Part shown: piece after piece, positions 1 to 64,000 of the stretch
Numbering within the stretch: the stretch's first letter is position 1
Layout: every line of letters starts with the position of its first letter
From: an uncultured Methylococcales bacterium
GTDB lineage: Bacteria; Pseudomonadota; Gammaproteobacteria; Methylococcales; Methylomonadaceae
Length of the DNA: 64,000 nucleotides
Reading direction: 5' to 3'
Assembly: GCA_913019935.1 (NCBI GenBank)
Contig: CAJVZC010000003.1
Coordinates: 1 to 64,000 of the forward strand
The notes under the pieces: model-generated
What the model was told of the DNA's origin: nothing
The model's database searches: none
The model's input: only the letters and a program-made list of their open reading frames with translations
Translations under genes and position numbers: made by a program

Positions 1-368
1 ACGGACTCAATCACATGATCGGCCGGCAATACCAACATCAACACGTCTTCAGCGTAATGCTTTTTCAGATGCGCTGCAGCCAACATAATGGCCGGTGCCG
101 TATTTTTACCACACGGCTCAAGCAAAATACCAGAATGGTCAAAGCCACCGTCTTGTAATTGTTGTGCCACCAAAAAACGATGCGCCTCATTACACACCAC
201 TAGCGGGGGCAGTGTTTCTAACGCCAATCCACTAATGCGAGAGACAGTCTCAACAAATAAACTCTGCTCTGAAACAAGATTTAAAAACTGCTTGGGGAAA
301 AGTGTACGGGAAAGCGGCCATAACCGGGTACCGGCGCCTCCGGAAAGAATAATGGGGCAAATTTTCAT
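1..368 (-). CDS. manC: mannose-1-phosphate guanylyltransferase (ManC/CpsB type), C-terminal part cut off by window edge
   Basis: Reverse-strand reading from ATG at 368 gives MKICPIILSGGAGTRLWPLSRTLFPKQFLNLV..., the nucleotidyltransferase signature GGAGTRLWPLSR; open to base 1. Missing from the ORF track because there is no stop in the window. Confidence 0.9.
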   Translation of the reverse strand, partial: MKICPIILSGGAGTRLWPLSRTLFPKQFLNLVSEQSLFVETVSRISGLALETLPPLVVCNEAHRFLVAQQLQDGGFDHSGILLEPCGKNTAPAIMLAAAHLKKHYAEDVLMLVLPADHVIES

Positions 369-446
369 GTTCTTATCTTTAAGCCCAGTAGAAACCATAA
401 ACGCGCCACCGGCTTTTAAACTCCTGTTATTAATAAACTATAATCT

Positions 447-896
447 TTAGCGATGATCAACTTGAAGTTTAGTTTTAATATAATCCATATGTGATATATG
501 CAATAAATCAGCTATTTTACGCACTAGATGTTCCTCATAAATATCAAGTTCCCCATCAGCAAAAGCGATTTCCCAGAGCAACTTGATCACAGTTATTTTT
601 TGCTCCTGAGAAAAACCTTTATTAATTAATGATGTAAATTGGTAATAATCGATTGCCTGCGTTCTTTGCTCTTCTGCCAATGCAATTACAGTATTCGCTG
701 CCTCGTCAGAAAGTACAAAATGTTCCTTAATACGACGCACAATCATCGCTTTTTCTTCGGGTCGTACGACATCATCCATATGCATCATTTCTATTAATAA
801 TGCAGCACACGCAAGGTGAAGTTCTTCTTCCTCAACCTGTACCGACTCACTCGGTGCTATATGTTGATCAAAAAATGACTTAATTTTATTTAACAT
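447..896 (-). CDS. TerB-like (tellurite resistance TerB family) protein
   Basis: 149 aa; acidic helical repeats such as LLIEMMHMDDVVRPEEKAMIVRRI and LLWEIAFADGELDIYEEHLVRKIADLL, typical of TerB-like domains. Confidence 0.8.
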   Translation of the reverse strand: MLNKIKSFFDQHIAPSESVQVEEEELHLACAALLIEMMHMDDVVRPEEKAMIVRRIKEHFVLSDEAANTVIALAEEQRTQAIDYYQFTSLINKGFSQEQKITVIKLLWEIAFADGELDIYEEHLVRKIADLLHISHMDYIKTKLQVDHR

Positions 897-1011
897 ATTA
901 ATAACTCGTCTTCAAAATGCGATAAACCAAACTTAACAGACTTTTAAACCACTTAACCATAACATTCTCACAAACGCTATAACACACCTAAAAAATACGC
1001 AACTGACGTTT

Positions 1012-1494
1012 CTAGATAATTGTCTTTTCTAAAAAAATCGCCTCCCCTAAAGTCGGGTCAAGCTGATAACCACTAAACCCAGACTTACCGTAGACTTCAC
1101 GGGCTATTTCATTCCCGTATAAAACTTCTAAGGTTAGCTTGCAACAGCCACGTTCTATTGCTAATTGCTCGACACATTTAATTAACTGCGTCGCTAAACC
1201 TTGCTGCCTGAAATCCGCGTGTACAATAAGATCATGAATGTTCAATAACGGCTTGCATTGAAATGTTGAAAAACCCTCAAAGCAATTAATTAACCCCACA
1301 GGGGTTTCATCAAGATAAGCCAATACCGTTAATACATCTTGGCGTTGCGCTAGTTTTTCAATTAAATTTTGCTTTGCGTATTCAGATAACGCTTCACCAC
1401 CGCCCATAGGATCACAGGCATAATGCTCTAATAATGCCATTACCGCTGAGGCATGCCCTGCCTTGTTAAAATCAACCGTGATCAGTTGCAACAT
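1012..1494 (-). CDS. GNAT family N-acetyltransferase
   Basis: 160 aa; IHDLIVHADFRQQGLATQLIKCVEQLAIERGC and GNEIAREVYGKSGF acetyl-CoA binding motifs. Confidence 0.85.
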   Translation of the reverse strand: MLQLITVDFNKAGHASAVMALLEHYACDPMGGGEALSEYAKQNLIEKLAQRQDVLTVLAYLDETPVGLINCFEGFSTFQCKPLLNIHDLIVHADFRQQGLATQLIKCVEQLAIERGCCKLTLEVLYGNEIAREVYGKSGFSGYQLDPTLGEAIFLEKTII

Positions 1495-1497
1495 AAC

Positions 1498-2217
1498 CTA
1501 TGAATAATGCCGACTAATATCAGCAAAAGAAGCGTACAGTAACACACCAACAACAATATAAATAAGGGGTGTCAACAAGGGAAAAAGTCCCGTTCCAACA
1601 ATAGCCAAGAAAAATGAAAAAGCCAATTGCTTTTGGCAAACACCATGAAAGGCTTGTGTCATCGCTTTTCCACGATGCTTCGCTTGAACCCAATTAAAAC
1701 CCTGACAAGTCATTAACGGGTAACTAAACCAACTCACAAAAGACGTCAACATTAGAACCAGAAAAATCAACGTCACAATAGCCGCACGAAAAAGCCAGCC
1801 TAAATATTCACGCACCCCTTGATCAAAAATGCTCTGATCAACTAATTGCCAATCAAAGAAAAAGGACATTATTTTCTCAGGCTCACCACTATAAACATTA
1901 AAAACAGCTCTAAAAACCAGCCAACACAAGGCAAGCATGACCGCCATAGAAAATGCGACCGGTAGGTGTGAGCGCATCATTTTTATAAATACCTTACAGG
2001 ATTGATTTGACTGCTCTGGATCAACATAAGCGGCCATTGACACGGTCATCAAAAAACTAACTGTTGACAGTATAATTCCTAAGGCTAACGATATACGCCC
2101 AACCGATAGCAACACCGTCATGACTAAGAGGTAACTCAACCAAACCCCAGGTCGACACCCTAACAATCGTAAACCGGCTTTAACCCAGTTTAAGAAAGTG
2201 ACCTCTGATTGTTTCAC
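1498..2217 (-). CDS. conserved multi-pass membrane protein (BPSS1780-like)
   Basis: 239 aa with several hydrophobic segments; WVKAGLRLLGCRPGVWLSYLL N-terminus. Confidence 0.6.
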   Translation of the reverse strand: MKQSEVTFLNWVKAGLRLLGCRPGVWLSYLLVMTVLLSVGRISLALGIILSTVSFLMTVSMAAYVDPEQSNQSCKVFIKMMRSHLPVAFSMAVMLALCWLVFRAVFNVYSGEPEKIMSFFFDWQLVDQSIFDQGVREYLGWLFRAAIVTLIFLVLMLTSFVSWFSYPLMTCQGFNWVQAKHRGKAMTQAFHGVCQKQLAFSFFLAIVGTGLFPLLTPLIYIVVGVLLYASFADISRHYS

Positions 2218-2219
2218 TG

Positions 2220-3236
2220 TTATAGCGATCTAATTTTCTGTATCCCTACTGAAGCTCGAATCTTCTGCATAAAAGGAACACTCACTTCCCGTGCTCTCAC
2301 AGCCCCGTCAATCAACGCTTGCTCTATGACATCTGGCGATTGAATAAGCTCATCATAATGTGCTCTAGCTGGCGCAATCTGATCATTAATATATTCAAAT
2401 AAATGTTTTTTCATTTCACCCCAAGCAATCCCCTCCGCGTAGCGTACCCGCATAGCATCAAGTTCAGCAGGTGTTGCAAAGGCTTGGTAAATACTAAATA
2501 AAGTGCAGCTATCTGGATCTTTCGGCTCGCCTGGTTCTAATGAATTAGTTTTAATTTTATTAATCAATTTACGGAATTTCTTTTCTGGGGCAAATAATGG
2601 AATCGTATTATTATAACTTTTACTCATCTTTCGGCCGTCTAATCCAGAAAGTGTAGCCGCATTATTATCCACCACGGCTTCAGGTAAAACAAAATGCTCC
2701 CCAAAAATATGATTAAACCGACCGGCAATATCACGTGCCATTTCAATGTGTTGTATTTGGTCTTTGCCGACGGGAACTTTATGGGCATTAAACATTAAAA
2801 TATCTGCTGCCATTAAAACGGGATAGCTAAAAAGCCCCATGGTTATCCCTTTATCGGGATCGGCTCGCCCTTCCTGTTCATTTTCATCCACCGATGCTTT
2901 GTAAGCATGCGCTCTGTTCATTAATCCTTTCGAAGTCACGCATGTTAGCATCCAGGTTAATTCAAGAATTTCTGGAACGTCTGATTGCCGATAAAAGATT
3001 GCATTTGAAGTATCAAGACCCAGCGCCATCCAGGTGGCGGCAATTTCTAAACTTGACTGCCTTACCCGCTCTGGCTCATGGCATTTAATGAGCGCATGAT
3101 AATCAGCTAAAAAATAATAAGGGGTAACCTGAGCATCATTACTCGCAATAATCGCAGGCCTAATAGCCCCCACATAATTGCCAAGATGCGGCGTCCCTGT
3201 TGTTGTAATACCGGTTAGAACGGTTTGTTTACTCAT
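2220..3236 (-). CDS. trpS: tryptophan--tRNA ligase
   Basis: MSKQTVLTGITTTGTPHLGNYVGAIRP (HIGH-like) and GRKMSKSYNN (KMSKS). Start placed at internal ATG 3236 rather than ORF-track 3266. Confidence 0.95.
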   Translation of the reverse strand: MSKQTVLTGITTTGTPHLGNYVGAIRPAIIASNDAQVTPYYFLADYHALIKCHEPERVRQSSLEIAATWMALGLDTSNAIFYRQSDVPEILELTWMLTCVTSKGLMNRAHAYKASVDENEQEGRADPDKGITMGLFSYPVLMAADILMFNAHKVPVGKDQIQHIEMARDIAGRFNHIFGEHFVLPEAVVDNNAATLSGLDGRKMSKSYNNTIPLFAPEKKFRKLINKIKTNSLEPGEPKDPDSCTLFSIYQAFATPAELDAMRVRYAEGIAWGEMKKHLFEYINDQIAPARAHYDELIQSPDVIEQALIDGAVRAREVSVPFMQKIRASVGIQKIRSL

Positions 3237-3514
3237 GGGCCTAAAATCCACTTTAGTACTAGCCAACGGCTAACTGTTTAAAAAATGACCCTGTCCATGA
3301 CAACGCCCGATGCAAAGGGCTAGTCCTGAAATCCATCAGCCACTAGCGCTAATTAAACAGCGTAATATGCCACAGTCTAACTTGAATAGCTATATTTCAA
3401 GGGCACTCACCTTAGAATTAAGACCACCAAACGCAAAATATTTTTTTATAGTAAACTGATCAGTACCTAATCCACACCAAGCCCCTCAAATTACCAAAAC
3501 AAAGCCACTAAGCC

Positions 3515-3799
3515 ATGTCTTTACCTATTAATAAGCTCTCGACAACAATTCCGATCAGTTATCGCTTCTTTAACAACACTCAACAGTATCAGGGGATATG
3601 CACAACATTGACTGATAATAAGTTAATCTTTAACACTGACTCAACCATCCAGACAGGATGGGCACTGGAAGTCACCTTATCACCACAACAATTATCTGAC
3701 GTTTCTTTTACCGCACTGATTGAAGTAGAATCAAGCACACGCATTGATCACCAACACTTTGAAATTAGTGCTATTATCAGCACCATTAAAGCGCATTAA
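3515..3799 (+). CDS. small PilZ-like domain protein
   Basis: 94 aa; LEVTLSPQQLSDVSFTALIEVESSTRIDHQHFEISAII resembles a PilZ-type beta barrel; weak similarity by eye. Confidence 0.45.
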   Translation: MSLPINKLSTTIPISYRFFNNTQQYQGICTTLTDNKLIFNTDSTIQTGWALEVTLSPQQLSDVSFTALIEVESSTRIDHQHFEISAIISTIKAH

Positions 3800-3841
3800 A
3801 GACTGCCATTACAGACCCTCAATCTGTTAATCAACTGAATT

Positions 3842-4246
3842 ATGTACTCAATCACCAAAGAAATTTATTTTTGCTACGGCCACCGACTAATGAACCATGC
3901 CGGTAAATGCCAACATCTCCATGGCCACAGCGTAAAGGCCGCCATTACCGTTACCGCAGATGAACTCAATAATCACGGAATGGTTTGTGATTTTTCAGAC
4001 ATCAAAGCCAGTGCCAGTGCCTACATAGAAGAGCAATTAGACCATAATTTTTTAGTTTATCAAGATGATCCTATCATCCCATGGCTCAAACAAAATAACG
4101 AACGATTCATGCCTTTAAACGAACACCCAACCGCTGAAGTTCTTGCCAAAATGATTTTTTTTCACATGAAAGAACAGGGCTTCAACATTGAGCAAGTGGT
4201 CCTCTGGGAAACGGCGAGTTCATCTGCTTGCTATCGTGAATCCTAA
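3842..4246 (+). CDS. 6-carboxytetrahydropterin synthase / 6-pyruvoyl-tetrahydropterin synthase family protein
   Basis: YGHRLMNHAGKCQHLHGHSV zinc/catalytic motif, MVCDFSDIK, LDHNFLV, ETASSSACY. Confidence 0.85.
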   Translation: MYSITKEIYFCYGHRLMNHAGKCQHLHGHSVKAAITVTADELNNHGMVCDFSDIKASASAYIEEQLDHNFLVYQDDPIIPWLKQNNERFMPLNEHPTAEVLAKMIFFHMKEQGFNIEQVVLWETASSSACYRES

Positions 4247-4248
4247 CG

Positions 4249-4698
4249 ATGTCAAAACTACAGCTTGTCAACAAATCGTTTTGCCTTGAAAAAATATGCG
4301 AGTCTAATTATCAAAAACTCTTCACCCTGATACCGCAGATCACCCAAATCAAAGCATCCGCTATAGGCGCCACTAACGCCCCCTTAGCATTACATTTATC
4401 AGTCATTGATCGCGCCCCATACACCTTAACACTAGAACTCAGCCACTGTTTTGAGCAACATGAAACACACGCTTTTGAACCCGCCGTCAACATCAAAGTT
4501 TACTTAGATGCTCAAATGGTCGAAGTCATTCGTCACCACGAACGACCCCATGTCTTTCAATCCATCAAGAGTGCTCGGCATTCCATTGCTATTAGGGACT
4601 ATAAGTGGTCTTTAAATTATTTCCTGGGTCAATGGCTCGATCATTGCCTAAAAAACAACTATCATTTCAACAACACCGAACAGCCTGCCGATACCTAA
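4249..4698 (+). CDS. DUF1249 domain-containing protein (YqiB-like)
   Basis: 149 aa; CESNYQKLFTLIP ... NIKVYLDAQMVEVI ... FLGQWLDHCL pattern of DUF1249. Confidence 0.75.
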   Translation: MSKLQLVNKSFCLEKICESNYQKLFTLIPQITQIKASAIGATNAPLALHLSVIDRAPYTLTLELSHCFEQHETHAFEPAVNIKVYLDAQMVEVIRHHERPHVFQSIKSARHSIAIRDYKWSLNYFLGQWLDHCLKNNYHFNNTEQPADT

Positions 4699-4699
4699 A

Positions 4700-6859
4700 T
4701 CAATCCGCCAATGCTCTTTGTAAAGCAGCCTTAACGCAACGAATAACACCGTAACTGTATGCCCCATCTAAGGCATCATAAACTCCACGCAAGGTCTGGT
4801 TCTGTTCATCAGAGGACTCTAAAATAGCGTGCTCAATCACCATTACTTCTTGTTCTGAAACAGGTACAACTTCAGTTAATTTAACCACCCCTGAAGTTAC
4901 CCCTTCAGCTAAATGTGCGTAAACCGTATCCAAAGCAATCTCTCTTCTTTGTGAAATGGCCTCAACAGTCAGACCTGCCATAAAAAAATCCAATGTTGTC
5001 ACAATTGTTTCGGTCATCCGTTTATCATCCGGCAATTTAACAAATTGCTCAATAACAGCTAGGAATTGATCGCCGTAGAGCGCCAACTTACGCTCCCCAA
5101 CACCTGATATCGCCTTAAATTGCTCATTGCTTCTAGGCAACCGGTCTTTCATCTGAACCAATGTTGCATCATGAAAAATTTGATACGGTGGGACTTTCTG
5201 AGATTCTGCGATCTCCCAGCGTTTAGCCCGCAGAGCCTCCCAGAGTCGTTTCTCACGACGCCCCACACTTCCTGAACGAAAAGTATTACCCACATAAGCT
5301 TGTGGAATCCGCTGTTCTTTTCGTAGCACCAAGGTAAGCTCACCGCGTAAAACAGGCCGACATCGTTCGGTTAATTGATAACTCCCATGCCCTTCTAAAT
5401 CAACCGTTATTAAGCCTCTAGCCAAAAGTTGCCGATAAATTGATCGCCATTGGGTTCGCGTTCTATCCACGCCTAAGCCGTACACAGAAAGCTTATTATG
5501 GCCAAAACGAGTGATCCTATCGGTTACTTTACCTTGAAGGACATCGACCAAATACTCTACGCCAAAACGTTGTCCAGTACGATAAACACAAGAGAGTGCT
5601 TGTTGCCCTGCAACGGTGCCATCCCACGTTGCTACGGGCTCTAAACAGGTATCACAATTATTACACCCCTGATGCTCAACCGGCTCACCAAAATATTCCA
5701 ATAGAACCTTACGCCGGCATTCTATTTGCTCACATAAGGCCAACATTGCATCGAGTTTATGTCGCTCAACTTGTTTTTGAACATCACCTAACGTGAGTGA
5801 CTGACTCACCATCTGACGTAGGGTCACCACATCTTGCAACCCATAGACCATCCAGGCATTCGCAGGTAAACCATCTCTCCCTGCCCGGCCGGTTTCCTGA
5901 TAATAAGATTCAATACTCTTAGGTAGATCAAGATGCGCTACAAATCTTACATTGGGTTTATCAATGCCCATGCCAAAAGCAATAGTCGCCACCATGATCA
6001 CCCCCTCTTCCCGCAAAAACCGCAATTGATTGCTCTGCCTCTCTCCAGGTAACATGCCTGCGTGATACGGTAGAGCAGTAATCCCTTGACTGGTTAAGCG
6101 ACTCGCTGTTCGCTCCACCTTCTTTCGGGATAAACAATAGATAATGCCAGAATCTCCGCGATGCTCTTGTTGAATAAAAGCCACTAATTGCTCATGGGGC
6201 TTTTGTTTTTGCAAAATTCGATAGCGAATATTCGGACGATCAAATCCCGCCTTAAAAACCTGGTCACTACCAATCGATAACCGGTCAATAATCTCCTGTT
6301 GGGTTCGAGGATCAGCTGTTGCCGTTAAAGCCATAATTGGCACCTGTGGAAAATGCTCTGCCAACCTCGATAACTGCAAATAACTTTCTCGGAAATCGTG
6401 CCCCCACTGCGACACACAATGCGCTTCATCAACAGCAAACAAGGTTACCTTAATGGTTTTGAGAATAGTCAATAACCCACCTGACAGTAACCGTTCAGGG
6501 GTAATGTAAAGTAATTGTAATTCATTACGCTGTAGCGATGCTTCTATCGACTTCGACACTACCGCTGTCTGGGTAGAATTTAACGTTTCCGCCTTAACAC
6601 CGGCCTGGTGTAGTGCAGTGACCTGGTCTTGCATCAATGCAATTAACGGCGACACAACCACACCAACCCCGCCATCAACCAAGGGAGGGATTTGATAACA
6701 CAACGACTTCCCACCACCGGTGGGCATTAGCACGAGGGAATTTTTTCCCGTCAATGTGTGAGCGATAATGGCTTCTTGAAGCCCTCGAAAACTGTCGTAG
6801 CCAAAAACAGTCTCAAGAACTAATCGTGCCTTTTCAAGATGATTATTATTTTCGGTCAC
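4700..6859 (-). CDS. recQ: ATP-dependent DNA helicase RecQ
   Basis: 719 aa; [56 protein letters not shown] and HRDC-like regions follow. Confidence 0.97.
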
Positions 6860-6966
6860 ATCAAGGTTTTTTTTAATTTGTATTTCAATCTATAATGGGC
6901 GGTCATTATAACTGTATTGCAACACATACAGACGTCCACGACCATTTTTTACAAGGATCTTGCATT

Positions 6967-8544
6967 TTGGATAATCTAACGCCAAAGCGTTTCAGCCAAT
7001 TAATCGACTCCGGCCAAGAAAAACTTATTATAGGCGGACTAAAAGGTATTGAAAAAGAAAACCTAAGATTATCCCAAACAGGTTTTATCGCTCAAACATC
7101 ACACCCCAAGGCCTTTGGAGCTGCCCTAACACACACCAGTATTACCACCGATTATTCAGAAGCCTTGATGGAGCTCATCACACCGCCTTCTGCACAAATC
7201 ACGGAGTCGTTAACTTATCTGAATAATATTCATCAATTTGTTTATGACCATCTTCCTGATGAATTTCTACTTGCCGCAAGCATGCCCTGTGGTATTGATG
7301 GTGACAAAAGTATTCCTATTGCCCAATATGGCACATCCAATATTGGTCAGATGAAACATATCTACCGCCAAGGCCTTGGCCACCGTTATGGACGAACGAT
7401 GCAGGCTATAGCCGGCATCCATTTCAATTATTCTATCCCCGAACAACTGTGGCCAACATTACAAGCCCTAAATAACAATTCACAACCTGCTCAAGACTTC
7501 ATTGCCGATCAATACTTTAATCTTATTAGAAACTTCTTAAATCAAGGCTGGTTGCTACTTTATTTATTCGGCGCCTCACCCGCCATTTGCAAGAACTTCT
7601 TTAAAGATCGCCCTTTGACCCCTAATACTTTTGAGTCTTTTGACAACCATACCTTTTATCTGCCATATGCAACGTCACTTAGAATGAGTGATATTGGCTA
7701 TAAGAGTGACAACCAAGCCGATCTGGAAATTAATTACAACAACTTAGCCGGCTATGTCAACAGTCTCACTGCGGCGATTGAAACACCTTACGCAGATTAC
7801 AAAAAAATTGGCCTTAAAAACAACGGTGAATACAAACAACTCAACACCAATATATTGCAAATAGAGAATGAATTTTATAACACGATACGTCCTAAGCAGA
7901 TTAGTGCTTCTGGTGAAAAACCTACCTTGGCATTACAACGCCGAGGTATTCAATACGTGGAAATCCGTTCGCTTGATCTTGATATTTACCACCCGAACGG
8001 AATCGATACCCATACCGCTCACTTTTTAGAAGCTTTTTTACTGACCTGCTTGTTTCAAGAAAGCCCCCAAAGCACCTCAAAACAGCAACAGATTAACAAT
8101 CAGAACTTATCAACTGTTGCTCATGAAGGACGCCGTCCTGGCTTATTACTCAATCAAAATGGCAAAAACATAACCCTCACAGAATGGGCGACTAACATCC
8201 TAGAAAGCATGGCGCCAATCTGCCAAACCTTGGACCAAGGCCAAATCGGCAGCCCGTATCAAAATGCCTTAACACAACAAATCAACTGCACCACTCAACC
8301 TGAGCAGACCCCTTCGGCTAAAATAATAGCGGATATGCAAAAAAATCAACAACCTTTTGCTCGATTTGCCATTGAACAATCACGCCTGCACGAGCGCCAT
8401 TACCGTCAACAACAACTCAGCGCTGAAGAAACTGACACCTTCACTAAAATGTCAATCTTATCAAAAAAACGTTTAGCCGAAATTGAAGCAAGTGACCGTA
8501 TAAGTTTTGATGATTTTCTGGCACAATATTTCCAACAACACTAA
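6967..8544 (+). CDS. gshA: glutamate--cysteine ligase
   Basis: [65 protein letters not shown] at 6967 (LDNLTPKRF) with AAGGA upstream looks the likelier start than ORF-track ATG 6895. Confidence 0.95.
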
Positions 8545-8563
8545 TAGATTACATACCCTCATC

Positions 8564-9286
8564 ATGATTGACACTTCACTCAACACTGCACAATTACAAA
8601 TAGAGCTGGCTGATAAATCACCTCGCGCTATTCTGAAGTATGCATTGGAACAATTTGATCACATCGCCTTGTCATTTAGTGGCGCTGAAGATGTCATTCT
8701 CATTGATATGGCACTGAATATTAAAAAAGATATTCAAGTCTTTTCACTGGACACCGGACGCCTACACCCTGAAACCTATCAATTTATTGAGCAAGTTCGC
8801 AACCATTACCAACTCAATATTGAATTATTAACGCCAGACTTTAAGACACTCGACCCTTTTGTACAGCAAAAAGGCCTGTTTAGTTTTTTTAAAGACGGCC
8901 ACCAAGAATGTTGTGGTATCAGAAAGGTCCAGCCCTTACAAAGAAAACTGCTTAACCTTGATGCTTGGATAACGGGGCAACGCATGGATCAAAGTTTAGA
9001 TACACGGCAAAATTTACCGGTACTACAAGAAGACGAAGCTTTCTCAACTCCAAATCATACCGTTATAAAATTCAATCCATTGGCCAAATGGAGCTCACAA
9101 CAAGTTTGGGATTATATCGAAGCCTATCAGGTCCCATTTAACACACTCCATAGCAAAGGTTTTGTCAGTATTGGTTGTGAACCCTGCACACGTAGCATTA
9201 CCCCTAATCAACATGAACGCAGTGGCCGTTGGTGGTGGGAAACAGATAAAAAAGAATGCGGCCTTCATGCTGGAAACCTTAAATAA
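8564..9286 (+). CDS. cysH: phosphoadenylyl/adenylyl-sulfate reductase (CysH family, Fe-S cysteine-containing)
   Basis: [56 protein letters not shown]. Start placed at ATG 8564 instead of 8507 (overlap with gshA). Confidence 0.93.
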
Positions 9287-9330
9287 AAAAATTAACGTCA
9301 CTCACCAAACCTAGCCCTCAAAGAAAAACC

Positions 9331-9705
9331 ATGTCTGATAATAACCTAACCCTTCACCACGTTAGCCTATTGGTTCAAGATACTGAAACTTCCGTGACCT
9401 TCTACCAACGGATGCTAAATCTAGAACGCATTACTCGCCCTGACTTGGAGTACCCAGGCGCGTGGTTTCAGATCGGCAACCAACAAATGCACCTTATTGA
9501 ACTCAGCAACCCTGACCCCATTACCGATCGACCTAAACACGGCGGCCATGACCGCCACGTTGCATTCACAGTCAGCAATATTGATCTCATCGTAGACAAA
9601 CTTGATAAAAATAATATTGGCTATAGCCTAAGCCGTTCAGGACGACGCGCCCTGTTCTTCCGTGACCTTGATGGCAATGCTATTGAGATTTTTGAACAAC
9701 CCTAA
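9331..9705 (+). CDS. VOC family (glyoxalase/bleomycin resistance-like) protein
   Basis: 124 aa; LHHVSLLVQDTETSVTFYQRMLNLERI ... HVAFTVSNIDLIVDKL ... LFFRDLDGNAIEIFE. Confidence 0.9.
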   Translation: MSDNNLTLHHVSLLVQDTETSVTFYQRMLNLERITRPDLEYPGAWFQIGNQQMHLIELSNPDPITDRPKHGGHDRHVAFTVSNIDLIVDKLDKNNIGYSLSRSGRRALFFRDLDGNAIEIFEQP

Positions 9706-9719
9706 ATTAAATAATGCCG

Positions 9720-9748
9720 AAAGCTGTGGCTATTCTAGCCACAACTTT
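9720..9748. terminator. bidirectional terminator-like hairpin between convergent genes
   Basis: TGTGGCTA (9725-9732) TTC TAGCCACA (9736-9743), extended by AAAG/CTTT; lies between VOC gene and bcp. Confidence 0.6.
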
Positions 9749-9769
9749 CTCTTAAACAACCCAATAACC

Positions 9770-10252
9770 TTAAGGCCGATAATGCAATTGCTGCACTCGC
9801 TCTAGAATCGCTTCAGCATGACCTTCATGATTAACGCCATAGTAAGCTTCAACTAGATCACCGGCTTTATTAATAATAAAGGTTGACCGAAGAATAGCCA
9901 TAGACGTCACACCCGCTCTTACTTTTTCTCGCCAGACATCATAATCCGCACACAACTTACCACTGACATCAGACAATAAGACAACATTTAACTTAAATTT
10001 ATTAATAAAATCCTGATGGCTTTCGCAGCTGTCTTTACTGGCCCCTAATACAACCGTATCAAAACCAGAAAATTCATTTGCCAAACGAGTAAAATCATTC
10101 GCCTCAATCGTACATCCCGGCGTATCATCTTTAGGATAAAAATATAACACCACATTACGTTTACCCTGATAATCATCAAGACTAATACTGTTACCGGCTT
10201 CATTCTCGACAGAAAATGCCGGTGCTTTTTGACCCTTTACTAACATACCCAC
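9770..10252 (-). CDS. bcp: thioredoxin-dependent peroxiredoxin (Bcp/PrxQ)
   Basis: 160 aa; LYFYPKDDTPGCTIEANDF peroxidatic Cys motif, FIINKAGDLVEAYYGVNHEGHA. Confidence 0.93.
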   Translation of the reverse strand: MGMLVKGQKAPAFSVENEAGNSISLDDYQGKRNVVLYFYPKDDTPGCTIEANDFTRLANEFSGFDTVVLGASKDSCESHQDFINKFKLNVVLLSDVSGKLCADYDVWREKVRAGVTSMAILRSTFIINKAGDLVEAYYGVNHEGHAEAILERVQQLHYRP

Positions 10253-10375
10253 CCCTTTTTGTTTTTTAAACCAACCTTTTGCAACGGTTATAGCCTCAAC
10301 CCGTTACGTTTATTTTCCTTTACTCAAAATATGCCATACCGAAATGGCAGCCTATTAATCACCTCCGAAAACTTG

Positions 10376-11056
10376 TTATAAACGCTTTAATTCTTCCACA
10401 ACACCGTCAATGCCGATATAAATAACAGAAGCTAAATCACGAAAAACACCATGCTCAATAACCCCAGGCATCGCATTTAAAGTCGTGTCTATTTGTTCAG
10501 CCGTTAACAAAGACCCAAAATCAACATCTAACACCAAATTGCCATAACTGGTAACAGCAAGCCCACTGTTATTGGCATTAGGCCTTAATACCGCTTGACC
10601 ACCGATCCCTTGTAACGCCTTCACAACCAATTGCCACGAAAAAGGAATTACCTCGACAGGAACAGGAAAACGATCACCAATCTGCCGGACACGTTTACTC
10701 TCATCAATCAAAACGATAAACTTATCAGCCGCTGTTGCTAAAATCTTCTCCCGTACCAAGTCCGCACCTTGTCCTTTAGATAAAACTAAATCATCGGTCA
10801 CCTCATCAGCACCATCGACATAATAATCAAGTTTATTCAAGTGTTCTATAGCCATCATCGGCAACCCTAATCGTTGAGCCTTTTGCATACTCACAATTGA
10901 ACTGGCAACGGTTTGCACAACCAATCCTTCTTCATGATGCCGTTGAGCCAAGGCTTCAATAAAACAATCTGCACTTGAACCGGTTCCTAACCCAACAACC
11001 ATACCCGAGCTAACTTCCATCGCCGCCTTTTTTGCCACTCGCTCTTTATCGTTCAT
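10376..11056 (-). CDS. rpiA: ribose-5-phosphate isomerase A
   Basis: VVGLGTGSSADCFIEAL, YVDGADEV, KGQGADLVREKILA. Confidence 0.96.
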   Translation of the reverse strand: MNDKERVAKKAAMEVSSGMVVGLGTGSSADCFIEALAQRHHEEGLVVQTVASSIVSMQKAQRLGLPMMAIEHLNKLDYYVDGADEVTDDLVLSKGQGADLVREKILATAADKFIVLIDESKRVRQIGDRFPVPVEVIPFSWQLVVKALQGIGGQAVLRPNANNSGLAVTSYGNLVLDVDFGSLLTAEQIDTTLNAMPGVIEHGVFRDLASVIYIGIDGVVEELKRL

Positions 11057-11092
11057 AAGTACTCCCTAAATCCATTTTGCAACAACACGCAC

Positions 11093-11887
11093 TCAAGGTT
11101 TAACTTGATATGTTTGTGAAAAGACCTTGCCATCCGTATCAATCGCTTCGGCACGTAATTCACCGGCTGACTGAGGCACAAAATAAAATCTAAAATTAGG
11201 ATCTGCACTAATCGCAATATCCGTCTTAGCCGTCAGTACCGGCTGACCATCAAACGTTACCTTTACTTTTTCCACATAATAAGCTGGACGTATAAAGCGA
11301 CTGACCTGATCCATTTGCATCCCGGTGATATTAGGGTGACTGATTAATAATTGCGCCAAATTGGGCTCATTAGACTGTACGCTACTGGGGAACTTGAATT
11401 TCATACGTCCTAATCGCTGCATCGCCGCATCTAAATCGGCTCCAATCGGGGCCGAACAACCGCCACTGGCTTTAACAAACTTTTTCACCATAACAAGTTG
11501 TCCATCATTCATTTCTGCAATAGCACGCACATAGCTGTAAGAATTAACGCGAAGACGCATAGCAACATCCGCTTTACCACTTAAGGGCGTAAAATTAAAC
11601 TCAGCAGCAAAAGGTATCGGATTCTTATCGACAATCAAGGTGATTTTTTTTATATATTTATCATCCGTCTGATTAATCTTACTGGTCACCCTAATCGGAA
11701 CCAAGGCTGCATCTTCTGCACGGTAAGGCGCCTCTATAGCAATAATATTTTCAGACTCACTAATCGCACGCCCTGAAAAAAACTGCCCCTTCAATGTGTT
11801 TTGCCAAACCGTTTCATCAACACCAGCAGAAACGACGCTAATAAAAGACACTAAACATAAACTCAGAATCACGCTAACTATTTTCAT
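11093..11887 (-). CDS. quinoprotein dehydrogenase-associated SoxYZ-like carrier protein
   Basis: 264 aa with signal peptide; SoxY-like part ending KASGGCSAPIGADLDAAMQRLG then a SoxZ-like part ISHPNITGMQMDQVSR ... YYVEKVKVTFDGQPVL; fused SoxYZ architecture. Confidence 0.85.
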   Translation of the reverse strand: MKIVSVILSLCLVSFISVVSAGVDETVWQNTLKGQFFSGRAISESENIIAIEAPYRAEDAALVPIRVTSKINQTDDKYIKKITLIVDKNPIPFAAEFNFTPLSGKADVAMRLRVNSYSYVRAIAEMNDGQLVMVKKFVKASGGCSAPIGADLDAAMQRLGRMKFKFPSSVQSNEPNLAQLLISHPNITGMQMDQVSRFIRPAYYVEKVKVTFDGQPVLTAKTDIAISADPNFRFYFVPQSAGELRAEAIDTDGKVFSQTYQVKP

Positions 11888-11905
11888 AAATAACCTCTTA
11901 TCCTA

Positions 11906-12838
11906 TTAATCTTCCCACTCTAATTCAGCAAAAACGAATGTGATATTTTTTTTATGGAAAACATCAAACAAGGCCCACTGCCCTGCTGCATTTTGACCCA
12001 CCTCAGCAATAGCTTGTTCAATAAACTTGCCCTCTTTTATCATTGCCCGCACTTCTCTCAATAACAGGGACAAATATGACTCTTGGCGTTGCAATGCAGC
12101 TCGCCAGTTAACAAGAACCGGGCCATGCCCTGGAACCACACGCTTAACCTGTAAACGTGATAACCCTTTTAATTCTTTTAACCAGCCCTTAAGACTGCCA
12201 TCAACCACAGGCAGATGCTCGACAAACAATAAATCTGATAACCATAAGGTCTGGCTATTCTCATCAAGCACAGACAAATCATTATCTGTATGAGCACTAC
12301 CGTGCGCTGTAATGGCCAATATTCTGCCCCCTAAATCCAACGTTAAAGAATCAGTCACCGCAATATCTGGCAACACTATATCTTGTAACGTTAAGTTAAT
12401 CCCTAACTGCTCCACAGCGCGTTGGGTATAAAAAATCGCTCGCGCTTGCAGAGCACGCGCAAGATTCTTATGCCCGATAAATTGCACACCGTTCTCTTTA
12501 AAACTACGATTGCCAAAAATATGATCAGGGTGTACATGGCTATTTATGACATAACAAATCGGCACGTCAGTAATTTTCTCAATCGCCTCTTTCAGTAAAC
12601 GACCTTGCTCTCGATTACCCCCTGAATCCAAAACGGCGACACATTGCTTACCAACCACAAAGCCGATATTAGCTATTGCACCATGATTGGTTCGATTAGG
12701 TAACTCATGGTTGCCTAAATGAAAATATAATCCTGGCGCGACCTTCTGTACTGTAAAAGCCTCCTTTATCTTGGCTTGGCACTGCACTGTGAAAAAACCC
12801 ACCCATAGGCTTAAACTGACTACCCAAAAAGATTTCAT
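11906..12838 (-). CDS. quinoprotein relay system zinc metallohydrolase (SoxH-like MBL fold)
   Basis: 310 aa, N-terminal signal; VINSHVHPDHIFGNRSF, HGSAHTDNDLSV, WLSDLLFVEHLPVVDGSLKGWL, VVPGHGPV. Confidence 0.85.
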   Translation of the reverse strand: MKSFWVVSLSLWVGFFTVQCQAKIKEAFTVQKVAPGLYFHLGNHELPNRTNHGAIANIGFVVGKQCVAVLDSGGNREQGRLLKEAIEKITDVPICYVINSHVHPDHIFGNRSFKENGVQFIGHKNLARALQARAIFYTQRAVEQLGINLTLQDIVLPDIAVTDSLTLDLGGRILAITAHGSAHTDNDLSVLDENSQTLWLSDLLFVEHLPVVDGSLKGWLKELKGLSRLQVKRVVPGHGPVLVNWRAALQRQESYLSLLLREVRAMIKEGKFIEQAIAEVGQNAAGQWALFDVFHKKNITFVFAELEWED

Positions 12839-13740
12839 TTCGAACCACTCTCCTTTTGATCACACAATTCTAAAAAAGCTTTCACTGCACGCGACTGAAT
12901 AGCGACTTTCGGCGCAATAATATTCAAATGCCACAACAACCCACTGGTTGAATTTAACCGACGAGCCACTAATCCTTCGCGCTCATAACGCAAAGCCTGA
13001 GAAGAAGAAAAACCAATGCCTAATCCGGCTCTCACAGCCTCTTTAATACCCGAAACACCCATGACTTCTATATTAACAGGAATCTCCAATTTCGCTTTTG
13101 CTAACGCTCTTTCTAAAACCTGACGCGCTCCTGATTCAGGCTCACGCCAAATCACTGGGTAATTAAGTAACGCATGCAGCGGAACCGACTCAGAATACAG
13201 ATAGGAAAGCTCATGACCTTCCGGTAAGACCAACACAATTTCATCCTCTTGCCACGGTATTAATTGATAATTCTTAGGCAATAATTCTCGATCAATCGGT
13301 CCTTCAATAAAACCTAAATCGAGACTACTCAGATTTTTCAGGATTTCATGGGTATTTCCCGTTTTCATAAAGACTTGTACACCGTGATGCAGTGTTTGTA
13401 ATTGCACAACATATTTAGGTAGATAAAAGCTAGCTATGGTCATGGTTGAACCAATCCGAAGTGTCCCTGCATTGATTTCCTGCAAACAACGAACAAATTC
13501 ATTGGCTTCACTAAAGCTTTTCTCAAAATTATTCGCATGCTCTAACAAACTCTCCCCGGCCGGCGTTAAGACAATACGGTGCCCCTCACGCTCATATAAC
13601 GGTTCACCCACAGCACCTTGCAATAATTTCAATTGCCCTGATACCGCCGGCTGACCAATATTTAACGCCTGTGCTGCCCGAGTTATACTACAAAACTTGG
13701 CGACGACACAAAAAGTCAGTAAATGCTGTGGATTCAACAT
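12835..13740 (-). CDS. LysR family transcriptional regulator
   Basis: LNPQHLLTFCVVAKFCSITRAAQALNIGQPAVSGQLKLLQGAVGEPLYEREG HTH; divergent from the formate dehydrogenase genes. Confidence 0.93.
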   Translation of the reverse strand: MLNPQHLLTFCVVAKFCSITRAAQALNIGQPAVSGQLKLLQGAVGEPLYEREGHRIVLTPAGESLLEHANNFEKSFSEANEFVRCLQEINAGTLRIGSTMTIASFYLPKYVVQLQTLHHGVQVFMKTGNTHEILKNLSSLDLGFIEGPIDRELLPKNYQLIPWQEDEIVLVLPEGHELSYLYSESVPLHALLNYPVIWREPESGARQVLERALAKAKLEIPVNIEVMGVSGIKEAVRAGLGIGFSSSQALRYEREGLVARRLNSTSGLLWHLNIIAPKVAIQSRAVKAFLELCDQKESGSK

Positions 13741-13791
13741 AAAAGTGTTTCAAACAAGAGTAACGATTAACAACTAATAAGCCCCTAACTA

Positions 13792-13808
13792 TATCATTTT
13801 TAATGATA
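13792..13808. promoter_or_regulatory. candidate LysR box (ATC-N9-GAT palindrome)
   Basis: TATCATT TTT AATGATA perfect 7-bp arms in the 182-bp LysR/fds divergent intergenic region. Confidence 0.6.
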
Positions 13809-13922
13809 GAAACGTCACAAATAATGACTTGAAAGCAATGTACAATCTACTGTAAAGTTTACCCATTTTTTAGCATAAGTCATTAAATTTGCTAATCATT
13901 TTACAGCTATTAGGGGACCTGA

Positions 13923-15623
13923 GTGGCAACCACACATATTGATGCAGATCAAATCGTCAAAAAAAAACGCAAAGGCCGAAAAGGCCATTCCGTTGACTTA
14001 ACGACCCTCAGAGAAATCCAAGACCTTTTAGGCAATGAACCGCGTCGCGCCGACCTGTTGATTGAGCATTTACATAAAATACAAGACCGGTACCATCATC
14101 TTTCTGACAAGCACTTAACCGCTTTAGCACACGAAATGAACCTATCGACGGCTGAAGTCTTCGAGGTTGCGAGTTTCTATCATCACTTTGATGTTGTTAA
14201 AGCAGGAGAAAATCCACCGCCAAACTTAACGGTTCGGGTCTGCGAATCGGTTTCTTGTGAACTTGCCGGTGCTAAAGACTTGCTCAGTACGCTACAAAAT
14301 ACGCTAGGTGACACGGTCCGCCTCCAACCGGTTCCCTGTGTCGGTCGTTGCCAAGAAGCACCTGTTGCTGTTGTCGGTCAAAATCCAATTGCCCACGCGA
14401 CGGTAGATAAAACCGTTTCCGCTATTGAAACCAAGCAAATTACCGCACCAATAGCTGACTACATAACTCGTGACCAATATGAACAAGACGGTGGCTACCA
14501 AACCTTACACAGTTGTCTCGATGGCGAACGTGATGCCGAACAAATCATTACACTCATGGAGAATTCCGGCTTACGCGGCTTAGGTGGTGCAGGTTTTCCT
14601 GCCGGCAAAAAATGGCGCATTGTCAAAGGTTACTCAGGCCCTAGAATGATGGCCATTAATATCGATGAAGGCGAACCCGGCACCTTTAAAGATCGTCATT
14701 ATCTTGAACAAGACCCACACCGTTTTCTTGAAGGCATGTTAATTGCCGCCACTATAGTTGATTGCGCTGAAATCTATATTTATTTACGCGACGAATATGC
14801 CGGTTGCCGAGAAATTCTGACCCGTGAACTTCAGAATTTAACAAACAACCCACCGTCCGCATCCCATCAGTTGCCTAACATACAACTGCGTCGCGGAGCG
14901 GGTGCTTATATTTGTGGTGAAGAATCTGCCATGATCGAATCCTTAGAAGGTAAACGCGGTATGCCGCGTCTGCGCCCCCCTTATTTAGCCGAAGTTGGTT
15001 TATTTAACCGGCCCACGCTTGAACACAACATGGAGACTGTTTACTGGGTTCGAGATATTATTGAAAAAGGCCCGGAATGGTTTAGTTCGCACGGTCGTCA
15101 TGATCGTAAAGGCTTACGCTCTTTTTCCGTTTCCGGACGCGTCCAAAAACCCGGTGTCCACCTCGCCCCAGCTGGGATCACCATCAAAGAACTGATTGAA
15201 GAATATTGTGGTGGAATGCTACCCGGCCAACAATTTTATGGTTACTTCCCCGGCGGCGCCTCAGGCGGTATTTTACCGGCTTCTCTGGGCGATATTCCTC
15301 TCGACTTTGACACACTCAATCAATACGGCTGTTTTATCGGATCCGCTGCCATCATTGTACTTTCTGATCAAGATAGTGCTAAAGACTGCGCTCTTAACGC
15401 CATGAAATTCTTTGAAGAAGAGTCCTGCGGTCAATGTACGCCTTGTCGCGTAGGGACCAGTAAAGCCGTTGGACTCATGGAGCAATCTCAATGGGATACT
15501 GAACTACTGGAAGAGCTCTCATCAGTCATGTGCGATGCTTCAATCTGTGGTCTAGGACAAGCCGCACCAAATCCATTACGCAGTATTATCAAATACTTCC
15601 CTGACGAATTAACGTCTTCATAA
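13923..15623 (+). CDS. NAD-dependent formate dehydrogenase, fused gamma/beta (NuoE-NuoF-like) subunit
   Basis: GTG start; N-terminal NuoE-like VRVCESVSCELAG ... VPCVGRCQEAP, then NuoF-like GLRGLGGAGFPAGKKW, GEPGTFKDRH, RGAGAYICGEESAMIESLEGKRGMPRLRPP, CGQCTPCRVGTSK. Confidence 0.93.
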   Translation: MATTHIDADQIVKKKRKGRKGHSVDLTTLREIQDLLGNEPRRADLLIEHLHKIQDRYHHLSDKHLTALAHEMNLSTAEVFEVASFYHHFDVVKAGENPPPNLTVRVCESVSCELAGAKDLLSTLQNTLGDTVRLQPVPCVGRCQEAPVAVVGQNPIAHATVDKTVSAIETKQITAPIADYITRDQYEQDGGYQTLHSCLDGERDAEQIITLMENSGLRGLGGAGFPAGKKWRIVKGYSGPRMMAINIDEGEPGTFKDRHYLEQDPHRFLEGMLIAATIVDCAEIYIYLRDEYAGCREILTRELQNLTNNPPSASHQLPNIQLRRGAGAYICGEESAMIESLEGKRGMPRLRPPYLAEVGLFNRPTLEHNMETVYWVRDIIEKGPEWFSSHGRHDRKGLRSFSVSGRVQKPGVHLAPAGITIKELIEEYCGGMLPGQQFYGYFPGGASGGILPASLGDIPLDFDTLNQYGCFIGSAAIIVLSDQDSAKDCALNAMKFFEEESCGQCTPCRVGTSKAVGLMEQSQWDTELLEELSSVMCDASICGLGQAAPNPLRSIIKYFPDELTSS

Positions 15624-15639
15624 AATCAATACCACGACT

Positions 15640-18411
15640 ATGGCCGCTAACCCAGAAACTACAAAAAACACCATAACCTTCTCTCTGGACGGGGACAATA
15701 TAGAAGCCGCTGCCGATGAAACCATTCTCGAGGCGGCAAAAAGACACGGCAAAGAAATTCCCCATCTGTGTTACAAAGAAGGCCTAAGAGCGGATGGAAA
15801 CTGTCGTGCTTGCGTGGTTGAAATCGAAGGAGAACGTGTTTTAGCACCCTCTTGCTGTAGAGCGCCTACTGAAAACATGCAAGTCAAAAGCCAGAGTGAA
15901 CGAGCACTGAAATCACAAAAAATGGTTCTTGAACTATTACTATCAGATATGCCGGAGCAGGGCCCCTCCCCGTACAAAAAAGATTCAGAGTTAGACCTCT
16001 GGGCTAATAAATTAGCCCTTTCAACCCCCAGATTTCCCAGCCGCGCACAACCCAAAGCAGACACCTCACACCCCGCTATGGCGGTGAACTTAGATGCTTG
16101 TATTCAATGTACACGCTGCGTTAGGGCTTGCCGTGAAGAACAAATGAATGATGTTATTGGCTACGCCAACCGTGGCAAACATTCTGAAATTGTCTTTGAT
16201 ATTGGAGACCCCATGGGCGCCAGTAGTTGTGTGGGTTGCGGTGAATGTGTTCAGGCCTGCCCTACCGGTGCCCTGATGCCGGCTCATAATGTTGGTCTAG
16301 AAACAATCGACAAGACTGTTGATTCAACTTGCCCGTATTGCGGCGTCGGTTGCTTAATCAAATACCATGTCAAAGACAATAAAATCATGTACACCGAAGG
16401 TCGAGACGGTTACACCAATCACCACCGGTTATGCGTTAAAGGTCGTTTCGGATTTAATTATATTGATAACCCTCTGCGACTAACAACCCCACTCATCCGA
16501 CGTGAAGGCGTTGCTAAAAGCACCGAACTTCTGGATCCCGATAATATTAATGACGTCTTTCGCGAAGCCAGCTGGGAAGAAGCTCTGGATTTTGCCGCCC
16601 ATGGTTTTTTATCTATCCGCGACAATATCGGCAATAATGCTTTAGCAGGACTGGGTTCAGCCAAAGGCAGTAATGAAGAAGCTTATCTGTTTCAAAAACT
16701 GATTAGAACTGGATTTGGCTCAAACAATGTCGACCATTGCACCCGACTTTGCCATGCATCATCGGTTGTCGCCTTATTAGAATGTCTTGGCAGTGGCGCG
16801 GTTTCAAACCCTGTATCCGATGTTAGCGATGCCGAAGTTATCATCATTATTGGCTCAAATCCAACGGTCAATCACCCCGTTGGCGCCACCTTTATGAAGA
16901 ATGCCAGTAAAAAGGGCACAAAAATAATCTTAATCGATCCGGCCAAAACCGATATCGCCAAATACGCGTCTTATTCTTTACAGTTTAGACCTGATACCGA
17001 TGTCGCCTTACTCAATGCCATGATGTATACCATTTTGGAAGAGCAACTCCAAGATAATGATTATATTCATGCCCACACTGAGAATTTTGAGGTTATGAGC
17101 GATCATGTCGCCGATTACAGCCCTGAAAAGGTGGCCCCAATCTGCGGCATTGATGCCGAAACCATTCGAGAAGTTTCCAGACTCTACGCTAAATCTAAGG
17201 CCTCTATGATTTTATGGGGCATGGGTGTTTCTCAACATATCCATGGAACCGATAATGCACGTTGCCTGATTTCACTGGCCTTAATGACTGGCCAAATAGG
17301 AAGACCTGGCACCGGCCTACACCCTCTTAGAGGTCAAAACAACGTCCAAGGCGCTTCCGATGTCGGCCTTATTCCGATGGTTTTTCCTGATTACCTCCCC
17401 GTTAGCGACCCTGAAAATCGCATAAAATTTGAAAAACTGTGGCAAACACCACTCAGTGCCGACGCTGGCCTCACGACCGTAGAAATGATTCATGAAATCC
17501 TCCATGGTAATGTTCACGGCATGTATGTTGAAGGTGAAAATCCAGCAATGTCTGATCCGAATCAGAACCATGCCAGAAAAGCCTTTGCAGCCCTCAATCA
17601 TTTAGTTGTTCAGGATATTTTTCTCACTGAGACCGCCGGCTTTGCAGATGTTATCTTGCCTGCTTCGGCTTTCTACGAAAAAAATGGCACTTTTTCCAAC
17701 ACTGATCGACGCGTTCAGATGGGCCGCCAAGCCGTTACGCCACCGGGTCAAGCCAAACAAGACCTCTGGATTATTCAAGAAATAGCCAACCGAATGGGCC
17801 TGAACTGGAATTATCAGGGTCCTGAAGATGTATTCAATGAAATGCGATTAGCTATGGACAGTATTGCAGGAATGACTTGGGATCGTCTACAACGGGAAGA
17901 CTCACTAACTTACCCTCTTGAGCAGGAAGGTGACCCTGGACAGCCTATTATTTTTACTGATGGATTTCCAACCGTTACCGGCCGAGGAAAATTTGTCCCC
18001 GCATCCTACACGCAGGCCGATGAACTCCCTGATGAACACTTCCCTTTTATTTTTATTACCGGCCGACAACTAGAGCACTGGCATACCGGCAGCATGACCC
18101 GCCATTCAGAAACATTAAATGCCTTAGAACCCGATCCTGTTGCTTCGATTCACCCTGAAGACCTAGAAAAATTAGGCATTAAAGCTGGAGAGATCATTAC
18201 TTTAGAATCAAAGCGGGGAAAATTGTCCGCCTATGCCAGAGCAGAAACAAGTATCCAGAAAGGAACTATTTTTATGGCTTTTTGCTATAACGAGGCTAGC
18301 GCCAACCTACTCACTAATGAGGCCCTCGACCCCGCAGCTAAAATACCAGAATTCAAATTTTGTGCCATTAAAGCTTATTCAGGCACCCAAATAGACACCC
18401 GAATTCATTAG
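15640..18411 (+). CDS. formate dehydrogenase alpha (catalytic, molybdopterin) subunit with N-terminal Fe-S domains
   Basis: 923 aa; 2Fe-2S domain IPHLCYKEGLRADGNCRACVVEI, 4Fe-4S CIQCTRCVRAC / CVGCGECVQACP, STCPYCGVGC, VDHCTRLCHASSV (Cys rather than Sec), GMGVSQHIHGTDN. Confidence 0.95.
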   Translation: MAANPETTKNTITFSLDGDNIEAAADETILEAAKRHGKEIPHLCYKEGLRADGNCRACVVEIEGERVLAPSCCRAPTENMQVKSQSERALKSQKMVLELLLSDMPEQGPSPYKKDSELDLWANKLALSTPRFPSRAQPKADTSHPAMAVNLDACIQCTRCVRACREEQMNDVIGYANRGKHSEIVFDIGDPMGASSCVGCGECVQACPTGALMPAHNVGLETIDKTVDSTCPYCGVGCLIKYHVKDNKIMYTEGRDGYTNHHRLCVKGRFGFNYIDNPLRLTTPLIRREGVAKSTELLDPDNINDVFREASWEEALDFAAHGFLSIRDNIGNNALAGLGSAKGSNEEAYLFQKLIRTGFGSNNVDHCTRLCHASSVVALLECLGSGAVSNPVSDVSDAEVIIIIGSNPTVNHPVGATFMKNASKKGTKIILIDPAKTDIAKYASYSLQFRPDTDVALLNAMMYTILEEQLQDNDYIHAHTENFEVMSDHVADYSPEKVAPICGIDAETIREVSRLYAKSKASMILWGMGVSQHIHGTDNARCLISLALMTGQIGRPGTGLHPLRGQNNVQGASDVGLIPMVFPDYLPVSDPENRIKFEKLWQTPLSADAGLTTVEMIHEILHGNVHGMYVEGENPAMSDPNQNHARKAFAALNHLVVQDIFLTETAGFADVILPASAFYEKNGTFSNTDRRVQMGRQAVTPPGQAKQDLWIIQEIANRMGLNWNYQGPEDVFNEMRLAMDSIAGMTWDRLQREDSLTYPLEQEGDPGQPIIFTDGFPTVTGRGKFVPASYTQADELPDEHFPFIFITGRQLEHWHTGSMTRHSETLNALEPDPVASIHPEDLEKLGIKAGEIITLESKRGKLSAYARAETSIQKGTIFMAFCYNEASANLLTNEALDPAAKIPEFKFCAIKAYSGTQIDTRIH

Positions 18412-18418
18412 GAAATTA

Positions 18419-18447
18419 TAAAGGTACTGTTACTCACAGTACCTTTA
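18419..18447. terminator. bidirectional terminator hairpin
   Basis: AAAGGTACTGT (18420-18430) TACTC ACAGTACCTTT (18436-18446), 11-bp perfect arms between convergent fdh alpha and iscA-like genes. Confidence 0.8.
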
Positions 18448-18456
18448 ATAATGGTG

Positions 18457-18786
18457 CTAAACGGAAAAACTCTCTCCACAGCCACAAGCATCTTTCACGT
18501 TAGGATTATTAAAAACAAAGGCTTCATTAATGCCTTCTTGTCGATAATCCAATTCCAACCCTTTAATAAAAGAAAGGTGCTCTTCACTAACAATAACTTT
18601 AACGCCATAACCTTCATGAATTGAATCATGGTCAGTTAATACGTCAGCGTAGGCTAAAGTATAGGCGTATCCCGTACAACCCGATTCTTTAACGCCTAAC
18701 TTCAACCCCAGTCCGTGACCGCGCTGCTCTAATTGACGCTTAATCTGTGTAGCCGCCCGTTCAGTCAATGTAATGGAATTATTCAC
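18457..18786 (-). CDS. iron-sulfur cluster assembly accessory protein (IscA/HesB family)
   Basis: 109 aa; LKLGVKESGCTGYAYTL ... VFNNPNVKDACGCGESFSV three-Cys A-type carrier motif. Confidence 0.92.
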   Translation of the reverse strand: MNNSITLTERAATQIKRQLEQRGHGLGLKLGVKESGCTGYAYTLAYADVLTDHDSIHEGYGVKVIVSEEHLSFIKGLELDYRQEGINEAFVFNNPNVKDACGCGESFSV

Positions 18787-18885
18787 GATACCTCTCTTGT
18801 AAATCTCAAATTATAAATACTATTGAATTATACGTTAATTTTTACTTTTAATAATCAATGTTTTATTAGCAATAATTCATAATAC

Positions 18886-20007
18886 TTAAGCATTATTGAT
18901 GATCGATTTAAGTAACTGCATAAACTGATCAATTTCAGCTTTCGTGTTCATTTCTCCTAAACTCACCCTGACAGCACTTTTGGCTAAGGCCGCATCAACA
19001 CCCATGGCCAACAAAACATGACTGGCTTCACCGCCACTGGCACAGGCCGAACCACTCGATACGGCACAACCTTTTTTATCTAACTGCATTAAGATCATTT
19101 CACCATCCATTGCTGGCATGGCAAACTGTACGGTGTTCGGTAGACGCTCAACCCGTTCTGAAAATATCGTCACGCCCGGAATCTGCTCGCGTAATTGTTT
19201 TTCTAAATAATTTCTTAACTGCCTTAACGACTCACTCCTGGCCATCAACGAGACCTGAGCAATTTCTGCTGCTTTACCAAAACCAATAATGGCAGGTACA
19301 TTTTCGGTTCCAGCGCGAAGACCATACTCTTGTCCGCCTCCAATTAATAGTGGTGTAAGCGCATCGGGCTGACGTACGACTAAGGCACCCACTCCCTTGG
19401 GTCCATAAATTTTATGACTGGAAAGAGAAAGCATATCCACGCTCAATGTTTTGATATCAATCGGGATTTTCCCTAAGGCCTGCACCGCATCCGTGTGTAA
19501 CGTTATGGGGGCATGAAGGGTTTTAAAGTACTCGGCTAACTGAGCAATCGGTTGTATCACACCTGTTTCATTATTAGCCATCATGACTGATACTAAGTTT
19601 CCACGCGTTGCTAATCTTGAAGGCGCCACCTTAAAATCAACAACGCCTTGATGGTCAACATTCAAATACTCAATCGCCAAAGCGTCTTTAATAGATAACG
19701 CCGCCTCTAGAACAGATGGATGCTCTATTTTAGAAATAAAAATTTTTGACGATGCAGGATGAACTAAAGAACCTTTAATAGCTAAATTATTCGCTTCTGT
19801 CCCACCACTGGTAAAAATAACCTCCGATGGCTGTGCACCGACCAATGCAGCCACTTGACAGCGCGCTGTATCCAACGCGCTACGCACAACGCGCCCTAAA
19901 CGGTACAAACTGGATGGGTTCCCATAAAAAGAGGTCATGAAAGGTTGCATAGCCTCCAAAACCCTCAAATCCATAGGCGATGTGGCATTATGATCAAAAT
20001 ATATCAT
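18886..20007 (-). CDS. cysteine desulfurase (NifS/IscS family)
   Basis: IYFDHNATSPMD, TSGGTEANNLAIKG, SLSSHKIYGPKGVGAL, SSGSACASGGEASHVL. Confidence 0.93.
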   Translation of the reverse strand: MIYFDHNATSPMDLRVLEAMQPFMTSFYGNPSSLYRLGRVVRSALDTARCQVAALVGAQPSEVIFTSGGTEANNLAIKGSLVHPASSKIFISKIEHPSVLEAALSIKDALAIEYLNVDHQGVVDFKVAPSRLATRGNLVSVMMANNETGVIQPIAQLAEYFKTLHAPITLHTDAVQALGKIPIDIKTLSVDMLSLSSHKIYGPKGVGALVVRQPDALTPLLIGGGQEYGLRAGTENVPAIIGFGKAAEIAQVSLMARSESLRQLRNYLEKQLREQIPGVTIFSERVERLPNTVQFAMPAMDGEMILMQLDKKGCAVSSGSACASGGEASHVLLAMGVDAALAKSAVRVSLGEMNTKAEIDQFMQLLKSIINNA

Positions 20008-20067
20008 CGCGTCGTCAACCCTTCAAAATTTTTGTAAACACACCCTCATTCATAAAAATTATTCTTT

Positions 20068-20829
20068 TTAATGCTTCCCTGAACCGTCATCAATTTCATG
20101 AACCTCTAACTCAGGAATGGGTTCTTCTTTATATTCAATACCCGCTTTATTGAGCACCTTCTTCATACCCTCAATTTGACCATCTAACAGATGAATATGA
20201 TCCAATATTTTATTAATTGCATTAGAAACGGGATCAGGAATACCGCTGGCAGTACCGTAAGCATCAAAACCCATTTTATTGGCAATAGCATCACGTTTCG
20301 CACTGGATTGCTTAACTCGTCTTTCAACAACATAAGCTGGAATACCGACTACCGTCACACCCTTTGGCACGTCTTTCAAGACCACCGAATTGGAGCCAAT
20401 ACGAGCGTTCTTTCCAACCACAATAGGCCCTAAAACCTTAGCACCGGCGCCAATAACAACCCCATCTTTCAAACAAGGGTGTCGATTACCCTTTTTCCAA
20501 GCTGTCCCACCTAAAGTTACCCCATGATACAAAGTACAATCATCCCCAATGATCGCCGTCTCGCCAATCACCACACCCATACCATGATCAATAAAAAAAC
20601 GCCGACCAATTTGAACACCGGGGTGAATTTCTATACCGGTTAACCACCGCGACAAATGCGACACAAAACGCCCCAGCCATTTAAACTTCATTACCCATAG
20701 CCGATGACTCACACGATGTAATAACACGGCATGAAACCCGGGATAAGTCGTCACAACCTCCCAAATCGAATGGGCCGCGGGGTCACGGTCAAAAACACAA
20801 TCAATATCTTCTTTTATTCGATTAAACAT
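20068..20829 (-). CDS. cysE: serine O-acetyltransferase
   Basis: [40 protein letters not shown] hexapeptide repeats. Confidence 0.95.
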
Positions 20830-20836
20830 GAAATAC

Positions 20837-21556
20837 CTACTCTTTACTACCCTGAGACATGCGTAAAATACCGCGTAAAATATCTACTTCTCGCGTAGAT
20901 AAACGACTTCGACTATATAACCGTCGCAGCCTACGCATCACGGAATTTGATTGACCTGACTGAATAAAATCAATGGCTGTTAACGTTTCCTGTAAATGTT
21001 GATAAAAACCTTCTATTTGTGTCGATGTGGCCAACGGCTCAGACTCCGGAGATACTTGCTCCACGGCTTTCTGATTAGCCTCAGAATACAACTCATAAGT
21101 AAACACCTGTACCGCTGCGGCAAGATTAAGTGAACTAAAATCCTTATTACACGGAATACGAATTAAATACTGACAAGAATCTAATTCCGCATTGGTCAGC
21201 CCAGAATTCTCGCGACCAAAAACCAATGCCACCTGATTCGTTTGTGCGTCTTGTACAGCTTGTTGTGCACATTGTTTAGCTAGCAATGTCGGCCAACCAA
21301 TGGTCCTGTCACGCGCACTCGCACCCATGACCACCTCACAGTCTGCAATCGCTTCGTTTAATGTGTCACACACCACAGCAGAGGCTAAAACATCATCGGC
21401 ACCTGATGCACGCGCAGTTGCATCCGCACTTGGAAATGTTTTCGGTTTCACTAGATAGAGTTCTGTTAACGCCATATTCTTCATTGCACGCGCAATGGCA
21501 CCAATATTGCCAGGATGCGATGTTTCAACAAGAACAATTCTGATATTAGCTAACAA
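20837..21556 (-). CDS. trmJ: tRNA (cytidine/uridine-2'-O-)-methyltransferase TrmJ
   Basis: [57 protein letters not shown] (SPOUT motifs). Confidence 0.93.
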
Positions 21557-21638
21557 TGTTATTCCTTACGCGAAATGTACAAATTCTACCAAAATATTTG
21601 TTATCCTATATGGTTTTTACAAATATGTGATATCTACT

Positions 21639-22433
21639 ATGCAACCCATGTTAAACATTGCTGTCCGAGCCGCTCGAAGTGCCGGTGAGTTAATACTACG
21701 CTCCATTGATAACATTGGTGCTTTAAAAGTACACCAAAAGAGCAAAAATGATTTTGCTTCTGAAGTAGATAAATCAGCTGAATATGAAATCATCCGTATC
21801 ATTAACAGCGCCTACCCAGAGCACAGCATTATCGCCGAGGAAAGTGGACATCACCCCGGCAATGATTATGTCTGGATTATTGACCCGCTTGACGGTACCA
21901 CCAATTTTCTTCATGGCTTTCCACAATACGCTATTTCCATCGCCCTAACACACAAAGGAAAACTCACTCAAGCGGTCATTTATGACCCACTAAGAGATGA
22001 ACTATTTTGTGCTAGCCAAGGCGCAGGTGCTTTACTCAATGACCGAAAAATTCGCGTTTCCCAACAATCACACCTCCAAGGATCCCTATTAGGGACCGGA
22101 TTCCCTTTCAAACACCAAAAACATCTCGATGCTTATTTAGAAATGTTTAAGGCCTTACATGTCGATTCTGCTGGAATTCGTCGCACCGGCTCGACAGCCC
22201 TAGATCTTGCTTACTTAGCGGCAGGACGATTAGATGGTTTCTGGGAAATTGGCCTACGCCCTTGGGACATGGCAGCTGGGATCTTATTAGTACAAGAAGC
22301 AGGTGGCGTCGTGACTGACTTCTCATTCGACCACCACTTCATGAAAAGTGGCAACATTATCGCTGGAAATCCAAAAATGCATCAAATTATTTATAATGCA
22401 ATCAACCCGCATATTACAGATTCGTTAAAATAA
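21639..22433 (+). CDS. suhB: inositol-1-monophosphatase
   Basis: MQPMLNIAVRAARSAGELI, EESG, WIIDPLDGTTNFLHGFP, WDMAAGILLVQEAGGVVTDF. Start set at ATG 21639 rather than 21495 (which overlaps trmJ). Confidence 0.95.
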   Translation: MQPMLNIAVRAARSAGELILRSIDNIGALKVHQKSKNDFASEVDKSAEYEIIRIINSAYPEHSIIAEESGHHPGNDYVWIIDPLDGTTNFLHGFPQYAISIALTHKGKLTQAVIYDPLRDELFCASQGAGALLNDRKIRVSQQSHLQGSLLGTGFPFKHQKHLDAYLEMFKALHVDSAGIRRTGSTALDLAYLAAGRLDGFWEIGLRPWDMAAGILLVQEAGGVVTDFSFDHHFMKSGNIIAGNPKMHQIIYNAINPHITDSLK

Positions 22434-22473
22434 TAACTTTATCGCTTCTCAAGAAAAATAAATAGGCCGTTAA

Positions 22474-23076
22474 TTACGACACTGTCAACGCAAACATTAC
22501 CGCATTCTCACGACCATTCTCAGTCGGATAATAAGCCTTTCTTTCGCCTATTTTCTTAAAACCATACTTTTTATAAAGTCCAATGGCAGATTTATTCGTT
22601 TTTCTCACTTCTAAGAGCAAGGTATCAACAATCGGTTTTTCTTGCGCCACGCCAATCATTTCCTCCAACAAACGCGCGCCCCAGCCTTCTCCTTGTGCAT
22701 CACTACTTACACAAAGATTCATAATATGCGCCTCATCAACACCAATGGCTAAAACTGCATAACCAAAAACAGCGTGCTCATCCTCACACACCCAACAATG
22801 ATAACCGGGCACAACCATGCAATCGACTAGAATACCTCGAGTCCACGGGTATTTATAAACGCTCTGCTCTATGGCCAAAACAGAATCAATATCTGTCGTT
22901 TTCATCTTACGAATATGCTTTAAACTTTCTGGATCAACTGAACCCGGAAAAATTTTCGCATAAAACTGCCGGTCCGCATCATAAGTAAAAAAACTTTTGA
23001 TCTGTTCAACTAAAACATGGCAGATCAATTTACGCCGTTCTTCAAACAATTCAATACCACCTGTAAATCTAACCAT
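22474..23076 (-). CDS. rimI: ribosomal-protein-alanine N-acetyltransferase RimI
   Basis: IRKMKTTDIDSVLAIEQSVYKYPWTRG, IMNLCVSSDAQGEGWGARLLEEM, LLEVRKTNKSAIGLYKKYGFKKIGERKAYYP. True start uncertain (23076 or ATG 22905). Confidence 0.88.
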   Translation of the reverse strand: MVRFTGGIELFEERRKLICHVLVEQIKSFFTYDADRQFYAKIFPGSVDPESLKHIRKMKTTDIDSVLAIEQSVYKYPWTRGILVDCMVVPGYHCWVCEDEHAVFGYAVLAIGVDEAHIMNLCVSSDAQGEGWGARLLEEMIGVAQEKPIVDTLLLEVRKTNKSAIGLYKKYGFKKIGERKAYYPTENGRENAVMFALTVS

Positions 23077-23735
23077 GTTTTTCGTTTCTCTAAGGGTTCC
23101 TGTAATAACTGTGCCGGATGTAAAATCGCCATCAGTGGAATTTCATTACGGTAATGTATTTTACCACTTATTTGACTCATGGACTTGTCGCTAGCCAGCA
23201 AGGCTTTAGCTGCGACTTCACCGACCGCCAAAATCATCTTTGGTTTAACCCATTGTATTTGCTGCTCCAAATAGGGCAAACACTCGTTCACGGCTAACTG
23301 CATGGACTTTGGAGCCTCAACTCCCTTACATTTTACAATAGTGGTCAGATAGACATCCTCACGAATCCAGCCCATTGCACTAATCATTTCTGTTAGTAAC
23401 TGACCCGACTCTCCTACAAAAGGAGCTCCTAAACGATCTTCAGTTTCGTCCGGAGCAGCACCAATAAACATCAAATCCGCACGCTTATTTCCTTCACCGA
23501 CTATGGCATGCGTTCGGTGTTGACAATGCGTGCAACGCTGGCAAGACTCTACATCACTCGCGAGTTGTTGCCAATTCGAGCTATCATTAGCAACACCGTC
23601 ACGCTCTTCCTTTGGCGACTCTAAAGACTCAATACGAGCAGGTACTTTTGTTACCGCGGGTAAAGAATTATTGCGCGAAACCCAAACTTTAATCCCCATA
23701 ACTGCTAAGAATTTTAGTCGCGCCTTTTCCTCCAC
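23025..23735 (-). CDS. uracil-DNA glycosylase (family 4-type)
   Basis: CQRCTHCQHRTHAIVGEGNKRADLMFIGAAPDETEDRLGAPFVGESGQLL, VYLTTIVKCKG, ILHPAQLLQ. Confidence 0.92.
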   Translation of the reverse strand: MEEKARLKFLAVMGIKVWVSRNNSLPAVTKVPARIESLESPKEERDGVANDSSNWQQLASDVESCQRCTHCQHRTHAIVGEGNKRADLMFIGAAPDETEDRLGAPFVGESGQLLTEMISAMGWIREDVYLTTIVKCKGVEAPKSMQLAVNECLPYLEQQIQWVKPKMILAVGEVAAKALLASDKSMSQISGKIHYRNEIPLMAILHPAQLLQEPLEKRKTWLDLQVVLNCLKNGVN

Positions 23736-23750
23736 ACCGCCTCCTATCTT

Positions 23751-25292
23751 TTAAACCGTTCCTTTTTGTGGGTGTGACCGCACTGCCGAAGACTTAATTT
23801 TATTAATCGCGTTAATATAAGCTTTTGCTGATGCAATCACAATATCGGTATCTGAGCCTAACCCATTGACAATTTTACCGTCTTGTTCCAAACGAACCGT
23901 GACCTCACCTTGCGCGTCGGTACCATCAGTAATATTATTTACTGAATATAATCTCAGTGCTGCAGAATTATCCACTAACTGATCAACGGCCCTAAGACTC
24001 GCATCTACCGCACCACTGCCTTCTGAATCTGCTGAAACTTCACGATTATTAATACTCAAAGTAACATACGCTCTAGGAATTTCTCCCGTTTCTGAACAGA
24101 CCTTCAATGCAATAAACTTAATTTCTTCATCAGCGTCAATACTTGCCTCAGAAATTAAGGCCTGCAAGTCCTCATCAAAAATATCATGCTTTTTATCCGC
24201 TAGTTGCTTAAAACGGAAGAAGACCTCATTTAATTCCTCCTCACTGGAAAAATCAATGCCAAGTTCAATCATCCGTGTTTTAAAAGCATTGCGCCCGGAA
24301 TGTTTTCCCAGAACCATACGATTGGCTGACCAACCGACGTCCTCAGCACGCATGATTTCATACGTTTCTCTATTCTTTAAAACACCGTCTTGATGAATAC
24401 CCGCTTCATGCGCAAACGCATTGGCCCCAACAATAGCTTTATTGGGTTGCACGGGGAATCCTGTGATACTGGACACTAACTTTGAACAGGTTAAAATTTC
24501 TCGTGTATCCAAAGATGTCTCGCACGGAAATACATCTTGCCGTGTTCGTACCGCCATAACCACTTCTTCAAGCGAGGTGTTTCCTGCCCGCTCACCTAGA
24601 CCATTTATGGTACATTCAACTTGTCTGGCACCATTAATGACTGCAGATAATGAGTTAGCCACGGCTAAACCCAGATCATTATGGCAATGGACAGAAAATA
24701 TCGCCTTATCTGAATTAGGAATACGTTCAATCAAGTTCTTTATCGTTGTTCCGAATTGACCCGGTACACTGTAACCCACCGTATCTGGGATATTTAATGT
24801 GGTTGCACCTGCATCAATCACCGCCTCAAGAATACGGCATAAAAAATCCTCTTCTGAACGACCCGCATCTTCTGGCGAAAATTCCACATTATCTGTATAG
24901 CGCCGCGCTCGTTTAACGGCTCTTACCGCATGTTCAATAACCTCATTCGGCTGCATATTTAACTTCACCTGCATATGGATCGGTGACGTTGCAATAAAGG
25001 TATGAATCCTAGCACTGTTCGCGTGCCTGAGTGCTTCACCAGCACGATCTATATCTTGGTCAAGTGCGCGTGACAAACCGCAAACGGTACTGTCCTTAAT
25101 GACATCTGCCACTGCTTTTACCGCTTCAAAATCACCGATGCTTGCCGCTGGGAACCCAGCCTCCATTACATCAACTTTTAAGCGCTCCAAAGCCTTTGCT
25201 ATTCTAACCTTTTCATCTTTGTTCATTGATGCGCCAGGGCTTTGTTCGCCATCACGCATGGTAGTATCAAAAATTATTAACTTATCTTTCAT
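23751..25292 (-). CDS. leuA: 2-isopropylmalate synthase
   Basis: [62 protein letters not shown]. Start set at ATG 25292. Confidence 0.97.
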
Positions 25293-25417
25293 GAGCACTC
25301 CATTCATGAAGAAACTTCAGTCCTAGAAAAAACCTACTGGTAGCGATGAGTTTCTTATACTCGGACACAACCACAGCATAATGAACACAACCCATTACTA
25401 CTGACCCTAAATAAACG

Positions 25418-26161
25418 CTAACTCTTCTTAGCAGCCCGTCTTTGCCGTGCTAAAAGCGCCACAATAGGTCCTGAAACCGCATAACACATTGCCATTAAAA
25501 ATAACATGATTGCAGGTTCAGCAAAGATTATACCAACCACTAACATAACACCAATGGTTACTACAAAACTCACACGGCTTTTAATATCAATATCCTTAAA
25601 ACTGTAATAAGGGAAATTACTAACCATTAACAACCCTGTCATGATTGACAAGAGTAAAGCAAAGTATCTAAATCCACCTTCATCAAAACCAAAACTATAA
25701 GCCTCACTAATCCAAATATAACCGGCTAATATTGCAGCAGCCGCAGGACTTGGAAGCCCTTGAAAATAACGTTTATCAGCCACTTCTAGCTGCGTATTAA
25801 AACGTGCCAGCCTTAATGCGCCACCCGCAACATGAACAAAAGCAGCAAATAACCCCAAATGCCCAAGCTCAGAAAACGCCCACAAATACATAATTATTGC
25901 TGGAGCAATCGCGAAAGAGGTCACATCTGCCATACTATCGTACTGCGCACCGAACTCACTTTGCGTATTAGTAATACGCGCCACACGACCATCCATGCCA
26001 TCTAAAATTTGAGCTACAAAAATGGCTGCTCCTGCTGCTGCAAATTCACCATGAATTGCTGAAACAACGCCATAAAATCCAGAAAATATTGCTGCCGTAG
26101 TTAATAGATTCGGCAATAAATAAATACCGCGCTGACGAATTGTTAGTTTTTTTGATTTCAT
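25418..26161 (-). CDS. pssA: CDP-diacylglycerol--serine O-phosphatidyltransferase
   Basis: YLLPNLLTTAAIFSGFYG and DGMDGRVARITNTQSEFGAQYDSMADV (CDP-alcohol phosphotransferase DG-DGR-AR-G-D-D motif). Confidence 0.94.
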   Translation of the reverse strand: MKSKKLTIRQRGIYLLPNLLTTAAIFSGFYGVVSAIHGEFAAAGAAIFVAQILDGMDGRVARITNTQSEFGAQYDSMADVTSFAIAPAIIMYLWAFSELGHLGLFAAFVHVAGGALRLARFNTQLEVADKRYFQGLPSPAAAAILAGYIWISEAYSFGFDEGGFRYFALLLSIMTGLLMVSNFPYYSFKDIDIKSRVSFVVTIGVMLVVGIIFAEPAIMLFLMAMCYAVSGPIVALLARQRRAAKKS

Positions 26162-26253
26162 ATTTTTTTAAAGTTTAGAAAAACAATTTCAGCTAAAACT
26201 TCAACCGTAACGGACAACTTATTAACTTGCCCGTCCGATTAAGTGTTCGCAGA

Positions 26254-27483
26254 TTAATGCTGAACGTCTATGCGTGCGCCCTTAGTTTGTCCAATTTCAT
26301 CTAACATTTCATTAAACCAATCTAACTCCAAATCAAACGGCTTGCCACCCTTAATTCTTGGGAACTCAATGGCACGTAGAACATTACCCTGATCTTCATC
26401 ATGACCCATCACACCTGACTCGCCGCGCAATGCACACTCAACAGCCAAATCTGCACAAGATTTTATTAACCGAATATCTTCAGCATTAGAGGCCGAAGCA
26501 CGACCAAAATAACCCGATTTTTGGATGAGTGTTTTTTCTGCACCAATCATTTTAGAAAACTGCTCACCAAACCATTTTCCTGGATTAACCGCATCTAACT
26601 TGATATGACCAAATGCATCACGCGGCACTTCTTCACCATTGGCCTGCATCTCTGCCACAATGGCTTCTACGCCCGCACCTTCCGAGATAAAAATATTAAT
26701 ACAATCAACATCGTCCATAATATGACGCAAACGTCTCGCTTCTTCTGCAAAATCTATTTCCATTTCTGGAATATAAACCCCATGCACCTCGTAACCATCA
26801 CGATTAAGGCCCAAACCCGGCAACCATTGGCGTTGTTCTAATAACTTTCTATATTCCAACGCTGTCGCCGCAGTCAACCAGCCACAATTTCGACCCATGA
26901 CCTCATGAACGATAAGCATTCTCGGGTTCGAATTATTTTCTGCAACCACATTCTGAAAATAACGCGCCCCTTGCTCAGCAGCAGTCCAAGCACCTAGCGA
27001 CTGCTTAATCGGGAAGACATCATTATCTACTGTTTTCGGCAGACCGATCACTGTTAACCCGTAATCATTATCAGATAAAAAAGCAGCTAAATCAGCGGCC
27101 GCTGTATTCGTATCATCACCGCCCACTGTATGCAAAACGTCAACGCCGTCTTTAATAAGTTGATCGGCGGCCACTTTCTGAGGGTCTTCGCCTTCCTTAA
27201 CCAATCCTCGAGCGACACAGTCTTTTATATTCGTTAACTTGACTCGACTATTACCGATCGGTGAACCACCAAAACCATGTAGCAAGCCTACGTTTTCTCT
27301 AATTTCAGGCGTTACCGAATAATAATCACCTAACAATAAGCCTTTATACCCACTGCGATAACAAATAATCTCAATCGTAGGGTCAATTTCACTATAACGT
27401 TCAATCAAGCTTCCAATAGCAGAACTGAGGCATGGGGCAAGACCGCCCGCCGTAAGAATCGCAACTTTTTTTGGTTTACTCAT
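26254..27483 (-). CDS. 6-phosphofructokinase, pyrophosphate-dependent type
   Basis: AILTAGGLAPCLSSAIG, HTVGGDDTNTAAADLAAFL (GGDD, PPi-type), GLPKTVDNDV, VHEVMGRNCGWLTAATALE. Confidence 0.92.
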   Translation of the reverse strand: MSKPKKVAILTAGGLAPCLSSAIGSLIERYSEIDPTIEIICYRSGYKGLLLGDYYSVTPEIRENVGLLHGFGGSPIGNSRVKLTNIKDCVARGLVKEGEDPQKVAADQLIKDGVDVLHTVGGDDTNTAAADLAAFLSDNDYGLTVIGLPKTVDNDVFPIKQSLGAWTAAEQGARYFQNVVAENNSNPRMLIVHEVMGRNCGWLTAATALEYRKLLEQRQWLPGLGLNRDGYEVHGVYIPEMEIDFAEEARRLRHIMDDVDCINIFISEGAGVEAIVAEMQANGEEVPRDAFGHIKLDAVNPGKWFGEQFSKMIGAEKTLIQKSGYFGRASASNAEDIRLIKSCADLAVECALRGESGVMGHDEDQGNVLRAIEFPRIKGGKPFDLELDWFNEMLDEIGQTKGARIDVQH

Positions 27484-27540
27484 ATCTCTTCAATCTTCTA
27501 ATTAAATTTAAAACACTCAATAACATACGCTAAGAAAAGT

Positions 27541-27565
27541 AGATCTGACCAATAAAGCCAGATCT
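27541..27565 (-). terminator. terminator-like hairpin downstream of ilvC
   Basis: Minus strand AGATCTGGC TTTATTG GTCAGATCT (9-bp stem with one G.U) followed by ACTTTTCTT. Confidence 0.55.
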
Positions 27566-27582
27566 TTAATTTCTCAAACTTA

Positions 27583-28626
<1,044 letters not shown>

Positions 28627-28685
28627 TCATAATTAACTATCGATACCTTCTAACCGGTGTCAATAGTCTGTTTTTTATTCTGTTA

Positions 28686-29180
28686 CTACCCCGGTATCAG
28701 GCTACCTGCCCCTCTCGGTAATCCAGTAGCACCGGTACGAACAATTTCAATAATATTATGCGTGCTGATAGCAGCAACAAAAGCGTCTAGTTTTTCAGAA
28801 GACCCCGTCATCTCAATCATGTAACTATTTGAAGTCACATCGATCACCTTGCCACGAAAAATATCAGCCATCCGCTTAATTTCTGCTCGACTACTCGGCT
28901 CCGTCTGAACCTTAATCAACATCAATTCCCGCTCAACATGCACGACATCGGCTAAATCAGTCAATTTAACGACATCAATTAATTTATTCAGTTGCTTAAC
29001 AATTTGCTCAATAACGTCGTCGCTACCCCGCGTCACCAAAGTCATCCTAGATAATGTCACATCATCTGTCGGTGCAACCGTTAGTGATTCTATATTATAG
29101 CCGCGCGCAGAAAACAACCCAGCAACTCGTGACAACGCACCGGCTTCATTCTCAATCAAAATTGATATTATATGCCGCAT
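28686..29180 (-). CDS. ilvH: acetolactate synthase small subunit
   Basis: MRHIISILIENEAGALSRVAGLFSARGYNIESLTV ACT domain. Confidence 0.96.
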   Translation of the reverse strand: MRHIISILIENEAGALSRVAGLFSARGYNIESLTVAPTDDVTLSRMTLVTRGSDDVIEQIVKQLNKLIDVVKLTDLADVVHVERELMLIKVQTEPSSRAEIKRMADIFRGKVIDVTSNSYMIEMTGSSEKLDAFVAAISTHNIIEIVRTGATGLPRGAGSLIPG

Positions 29181-30922
29181 TATGCCAACTCCCTATCAAT
29201 AGGCGTACCGGGTGCAACCCTTAACCGCATATCATGATGACCTTTCCCTGCTTCAATCATAGGATAAACATTTTCTTTCTGGTCAGTAATAATATCCAGA
29301 AAAACGGTTCTATCTTTCATGGCAAACGCTTCTTCCAATGCCGGCGTAACATCTTCTGGCTTTTCAATCCGCATACCCACATGACCGTATGCCTCTGCCA
29401 ACTTAACAAAATCAGGCAATGCTTCTAAATAAGAGTGCGAATAACGACCTTGATAGGAGAACTCTTGCCATTGACGTACCATCCCCATATAACGATTATT
29501 CAAATTAATGATTTTGACTGGGGTTTGGTATTGCTGCGCTGTCGATAATTCTTGAATACACATTTGAATACTGGCTTCACCAGTAATACAGGCTACGTCT
29601 GCATCAGGATGTGCCAACTTTACACCAATAGCCGCCGGTAAACCAAACCCCATCGTGCCTAAGCCTCCGGAGTTAATCCAACGTCTAGGCTCATCAAAAG
29701 GATAAAACTGAGCCGCATACATCTGATGTTGACCCACGTCAGAGGTAATAAAAGCATTACCCGCCGTTACCTTATAAAGTTGTTCAACCGCATACTGTGG
29801 CTTAATTAACGCACTTTCACGATCATATTCTAAACAATTAACTGACTGCCATTCTTTAATCTGGTCCCACCACGCCGCCAATGCCTCGGTATCTATTCGA
29901 CTGCTGCTAGCGTTAATTTCAGCGCTTAACTGCTTCAAAACAATACCCACTTCACCAACAATGGGCACATCAACTTTAACCGTTTTAGCAATTGATGCCG
30001 GATCAATATCAATATGAATGATTTTAGCGTACGGGCAAAATTCCGTTAACTTACCTGTCACCCTGTCATCAAAACGGGCGCCAATGGCAATAATGACATC
30101 ACTTTCATGCATGCCCATATTGGACTCATAGGTCCCGTGCATGCCCAACATACCGATAAATTGAGAATCAGTCGCTGGAAAAGCGCCTAACCCCATCAGT
30201 GTACTGGTTACGGGATAACCCAGTTGACGCGAAAAGGCTCGCAACTCATCACTCGCCTCACCTAAAACAACGCCGCCACCAGAGTAAATCATCGGTCGTT
30301 TCGCTGACAATAACAAATCAACCGCTTTCTGTACTTGCCTCTGGTCTCCTTCTCGCGGAGGCTCATAGGAGCGCATATTAACTGTCTCAGGATAGACATA
30401 AGGCACTTTAACATTCGGGTCAGTGATATCTTTAGGGATATCTACGACCACTGGCCCAGGTCGTCCTGTGGTCGCAACATGGAATGCTTTTTTCATCGTT
30501 TCAGCAATATCAGCCACATTTTTAACCAAAAAATTATGCTTCACACACGGCCGCGTAATCCCAACCATATCAACTTCTTGAAAAGCATCACTGCCGATCA
30601 CTGCCGATGGTACTTGCCCAGAAATCACCACGAGGGGGATTGAATCCATATATGCTGTCGCGATGCCAGTCACTGCATTGGTTGCACCTGGACCCGATGT
30701 CACCAACACAACGCCAGGCTTACCGGTTGCACGTGCGTAAGCATCTGCTGCATGCGTCGCTGCCTGTTCATGACGCACAAGTATATGCTGTACATCATCT
30801 TGCTGAAAAATTGCATCATATAGATGCAACACCGCTCCGCCCGGATACCCAAACAGTAATTCTACACCTTCGTCTTTTAGACACTGGACTACAATCTGCC
30901 CACCACTCAGTTCCACACTCAT
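29180..30922 (-). CDS. ilvB: acetolactate synthase large subunit
   Basis: MSVELSGGQIVVQCLKDEGVELLFGYPGGAVLHLYDA, GPGATNAVTGIATAYMDS, GSGLGTMGFGLPAAIG-like TPP-binding region. Confidence 0.96.
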   Translation of the reverse strand: MSVELSGGQIVVQCLKDEGVELLFGYPGGAVLHLYDAIFQQDDVQHILVRHEQAATHAADAYARATGKPGVVLVTSGPGATNAVTGIATAYMDSIPLVVISGQVPSAVIGSDAFQEVDMVGITRPCVKHNFLVKNVADIAETMKKAFHVATTGRPGPVVVDIPKDITDPNVKVPYVYPETVNMRSYEPPREGDQRQVQKAVDLLLSAKRPMIYSGGGVVLGEASDELRAFSRQLGYPVTSTLMGLGAFPATDSQFIGMLGMHGTYESNMGMHESDVIIAIGARFDDRVTGKLTEFCPYAKIIHIDIDPASIAKTVKVDVPIVGEVGIVLKQLSAEINASSSRIDTEALAAWWDQIKEWQSVNCLEYDRESALIKPQYAVEQLYKVTAGNAFITSDVGQHQMYAAQFYPFDEPRRWINSGGLGTMGFGLPAAIGVKLAHPDADVACITGEASIQMCIQELSTAQQYQTPVKIINLNNRYMGMVRQWQEFSYQGRYSHSYLEALPDFVKLAEAYGHVGMRIEKPEDVTPALEEAFAMKDRTVFLDIITDQKENVYPMIEAGKGHHDMRLRVAPGTPIDRELA

Positions 30923-31221
30923 ATCCTCAAAAACCGTATTTAACCATAACCACTCTTAGATTTAAGATTCCCAGCACCCAAAACACACACTGAAAACCCA
31001 CTAAGAATAAAAAAAACCAAACCAACTTTAATTCTCTAACCCTTTATCATACTTGTTCCTTGTAAAATTGTCATTTATAGACACAAAAAAACTTTATTTT
31101 TTGCGCCTGTAAACGTCATTTCGCTGTTCAAAAAAAATCAAAATGTTACTATTCTCCTCAATGCCTTCACTAGCCTCATTCAGCAAAAAAACAACACATA
31201 ACGTTAGGTAAATAATCCCCT

Positions 31222-32106
31222 ATGTCCGCTCCCACTCCAGCATTTACGGAATCAGCCGCAACACGACTCCGCCAACTACTAGAACAACCTGAATTACTGG
31301 CAATCCCCGGTTGCCACGATGCTCTTTCTGCAAAACTGTGCGAACAAGCCGGATTTAGCAGTGCTTTTATGAGTGGATTTGCCGTTTCAGCGAGCCGACT
31401 AGGCCTACCAGACACCGGCCTCATTTCTTACGGAGAAATGCTTAATCAAGGACAAAACATCTGCAATGCTGTTTCCATTCCCATCTGGGGTGACGGAGAC
31501 ACTGGATTTGGCAATGCCATCAATATCAAACGAACGGTCCAAGGCTATGCTCAAGCCGGTCTTGCCTGCATCATGCTAGAAGATCAGGTCGCGCCCAAAC
31601 GTTGCGGCCATACCCAAGGAAAATCCGTTGTCAGCCGCGATGAAGCGGCTATGCGGATTCAAGCGGCTGTAGATGCACGAAACGAAGGGGCAGACATTCT
31701 CATTATGGCCCGAACCGATGCCCGAGCCACTCACGGACTTGAGGAAGCCATTATCCGAACTCAAATCTTCCACGAAATCGGCGCAGACATTAATTTTCTA
31801 GAGGCCCCCGAAAGCCTTCAAGAAATGCAGCAATACTGTCAATCTACACCCGGCTATAAACTAGCCAACCTGATTGAACACGGTAAAACCCCTCTCCTTA
31901 GCCACACCGAATTACACCGGATGGGCTACAAGATTGCCGTCTATCCCCTCACCCTACTAAACAACTCTATTCAGGCTATGCAGCACGCCTTAATCGCCTT
32001 AAAAAACGGCCACCCACCACCGGCCGGGCTCAACTTTAACGAACTGACAGAAACGGTTGGTTTTAACGCTTATTATCAGGACGAAGAAAAATATAAAACC
32101 GATTGA
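31222..32106 (+). CDS. isocitrate lyase/PEP mutase superfamily protein
   Basis: IPIWGDGDTGFGNAINIKRTVQGYAQAGLACIMLEDQVAPKRCGH, ILIMARTDARATHG. Confidence 0.88.
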   Translation: MSAPTPAFTESAATRLRQLLEQPELLAIPGCHDALSAKLCEQAGFSSAFMSGFAVSASRLGLPDTGLISYGEMLNQGQNICNAVSIPIWGDGDTGFGNAINIKRTVQGYAQAGLACIMLEDQVAPKRCGHTQGKSVVSRDEAAMRIQAAVDARNEGADILIMARTDARATHGLEEAIIRTQIFHEIGADINFLEAPESLQEMQQYCQSTPGYKLANLIEHGKTPLLSHTELHRMGYKIAVYPLTLLNNSIQAMQHALIALKNGHPPPAGLNFNELTETVGFNAYYQDEEKYKTD

Positions 32107-32109
32107 AAA

Positions 32110-32925
32110 CTACGCCTCCCACTCAACCTCATACCCTGAAAATTTACGGATATTGATAACACCGGTATCTAAAATCAAATACTGCCCCTTGATCCCCTCC
32201 AGCTTTCCAGAAACTTCAGCCTGCTTATCTAGATTAAATGACTTTACTTTCTCCGGATACACTGCCACCGGGAAATGAATATCCACGACCGCCTCCGTTT
32301 CAAGGTACTCAATAGCCTCTTGATCATACGATGCCACTAACGCCGCCAATTCTTCCTGACAATCTAGAACCAACTGATCACGCACCACCCGCAAATCCTC
32401 ATCGCCCACCTGATTTTTCAACATCCGCTGCCAATTAGTTCTATCCTTAACGTGTTTCGCCAAAATAACCTCGATTAGACCCGATAAATGCCGCGATTTT
32501 ACTTTGAAAATTGGCAAAGCCTGGACAGCCCCTTGGTCAATCCAACGCGTAGGAATTTGTGATCCGCGTGTAATGCCTACCTTAACACCCGATGTCTTAG
32601 CCAAATAGACAAAATGAGACTGCATACAAAACGCCTCTCCCCACTCAGGCTCTCGACAAGTCCCTTGGTCAAAGTGACATTGCTCTGGCTTCATAATGCA
32701 CATATCACACCGAGCTAACGATATAAAACAAGGATAGCAATGACCTTGGCTAAAGCTTTTCTTTGTCTGACGCCCACAATGTACACAAAAAATCTTACCG
32801 GTATGACGTAAAACAATAGACCGCCCAATCAAAGCATTCAAGTTAACGCGCTCATCTGTCAACGGCAATTGATAACCAACAGTCTCACCCAAATCAACAA
32901 TCATCTTTCTTAACTGTCCTAACAT
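32110..32925 (-). CDS. DUF2797 domain-containing protein
   Basis: FCVHCGRQTKKSFSQGHCYPCFISLARCDMCIMKPEQCHFDQGTCREPEWGE Cys-rich cluster, VYLAKTSGVKVGITRGSQIPTRWIDQGA. Confidence 0.8.
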   Translation of the reverse strand: MLGQLRKMIVDLGETVGYQLPLTDERVNLNALIGRSIVLRHTGKIFCVHCGRQTKKSFSQGHCYPCFISLARCDMCIMKPEQCHFDQGTCREPEWGEAFCMQSHFVYLAKTSGVKVGITRGSQIPTRWIDQGAVQALPIFKVKSRHLSGLIEVILAKHVKDRTNWQRMLKNQVGDEDLRVVRDQLVLDCQEELAALVASYDQEAIEYLETEAVVDIHFPVAVYPEKVKSFNLDKQAEVSGKLEGIKGQYLILDTGVINIRKFSGYEVEWEA

Positions 32926-33070
32926 ACACCCTCTAAAATACTTAATAACTCAAAATAAACACCACTGCACCACTAGATAAATACTAACAATGTCTTAAAA
33001 AACAAGCTATTCTTTAACCAACTAACCCTGTCGTGTTTTTTAAATACAATTTAAACATTAAGGAATCCAT

Positions 33071-33637
33071 ATGCCCTTATACAACGTTTCTGCGGGTAAG
33101 AACACACCACATGATATCAACGTCATTATCGAAATACCCGCACAAGGAAATCCCGTTAAATACGAAGTTGATAAAAAATCTGCCGCTTTATTTGTCGACC
33201 GCTTCATGGGCACGGCCATGCAATACCCCAGTAACTACGGCTACATCCCCCAAACATTATCCAGCGATGGCGATCCCGTTGATGTTCTGGTGGTCACACC
33301 CGTACCACTCTTATCCCGGTGCATCATTCGCTGTCGGCCGGTTGGCCTGCTTGATGTGACTGACGAAGCGGGGCCAGACCCCAAAATACTCGCTGTTCCG
33401 ATAAAAAAACTAACCTCTTTTTATGACCATATCGACGAGTACCAAGATTTCCCCGACGCCTCTTTAACCACCATCGCTCATTTCTTTGAGCATTACAAAG
33501 ATCTAGAAGAAAATAAATGGGTGCAAGTCAAGGGATGGCTAAGCAAAAAACACGCCTATGATGAAATAACAAAATCGATTACCCGCTATCAAATTAACCA
33601 ACAAAATCGCCGCGAATTAGACCGAAGATCACCTTAA
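33071..33637 (+). CDS. ppa: inorganic diphosphatase
   Basis: [59 protein letters not shown]. Confidence 0.95.
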
Positions 33638-33641
33638 CAAT

Positions 33642-34274
33642 ATGCCCTACCTTTTCAGTGAAGCCCGCATACTTGTCTTCAGTAAAGCCCCCATACCAGG
33701 ACAGGTGAAAACCCGACTCTGCCCCCCGCTAACCGCTCAAGCAGCAACTCAGGTACACCAACAACTAACCACCGAAACCTTAACGATGGCCTGTACAGAA
33801 GCCATTTGCCCAGTTCAGCTTTGGTGCAGCCCATCACCTACACACATTTTTTTTAAAACACTGGAAAAAAGATTCCCTATTACCCTAAAAAAACAATCAG
33901 GCACTCATTTAGGGGAAAGAATGCATCATGCCTTCAAAACAGCTCTTCAGTCTGCACAACACGTCATCCTGATCGGGTCGGATTCACCGTCGCTATCACC
34001 TAAGATTTTAAAAAACGCTATTACGGCACTCCAGAACAATTACGATATTACTCTAGCACCAGCAATAGATGGCGGCTATACGTTAATCGGACTCAACCAA
34101 CCACAGAAACTGCTCTTTAAGGACATTAATTGGGGGAAAGAAGACGTTCTAAACACAACACTTAAGCGCATCAAGACCTTGTCGCTTAACTACTACGAAC
34201 TACCTCTACAATGGGATGTTGACACCCCTGAAGACCTAACACGCTATCAAACACTGAATACACGCCCTACTTAA
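33642..34274 (+). CDS. TIGR04282-type glycosyltransferase (DUF2064)
   Basis: [67 protein letters not shown]. Confidence 0.88.
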
Positions 34275-34651
34275 GCGGCTTGCACTGGGATAGCGTGTCC
34301 ACAACGAACCACTTCATTGGCATCGTTAAAATAAATTAATTTGGGCTTAAAAGACTCTAATTCTTGTGCTTCTAGCGCAGCATAAGCGCAAATTATCACT
34401 AAATCACCCTTACTGGCTAATCTCGCTGCCGCCCCGTTCACAGAAATAATACCAGAACCATCCTCTGCCCGAATGGCATAGGTCGTAAAGCGCTCACCAT
34501 TATTAATATTATAAATGTGAATTTGCTCATACTCGCGGATTCCGGCCAACTCGAGAAATTTGCCGTCTATTGCACAAGACCCTTCATAATCAAGCTCTGA
34601 ATGAGTAACACTCGCTCGATGTAGTTTTGCTTTGAGCATTGTTGTTTGCAT
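34271..34651 (-). CDS. panD: aspartate 1-decarboxylase
   Basis: [25 protein letters not shown] (pyruvoyl-forming GS), [30 protein letters not shown]. Confidence 0.96.
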
Positions 34652-34737
34652 AAGTAAAATATTTATATCTTTAATAACAGAACATTATGCCTCAACATAA
34701 ATAAATGCACAACAAAAAAGCCCCGCCTCAAGCTACT

Positions 34738-35595
34738 TTAAAGGTCACTCCGCAGCACCTGAATATTATCAATTAAACGCGTTTGACCCAATACCGCCGC
34801 CACAAGGATCACCCATACTTGATTGTCGCTGGCAGCCGGAAGTAATGTATCAGCACTACAAATTGAGAAAAAATCAACTTTAAACCCTGCCCGCTCAAGT
34901 GAACTCATCTGCTCTTTTTCTAAAGCATCCCAATCCCTGCGGCCATTGTTTATTTGACCCTCCGCCTTAACTAAAGATTGATACAATAACGGCGCAATCT
35001 GACGCTCCAAACCACTTAAATAGGCATTTCTAGAACTTAAAGCCAACCCATCGCTCTCACGAACAGTTGGTACCCCTACCACTTGCACCGGAAAATTTAA
35101 CTCCACAATCATTCGACGTATAATCAACAATTGTTGAAAATCCTTCTCCCCCAAAAATAATTGGTGCGGCTGCACAATATTAAGCAACTTACAAACGACT
35201 GTCGCAACCCCTGAAAAATGTCCTGGCCTAGACAGACCACAATGACGCCCCGAAAGATCACCAACATCCACGACGGTACTCGCCCCAGAGGAATAAACAA
35301 CTGAATCCGTCGGCAAAAACAGCAAATCAACCCCTAAATGCTCCAGTTTTTGCCGATCTTCATCCTCAGTTCGCGGGTAAGCACTCAAGTCTTCATTCGG
35401 GCCAAATTGCAAGGGATTAACAAAAATACTCACAACGACCTTATCGGCACTGTTTTGCGCTTGCTCGACTAAATGCAAATGTCCCGCATGGAGATTACCC
35501 ATTGTCGGCACAAAGGCTACTTTTCTACCCTTAAAACGCCATTGATCGATACATTGGCGTACAGAATCAATATCCCTAGAGACTTTAACCTTCAT
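34738..35595 (-). CDS. panC: pantothenate synthetase
   Basis: VAFVPTMGNLHAGHLHLVEQA, VSIFVNPLQFGPNEDLSAYPRT, LFLGEKDFQQL, LSSRNAYLS. Confidence 0.96.
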   Translation of the reverse strand: MKVKVSRDIDSVRQCIDQWRFKGRKVAFVPTMGNLHAGHLHLVEQAQNSADKVVVSIFVNPLQFGPNEDLSAYPRTEDEDRQKLEHLGVDLLFLPTDSVVYSSGASTVVDVGDLSGRHCGLSRPGHFSGVATVVCKLLNIVQPHQLFLGEKDFQQLLIIRRMIVELNFPVQVVGVPTVRESDGLALSSRNAYLSGLERQIAPLLYQSLVKAEGQINNGRRDWDALEKEQMSSLERAGFKVDFFSICSADTLLPAASDNQVWVILVAAVLGQTRLIDNIQVLRSDL

Positions 35596-36410
35596 CAGAA
35601 ACCATGTTCTAGTGACGGAAACTCCTGCGCTTTAACTTCTTTAACGAACGCCCCAACAGCGGCCTGAATAGTGCTCGATTCGGCCATATAGTTCTTTGAA
35701 AAACGCGGGCGCTTTCCAACACTAATATCTAAAATATCATATAAAACAAGAACTTGACCATCACAATGACCGCCCGCACCAATCCCAATAATAGGAATAC
35801 TCAAAGCCTGACTCAGGCGCTCCGTCAACACACTGGGTACACATTCTAAAACCAATAAACTAATACCTGCCTGCTCAAGCGCAACAGCCTCCTCAATAAT
35901 TTTATCAGCAGCCACCACGCTTTTCCCTTGCACCGCATAACGCCCCAATTGATTTATCGACTGTGGCAACAGCCCCAAATGACCACAAACAGGAACCCCC
36001 TCTGCGACTAAAGCGGAAACAATCTCCGGTTTCGATCCCTCTATCTTCACCATTTGGGCGCCGCTCTCGCGTAGTAATCGCGCCGCATTATGTAACGCCA
36101 AATCAATGCTCGCACAACTCATAAACGGCAAGTCAGCAAGCACTAAAGCTCTCTTATTCGTTTTGACAACACATCGGGTGTGATAAACCATGTCATCCAT
36201 AGAGACTGCTAACGTGCTACTACTCCCTTGTACAACCATACCCAGAGAGTCACCCACCAAAATTACATCAACACCTGCCTCATCAACCAATTGCCCAAAA
36301 CTAGCATCATAAGCGGTTAAACACGCGATCTTCTCGCCACGCGCCTTCATATTAATCAAATCCAAAACGGATAACAGCCCTTCTCGAGCGGCCACTGGGT
36401 ATAACGTCAT
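35595..36410 (-). CDS. panB: 3-methyl-2-oxobutanoate hydroxymethyltransferase
   Basis: ACLTAYDASFGQLVDEAGVDVILVGDSLGMVVQG, VCGHLGLLPQSI, GIGAGGHCDGQVLVLYDIL. Start set at ATG 36410 rather than 36464 (overlap with folK). Confidence 0.96.
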   Translation of the reverse strand: MTLYPVAAREGLLSVLDLINMKARGEKIACLTAYDASFGQLVDEAGVDVILVGDSLGMVVQGSSSTLAVSMDDMVYHTRCVVKTNKRALVLADLPFMSCASIDLALHNAARLLRESGAQMVKIEGSKPEIVSALVAEGVPVCGHLGLLPQSINQLGRYAVQGKSVVAADKIIEEAVALEQAGISLLVLECVPSVLTERLSQALSIPIIGIGAGGHCDGQVLVLYDILDISVGKRPRFSKNYMAESSTIQAAVGAFVKEVKAQEFPSLEHGF

Positions 36411-36430
36411 AATATATTTTCTTTCATTTT

Positions 36431-36934
36431 TTAAGTCATTTTGACCAGCCCAGACAATGGGCAATCTAAAGCCAACTGCGCTATCGACCCCAATCCCGGC
36501 ACTTGCGCTGTGTCATCAATCTCCACCAAAGGGTAAATAACAAAAGCGCGCTCAGCAAGACCCGGATGCGGCACAACCAAATCCGGCACCCGAATACACT
36601 GTTCACCAAACAATAATAAATCAAGGTCTAGGGTTCTTGGCCCCCAACGCTCGCCCGTCCGCAATCGGCCCTGAACATTCTCGATCTTCTGTAAAGCACG
36701 CAATAAAATCAGCGCGGGCAAGCCCGTAACCACTTTTATCACTGCATTAGTATAATCAGGTTGATTGCTGGGCCCCATCGGCGGACTACGGTAAAGCGAC
36801 GAAAAAGCAACCTCTTCCACCTTGTCAAGAGCATTGATCGCACTACGCGCCTGCTCAATTTGCATAACAGGATCAGCTAAATTGCTCCCCAACCCAACAA
36901 ATGCAACGGTTTTTTCTTCACGGCAATCCATCAA
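36431..36934 (-). CDS. folK: 2-amino-4-hydroxy-6-hydroxymethyldihydropteridine diphosphokinase
   Basis: VGLGSNLADPVMQIEQA, RTGERWGPRTLDLDLLLFG, VPHPGLAERAFVIYPL. Confidence 0.96.
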   Translation of the reverse strand: MMDCREEKTVAFVGLGSNLADPVMQIEQARSAINALDKVEEVAFSSLYRSPPMGPSNQPDYTNAVIKVVTGLPALILLRALQKIENVQGRLRTGERWGPRTLDLDLLLFGEQCIRVPDLVVPHPGLAERAFVIYPLVEIDDTAQVPGLGSIAQLALDCPLSGLVKMT

Positions 36935-38190
36935 GAGATCACAACGCGCTTATCTCGTGTTGTTGTTTTTCGTCGCCGACCTCTTTTCTTTACGCCCTGC
37001 ACCGACCGAACCATTTCTTTTTTGCGCTCATTATCAGCCTCCTGAAAATCAGTCCACCACTGCGCCAACTCTGGATCCGCATTACCGGTATCTGCTCTAA
37101 GCACTAAAAAATCATAAGCTGCTCGAAAACGCGGATGCGCTAAAATACGAAAAGCACGCGCTCCTCCTCGTTGCTCAAAACGTGGCTGCAAGCCCCAGAC
37201 CTCTCGCATAGATAGACCGACTCTTTTAGGAAAAGCAGTATACTTCACCTGAAACGCGATCACTTCATTACCGGCCTCCTGAAAGGCTAAAAACACATTC
37301 ATGCCTTCCTGTACTTTTATCGCCACCAAACTTTGTACGGCATCCCACAAAAAAGCCGCTAATAAAAAATAAGGCGTTACCGGTTTTCCTTCTGCTATCC
37401 GTGAATCGGTATTGGCTAATGCTTGAAGCAATAATGCACGAGGATAATCACCTTTAGACTGCCTCAAGCGCTTATCTGTATCGGGGAAAAGAACTGCAAA
37501 TAAACGATAATTTTCCAATAATTCAAAAACCCTAACCGCTGCCCCAGATAAAAATAATTTCAAAATCTCATCATAAAGACGCGCTGACGGAACATCTTGC
37601 AGTAATTCAGCCATCCCACCAATAGCGCCCGCACTATCAGAATCTAACTGAAAATCTAACTTGGCTGAAAACCTAACAGCCCGCAACATTCTCACTGGAT
37701 CCTCGCGGTAACGCACTGCAGAATCGCCAATTAAACGTAAAACACCCTGCTGGTGATCGTTATACCCATCAACGTAGTCAATAATTGAAAAGTCACGAAT
37801 ATTGTAATATAACGCGTTGACCGTAAAATCTCGACGCCACACATCCTCTTCAATCGTTCCATAAACATTATCACGCAACAAACGCCCATTTTCGTGAACC
37901 CGCTCGGTCCCTGATTCGTCATGCGCTGATCCTCTGAACGTAGCTACTTCAATAATTTCACGACCAAAATGGACATGCGCCAACCTAAATCGTCGCCCAA
38001 TTAATCTGCAATTACGAAAAACAGCCTTGACCTGCTCAGGACTCGCATCGGTTACCACATCAAAATCTTTCGGCTCAAGTCCTAGCAACAAATCCCTAAC
38101 ACAACCCCCAACAAGATAGGACTGGTAACCATTGCTTTTAAGCCGATAAAGCACCTTAAGCGCATTAGCACTAATTTGCGCTCTCGACAC
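36931..38190 (-). CDS. pcnB: poly(A) polymerase I
   Basis: SYLVGGCVRDLLLGLEPKDFDVVTDASPEQVKAVFRNCRLIGRRFRLAHVHFG, WRRDFTVNALYYN, basic C-terminus KKRGRRRK. Confidence 0.94.
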   Translation of the reverse strand: MSRAQISANALKVLYRLKSNGYQSYLVGGCVRDLLLGLEPKDFDVVTDASPEQVKAVFRNCRLIGRRFRLAHVHFGREIIEVATFRGSAHDESGTERVHENGRLLRDNVYGTIEEDVWRRDFTVNALYYNIRDFSIIDYVDGYNDHQQGVLRLIGDSAVRYREDPVRMLRAVRFSAKLDFQLDSDSAGAIGGMAELLQDVPSARLYDEILKLFLSGAAVRVFELLENYRLFAVLFPDTDKRLRQSKGDYPRALLLQALANTDSRIAEGKPVTPYFLLAAFLWDAVQSLVAIKVQEGMNVFLAFQEAGNEVIAFQVKYTAFPKRVGLSMREVWGLQPRFEQRGGARAFRILAHPRFRAAYDFLVLRADTGNADPELAQWWTDFQEADNERKKEMVRSVQGVKKRGRRRKTTTRDKRVVIS

Positions 38191-38370
38191 CGTATGTGCT
38201 GATCGTGGGTAAACGACAAAACCTGGCTCAGAATCAGAGAGCTCTGACGGCGAAACAAGTTTTTTTATAAAATCAAAAATAGACCTTTCCCTATAAATTA
38301 AATTCTTGGCAACATTCTACCAGTTAGATAAATTTTCGTACAAATATCACTGAATTAAAAACCAAAAACC

Positions 38371-38386
38371 TTGACCTTTTGGTCAA
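38371..38386. promoter_or_regulatory. perfect palindrome, candidate operator/hairpin upstream of a small membrane protein gene
   Basis: TTGACC TTTT GGTCAA; followed 11 bp later by CTATC A GATAG (38398-38408). Confidence 0.35.
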
Positions 38387-38442
38387 TTTATTATTAGCTA
38401 TCAGATAGGTATACATGACATTCAACCGAGGGGACTTTAACT

Positions 38443-38685
38443 ATGACAACAAAATCATTACCTGATCTTAAAAGCATTACCGCTATTTTTAACTCCGTTC
38501 AAGATATTTTAATGAACAAGGTAGTCAAAACATTACTGGAGACACCACTTTTAGCTAGCCTATTTGTTACCGACTTTGCCATTTTACTTTTTCTTCGCCC
38601 CCCCGTCCTCTTTTCACTCATCATGTTAGGTGGGCTGGTCGGTCTGGCAATGTACTTCGGCCAAAAACTGGCTTTATTCAAATAA
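38443..38685 (+). CDS. small hydrophobic membrane protein of unknown function
   Basis: 80 aa, two hydrophobic segments (LLASLFVTDFAILLFL; VLFSLIMLGGLVGLAMYF); purine-rich GAGGGGAC about 10 bp upstream of ATG. Confidence 0.6.
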   Translation: MTTKSLPDLKSITAIFNSVQDILMNKVVKTLLETPLLASLFVTDFAILLFLRPPVLFSLIMLGGLVGLAMYFGQKLALFK

Positions 38686-38713
38686 ACAAACTCACAGAAT
38701 ATTCGCAGAAACC

Positions 38714-39148
38714 ATGCCAATCAAACAAAAAAATACCCCTGATCACCCAGGGTTTTTCCGCCGTTTATCTGCCATTTTCTACGATATATTCCTCTTAGTA
38801 GCCTTATTGTTTATTTTTACAGCAATTGCCTTACCGTTTAATGATGGCGAAGCGATTACCCCTAGCCCTTTATATCTTGGATACCTTATCAGCATCTGCT
38901 TTTTATTTTTTGGCTGGTTCTGGACTCATGGTGGACAAACACTAGGTCTACGCGCATGGAAGCTACAAATCTTAACGACATCCGGGCAACCCCTAAGTTG
39001 GAGAAATGCTTTTTCCAGATTCATCTGGGCAACTCTTTCTTGGGGATTATTCGGACTGGGTTTTATTTGGATTTTATTCGACAAAGAAAAAAAGTCCTTA
39101 CATGACAGGCTTTCTGGCACCCAAGCTTTTATTACCTCTGAGGATTAA
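38714..39148 (+). CDS. RDD family protein
   Basis: FFRRLSAIFYDIFLLVALLFIF, GQTLGLRAWKLQI, FDKEKKSLHDRLSGT. Start set at ATG 38714 rather than 38630. Confidence 0.9.
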   Translation: MPIKQKNTPDHPGFFRRLSAIFYDIFLLVALLFIFTAIALPFNDGEAITPSPLYLGYLISICFLFFGWFWTHGGQTLGLRAWKLQILTTSGQPLSWRNAFSRFIWATLSWGLFGLGFIWILFDKEKKSLHDRLSGTQAFITSED

Positions 39149-39161
39149 TAATACCGCCCAT

Positions 39162-40229
39162 TCATCGCAATGATGAAACGATTACACTAGCCACAGCCAG
39201 AATAGTTAAACTCGGCAAAATACCCATTAACATCGGATCAAAACCATAGACCAAGCCCATATAACCAACCACTTTGTTAAAAAGATGGAACCCAACGCCC
39301 AATATCGTACCCACGAGAATCCTAAAACCAATACTCGTCACCCGATTTACTTTTACCACAAAAGGAACGGCTATTAAAATCATCACCACAATGACAACTG
39401 GGCTCGTTAAACGATTCCAAAAAGCTAACTCCAACACATCGGCTTTCTGGTCATTTTTCTTTAAAAACTGTATGTAATGAAACAAGTTAACAGAAGAAAG
39501 TGTCTCAGGCTTGACCAAAACAATATCTAAAAACCGCTGAGTTATTGCAAAAGGCCAGACTTTTTCTTCCGATTGAGTTAACAGCACTTTCTCAAGATCA
39601 ACCTGAACCGCAGAAACACCTCGAGCCAACCATTCATTTTCCTTTACAAAAGTTGCCTCATCCATAAATGAAAAAGCTTTTAAACGACGCTGCTCATCTA
39701 ATTCATAAACCAGTAACTGTCCTAAATCACCTTCACCATTGAACTTTCTGACATTAATGAAGTTTTTTCCATCCCGTAACCAGAAACCATTCTCACTTTT
39801 GGTCATCAAGTCATTATTTTGCGCCTCAGAACGCATGGTTTTAGCTTCAACCATCGCATCGGGAACAATAAATTCACTCACGCTTGTGGCCAGTATAACG
39901 ACCACTAAACCTGCGCACATAACCGCTTTAACAATACCCGAAAGAGACAGTGATGCGGCTTGCATAGCCACTAACTCATGGTTATTCGCCATTGTACCCA
40001 AAGCAACCAAACTCCCTAACAGGGCTGCCGATGGGGTTAAAACATAAAAAACCGACGGGGTTGTTAAGAGCAAATAATAAACAATCTGCTCAAGACCGTA
40101 ATCCCCTTTTCCGAGATCCCCCAATTCATCCGCAAAAGTAAATAAATTATAAAAAGTCAGTAAAATTAAAATCGCAACAAAATAAGCCTTTAAGACCTCT
40201 AAAGCAATGTAACGCGTCAACACAGTCAT
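39162..40229 (-). CDS. lptG: LPS export ABC transporter permease LptG
   Basis: LTRYIALEVLKAYFVAILIL ... VLTPSAALLGSLVALGTMANNHELVAMQAASLS; next to lptF and divergent from pepA. Confidence 0.93.
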   Translation of the reverse strand: MTVLTRYIALEVLKAYFVAILILLTFYNLFTFADELGDLGKGDYGLEQIVYYLLLTTPSVFYVLTPSAALLGSLVALGTMANNHELVAMQAASLSLSGIVKAVMCAGLVVVILATSVSEFIVPDAMVEAKTMRSEAQNNDLMTKSENGFWLRDGKNFINVRKFNGEGDLGQLLVYELDEQRRLKAFSFMDEATFVKENEWLARGVSAVQVDLEKVLLTQSEEKVWPFAITQRFLDIVLVKPETLSSVNLFHYIQFLKKNDQKADVLELAFWNRLTSPVVIVVMILIAVPFVVKVNRVTSIGFRILVGTILGVGFHLFNKVVGYMGLVYGFDPMLMGILPSLTILAVASVIVSSLR

Positions 40230-41353
40230 TTAGCAAACCTTTGTCTATAAAGCAGCTTTATCCATGGCAACCCAAAAAATCGAAGCATTAATACCACCCA
40301 CACACCCATCATGAGAACATACACCCACATAAAACTAACCCAAAATGGCAGCACGCCTTTCAATAACCAGCCCTGACTAAAGTGCTGTAAATTCGCATAA
40401 CTAAAATAAATCAAGAATGCGACCGTGACATTACCGTAAACACCTCCACGCGGCGTTAATTGTGCTAACGGAACAGCTAAAAGCCCTAACATCAAAATAC
40501 CCAGAGGAATAGTAAGTCGTCGCTGTATTTCAGCGCCATTACGCAACGAAGAACCCAACCATAACTCGGTTATAGACAAGGCTTCAATAGGATAACTGGG
40601 TAATTTCTTTTCCTTATGAAGCAACAATCCATACTTGTCAAAACGCTCTATCACAACATCTACTTGGCCAGGTTTTCCACTGACTCTTTCGGCATCTTGC
40701 AATACAATATAACGCCCACCCGGCAGATCTTCGAGCTGGCCATATTCTGCGTTAATAACTTCAATATCTTTAGTTTTTTTATTGGTTGCAAAAATATTAT
40801 GCATCCTATTATTTTCATCAATATCTTCAATGAAAAAGTTCAAATCACCGTGCTGACGAAAACTGCCTGAAATCAATCCTCTCAATTCAAACTGCTGTTG
40901 ATCTTGGTGTTGTATTTCAACTATATTGGATTCTGCCCAAGGAATGGCCCATAACGACAAGCACAAACTCACAAGACTTACGGGTAATAAAAAAATAGCC
41001 ATAGATTGATAAATACGCGCTACCCCTGCACCCCCAGAGGCAATAGCATCTATCTCATGATCACGATACATCCGCCCCAAAACAACTAAAACAGCAATAA
41101 AAATTGCCGCCGGTAAAAAATTAATACCAATCCCTAACGCCTTATAACCAACAATTTGCATCACTGCCTCGCTAGAAACCTGACCTTCGACGGCCTGACG
41201 CAAAACTTTTGAGAACTTTTGACCCACTAAAATAACAACAATAACGAATAAAACAGATAATGCCGTTTTAAACAATTCCCACGCAATCATTTTATCAAGC
41301 ACCATAAACCAACGCTGGCGCCTAGACTTAGCAAACGAATTTATTTTCTGCAT
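40226..41353 (-). CDS. lptF: LPS export ABC transporter permease LptF
   Basis: VLDKMIAWELFKTALSVLFVIVVILVGQKFSKVLRQAVEGQVSSEAVMQIV; start set at ATG 41353 with AAGAGAGAG upstream (41305 also possible). Confidence 0.92.
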   Translation of the reverse strand: MQKINSFAKSRRQRWFMVLDKMIAWELFKTALSVLFVIVVILVGQKFSKVLRQAVEGQVSSEAVMQIVGYKALGIGINFLPAAIFIAVLVVLGRMYRDHEIDAIASGGAGVARIYQSMAIFLLPVSLVSLCLSLWAIPWAESNIVEIQHQDQQQFELRGLISGSFRQHGDLNFFIEDIDENNRMHNIFATNKKTKDIEVINAEYGQLEDLPGGRYIVLQDAERVSGKPGQVDVVIERFDKYGLLLHKEKKLPSYPIEALSITELWLGSSLRNGAEIQRRLTIPLGILMLGLLAVPLAQLTPRGGVYGNVTVAFLIYFSYANLQHFSQGWLLKGVLPFWVSFMWVYVLMMGVWVVLMLRFFGLPWIKLLYRQRFAK

Positions 41354-41442
41354 CTCTCTCTTAAAAAAAACTGTTATAAGGTATATTATACGCCGGTGTA
41401 GCGCAGCTACACACACTGCCTAAAAACAATTTTGGAAAAATC

Positions 41443-42942
41443 ATGGAATTTTCGCTAATAACATCGCCCGCTGAATCTACACATATTGACTGTCTTATTT
41501 TAGGCATTTTTGAGAATCATAGGCATAGCCAAGAAAGTTCAGAGTTTAACACGCAAACGCAAGGTCTCATTGACAACCTCATTAAACGCGACAGTTTTGA
41601 TGGAACTCTGGGTAAAACGCTAACCATAAACTTCATTCCAAACCATACATATCAGCGTTGTGTACTGGTTGGATTAGGCCGTCAAGACCAACCTATTTCC
41701 AGTAAAAATTACCGCAAAGTATTAACTAGCGCCATCAAGGCATTAAACAACACTCCGGCAACTTCTGCTACTTGTTGCCTAACAGAAACGCCTGTTGAAA
41801 ATCAAAATTACGCTTGGAAAACACGTCAAGTTGTTGAAATTTTTCAGGGCTCCTGTTATCAATTTGGCGACTTAAAAAGTAACTTTGAAAGCACTATCAA
41901 ATTAACCCATATCGCTATAGCCACACCCAAAGATAACTTATTAGATGGTGAAATCGGACTAACACAAGGTATTGCCTTAGCAAATGCCGTAGAATTCACA
42001 AAAAACCTTGCAGACTCTCCCGGAAACATCTGCACGCCAAGCCATCTCGCTGAAAAAGCTTTAGCCCTCAGTGAGCAAAACAACCACCTTTCCACTGACA
42101 TCCTCGAAGAGGACGAAATGGCCGAATTAGGCATGGGCGCACTGCTCTCGGTTAGCCGTGGTAGTCGTCAACCGGCTAAATTAATCATCTTGAATTACCA
42201 AGGTGGCAAGCCAGAATCAAATCCCATTGTCTTAGTCGGCAAAGGCTTAACCTTCGATGCCGGCGGCATATCACTTAAACCCAGCGCCGGTATGGACGAA
42301 ATGAAATATGATATGTGTGGCGGCGCCAGTGTATTAGGTGTCTTTCAGGCACTCTCAGAACTCAATTTACCACTCAATGTTATTGGCCTGGTTCCAACCT
42401 CTGAAAACATGCCCGACGGTGATGCCAACAAACCCGGTGATATTGTGACGAGTATGTCTGGGCAAACTATCGAAATACTGAATACCGATGCAGAAGGCAG
42501 ACTCATTCTATGCGACACCCTGACTTATGCTGAGCGATTCAACCCCGAAGTGGTCATTGACCTAGCCACACTCACTGGCGCTTGCATTACTGCTTTAGGT
42601 CGCCACCCTAGTGGATTGTTAGGCAACGACGACGCTCTATGTGCTGATTTACTTTCAGCTGGAACCACAGCCTGCGACCCAGTTTGGCGTTTACCCCTTT
42701 GGGAAGAATACCAAGATCAATTAAAATCGAATTTTGCCGACATGGCCAATATTGGCGGCCCTGCTGGTGGCACTATTACAGCCGCCTGCTTCCTCTCACG
42801 TTTCAGCAAGAATTTCCGCTGGGCGCATTTAGATATTGCCGGCACAGCATGGAAATCTGGCGACCAAAAAGGCGCCACCGGTCGCCCTGTACCTCTACTC
42901 ACACAATTCTTAATCGATTTTTCCAACAATGCCTGCAATTGA
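41443..42942 (+). CDS. pepA: leucyl aminopeptidase
   Basis: NLADSPGNICTPSHLAE, VGKGLTFDAGGISLKPSAGMDEMKYDMCGGASVLG, NTDAEGRLILCD. Confidence 0.97.
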   Translation: MEFSLITSPAESTHIDCLILGIFENHRHSQESSEFNTQTQGLIDNLIKRDSFDGTLGKTLTINFIPNHTYQRCVLVGLGRQDQPISSKNYRKVLTSAIKALNNTPATSATCCLTETPVENQNYAWKTRQVVEIFQGSCYQFGDLKSNFESTIKLTHIAIATPKDNLLDGEIGLTQGIALANAVEFTKNLADSPGNICTPSHLAEKALALSEQNNHLSTDILEEDEMAELGMGALLSVSRGSRQPAKLIILNYQGGKPESNPIVLVGKGLTFDAGGISLKPSAGMDEMKYDMCGGASVLGVFQALSELNLPLNVIGLVPTSENMPDGDANKPGDIVTSMSGQTIEILNTDAEGRLILCDTLTYAERFNPEVVIDLATLTGACITALGRHPSGLLGNDDALCADLLSAGTTACDPVWRLPLWEEYQDQLKSNFADMANIGGPAGGTITAACFLSRFSKNFRWAHLDIAGTAWKSGDQKGATGRPVPLLTQFLIDFSNNACN

Positions 42943-43357
42943 TTTCTATATTCTCACGACCACCAGCGAACAAAAACGTTATCAATTTGTTTGCAAACTA
43001 GCCGAGAAGATTTTTAAACAAAAGCAAAAAGCTTTTTTTCTAACACCTTCAATTCAAGCCAGTGAAACCCTCGATGCCTTGTTATGGACATACAAGGCAA
43101 GTAGCTTTATCCCGCATCATATCGCTCAAGAAAAAAAACCTTCAATGAATGAGCAGTTACTCATTGGCGACCAAAACATCCCTCAAGATTGGCGCGATAC
43201 ACTAGTCAACTTAACCGATCAACGCGTTCCCAATATAGAAAAACTAAACCGCATTATTGAGATCATTGATGCCAATGACACGCATAGAGAGGCAGGCCGA
43301 CAACGTTATCGGTACTATAAAAGCATGAATTTACAACCCAACACACATAAAATTTAA
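42929..43357 (+). CDS. holC: DNA polymerase III subunit chi
   Basis: Chi-like FYILTTTSEQKRYQFVCKLAEKIFKQKQKAFFLT ... LLWTYKASSFIPH; between pepA and valS as expected. Confidence 0.88.
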   Translation: MPAIDFYILTTTSEQKRYQFVCKLAEKIFKQKQKAFFLTPSIQASETLDALLWTYKASSFIPHHIAQEKKPSMNEQLLIGDQNIPQDWRDTLVNLTDQRVPNIEKLNRIIEIIDANDTHREAGRQRYRYYKSMNLQPNTHKI

Positions 43358-43441
43358 CCTTTTTTCGCTGAACCAATTTAGCTTCGAGCCACAATCAGGT
43401 TAAAATAAAAAAATTTACTTCGCTTAATTTAAATTATCCTC

Positions 43442-46252
43442 ATGGAAAAAACCTATAACCCACACACAATAGAACAAAACTGGTACCGCCACTGGGAGGA
43501 TAAGGGCTATTTCTCACCTCAAGAAGGTGAAAATGCCTACTGCATCATGATTCCTCCTCCCAATGTAACGGGTAGTCTACATATGGGGCATGCCTTTCAA
43601 GACACTATCATGGATATCCTAACGCGTTTCCATCGTATGCAAGGCGACTCGACCCTATGGCAAGTAGGAACTGACCACGCTGGAATCGCAACGCAAATGG
43701 TTGTCGAGCGACTGATAGAAAGTGAGGGAAAAACACGCTTTGATTACGGTCGAGCCCCCTTCATTAAAAAAGTATGGGAATGGAAAGAAGAATCGGGCGG
43801 CACGATCACCCAACAACTTCGACGTATGGGATCCTCCCTCGATTGGTCAAGAGAACGCTTTACTATGGATGAAGGGCTTTCTGAAGCCGTGCAAGAAGTT
43901 TTTATAACACTTTACCGTGAAGGACTTATTTACCGCGGTAAAAGACTCGTTAACTGGGATCCTGTCCTGCATACCGCAGTTTCAGACCTTGAAGTACTCT
44001 CTGAAGAAGAAAACGGCTCTTTATGGCATATGCGCTACCCGCTCAGCGACGGTTCTGGCCATATGGTGGTCGCCACAACCCGTCCTGAAACTATGCTGGG
44101 TGACTTCGCCGTAGCCGTTCACCCTGACGATGAACGTTATCAACATCTCATCGGAACATGGGTTAAATTGCCACTAACCAACCGAGAAATACCTATCATT
44201 GCTGACAGCTATGTAGATCCAGAATTTGGTACCGGTTGCGTCAAGATTACTCCAGCCCATGATTTTAATGATTATGACGTCTGGCTACGCCACCGTGATC
44301 AATCGACTATTCAGGCCTTACCGCATGGCGGACTTATTAACCTTTTCACGCCTAATGCAACCATCCGAGAAAATGACAGTACCGAAGATCAATTAATTCC
44401 AGCTGCCTACGTCGGTCTTGATCGTTTCGATGCCCGTAAAAAGATTATTCACGACCTTGACGCCCTAGGTCTACTGGATAAAATTGAAGACCATAAATTA
44501 ATGGTTCCGCGTGGTGATAGAACCCATTCCATTATTGAACCGCTATTAACCGATCAATGGTACGTTAAAACAAAACCACTCGCTGAGCCTGCCATTGCTG
44601 CTGTTGAAAATGGTGATATCCGCTTCGTCCCTGATAACTGGAAAAACACCTATTTCGAATGGATGAACAATATTCAAGATTGGTGTATTTCGCGACAAAT
44701 ATGGTGGGGTCATCGTATCCCGGCTTGGTATGATGATAACGGCACTATCTATGTAGGACGTTCTGAAGCAGAAATTCGCCAACAACACCAACTGTCAAAT
44801 GACATCTCACTTCGACAAGACCCAGATGTTCTAGATACGTGGTTTTCATCGGCACTGTGGCCTTTTTCAACACTCGGTTGGCCAGAAAAAACAGCTGAAC
44901 TCGATCAATACTACCCCACCAGCGTCTTAGTCACTGGCTTTGACATCATCTTTTTTTGGGTCGCCAGAATGATCATGATGGGACTCAAATTTATGGGGGA
45001 CGTACCCTTCAAGGATGTTTATGTTCATGGCCTAGTGCGTGATTCTGAAGGTCAGAAAATGTCTAAATCAAAAGGCAATGTCCTCAATCCAATTCACGTC
45101 ATTGATGGCATTGACCTTGAAAGCTTAGTCAACAAACGAACATCTGACATGATGCAACCCCATCTATCAGAAAAAATAGAACGTGCGACGCGCAAAAGTT
45201 ACCCTGATGGTATTCCCGGTTATGGAACCGACGCTTTACGCTTTACCTTTGCTTCTATTGCCTCAACAGGACGAGATATTCGGTTAGATAGCCATCGGAT
45301 AGAAGGTTACCGTAATTTCTGTAACAAACTATGGAATGCGGCACGTTATGTTTTAATGAATACAGAGAATCAAGATAATGGTACGAACAATAATGTCATT
45401 GAATTTTCTCAAGCTGACTACTGGATAACCTCTCGCTTTCAACAAGTTGTCACGGTGACCACTGAGGCCATTGATAATTATCGGTTCGACCTTGCCGCCC
45501 AAGCCATTTATGACTTTACCTGGAATGAATATTGTGACTGGTATCTTGAATTAGCCAAAATATCTTTGCAAGATGGCAATCCAGAACAACAACGCGGCAC
45601 CCGAAAAACACTGGTATCAACGCTGGAAAAATTACTCCGCTTAGCACACCCTTTCATGCCTTTTATCACCGAAGAGATCTGGCAACGTGTTGCACCACTA
45701 ACCGGCAATCATGACGACTCAATTATGTTGCAGTCATACCCCAAGACCGACAGTCAACTTATCAATAACACAGCCATCACAGAAATTACCTGGGTTATGA
45801 ATTTCATTCTCGGTATACGCCGTATTCGTGGTGAAATGAATATTGCTCCCGGTAAAAAACTTAATGTTCTCTTACAACACGGCACCCCTGAGGACCGTGA
45901 GTTAACGCATTCAGCGCAGCACTTTTTAACTAAACTAGGCCGCCTCGAATCCATTACGTGGCTAGAAAACAGTGAAATACCTCCTGAATCAGCTATTGCT
46001 TTAGTGGGTACCTTACAAATTTTAATCCCCATGTCAGGTCTAATCGATAAAGCGGCAGAAATAAGTCGCCTTGAGAAAGAAATAGTAAAAGTCAGCAAAG
46101 AACTCCCTCGTATTGAAGGAAAACTGAAAAACCCTAATTTCATCGACCGCGCACCACAATCCGTCATTGATAAAGAAAAAGAAAAACTAACAAACCTAAA
46201 CCTTTCACTCTCACAATTAAACGAACAACTTCAAAAAATAACACAACTCTAA
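43442..46252 (+). CDS. valS: valine--tRNA ligase
   Basis: [27 protein letters not shown]-like motif, [14 protein letters not shown]. Confidence 0.98.
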
Positions 46253-46296
46253 GCGCCAATAACAACCCATATATTTCAAACAAATAGTAGACAATA

Positions 46297-46339
46297 CGAC
46301 TATTCCTTCTATCTTTAACAAGATCAAAAGGAATAGTCG
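46297..46339 (+). promoter_or_regulatory. long inverted repeat overlapping the pilB Shine-Dalgarno
   Basis: CGACTATTCCTT (46297-46308) / AAGGAATAGTCG (46328-46339), 12-bp perfect arms, inner stem ATCTT TAAC AAGAT (46311-46324); right arm contains AAGGA nine bases before GTG 46342. Confidence 0.6.
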
Positions 46340-46341
46340 CC

Positions 46342-48057
46342 GTGGAAACCAAAACCGTACCTAAAATAAAATTCGGACTCATTAGAACCCTTATTACCAA
46401 AGGGCTTCTCAATGAAACAGATACACCCGAACTTATTAAACAAGCTAAGAAAAAAAAGATCTCAGTACTGCGCTATATTCTGAACCAACAACTTGTTGAC
46501 AGTACGAGTATTGCAATGACGGCTGTTGAAGAATTCGGCTTATCCTATTTAGATATTGATGCTATCGATGTACTCAAACTACCCCTTTCAGAATTAACAA
46601 ATTCATTAATTCGAAAACACCAAGTTTTACCGTTATTTAAGCGCAATAACACCTTATTTATTGCTTTATCGGACCCAACCAATAGCCACACCCTCAATCA
46701 AATAAAATTTCACACCCGCCAACAGACCGAAATTATTATTGTTGAAGATCATAAGCTCACTGCAAAGATACAGGTCTGCCTTGATGCTCAGGAAACAACC
46801 ATCGAAGAAATACTGGATGAAAACATCAGTATTATCGAAGAGGAAGACCCTGTTGATGTACCACAAAATCAAGTCGATAACTCACCCGAAATTGATGACG
46901 CGCCTATTGTTCGATTCGTCAAACAAATTCTCGTAGATGCCATCAAAAAAGGCGCCTCCGATATTCATGTTGAACCTTACGAGCACTTCTTTAGAATCCG
47001 ATTCCGGGCTGATGGCATTTTACAAGAAATTGCAACCCCGCCTAGCAATATGGCCAACCGCATGATTTCACGCATAAAAGTCATGGCAAAAATGGACATT
47101 GCCGTACGTCGTATCCCTCAAGACGGTCGAATAAAAATCAAATTATCGAAAGATGAATTTATCGACTTCCGTGTCAATACATGCCCTACTTTATACGGTG
47201 AGAAAGTAGTGCTTAGAATCTTAGATCCCAGTAGTGCTAAATTAGGTATTGAAGCGCTCGGTTTCGAAAAAGAACAAATGAAACACTTCATTCATGCGAT
47301 CAATCAACCCTATGGTTTAATCCTGATTACTGGCCCAACAGGTAGCGGGAAAACAGTCACATTGTATACGGCACTTAATATCCTCAATTCACCGCAGCTC
47401 AATATATCAACAGCCGAAGATCCTGTTGAAATAACGTTACCAGGCATTAATCAGGTCAACATGAACCCTAAAGCTGGCATTGACTTTTCTACCGCACTAC
47501 GCGCATTCCTAAGGCAGGACCCCGATGTCATTATGGTCGGTGAAATCAGAGACCAAGAAACCGCTGAAATATCAGTCAAGGCAGCACAAACGGGCCATTT
47601 AGTCCTTTCGACCTTACACACCAATGATGCCCCGCAAACACTGAACCGCCTCATTCAAATGGGGATTCCTCCCTACAATATTATTTCATCAATACAATTA
47701 ATTGTTGCTCAACGACTACTCCGTAAATTATGTGAACACTGCAAAAACCCTGAGACGCTGCCTGATCAAATCTTACTGGATACCGGGTTTACTCAAGACT
47801 CACTTAAAGAACTAACACTCTTTAGTGCTCAAGGCTGTAAACATTGCAATCACGGTTATATCGGCCGAATAGGCATCTATCAAGTAATGCCTATCAGTCA
47901 TAGCATGCAGAAACTTATTTTAAACAACTGCGATTCCAGTCAACTGGAAGCACAATGCCAATCAGAAAATATTTTAAATTTAAGACAATCAGCCCTGGTA
48001 AAAGTCGGCACCGGCATCACCAGTCTCGAAGAAGTTAACAGGGTCACAAGAGGTTAA
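46342..48057 (+). CDS. pilB: type IV pilus assembly ATPase PilB
   Basis: GTG start; GASDIHVEPYEHFFRIRFRADG, LITGPTGSGKTVTLYTAL, FLRQDPDVIMVGEIRDQETAEIS, LRKLCEHCK...GCKHCNHGYIGRIGIYQVM. Confidence 0.95.
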   Translation: METKTVPKIKFGLIRTLITKGLLNETDTPELIKQAKKKKISVLRYILNQQLVDSTSIAMTAVEEFGLSYLDIDAIDVLKLPLSELTNSLIRKHQVLPLFKRNNTLFIALSDPTNSHTLNQIKFHTRQQTEIIIVEDHKLTAKIQVCLDAQETTIEEILDENISIIEEEDPVDVPQNQVDNSPEIDDAPIVRFVKQILVDAIKKGASDIHVEPYEHFFRIRFRADGILQEIATPPSNMANRMISRIKVMAKMDIAVRRIPQDGRIKIKLSKDEFIDFRVNTCPTLYGEKVVLRILDPSSAKLGIEALGFEKEQMKHFIHAINQPYGLILITGPTGSGKTVTLYTALNILNSPQLNISTAEDPVEITLPGINQVNMNPKAGIDFSTALRAFLRQDPDVIMVGEIRDQETAEISVKAAQTGHLVLSTLHTNDAPQTLNRLIQMGIPPYNIISSIQLIVAQRLLRKLCEHCKNPETLPDQILLDTGFTQDSLKELTLFSAQGCKHCNHGYIGRIGIYQVMPISHSMQKLILNNCDSSQLEAQCQSENILNLRQSALVKVGTGITSLEEVNRVTRG

Positions 48058-48061
48058 CCCA

Positions 48062-49282
48062 ATGGCTAAAAACAATACACCGAGTGAATATATTTGGCGC
48101 GGCATTGACACTACAACAGGCCTTCCCACTAAAGGCACTATTAGCAGCCCAAATTTAATCAGTGCACAGACAGAACTTCGTCGCCAAGGCACACGAATCA
48201 TCAATATAAAGATTAAACCCAAACCCCTACTAACCGCACGAAAGAAAAAAATAACCAGCAAAGATATTGCTATTTTAAGTCGGCAATTAGCGACTATGTT
48301 GGAAGCTGGTGTTCCATTAGTGCAAGCCTTTGAAATTACAGGCAAAGGCCATGACAATGAAAGTATGAAAGCATTACTACTTGATATCAAACAAGACATT
48401 GAAAACGGCTTATCGTTTACCGAAGCACTCGAAAAAAGACCCGACTATTTTGATGACCTCTTCTGTAGTCTAGTGGCAGCTGGTGAACAAGCCGGTGTTT
48501 TAGAAACCTTACTCGATAAAATTGCAACATACAAAGAAAAAACCGAGTCACTCAAAGCAAAAATAAAAAAAGCACTGACTTATCCAATCGCCGTACTGGT
48601 TGTCGCGGCCTTAGTCACCGCAATACTACTGCTTTTCGTAGTTCCTGTCTTTGAAGAGCTTTTCCAAGACTTTGGCGCCGATCTACCACTGTTTACCCGT
48701 TTAGTTATTGACCTATCCCAATGGTTACAAGCCTATTGGTGGCTTGTATTAAGTGTCTTGTCAGTAATCATAATGACTTTACGCTTTTATCATAAGCGCT
48801 CGGCTCGTTTTCGTCATACCCTTGATCGCATGTACTTGCATATTCCGGTGATTGGCCCCATTCTCCGTAAAGCGGCTATCGCTCGCTTTGCCCGGACGCT
48901 ATCAACAATGTCAACAGCCGGCGTTCCCTTAGTAGATGCTCTAACCTCTGTTTCTGGTGCAACCGGCAATCATGTCTATTGCCAACAGGTCCTTGTTATT
49001 CGCGATAAAGTGTCAACGGGGCAACAACTACAACTCAGTATGCAACAGACTGGAGTTTTCCCTTTTCTTATTATTCAAATGGTTGCTATTGGTGAAGAAT
49101 CAGGTTCTATGGACAAAATGCTTAGCAAAGTAGCTGATTTTTATGAAGAAGAAATTGATAATGCTGTTGATAACCTAAGTGACTTACTCGAACCTTTAAT
49201 CATGGTTATTCTAGGCGGATTGGTTGGCAGCCTAGTGGTTGCGATGTATCTCCCTATTTTTAAGTTAGGATCCGTCATTTAA
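48062..49282 (+). CDS. pilC: type IV pilus assembly inner membrane protein PilC (type II secretion system F family)
   Basis: FSRQLATMLEAGVPLVQAFEI-like, SFTEALEKRPDYFDDLFCSLVAAGEQAGVLE, AIARFARTLSTMSTAGVPLVDALTSV. Confidence 0.94.
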   Translation: MAKNNTPSEYIWRGIDTTTGLPTKGTISSPNLISAQTELRRQGTRIINIKIKPKPLLTARKKKITSKDIAILSRQLATMLEAGVPLVQAFEITGKGHDNESMKALLLDIKQDIENGLSFTEALEKRPDYFDDLFCSLVAAGEQAGVLETLLDKIATYKEKTESLKAKIKKALTYPIAVLVVAALVTAILLLFVVPVFEELFQDFGADLPLFTRLVIDLSQWLQAYWWLVLSVLSVIIMTLRFYHKRSARFRHTLDRMYLHIPVIGPILRKAAIARFARTLSTMSTAGVPLVDALTSVSGATGNHVYCQQVLVIRDKVSTGQQLQLSMQQTGVFPFLIIQMVAIGEESGSMDKMLSKVADFYEEEIDNAVDNLSDLLEPLIMVILGGLVGSLVVAMYLPIFKLGSVI

Positions 49283-49397
49283 ACGCCAAATCAGCGCTCC
49301 GGACAGCCCTAATTTTTATCCTGATTAAGTTTCCTAAACGTTATAATGTCATTTAAAATTTATTTTTTGATTATAACGGCCATTCAAATAATTAATT

Positions 49398-50003
49398 ATG
49401 CTAAAAATTGGACTCACTGGTGGCATTGGTAGTGGTAAAAGCACGGCCGCAAATCATTTTGAGTCACTAGGCGTTCCTGTTATTGATGCCGATGAAATAG
49501 CCCATCAACTCACACAACGCGGACAACCTGCCCTACAACAAATAGCCGTACATTTTAATTCCTGTATCGATAGCCAAGGGCACTTACTACGAGCCGAACT
49601 ACGCGAACTAATCTTCTCAAACCCTACTCAAAAACAACGTTTAGAAAATATTCTTCACCCCCTCATTCGCAACGAAATACTGGCGCAACTACTACAATTA
49701 AAAAGTGACTACGCGGTACTGTGCATCCCGTTACTCGTCGAGAAAAACTTATTTAACTGGGTTGATAGAACGCTTGTCATTGACTGCCCAGAAGCACTCC
49801 AGATTAACCGCGTTCAAAAAAGAAACAACCTATCAATACCTCAAATTAAAAAAATTATCGATTGCCAAGCCTCACCAGAATCCCGGTTATCAGAGGCTAA
49901 TGATATAATTACCAATAATGGTAGCACTCAAGAACTTGCAGAAGCCGTCAAAAAACTGCACAATTTCTATCAATCACTATGCAACCCCTTAACTGATCAA
50001 TAG
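49398..50003 (+). CDS. coaE: dephospho-CoA kinase
   Basis: LKIGLTGGIGSGKSTAANHFESLGVPVIDADEIAHQL, HPLIRNEI. Confidence 0.96.
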   Translation: MLKIGLTGGIGSGKSTAANHFESLGVPVIDADEIAHQLTQRGQPALQQIAVHFNSCIDSQGHLLRAELRELIFSNPTQKQRLENILHPLIRNEILAQLLQLKSDYAVLCIPLLVEKNLFNWVDRTLVIDCPEALQINRVQKRNNLSIPQIKKIIDCQASPESRLSEANDIITNNGSTQELAEAVKKLHNFYQSLCNPLTDQ

Positions 50004-50006
50004 TCC

Positions 50007-50780
50007 GTGAATACATTCCTATCCTACGAATTTCCGCTCAAAGAACGCATTCGACTCTTTATGCGTCTGGAACACCTTTTTCAACAATTTGACCATTGCT
50101 TACAGGGTACAACTGTTTGGGATCGACGTGCTGCAATTGATGGGCTTCATTCAATTATTACTTTATTTGCACGAAACGATATTAAATCCGCGATTTTAAA
50201 AGAATTAGAGCGTCACACCTCAATCTTAACAATGATCTCTAAGAATGAAGATGTTGATGATTCCAAACTAGAATCTATCTTACAAGAACTACAAACCGTC
50301 AGCCAATCGCTCTACCAATGTAACGGGAAAATAGGGATCGCTATTATTGAGGGTAACGAACTTTTAAAATCCGTTACCCAACGAACCTCTATTCCAGGTG
50401 GCAGTTGCTCTTTTGATCTCCCTGGATTTCATTATTGGTTAGAACAAAGCCCAGACCAGCAACGCAATGACCTTAATAAATGGTCTGAGTCATTTTCTGA
50501 CATTCGCCATGCTATCGATCTCGTACTAAAATTTATTCGCCAAAGCAGCACGCCTTCTCAAGAGATTGCAAAAATGGGCTTTTATCAAAATAACCTAAGC
50601 CAATCCTCTTCCTACCAGCTCATCCAAATACGTGTCGATAGAACCATCCCCTGTTATGCTGAAATCAGTGGTGGCAAGCATCGTTTCTCAATTCGCTTCA
50701 TGATACCTTCTAAAGATGGCGGACGACCGACTCAAACACAAGCGGATATTCCTTTTGAAATTACGCGTTGTTTATTATAA
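50007..50780 (+). CDS. zapD: cell division protein ZapD
   Basis: GTG start; FLSYEFPLKERIRLFMRLEHLFQQ, SIPGGSCSFDLPGFHYWL, ISGGKHRFSIRFM. Confidence 0.94.
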   Translation: MNTFLSYEFPLKERIRLFMRLEHLFQQFDHCLQGTTVWDRRAAIDGLHSIITLFARNDIKSAILKELERHTSILTMISKNEDVDDSKLESILQELQTVSQSLYQCNGKIGIAIIEGNELLKSVTQRTSIPGGSCSFDLPGFHYWLEQSPDQQRNDLNKWSESFSDIRHAIDLVLKFIRQSSTPSQEIAKMGFYQNNLSQSSSYQLIQIRVDRTIPCYAEISGGKHRFSIRFMIPSKDGGRPTQTQADIPFEITRCLL

Positions 50781-50805
50781 ATACCGCCCCACAAAAAAAT
50801 ACTCT

Positions 50806-51738
50806 CTACACTAAAAAAGCACGAATTCCTGCTACCCCTTGTCCTCCGCATTCATAGACTGATGTCAAATCGGAGTCCATCATTCCACCCAATGCATAAA
50901 CAGGTATATTTACTTGTGCAACTAATTCCTGAAAATACAACCAACCCAGTGGTTTAGCTTCAGGGTGAGTAGCAGTGCTTTTTACCGGAGCTAAAACCAC
51001 AAAATCTACACCGATCGCTTCTGCCTGTTGCAATTCAGCACGGTTGTGACAAGAGGCTCCCACCCAACCCTCAACCTCAGGGCGTTGATCAAGTGCCATT
51101 AAATCCTTACTGGTTAAATGTAAATTAGCTATTGGAAAATCACCGACCCGAAGAGCAGAGTTCACCATTAATATCACCTGATTCTTCTTACAAAAAAACG
51201 TTGCGTATTCAAGTAACTCTTGCAAATCAGTTGCGGCCACTAATTTTGTTCGCAACTGAATCAATTTAACGTTGTTCTCAACTAAATGAGGCAGTGTTCT
51301 TTGAAGTGAAACTAGACTGTCATCACCGACTATCGGATAGTGACTCGGCAATTGGATGGCATTAACAATAGCGTTATTAGCTGCAGGAAAGGCATAATGC
51401 TTTAAAGCCTCAACAGGCACCCAACGAATAACTTGACCTTCATTAGAGCAAACAGGCCCCATAAACGCATCAACTTTCCAGACCCACAACTTTACCCGTA
51501 AATCAGAATATTGATGATTGATAGCAATCAATGGCCTTGCACCTTTGACGCTCAACCCTAACTCTTCTTTAAGTTCCCGAATTAGGGCGCCCTCAGCGGT
51601 TTCTCCCCGTTCCAACTTACCTCCAGGAAACTCCCAGCGGTCACCTTGATGCACTGACTTGGGCCGATAGGCAATAAGCACTTCACCGCGCGCATTCGTG
51701 ACAACACCCACGGCCACCTGCAAGGTATCATCAGACAC
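50806..51738 (-). CDS. Nudix family hydrolase with C-terminal thiamine phosphate synthase-like domain (MutT-ThiE fusion)
   Basis: Nudix box GGKLERGETAEGALIRELKEELGL; ThiE-like LIQLRTKLVAATDLQELLEYA ... GASCHNRAELQQAEAIGVDFVVLAPVKSTATHP ... PVYALGGM. Confidence 0.93.
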   Translation of the reverse strand: MSDDTLQVAVGVVTNARGEVLIAYRPKSVHQGDRWEFPGGKLERGETAEGALIRELKEELGLSVKGARPLIAINHQYSDLRVKLWVWKVDAFMGPVCSNEGQVIRWVPVEALKHYAFPAANNAIVNAIQLPSHYPIVGDDSLVSLQRTLPHLVENNVKLIQLRTKLVAATDLQELLEYATFFCKKNQVILMVNSALRVGDFPIANLHLTSKDLMALDQRPEVEGWVGASCHNRAELQQAEAIGVDFVVLAPVKSTATHPEAKPLGWLYFQELVAQVNIPVYALGGMMDSDLTSVYECGGQGVAGIRAFLV

Positions 51739-51740
51739 AT

Positions 51741-52955
51741 TTATGTCCGGTATTCCGCATTAATACGAACATAATCATAAGATAAATCACAGGTCTTGAT
51801 TGTTTGTTGCGCAACCCCTCGGCCTAAACGCACTGTAATTGTTATTTCTTCAGCGTCCATCACTTCCTGACCTGCCGCTTCAGTGTATTGACTATCTTTA
51901 GTGCCTGCGTTCACAATACAAATCTCACCTAGAAAAATAGAAACCTTGTCTAATGCAAAGTCCTCAATACCTGCTCGACCGACTGCTGCCAATATTCGTC
52001 CCCAATTCGGGTCACTTGCAAAAAAGGCTGTCTTAACCAAAGGTGAATGTGCAATTGTTTTACCCACCTGAACAGCTTCCTGATCATTCTTCGCCTGACT
52101 AATAACAATTGATATTAATTTTGTCGCGCCCTCACCGTCCCTAACAATAGCTTCAGCCAACTCAGAAAAAACGTCATTAACAACAGCACAAAAATACTGA
52201 TAAGACTGACTTCCTTCAAGCAATTCAGGCACATCTGAGTGACCGCTTGCCATTAACACACAAGCATCATTAGTTGAAGTATCTCCATCGACAGTAATAC
52301 GATTAAATGACTGTTCAACAGCATGTTGTAAACACCGTTGCAGCAATCCATCTTCAATCTTAGCGTCGGTAGCCACAAAAGATAGCATGGTTGCCATATT
52401 AGGCTGTATCATTCCCGCCCCTTTAGAAATACCGGTTATGGTAATACTCCCCTCATCCAATGACACTACTTTCGAGACACCTTTAGGAAAAGTATCCGTG
52501 GTCATTATTGCCTCGGCAGCCTGCGCCCAATTATCTTCTGATAAATTGTCAATCGCTTTAGGCAAAGCTTGAGTTATTTTTTCAACCGGTAACGATTCGC
52601 CAATAACGCCTGTCGAAAAGGGCAAAACCTGCTCCATACGCCCTCCCGTTATCTGTGATAAGGTCAAACATACTGATTGCGCATCTTGAAGACCTTTAGC
52701 CCCGGTACCCGCATTCGCATTACCGGAATTAATAACTAACCAACGCGGCTCTTTTCTCAAATTCTGTTTAGCCAATACCACAGGAGCTGCACAAAAGGCA
52801 TTCTGCGTAAAAACCGCACTACACGTAGATTCTGGATCCATCGCAACAACCAATAAGTCATCGCGTACACATTGTTTTATTTGCGCACAATAAGTACCCA
52901 GTAACACACCATCTACAGCACGCATAACTGGAAATTTTGGAACCCCTACTGCCAT
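51741..52955 (-). CDS. argJ: bifunctional glutamate N-acetyltransferase/amino-acid acetyltransferase
   Basis: VINSGNANAGTGAKGLQDA, SKGAGMIQPNMATMLSFVATDA (autocleavage region), SDPNWGRILAAVGRAG. Confidence 0.97.
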   Translation of the reverse strand: MAVGVPKFPVMRAVDGVLLGTYCAQIKQCVRDDLLVVAMDPESTCSAVFTQNAFCAAPVVLAKQNLRKEPRWLVINSGNANAGTGAKGLQDAQSVCLTLSQITGGRMEQVLPFSTGVIGESLPVEKITQALPKAIDNLSEDNWAQAAEAIMTTDTFPKGVSKVVSLDEGSITITGISKGAGMIQPNMATMLSFVATDAKIEDGLLQRCLQHAVEQSFNRITVDGDTSTNDACVLMASGHSDVPELLEGSQSYQYFCAVVNDVFSELAEAIVRDGEGATKLISIVISQAKNDQEAVQVGKTIAHSPLVKTAFFASDPNWGRILAAVGRAGIEDFALDKVSIFLGEICIVNAGTKDSQYTEAAGQEVMDAEEITITVRLGRGVAQQTIKTCDLSYDYVRINAEYRT

Positions 52956-52984
52956 GACTCACATCCCATTATATTTATTATTTT

Positions 52985-54124
52985 CTATCGAAAAAAAAGA
53001 ATTCGTATTCCCCGAACCGACGCTATTTCTTGGGTTATCTTTTCGCAGTGTTTTTTACAATTATCAACGACCAAATCATGTTCAAGGGGCGACAATGAAA
53101 ATATGACTTCCAGTTCTACCGCACCATTAAGATAATGAATTTTAATATCATCCACTAGGCTGTAGTAATCCCCCAGACAATCTCGAATACCATTGATCAA
53201 TTCTTTTCTTGATGGTAACCAATCATCAATCGACTCTTTTTGCTCATCATCTTCAGGATCAGTATGCACCAAGACATCAGCGATATTGTCAAATTGTACT
53301 AACAATTGATTACGCACCGTATCGGCAATCATATGACCCTCTGAAACACTGATATACGAATCAACCTGAATATGGAGATCGACATAAATATCTTCGCCCA
53401 TACGCCGAGTCCGTATCAAATGAATATTAATAACCCCATCAACAACTGAAATAGCTTGGCGCAAAGCATCAAGCTCATCATCTGAAATAGCCGTATCCAC
53501 TAACTCTTTTAAGCTCTCCATGATGAGTGACACACCAATCTTAGCAATCATTAAACTCACTAAGACAGCGGCAATCGCATCGGCATAACCGTAACCCAAA
53601 AGCATGGCCGCAATGCCTATCAAAACTATAACGGACGAAATAGCATCACTACGATGATGCCAAGCATTGGCCAACAACAATTTAGAACGGGTTTTTTGGG
53701 CAACCTTTTTCGTGAAATGGAATAACCACTCATTACAAAAAATCGATATTCCCGCAATATACAACGTTAATTGATCGGGAATGAGCAATCTACCATCGCC
53801 TAAAATACGACTCACAGCATCCCAAGATATCCCTGCAGCAACAACGATTAACCCACAACCTAGAACTACTGTTGCTAAGGTTTCAAATCGGGCATGCCCA
53901 TAGGGGTGATCTTGATCAGGTTGCTTACTTCCTAGCTTAATAGCGACCAAGACAACAGCATCACTCAGTAAATCAGCGAGAGAATGAATACCATCGGCAA
54001 TCAATGCAGACGATTGCCCCAGTACACCTGCAGATACTTTCACAACAGCTAAAAAAATATTAACTAGCGCGGCAACCAGCGTTGCGTGAGACTTCAGCTG
54101 AACATCGTTATGCTCTGTCATCAT
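52985..54124 (-). CDS. cation diffusion facilitator family transporter
   Basis: VSAGVLGQSSALIADGIHSLADLLSDAVVLVA, DHPYGHARFETLATVVLG, NAWHHRSDAISSVIVLIG. Confidence 0.93.
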   Translation of the reverse strand: MMTEHNDVQLKSHATLVAALVNIFLAVVKVSAGVLGQSSALIADGIHSLADLLSDAVVLVAIKLGSKQPDQDHPYGHARFETLATVVLGCGLIVVAAGISWDAVSRILGDGRLLIPDQLTLYIAGISIFCNEWLFHFTKKVAQKTRSKLLLANAWHHRSDAISSVIVLIGIAAMLLGYGYADAIAAVLVSLMIAKIGVSLIMESLKELVDTAISDDELDALRQAISVVDGVINIHLIRTRRMGEDIYVDLHIQVDSYISVSEGHMIADTVRNQLLVQFDNIADVLVHTDPEDDEQKESIDDWLPSRKELINGIRDCLGDYYSLVDDIKIHYLNGAVELEVIFSLSPLEHDLVVDNCKKHCEKITQEIASVRGIRILFFR

Positions 54125-54130
54125 TATATT

Positions 54131-54367
54131 TTAGTCACCCACGATAATATTAATCGTGAACTCACCGGCATTATTATTTGCTGATAGAATCTGATGCCCA
54201 TTAATACGGCACCAAGCCGGAATATCTTGCATGACACCAGGATCCGTACAAACTACTTCTAATTGATCCCCCAGAGCCATCGTTTTAATTTTATCTTGCA
54301 CCCGTATGACTGGCATAGGGCAAAGTAAACGTCGAGCATCTAAAAATTGCTTATTCATACATGCCAT
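54131..54367 (-). CDS. TusA-like sulfurtransferase
   Basis: 78 aa; FLDARRLLCPMPVIRVQDKIKTMALGDQLEVVCTDPGVMQDIPAWC (CPxP motif). Confidence 0.93.
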   Translation of the reverse strand: MACMNKQFLDARRLLCPMPVIRVQDKIKTMALGDQLEVVCTDPGVMQDIPAWCRINGHQILSANNNAGEFTINIIVGD

Positions 54368-55395
54368 TCTTTAGGTATTTCCTCACTTGACAACGGCGTA
54401 ACCAAAAATGACTTTTCTTCCCCTTGCTGTGTCATTTTAACCTCTACTTGTTCAGCCTCCCGTCCCTGACTATAACGAGCCGTTATCTGAGCAGCCAACC
54501 AACAATCCTGCTCAGAAAGGGTACCGTCAATTAGTACCAGTGGGCCTGGATGACTAACCGTTGTCATCGTTTGAAACATATTTTTATAGCCCTGTAAAAA
54601 ATTATTCTCGCCTTCTTCTCGAGCAATAATCATCTTAAAATGAGCCTTCGGTCGCAGATGACGTCCCACCTTCAACAACATAACGTCATCTAACTCATAC
54701 TCTTTCTTACCTCTTGCGGTCCATAAATCTACCAACTTGTCAGAATAGCTTTTATCCGTTAAAAAACAACACCCACCAGCGGGCTGTGCGTATTCAGTAA
54801 AACCAAATTGTTCTGCCAAAGCCATTTGGGGTTTTCGTGTTCGACCGCTGAAATCATATAACTCTTCTCGGTTAACCCAACCTTCTTTCTCGGGCAGGGT
54901 TTCAGGTAGATTTTTTGCACACAATGGCCTTAACAAACGCTCATTGGCACCTGACTCTCTGGCGATGACCGGCATCGTATCTTTTCGTTGAGACATCGGT
55001 CGCTGCCCGATCACCTCACCGGTAATGATAAAATCAAAATCATTCTCTTCTATCCACTGCTGAGCCTTTTGCACCATAAAAACCTTACAATCCAAACACG
55101 GGTTCAAGTTGGCACCATACCCATGCTGTGGATTTATCAACACATTCTTATACTCCTCAATAACATCAATAATGTGCAGTTTTATCCCCAGTTGCTCAGC
55201 AACCCATAATGAATTATTTCGCTTAGGCTTGGCTTTATCTTTTTTACGAATAGCATGGGTATGACCCTCCACACAAAAACCCGTGAAAAAGTTGATCCCT
55301 TCTACGTGAACCCCTTGTTCCATAATTGCTTTGGTCGCTAACATGGAATCAAGACCTCCTGAGATAAGAGAAACGGCTTTCTTCTGTTTTTTCAT
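54355..55395 (-). CDS. PP-loop (ATP pyrophosphatase) tRNA thiolase-like protein (ThiI/MnmA-like)
   Basis: VSLISGGLDSMLATKAI PP-loop, NPCLDCKVFM CxxC, ITGEVIGQRPMSQ, YAQPAGGCCFLTD. Confidence 0.8.
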   Translation of the reverse strand: MKKQKKAVSLISGGLDSMLATKAIMEQGVHVEGINFFTGFCVEGHTHAIRKKDKAKPKRNNSLWVAEQLGIKLHIIDVIEEYKNVLINPQHGYGANLNPCLDCKVFMVQKAQQWIEENDFDFIITGEVIGQRPMSQRKDTMPVIARESGANERLLRPLCAKNLPETLPEKEGWVNREELYDFSGRTRKPQMALAEQFGFTEYAQPAGGCCFLTDKSYSDKLVDLWTARGKKEYELDDVMLLKVGRHLRPKAHFKMIIAREEGENNFLQGYKNMFQTMTTVSHPGPLVLIDGTLSEQDCWLAAQITARYSQGREAEQVEVKMTQQGEEKSFLVTPLSSEEIPKEWHV

Positions 55396-55626
55396 TACTT
55401 TATTTATTCTTAAAAACGAACATTATACGTTAACTATTCCCCATAAAGCTAACGAACGGAGCAATCGCACAGCTTCTACTGACAACACTATTCATTCTGT
55501 TTTTACATTCAAAACCAACCTTTCATTCGACATGATCCTGTGTATATAGCCACTCAACACCTCAACAAACAACGTTCACCATAAATTTAAGTTATAATTG
55601 TCATTTTTTTTATCGCCTTAAAAACC

Positions 55627-56550
55627 GTGCCAAGTAACTACAAAAAGCCCACGACATTTCAAGACTTAATTCTTGCTCTGCAATCCTTTTGGTCTGAACA
55701 CGACTGCACCATTTTACAGCCTCTCGATATGGAAGTTGGTGCCGGTACCTTTCATCCCGGAACCTTTCTTCGCGCCATTGGTCCTGAGCCTTGGCGTTCA
55801 GCCTATGCACAACCGTCACGTCGTCCAACTGATGGTCGCTTTGGAGAGAACCCCAACCGATTGCAACATTATTATCAATTCCAGGTCGTCCTAAAACCCT
55901 CGCCTGATAATATTCAGGAACTCTATTTAGATTCTTTGCGTTACTTAGGTCTCGACTTACTTGAACACGATATTCGTTTTGTCGAAGACAACTGGGAGTC
56001 CCCAACGTTGGGTGCATGGGGTTTAGGCTGGGAAGTCTGGCTTAACGGCATGGAAGTCACCCAGTTTACCTATTTCCAACAAGTCGGCAGCCTAGATTGT
56101 CGACCGGTAACCGGTGAAATCACTTATGGTCTTGAACGCATTGCAATGTACTTGCAAAATGTACAAAGCGTTTACGATTTGACTTGGAACACAAATAGCC
56201 AGGGCCGCGTCAGCTACGGCGATATTTTCCACCAAAATGAAGTTGAAATGTCTCACTTTAATTTCACCCACGCCAACACTGACTTTCTCTTCTCCAGTTT
56301 TGATAACTACGAACAGGAATGCAAAAAACTCATTGACCAGAAACTCTCCTTACCGGCTTATGAAATGATCCTGAAAGCATCCCATGTTTTCAATCTCTTA
56401 GATGCACGTCATGCAATCTCCGTAACCGAGCGTCAACGCTATATTCTACGTGTCAGAGAGATGTCAAAGGCCGTTGCCGAAAACTATTACCAAGGAAGAG
56501 AAGCATTAGGCTTTCCAATGCTTAACAATAAGAAGACTCAAAATGACTGA
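55627..56550 (+). CDS. glyQ: glycine--tRNA ligase alpha subunit
   Basis: GTG start; [47 protein letters not shown]. Confidence 0.97.
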
Positions 56551-58609
56551 TACCAGACCCCTACTTTTTGAACTCGGCACAGAAGAGTTGCCCCCTAAAA
56601 CCTTATTAACATTGAGCAATGCTTTATTAGCTAACATAACGCAATCGTTATCAGATGCTGAATTAACTTTCGGTCAAACCAGCATTTTTTCAACCCCCCG
56701 TCGGCTAGCGGTTTTAATTGAAGACGTTCTTGTTCAACAGCCTGACAAAACAACTGAAAAACGCGGACCCGCTATTAAGGCTGCCTTTGATTCTGACGGC
56801 AATCCAAGTCGAGCGGCACTGGGCTTTGCTTCAGGTTGCGGAACAACGGTTGATCAATTATCCCGTTTAAAAACAGACAAGGGTGAATGGCTGTCTTTTA
56901 ATCACGAAGCCAAGGGACAATCCGCCAGTCTTTTAATCCCGGAATTTATCACTCACAGCCTTAAAAAACTACCTATTGCCAAACGCATGCGTTGGGGTGA
57001 TTCTGCCACTGAATTTGTACGCCCTGTTCATTGGGCCGTCTTACTCTTCGGCACAGAACCCTTAAACTGTGAAATTTTAGGTGTTAAAACCGGCCAACAT
57101 ACTTTTGGTCACCGCTTTCACGCACCAAAAGCTATTTTTATAAACCATCCTTCAGACTATCAGCAGTGCTTACTTGAAGACGGTTACGTTATCGCCAATT
57201 TTGAACAACGCAAGCAAATTATCTATAACGCCACCCTGAAAGCCGCTAAAAAAGTAGGTGGCACAGCGGTTATCAACCCATCCCTCCTTGAAGAAGTTAC
57301 CGCCCTTAATGAGTGGCCCGTCCCTGTCACGGGGGATTTTGATTCACGTTTTCTTGCGCTACCTGCTGAAGTATTGATTACCACAATGCAAGTGAATCAA
57401 AAATATTTTGCTGTGACCGATAATAATGGGAAATTATTACCCCACTTTATTACTTTCAGTAACATTGAAAGCACCCACCCTCAATCTATTAAAGAGGGTA
57501 ACGAAAGAGTTATTCTTCCACGCTTAGGTGATGCCGAATTTTTCTGGAAACAAGACCGTCATTTAAAGCTATCAGAACGTACCCCACAACTGGCTACTAT
57601 TATTTTTCAAAAAACACTCGGCACCTTACTTGATAAAACGCGGCGACTGGAAGCGCTAACTACGCATTTATCAACAAAGCTAGCTATTGCTCCTGAGCAC
57701 AGCTTACGCGCTGCACTGTTAGCTAAAACAGACCTAATCACCGAAATGGTGGGTGAATTTCCAAGTCTTCAAGGTATCATGGGGCGTTATTACGCCTTAG
57801 CAGATAACGAGCCCACTGAAGTCGCTCAAGCACTTGAGGAACAATACTACCCCAAACAATCCGGTGGCCCCACACCTGAAAGCCCAACCGGACAGATACT
57901 CGCTCTTGCCGACAAAACCGACACGCTCGTGGGTATTTTTAGTGCCGGCCTTATTCCTAGCGGTGACAAAGACCCTTATGCATTACGGCGTGCAACACTC
58001 GGAATCATTCGTATTATTATTGAGAAACGTCTAGACATTAACATCACTGAATTAATTAGCTTCAGTCTTAGCCAATTTAACCATGACTTTGACCGCACTC
58101 TCACCGAACAAAAAATAACCACCTTCGTCAATGAGCGACTCAAAGGCTACACGCTTGAGCAAGGCTTTACCATTGACCAATTTGAATCAGTCATGGCTGT
58201 TTCATCAGGGAACCTACTGGATTTTTATTTAAGACTACAAGCTGTTCGAGACTTCCGCAAACTGCCTGAGTCTAACAGCCTATCTGAAGCCAATAAACGC
58301 ATCAAAAATATCTTACGAAAAGGTGAATCGTCATCTCATTCTACTGTTGACAATCTTGTTGAAGAACAAGAACTCACCTTACTTGCCGCTACACGCTCTG
58401 CAGAAGAAGATATTCAACCTTTCATTGCGGCGAGTAATTATACCGGCGCATTAAATCGTCTGGCTCAACTTAAAGAGGACGTTGATTTGTTTTTTGAACA
58501 CATCATGGTTAATTGTGATGATCTGACCTTACGTGCGAGTCGATTAGCCTTATTGCATAAAGTTGAAAACTTGTTCCTGAAAATTGCTGATATTTCAAAA
58601 TTACAATAG
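56543..58609 (+). CDS. glyS: glycine--tRNA ligase beta subunit
   Basis: [60 protein letters not shown]. Confidence 0.97.
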
Positions 58610-59154
58610 TGTCTGCCCATAAATTTATTTTATTAGACCGTGACGGTGTCATTAACCACGACTCAGATCATTACATTAAATCAGCTGAAGAATGGCTTCC
58701 GATAGCGCAAAGCCTTGAGGCTATTGCCTTACTCAATTCGCACGGCTACAACGTTATTGTGATCACCAACCAGTCAGGTCTGGCACGTGGCTATTTCAAC
58801 ACCACAACACTCCAAGCCATGCACGATAAAATGCATACTATGGTCAAGCAGAAAGGCGGTAAAATAGAAGCTATTTATTACTGCCCACACCAGCCCGAGG
58901 ACCACTGTACCTGCCGAAAACCTAAACCAGGACTATTAAAACAGTGCAGTGAAGATTATAATTTTCAGTTAACAGAAACCTTTTTTATTGGTGACAAACT
59001 CAGTGATATTAAAGCCGCCCAAGCTGTTGGCGCCACCCCCCTTTTAGTGAAAACTGGAAAAGGACAAAAGACGTTAACCAACAACCCTAACCTTACGATT
59101 AACTTTTTTAATAATCTCTATGACTGCGCCCAATTCATCATTTCAAGGCAATAA
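58609..59154 (+). CDS. gmhB: D-glycero-beta-D-manno-heptose 1,7-bisphosphate 7-phosphatase
   Basis: GTG start overlapping glyS TAG; LLDRDGVINHDS, VITNQSGLARGYF, CPHQPEDHCTCRKPKPGLL. Confidence 0.93.
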   Translation: MSAHKFILLDRDGVINHDSDHYIKSAEEWLPIAQSLEAIALLNSHGYNVIVITNQSGLARGYFNTTTLQAMHDKMHTMVKQKGGKIEAIYYCPHQPEDHCTCRKPKPGLLKQCSEDYNFQLTETFFIGDKLSDIKAAQAVGATPLLVKTGKGQKTLTNNPNLTINFFNNLYDCAQFIISRQ

Positions 59155-59881
59155 AACCCTACTTTATATACGCTCAGCCTTGCTGTTTTTTTGCGTTATC
59201 TGCCTGACTCTTTCCATGGGCGTAATTATACTGGCACTAACAATCTTTCCCTTTAGCGTACGCTATAAGTTAGCCCATTTTTGGGCAACCACTGTCTTAT
59301 GGTTAACCAAATTAATCTGCCAATTAGATTACCGTATCGAAGGCCTGGAAAACATCCTTAAAAATCAAAATGCAATTATTTTGTGCAAACATCAGTCAGC
59401 TTGGGAAACCATAGCCTTATATGCCATCTTCCCCCCTCAAGTCACCGTCTTAAAAAGGGAATTACTTTGGCTACCTATTTGGGGCTGGGCTGCGGCAACA
59501 TTAAAACCCATTGCGTTGAACCGTCAAAACCAACTTGCTGCATTAAAAAAGTTAATACGCGACGGTAAAGCAAGACTTAATGAAGGGTTATGGGTTCTTA
59601 TTTTCCCAGAAGGGACCCGAACAAAACCGGGCGTAGCCACAAAATTCAATCTAGGCGGCTGTTTACTTGCTGAAAAAAGCCAATACCCTATTATACCTGT
59701 CGCCCACAACGCTGGAGAATTCTGGCCCCGCTATAGTTTCTTAAAATATCCCGGGACCATTACTGTTCGTATAGGCCCTGTTATCGCCAGTGAAGGTAGA
59801 AAAGCCATTGAATTAAACTACGAAGCCGAAACCTGGGTTGAAACTGCCATGCAAGACATTCACCTCACAAACACACACTAA
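59120..59881 (+). CDS. plsC: 1-acyl-sn-glycerol-3-phosphate acyltransferase
   Basis: ILCKHQSAWETI (HX4D/E-type), IFPEGTRTKPG, PIIPVAHNAGEFW. Confidence 0.92.
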   Translation: MTAPNSSFQGNKTLLYIRSALLFFCVICLTLSMGVIILALTIFPFSVRYKLAHFWATTVLWLTKLICQLDYRIEGLENILKNQNAIILCKHQSAWETIALYAIFPPQVTVLKRELLWLPIWGWAAATLKPIALNRQNQLAALKKLIRDGKARLNEGLWVLIFPEGTRTKPGVATKFNLGGCLLAEKSQYPIIPVAHNAGEFWPRYSFLKYPGTITVRIGPVIASEGRKAIELNYEAETWVETAMQDIHLTNTH

Positions 59882-59989
59882 TTTTGTAAAAATAACGCCT
59901 TAAGAGCCAAAATGAATAAGTCATTAAAAATGGTCTATGAATTAACGTATAATCAGCCGTTATTGCTAACTATTATTTAACAAATACTT

Positions 59990-60439
59990 ATGAAACAACT
60001 GGCTCTCATGCTTTTTTGCGCATTACTACTTACCGGCTGTACTGATGAAAAAAGCCAATACCAAGAACACGTTCTTAAATTGATGAAAACCGATCAAGAC
60101 CTGATTGATTATAAGCTCGACCCTAAAGAAATAACCAGTTGTGTTGTTGATACCAGCGGAAAAAATATGATTGGCTTTTTTTCTTGGGACCCTAGACGTG
60201 CTCCAATCTATTTGGCCTATACCCGACTCATTCAATTCAAATTAAACCTGAGCACACTGTCCAATCAAGCAGAAGGCAGTCCGAAAAACGACCCTAAAAA
60301 TGAATTGAATGAACTTAGAGAAATATTTGGTTCTGCGCAAGCATTAGCGGATGCCCACAGAAACTTTAGTGACAGCGTTTTAGGGTGCTTTGAATCCCTG
60401 ACTTCAAAAACAGATCCTGATAACGAAAAGCTTCTTTAA
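59990..60439 (+). CDS. hypothetical lipoprotein
   Basis: 149 aa; MKQLALMLFCALLLTGCTDE signal peptide with LTGC lipobox. Confidence 0.7.
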   Translation: MKQLALMLFCALLLTGCTDEKSQYQEHVLKLMKTDQDLIDYKLDPKEITSCVVDTSGKNMIGFFSWDPRRAPIYLAYTRLIQFKLNLSTLSNQAEGSPKNDPKNELNELREIFGSAQALADAHRNFSDSVLGCFESLTSKTDPDNEKLL

Positions 60440-60446
60440 CTAATCT

Positions 60447-60477
60447 GTACCGGAAGACACCCCGTGTCTTTCGGTAC
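60447..60477. terminator. bidirectional terminator-like hairpin
   Basis: GTACCGGAAGACAC CCC GTGTCTTTCGGTAC: 14-bp stem with one G.U, between convergent lipoprotein and glutaredoxin genes. Confidence 0.75.
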
Positions 60478-60537
60478 ACCCTTAATTTCACACCCTTTTT
60501 TTGAAAAAACGCTCACTCACTCTATTTTAGATCCATT

Positions 60538-60798
60538 TCAATCCAATATTTCTGCAACAAACAACTGCACTTGTTGTTCAGTAAAAGGCCAATGTAACTC
60601 TTGTCCTGATTCAACGTGACATAACACCGGAATAATCAATTCATAAGCCGCTAAATACTCGGTCTCATCGACTATGTCAATTTTGTTCAATACGAGTTCT
60701 GTTGGAAATTGTGCCATAACCCATAAAACCAACTTCTCAGCCTGCTCACATAAATGACAACCTTCAGTTCCCAATAAAACCAGTCTCGAATTTATCAC
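60538..60798 (-). CDS. glutaredoxin family protein
   Basis: 86 aa; LVLLGTEGCHLCEQAEKLV CxxC at N-terminus. Confidence 0.88.
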   Translation of the reverse strand: MINSRLVLLGTEGCHLCEQAEKLVLWVMAQFPTELVLNKIDIVDETEYLAAYELIIPVLCHVESGQELHWPFTEQQVQLFVAEILD

Positions 60799-60802
60799 CT
60801 CT

Positions 60803-63800
60803 TTAGTCCTGTAGATTCGGTGCTAGCCAACGCCTCGCTTCTTCCATTGACCAGCCTTTTCTCTGCGCGTAATCAGTTAACTGATCCGTCGTTATTTTAC
60901 CTACATTAAAAAACCGCGCATCAGTATGCGCTAAATACCAACCACTCACAGCTGCCGTAGGATACATCGCATAACTTTCAGTTAATTCAATCCCGGTATG
61001 TTCTGTGGCTGACAACAAACTAAAAAGCTTATCTTTTTCAGTATGATCCGGACAAGCAGGATACCCTGGCGCTGGCCGAATACCCTCATAAGACTCCTTA
61101 ATCAGCGCTTGATTATCGAGCGTCTCATGACGGCTATAGCCCCAATAATTTACTCGCACCTGTTGATGCATATATTCTGCAAAAGCTTCTGCCAATCGAT
61201 CCGCTAAGGCCTTGAGCATAATCGCACTATAATCATCGTGCTGTCTTTCAAACTCGGCTAATTTCGCTTCTATACCTATACCCGCAGTCACTGCAAATGC
61301 CCCAATATAATCCTGACGCCCTGCCTCACTAGGCTCCAAAAAGTCCGCTAAACAATAGTTAGCTTTACCCGGAACCTTACTGTTCTGTTGACGCAGATGA
61401 CATAATGTTTCACGTATGGAAGACCGTTGTTCATCGTCATAAATCACAACATCATCGCCTTGACTATTTGCGGGGTAAAAACCGAAAACTCCTTTTGCAG
61501 ATAACCAATTTTCAGCAATAATTGATTCCAACATCACTGAGGCATCTTGAAATAGAGCCTTCGCATGCTCACCGACGACACTGTCCTCTAAAATTGCTGG
61601 ATAGCTCCCCGCTAACTCCCATGTCTGGAAAAACGGAGACCAATCTATAAAACCAGACAACGTTTCTAACGGTACATTATCTATAACTTTGGTGCCTAAA
61701 AATGATGGCCGACATGATTGACTATTGGTAAGCTCAAATTTATTAGCTCGCGCCTCCGCCAAAGTCAGTAAGGTACTTTTTGCTTTTCGCCCCTTATGAC
61801 GCTCCCGAACTTGTTGATATTCAGCCTGAGTAGCGTTCACAAAAGCCTCTTTTTTATCCTGACTTAATAACTTATTAGCCACCCCTACGGCTCTTGATGC
61901 ATCAGCCACATAAACACTAGGACCATGATAATTATGCTCAATCTTAACAGCCGTATGCGCACGTGACGTCGTTGCCCCACCGATCATTATCGGAATATCA
62001 AATTCCAGACGTTCCATTTCTTTGGCAACATGAACCATTTCATCCAACGAGGGTGTGATCAACCCACTTAGCCCAATAATATCGACATTTTCCTCTTTTG
62101 CCCGTTGCAAAATAGTACTGGCTGGCACCATGACGCCCAAGTCAATTACTTCATAGCTATTACACTGCAAAACCACACCGACAATATTCTTACCAATATC
62201 ATGAACATCGCCCTTAACTGTCGCCATTAATATTTTACCGTTGCTTTCAACCTTACCTGCCTTTTCTTTTTCCATAAAAGGCAATAAATAAGCTACCGCT
62301 TTTTTCATGACTCTTGCCGACTTAACCACTTGAGGCAGAAACATTTTTCCGGCACCAAATAGATCCCCTACCTCATTCATGCCATCCATTAATGGCCCTT
62401 CAATCACTTTTAACGACAGGTCAAAGCCTTGACGTGCCTCCTCGGTATCTTCCTCAATATACTCAGTAATGCCTTTAACCAACGCATATGAAATTCGTTT
62501 ATTAACCGGCTCATTTCGCCAACTTAAATCCTCTTTCTTAACACCGCTACTACTGCCGCCTACAAATTGTTCAGCCAATGCCAATAATTTTTCCGTCGCA
62601 TCAGCATGCTGATTAAGTACAACCTCCTCCACCGCTTCTTTTAATGCTTTCGGAATATCATCATAAACCGCTAATTGCCCTGCATTAACAATCCCCATGT
62701 CCATGCCTGCTTGAACAGCGTAATATAAAAAAACAGCATGTATTGCCTCTCTTACCGGCTCATTGCCACGGAAAGAAAAAGACACATTAGAAACACCACC
62801 AGAAATTAATGCATGCGGTAATGCCGCTTTTATTTCCCGTGTTGCTTCAATAAAATCCACACCATAATTATTATGTTCGTCAATTCCAGTGGCAATAGCA
62901 AAAATATTGGGATCAAAAATAATATCTTCCGCAGGAAACCCAACGTCTTCTGTTAGAATTTTATAAGCCCTTCGACAAATCTCAACTTTTCGATCCTGTG
63001 TATCTGCCTGCCCCGTCTCATCAAAAGCCATTACAATCACAGCAGCACCATAACGCTTAACTAGCCGAGCTTGCTGTTTGAAAATTTCTTCACCCTCTTT
63101 AAGGGAAATAGAATTAACAATTCCTTTACCCTGAATACACTTGAGTCCTGCTTCAATTATGTCCCATTTAGAAGAATCAATCATCACCGGAACTCTTGAA
63201 ATATCCGGCTCAGAGGCAACTAATAGCAAAAACCTGACCATGGCTTCTTTTGACTCCAACATACCCTCATCCATGTTGATATCAATAACCTGCGCACCAT
63301 TAACCACCTGCTGCCTGGCAACGTCTAATGCGGCCTCATAATCTTCTTCAACGATTAATCGCTTAAAACGCGCCGACCCCGTTACGTTAGTCCTTTCACC
63401 AACATTAACAAACAAAGACTCAGGGCCAATAGTAAATGGCTCTAAACCCGAAAGGCGACATTTTTTCTCTAGCGTTGGTAATTTCCGAGGCGGGTGTTTT
63501 TCTACCGCCTGGATAATAGCTTTAATATGCGCAGGTGACGTTCCACAACAACCCCCAATGATATTAATATAGCCACTTTTAGCCCAATCATTTAATTCAA
63601 CGGCCATCGCCTCAGGCAATTCGTCGTACTCACCAAATTCATTTGGTAATCCTGCATTGGGGTGTGCTGAAACATTCGTTTCAGCAAGCGTACTTAATTC
63701 TTCCACATATTGGCGCAATTCGCCGGCACCTAGGGCACAATTAAAGCCAATTGATATCGGTTCAATATGACGAACCGAATTCCAAAAAGCTTCCACCGTT

Positions 63801-64000
63801 TGCCCAGACAAGGTTCGCCCTGAGGCATCGGTAATCGTGCCAGAAATCATAACGGGATAACGCGTATTAGTCTTCTCAAAATACTGATCAATAGCAAAAA
63901 GGGCCGCCTTTGCATTGAGCGTATCAAAAATAGTTTCAACCAATAAAATATCTGCACCGCCATCAATCAGACCCGTTATCGCTTCCGTATAGGCGACAAC
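60803..64000 (-). CDS. metH: methionine synthase (cobalamin-dependent), N-terminus cut off by window edge
   Basis: [95 protein letters not shown]. Frame stays open from 63943 to 64000 ([26 protein letters not shown]), so the listed TTG at 63943 is not the start. Confidence 0.97.

Follow-up and report, generated by a model that had tools for sequence, protein, structure and literature searches.

A 2024 study described SoxYZ-S4 fusion genes that cluster with fdhAB and xoxF, near soxH and with conserved synteny, and suggested for these clusters a role in carbon instead of sulfur metabolism (PMC11237559). Published proposals for the function of such genes include the shielding of PQQ from sulfur nucleophiles and a part in maturation or redox control (PMC12997753; PMC11237559). 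In H. denitrificans, the ensemble of pmpAB, a SoxYZ fusion and SoxH has been interpreted as working in the PQQ-dependent catabolism of alcohols (PMC11582611). The original prediction for the locus analyzed here had stated that the substrate of neither the carrier nor the hydrolase family is established, and we uphold this statement.

The locus lies in a 64,000-nucleotide stretch of a contig from an uncultured Methylococcales bacterium, hereafter the window (Table 1). The coordinates given in the original prediction for the LysR, SoxH-like, SoxYZ-like, rpiA and fds reading frames are exact. By the positions of their reading frames, LysR, soxH and soxYZ form a tight operon on the minus strand, divergent from fdsGB-fdsA, and family matches identify the fds genes as a soluble NAD-type formate dehydrogenase. 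The predicted 4-bp ATGA overlap between the LysR gene and soxH (...TTCGAAATGAAATCT...) is present, with the same 4-bp overlap found in two genus mates. None of the NCBIfam LysR equivalogs reaches its cut-off with the window LysR, whose orthologues occupy the same position in relatives at 56-98% identity. In our reading, the operon probably represents the accessory module already known from lanthanide-type PQQ alcohol dehydrogenases, in this case XoxF, and would share its LysR with formate dehydrogenase.

Table 1. Features of the operon and of its neighbors in the window.
Feature	Positions	Strand	Basis or remark
rpiA, directly downstream of the carrier gene	10376-11056	-	NF001924 over cut-off
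Fused SoxY-SoxZ-like carrier, 264 aa	11093-11887	-	TIGR04557; SoxY and SoxZ Pfam domains
Cys144 codon (GGC-SAP), linker between SoxY and SoxZ parts	11456-11458	-	
SoxH-like dinuclear metallohydrolase (quinoprotein relay system zinc metallohydrolase 2), 310 aa	11906-12838	-	TIGR04559
HVHPDH metal-binding motif, residues 101-106 of the hydrolase	12521-12538	-	
LysR-type regulator, 301 aa	12835-13740	-	First gene of operon; HTH_1 and LysR_substrate well over cut-off
Candidate LysR box ATCATTTTTAATGAT, palindrome, T-N11-A, between LysR and fdsGB	13793-13807		Conserved
FdsG(NuoE)-like and FdsB(NuoF)-like fusion, formate dehydrogenase subunit, 566 aa	13923-15623	+	Family searches
FdsA, formate dehydrogenase alpha subunit	15640-18411	+	TIGR01591, 752 bits (cut-off 666)

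A comparison of loci across relatives finds rpiA next to the carrier gene in the window's genus only. We therefore rejected this genus-specific neighbor as a component of the system, outside which it probably lies. Elsewhere in the window, positions 6895-9286 hold a glutamate-cysteine ligase-like ORF (549 aa) and then a CysH-like sulfate reductase ORF, both named by reading the sequence; the pair also occurs in three genus mates.

The predicted assignment of carrier and hydrolase to the NCBIfam "quinoprotein relay" families holds, both scoring over the respective cut-offs. The carrier matches TIGR04557 (quinoprotein dehydrogenase-associated SoxYZ-like carrier) over model positions 1-225 of 226 with 284.5 bits, against a cut-off of 140, and the hydrolase reaches 394.8 bits against a cut-off of 280. 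The cysteine proposed as the carrier residue is intact, the residues G142-G143-C144-S145-A146 being invariant in 48 carriers, and the alignment of the carrier with Paracoccus SoxY stops matching at the common GGC. In the AlphaFold2 model (pLDDT 89.5), a SoxY-like and a SoxZ-like beta domain are joined by a linker, and a fold search matched these parts to the Paracoccus SoxY and SoxZ structures 2ox5/2oxg/2oxh. Cys144 falls in the lowest-confidence block of the model, a block that is probably mobile. Two loci carry a second carrier gene each (~40% identical to that of the window) together with a second SoxH-like gene, perhaps reflecting two subtypes, and at five loci from members of the window's family the carrier gene occurs without soxH in the 20-kb locus, soxH being located elsewhere in the genome.

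The metal site of the hydrolase is likewise intact, as predicted: H101, H103, D105, H106, H183, D202 and H238 show no variation across 40 hydrolases and provide, as far as the sequence predicts, the complete set of seven ligands that a dinuclear site calls for. The AlphaFold2 model (pLDDT 94) has a metallo-beta-lactamase fold whose nearest neighbors are the chlorothalonil dehalogenase 6uxu and B1/B2 metallo-beta-lactamases. Two further residues beyond the metal ligands, Cys66 and Cys95, are also invariant, and a disulfide or redox role is possible for them. Carrier and hydrolase both begin with a hydrophobic stretch, suggesting that the two proteins are exported to the periplasm.

In 61 relatives, the carrier is paired with SoxH in a nearly one-to-one ratio. 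For the dehydrogenases, we surveyed 377 genomes drawn evenly from the class, leaving out that of the window. A PQQ alcohol dehydrogenase of the TIGR03075 family is found in 43 of the 44 carrier genomes and in 24 of the 332 others (Fisher p 5e-38, ignoring shared ancestry). The carrier match of the single exception (G348) is a read-through of apparently separate soxY and soxZ genes. An Asp located two residues past a conserved metal-ligand Asp is the mark of lanthanide enzymes such as XoxF and PedH. This residue, called from the best reading frame against XoxF and by alignment, is present in 42/43 carrier genomes compared to 8/24 PQQ genomes without a carrier (p 9e-9, again ignoring shared ancestry). 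Carrier and dehydrogenase lie within 5 kb of each other in at least 27 of the 43 genomes, a lower bound with three dehydrogenase candidates scored per genome. Among the sampled carrier genomes, G398 alone has no lanthanide Asp in its scored PQQ dehydrogenases. The original prediction had named a random genomic distribution relative to PQQ dehydrogenases as counting against it; we found the opposite, a tight tie to the lanthanide type.

The lanthanide bias of the co-occurring dehydrogenases would also be expected if the pair helped to form the adjacent-cysteine disulfide of these enzymes or to insert their cofactor. In Phyllobacterium, homologues are accompanied by thioredoxin-family, CXXCW and pqq genes, and in other bacteria they lie close to genes for thioredoxin-like and rhodanese proteins (PMC12997753), consistent with such a role in maturation. 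However, most PQQ dehydrogenases of module-free genomes have the adjacent Cys pair as well, and maturation leaves the full dinuclear metal site of the hydrolase unexplained. We regard this explanation as unlikely.

Given the SoxY fold and the GGC cysteine of the carrier, the pair could instead act on sulfur, the carrier stripping PQQ or XoxF of thiosulfate, sulfite or persulfide groups, which SoxH would then release; methanol oxidation could thereby survive in sulfidic or thiosulfate-rich water. Thiosulfate inhibits the use of methanol and not of formate in Hyphomicrobium, and a role of this kind has been proposed (PMC12997753; PMC11237559). Genus mates with soxXYZA and soxB probably meet thiosulfate. 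Against this explanation, the H. denitrificans pmpAB genes, near a SoxYZ fusion and SoxH, show no thiosulfate response (PMC11582611), and a lanthanide bias is not expected from a general protection of PQQ. SoxA, moreover, has no association with the carrier across the class (18/43 versus 148/333, p 0.87, ignoring shared ancestry), which weakens a dedicated thiosulfate role. On balance, protection from sulfur is possible but doubtful. SoxA had seemed enriched among carrier genomes of the window's own family; with the class-wide result, we rejected a tie of the module to canonical Sox and attribute this enrichment to a lineage effect. The near-exclusive tie of the carrier to lanthanide-type PQQ dehydrogenases throughout the class, without a SoxA association, is new, as is the conserved T-N11-A box between LysR and fds.

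Canonical sox genes do occur in the clade. Four genus-mate loci contain soxX-soxY-soxZ-soxA followed by a moeA-like gene, and Methylotuvimicrobium buryatense has a locus of canonical sox genes without a soxX match there; soxB is located elsewhere in both cases. These gene sets suggest a capacity for thiosulfate oxidation in the methane oxidizers of this clade.

The original prediction had drawn attention to the lack of a quinoprotein or cytochrome nearby. Indeed, the window contains no PQQ dehydrogenase, adjacent to the pair or otherwise, and none of its ORFs of at least 80 aa has a CXXCH motif; elsewhere, adjacency of the pair to such an enzyme is common, not universal. Nor was a PQQ alcohol dehydrogenase found in the window's assembly (1.02 Mb, 65.55% complete). 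The nearest named relatives are the Methylococcales bacteria OPU3_GD_OMZ and ETNP20_MAG_37, by their names from marine oxygen-minimum zones, and UWMA-0325 and UWMA-0047. The methane monooxygenase family PF02461 is present in three of four genus mates and fae in the window's own assembly. The organism is thus very probably a methanotroph, and as such would be expected to possess a PQQ methanol dehydrogenase.

Each of the four genus mates yields a strong PQQ-dehydrogenase match, located on another contig. In one of them (G001), the enzyme scores 738 bits with TIGR03075 (methanol/ethanol type); the next gene encodes a XoxJ-like periplasmic binding protein, and the surrounding genes, named by reading their translations, include infB, nusA, rbfA, truB, rpsO and pnp. 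This genus mate is 95% identical in DNA to the window over 14 kb, and yet its 18.5-kb xoxF region has no match in the window's assembly anywhere along its length. A real absence of core genes like infB and rpsO is impossible. Since they are missing along with the xoxF region, a gap in the assembly is the best explanation for the lack of xoxF, which in an assembly of this completeness is uninformative about the organism. We therefore rejected a true lack of the quinoprotein.

The same observations bear on the idea that the pair has left PQQ dehydrogenases in the window's lineage and works with formate dehydrogenase alone. The idea draws on the failure to find a quinoprotein dehydrogenase in window or assembly. 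It is contradicted by the enzymes of all four genus mates, by a missing region that, with infB, nusA, rpsO and pnp in it, does not represent true gene loss, and by the close identity of the window to the very genus mate whose xoxF region is missing here. In sister lineages, xoxF stands beside fds and the module. Such a detachment, as implied by the original prediction, is highly improbable.

Comparison with relatives shows the window to be one fragment of a larger cluster. The divergent arrangement of LysR-soxH-soxYZ and fdsGB-fdsA is shared by the window's genus and found at seven loci across several genera of the family, while two more loci lack LysR and have soxH-soxYZ facing fds. In other families of the order, two loci combine fdsGB-fdsA-xoxF with LysR-soxYZ, one carries fds, xoxF, soxYZ and soxH in one row, and at five xoxF is divergent from soxH-soxYZ. 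Methylocaldum sp. 14B has a contiguous xoxJ-xoxF-fdsA-fdsGB / LysR-soxH-soxYZ cluster. The predicted link with formate oxidation thus recurs across the family and the order, and again in a betaproteobacterium. The FdsG-like/FdsB-like fusion is kept in relatives. In that betaproteobacterium (UBA6910), outside the window's order, positions 6403-13044 of the locus hold soxH, soxYZ and a second soxH-like gene, followed by fdsGB-fdsA.

The regulator offers a second link. The motif ATCA-N7-TGAT, as in the candidate box between LysR and fdsGB, is present in 22/24 complete LysR upstream regions, several of which are copies of one genome, compared to 94/4800 (2%) random windows of the same loci. The divergent position and the conserved box support a shared control of module and formate dehydrogenase by LysR, as judged from sequence, and fit the co-regulation with formate oxidation that had been predicted. 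Upstream of xoxF, none of the loci examined was found to have such a box. A LysR box at xoxF promoters was accordingly rejected, and regulation of xoxF by the window LysR is not supported.

The link to formate dehydrogenase, seen in much of the family, in the betaproteobacterial locus and in the published Thiodiazotropha and Bathymodiolus-symbiont clusters (PMC11237559), raises the possibility of a periplasmic relay of C1 groups. Cys144 would bind formaldehyde as a hydroxymethyl thiol, XoxF would oxidize it to an S-formyl thioester, SoxH would release formate and Fds would oxidize the formate. The strict tie of the module to alcohol dehydrogenases and a weak resemblance in sequence between SoxH and the thioesterase PqsE are in line with this route. 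On the other hand, fds is present in only 14 of the 80 carrier loci within the stretch covered, some loci being short, and the hydrolase is structurally closest to a dehalogenase and beta-lactamases and not to glyoxalase II. No export signal is apparent in the Fds proteins, and the route would therefore require formate to pass through the membrane. The presence of fae makes such a relay unneeded for formaldehyde disposal, a point that also weighs on the accessory-module reading. As a complete route, the relay is a tentative proposal that we consider somewhat unlikely. A more specific version, in which the SoxYZ-like protein would be a protein-borne periplasmic counterpart of glutathione for XoxF, with an S-formyl route and LysR matching formate dehydrogenase expression to flux, is speculative and less likely still.

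Returning to the accessory module of XoxF, we propose the following mechanism. The module would be placed by the NAD-type formate dehydrogenase so that both share LysR, formate oxidation being the last step from methanol to CO2, and LysR on the T-N11-A box would control both directions. In the periplasm, Cys144 on its mobile linker would capture a small adduct that forms at XoxF or endangers it, and the SoxH-like enzyme, in view of its fold and conserved residues, would hydrolyze this adduct off the cysteine. We tentatively put forward a C1 group such as S-hydroxymethyl or S-formyl as the adduct, slightly ahead of a sulfur group that would poison PQQ, itself a possible though doubtful candidate; that there is no adduct at all and the module matures XoxF seems unlikely. 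The formate dehydrogenase linkage favors the C1 role, but it is no proof of it, since formate oxidation follows methanol oxidation under any of these hypotheses.

Several observations count against the accessory-module reading. Transposon disruption of the P. putida homologues had minimal effects, though without lanthanides (PMC12997753), and the main text on a lanthanide transposon screen of M. extorquens makes no mention of the homologues (PMC7391723). Eight genomes have a lanthanide-type enzyme and no module, and G398 represents the reverse among its scored enzymes. The lack of a LysR box upstream of xoxF in the loci examined points in the same direction.

Both families are widespread beside lanthanide-type methanol/alcohol dehydrogenases, and the tie to this type, with no tie to thiosulfate oxidation, narrows the question of the module's job. 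The same arrangement is present in the culturable M. buryatense, which offers a tractable host. Should the carrier prove to hold a C1 group, this would add a further way of handling formaldehyde besides the glutathione and methanopterin routes.

Set against the described systems, the arrangement is a known accessory module and is largely explained. The term under-described system, used in the original prediction, remains apt for the biochemistry and not for the clustering, the association of xoxF, fdhAB, soxH and soxYZ having already been published (PMC11237559). With the canonical SoxYZ thiosulfate carrier, the window protein has in common the SoxY/SoxZ folds and the GGC cysteine. Unlike it, the window carrier is fused, has its cysteine internally (GGCSAP, with no C-terminal GGCGG) and lacks adjacent soxXAB, no sox genes being recognized next to it; its SoxY_true score of 82 bits lies below the cut-off of 125. 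Genus mates possess a separate canonical soxXYZA besides the SoxYZ-like carrier.

In P. putida, PP_2677/PP_2678 of the ped cluster belong to the same two annotated families and stand beside the lanthanide-dependent quinoprotein PedH (PMC12997753). Unlike the window, the ped cluster comprises broad-range alcohol dehydrogenases, and formate dehydrogenase is not listed in it (PMC12997753). Methylocaldum sp. 14B has the LysR-soxH-soxYZ operon divergent from fdsGB-fdsA as in the window, but xoxF-xoxJ directly follow fdsA, and the ATCA-N7-TGAT box was not found there. Compared to the SoxYZ-S4 clusters, the window has no adjacent xoxF, which is located elsewhere in the genus mates, and its LysR gene overlaps soxH (PMC11237559). 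Fused SoxYZ, soxH and formate dehydrogenase occur together, as in the window, in Thiodiazotropha, the Kuphus symbiont and the methanotrophic symbionts of Bathymodiolus (PMC11237559).
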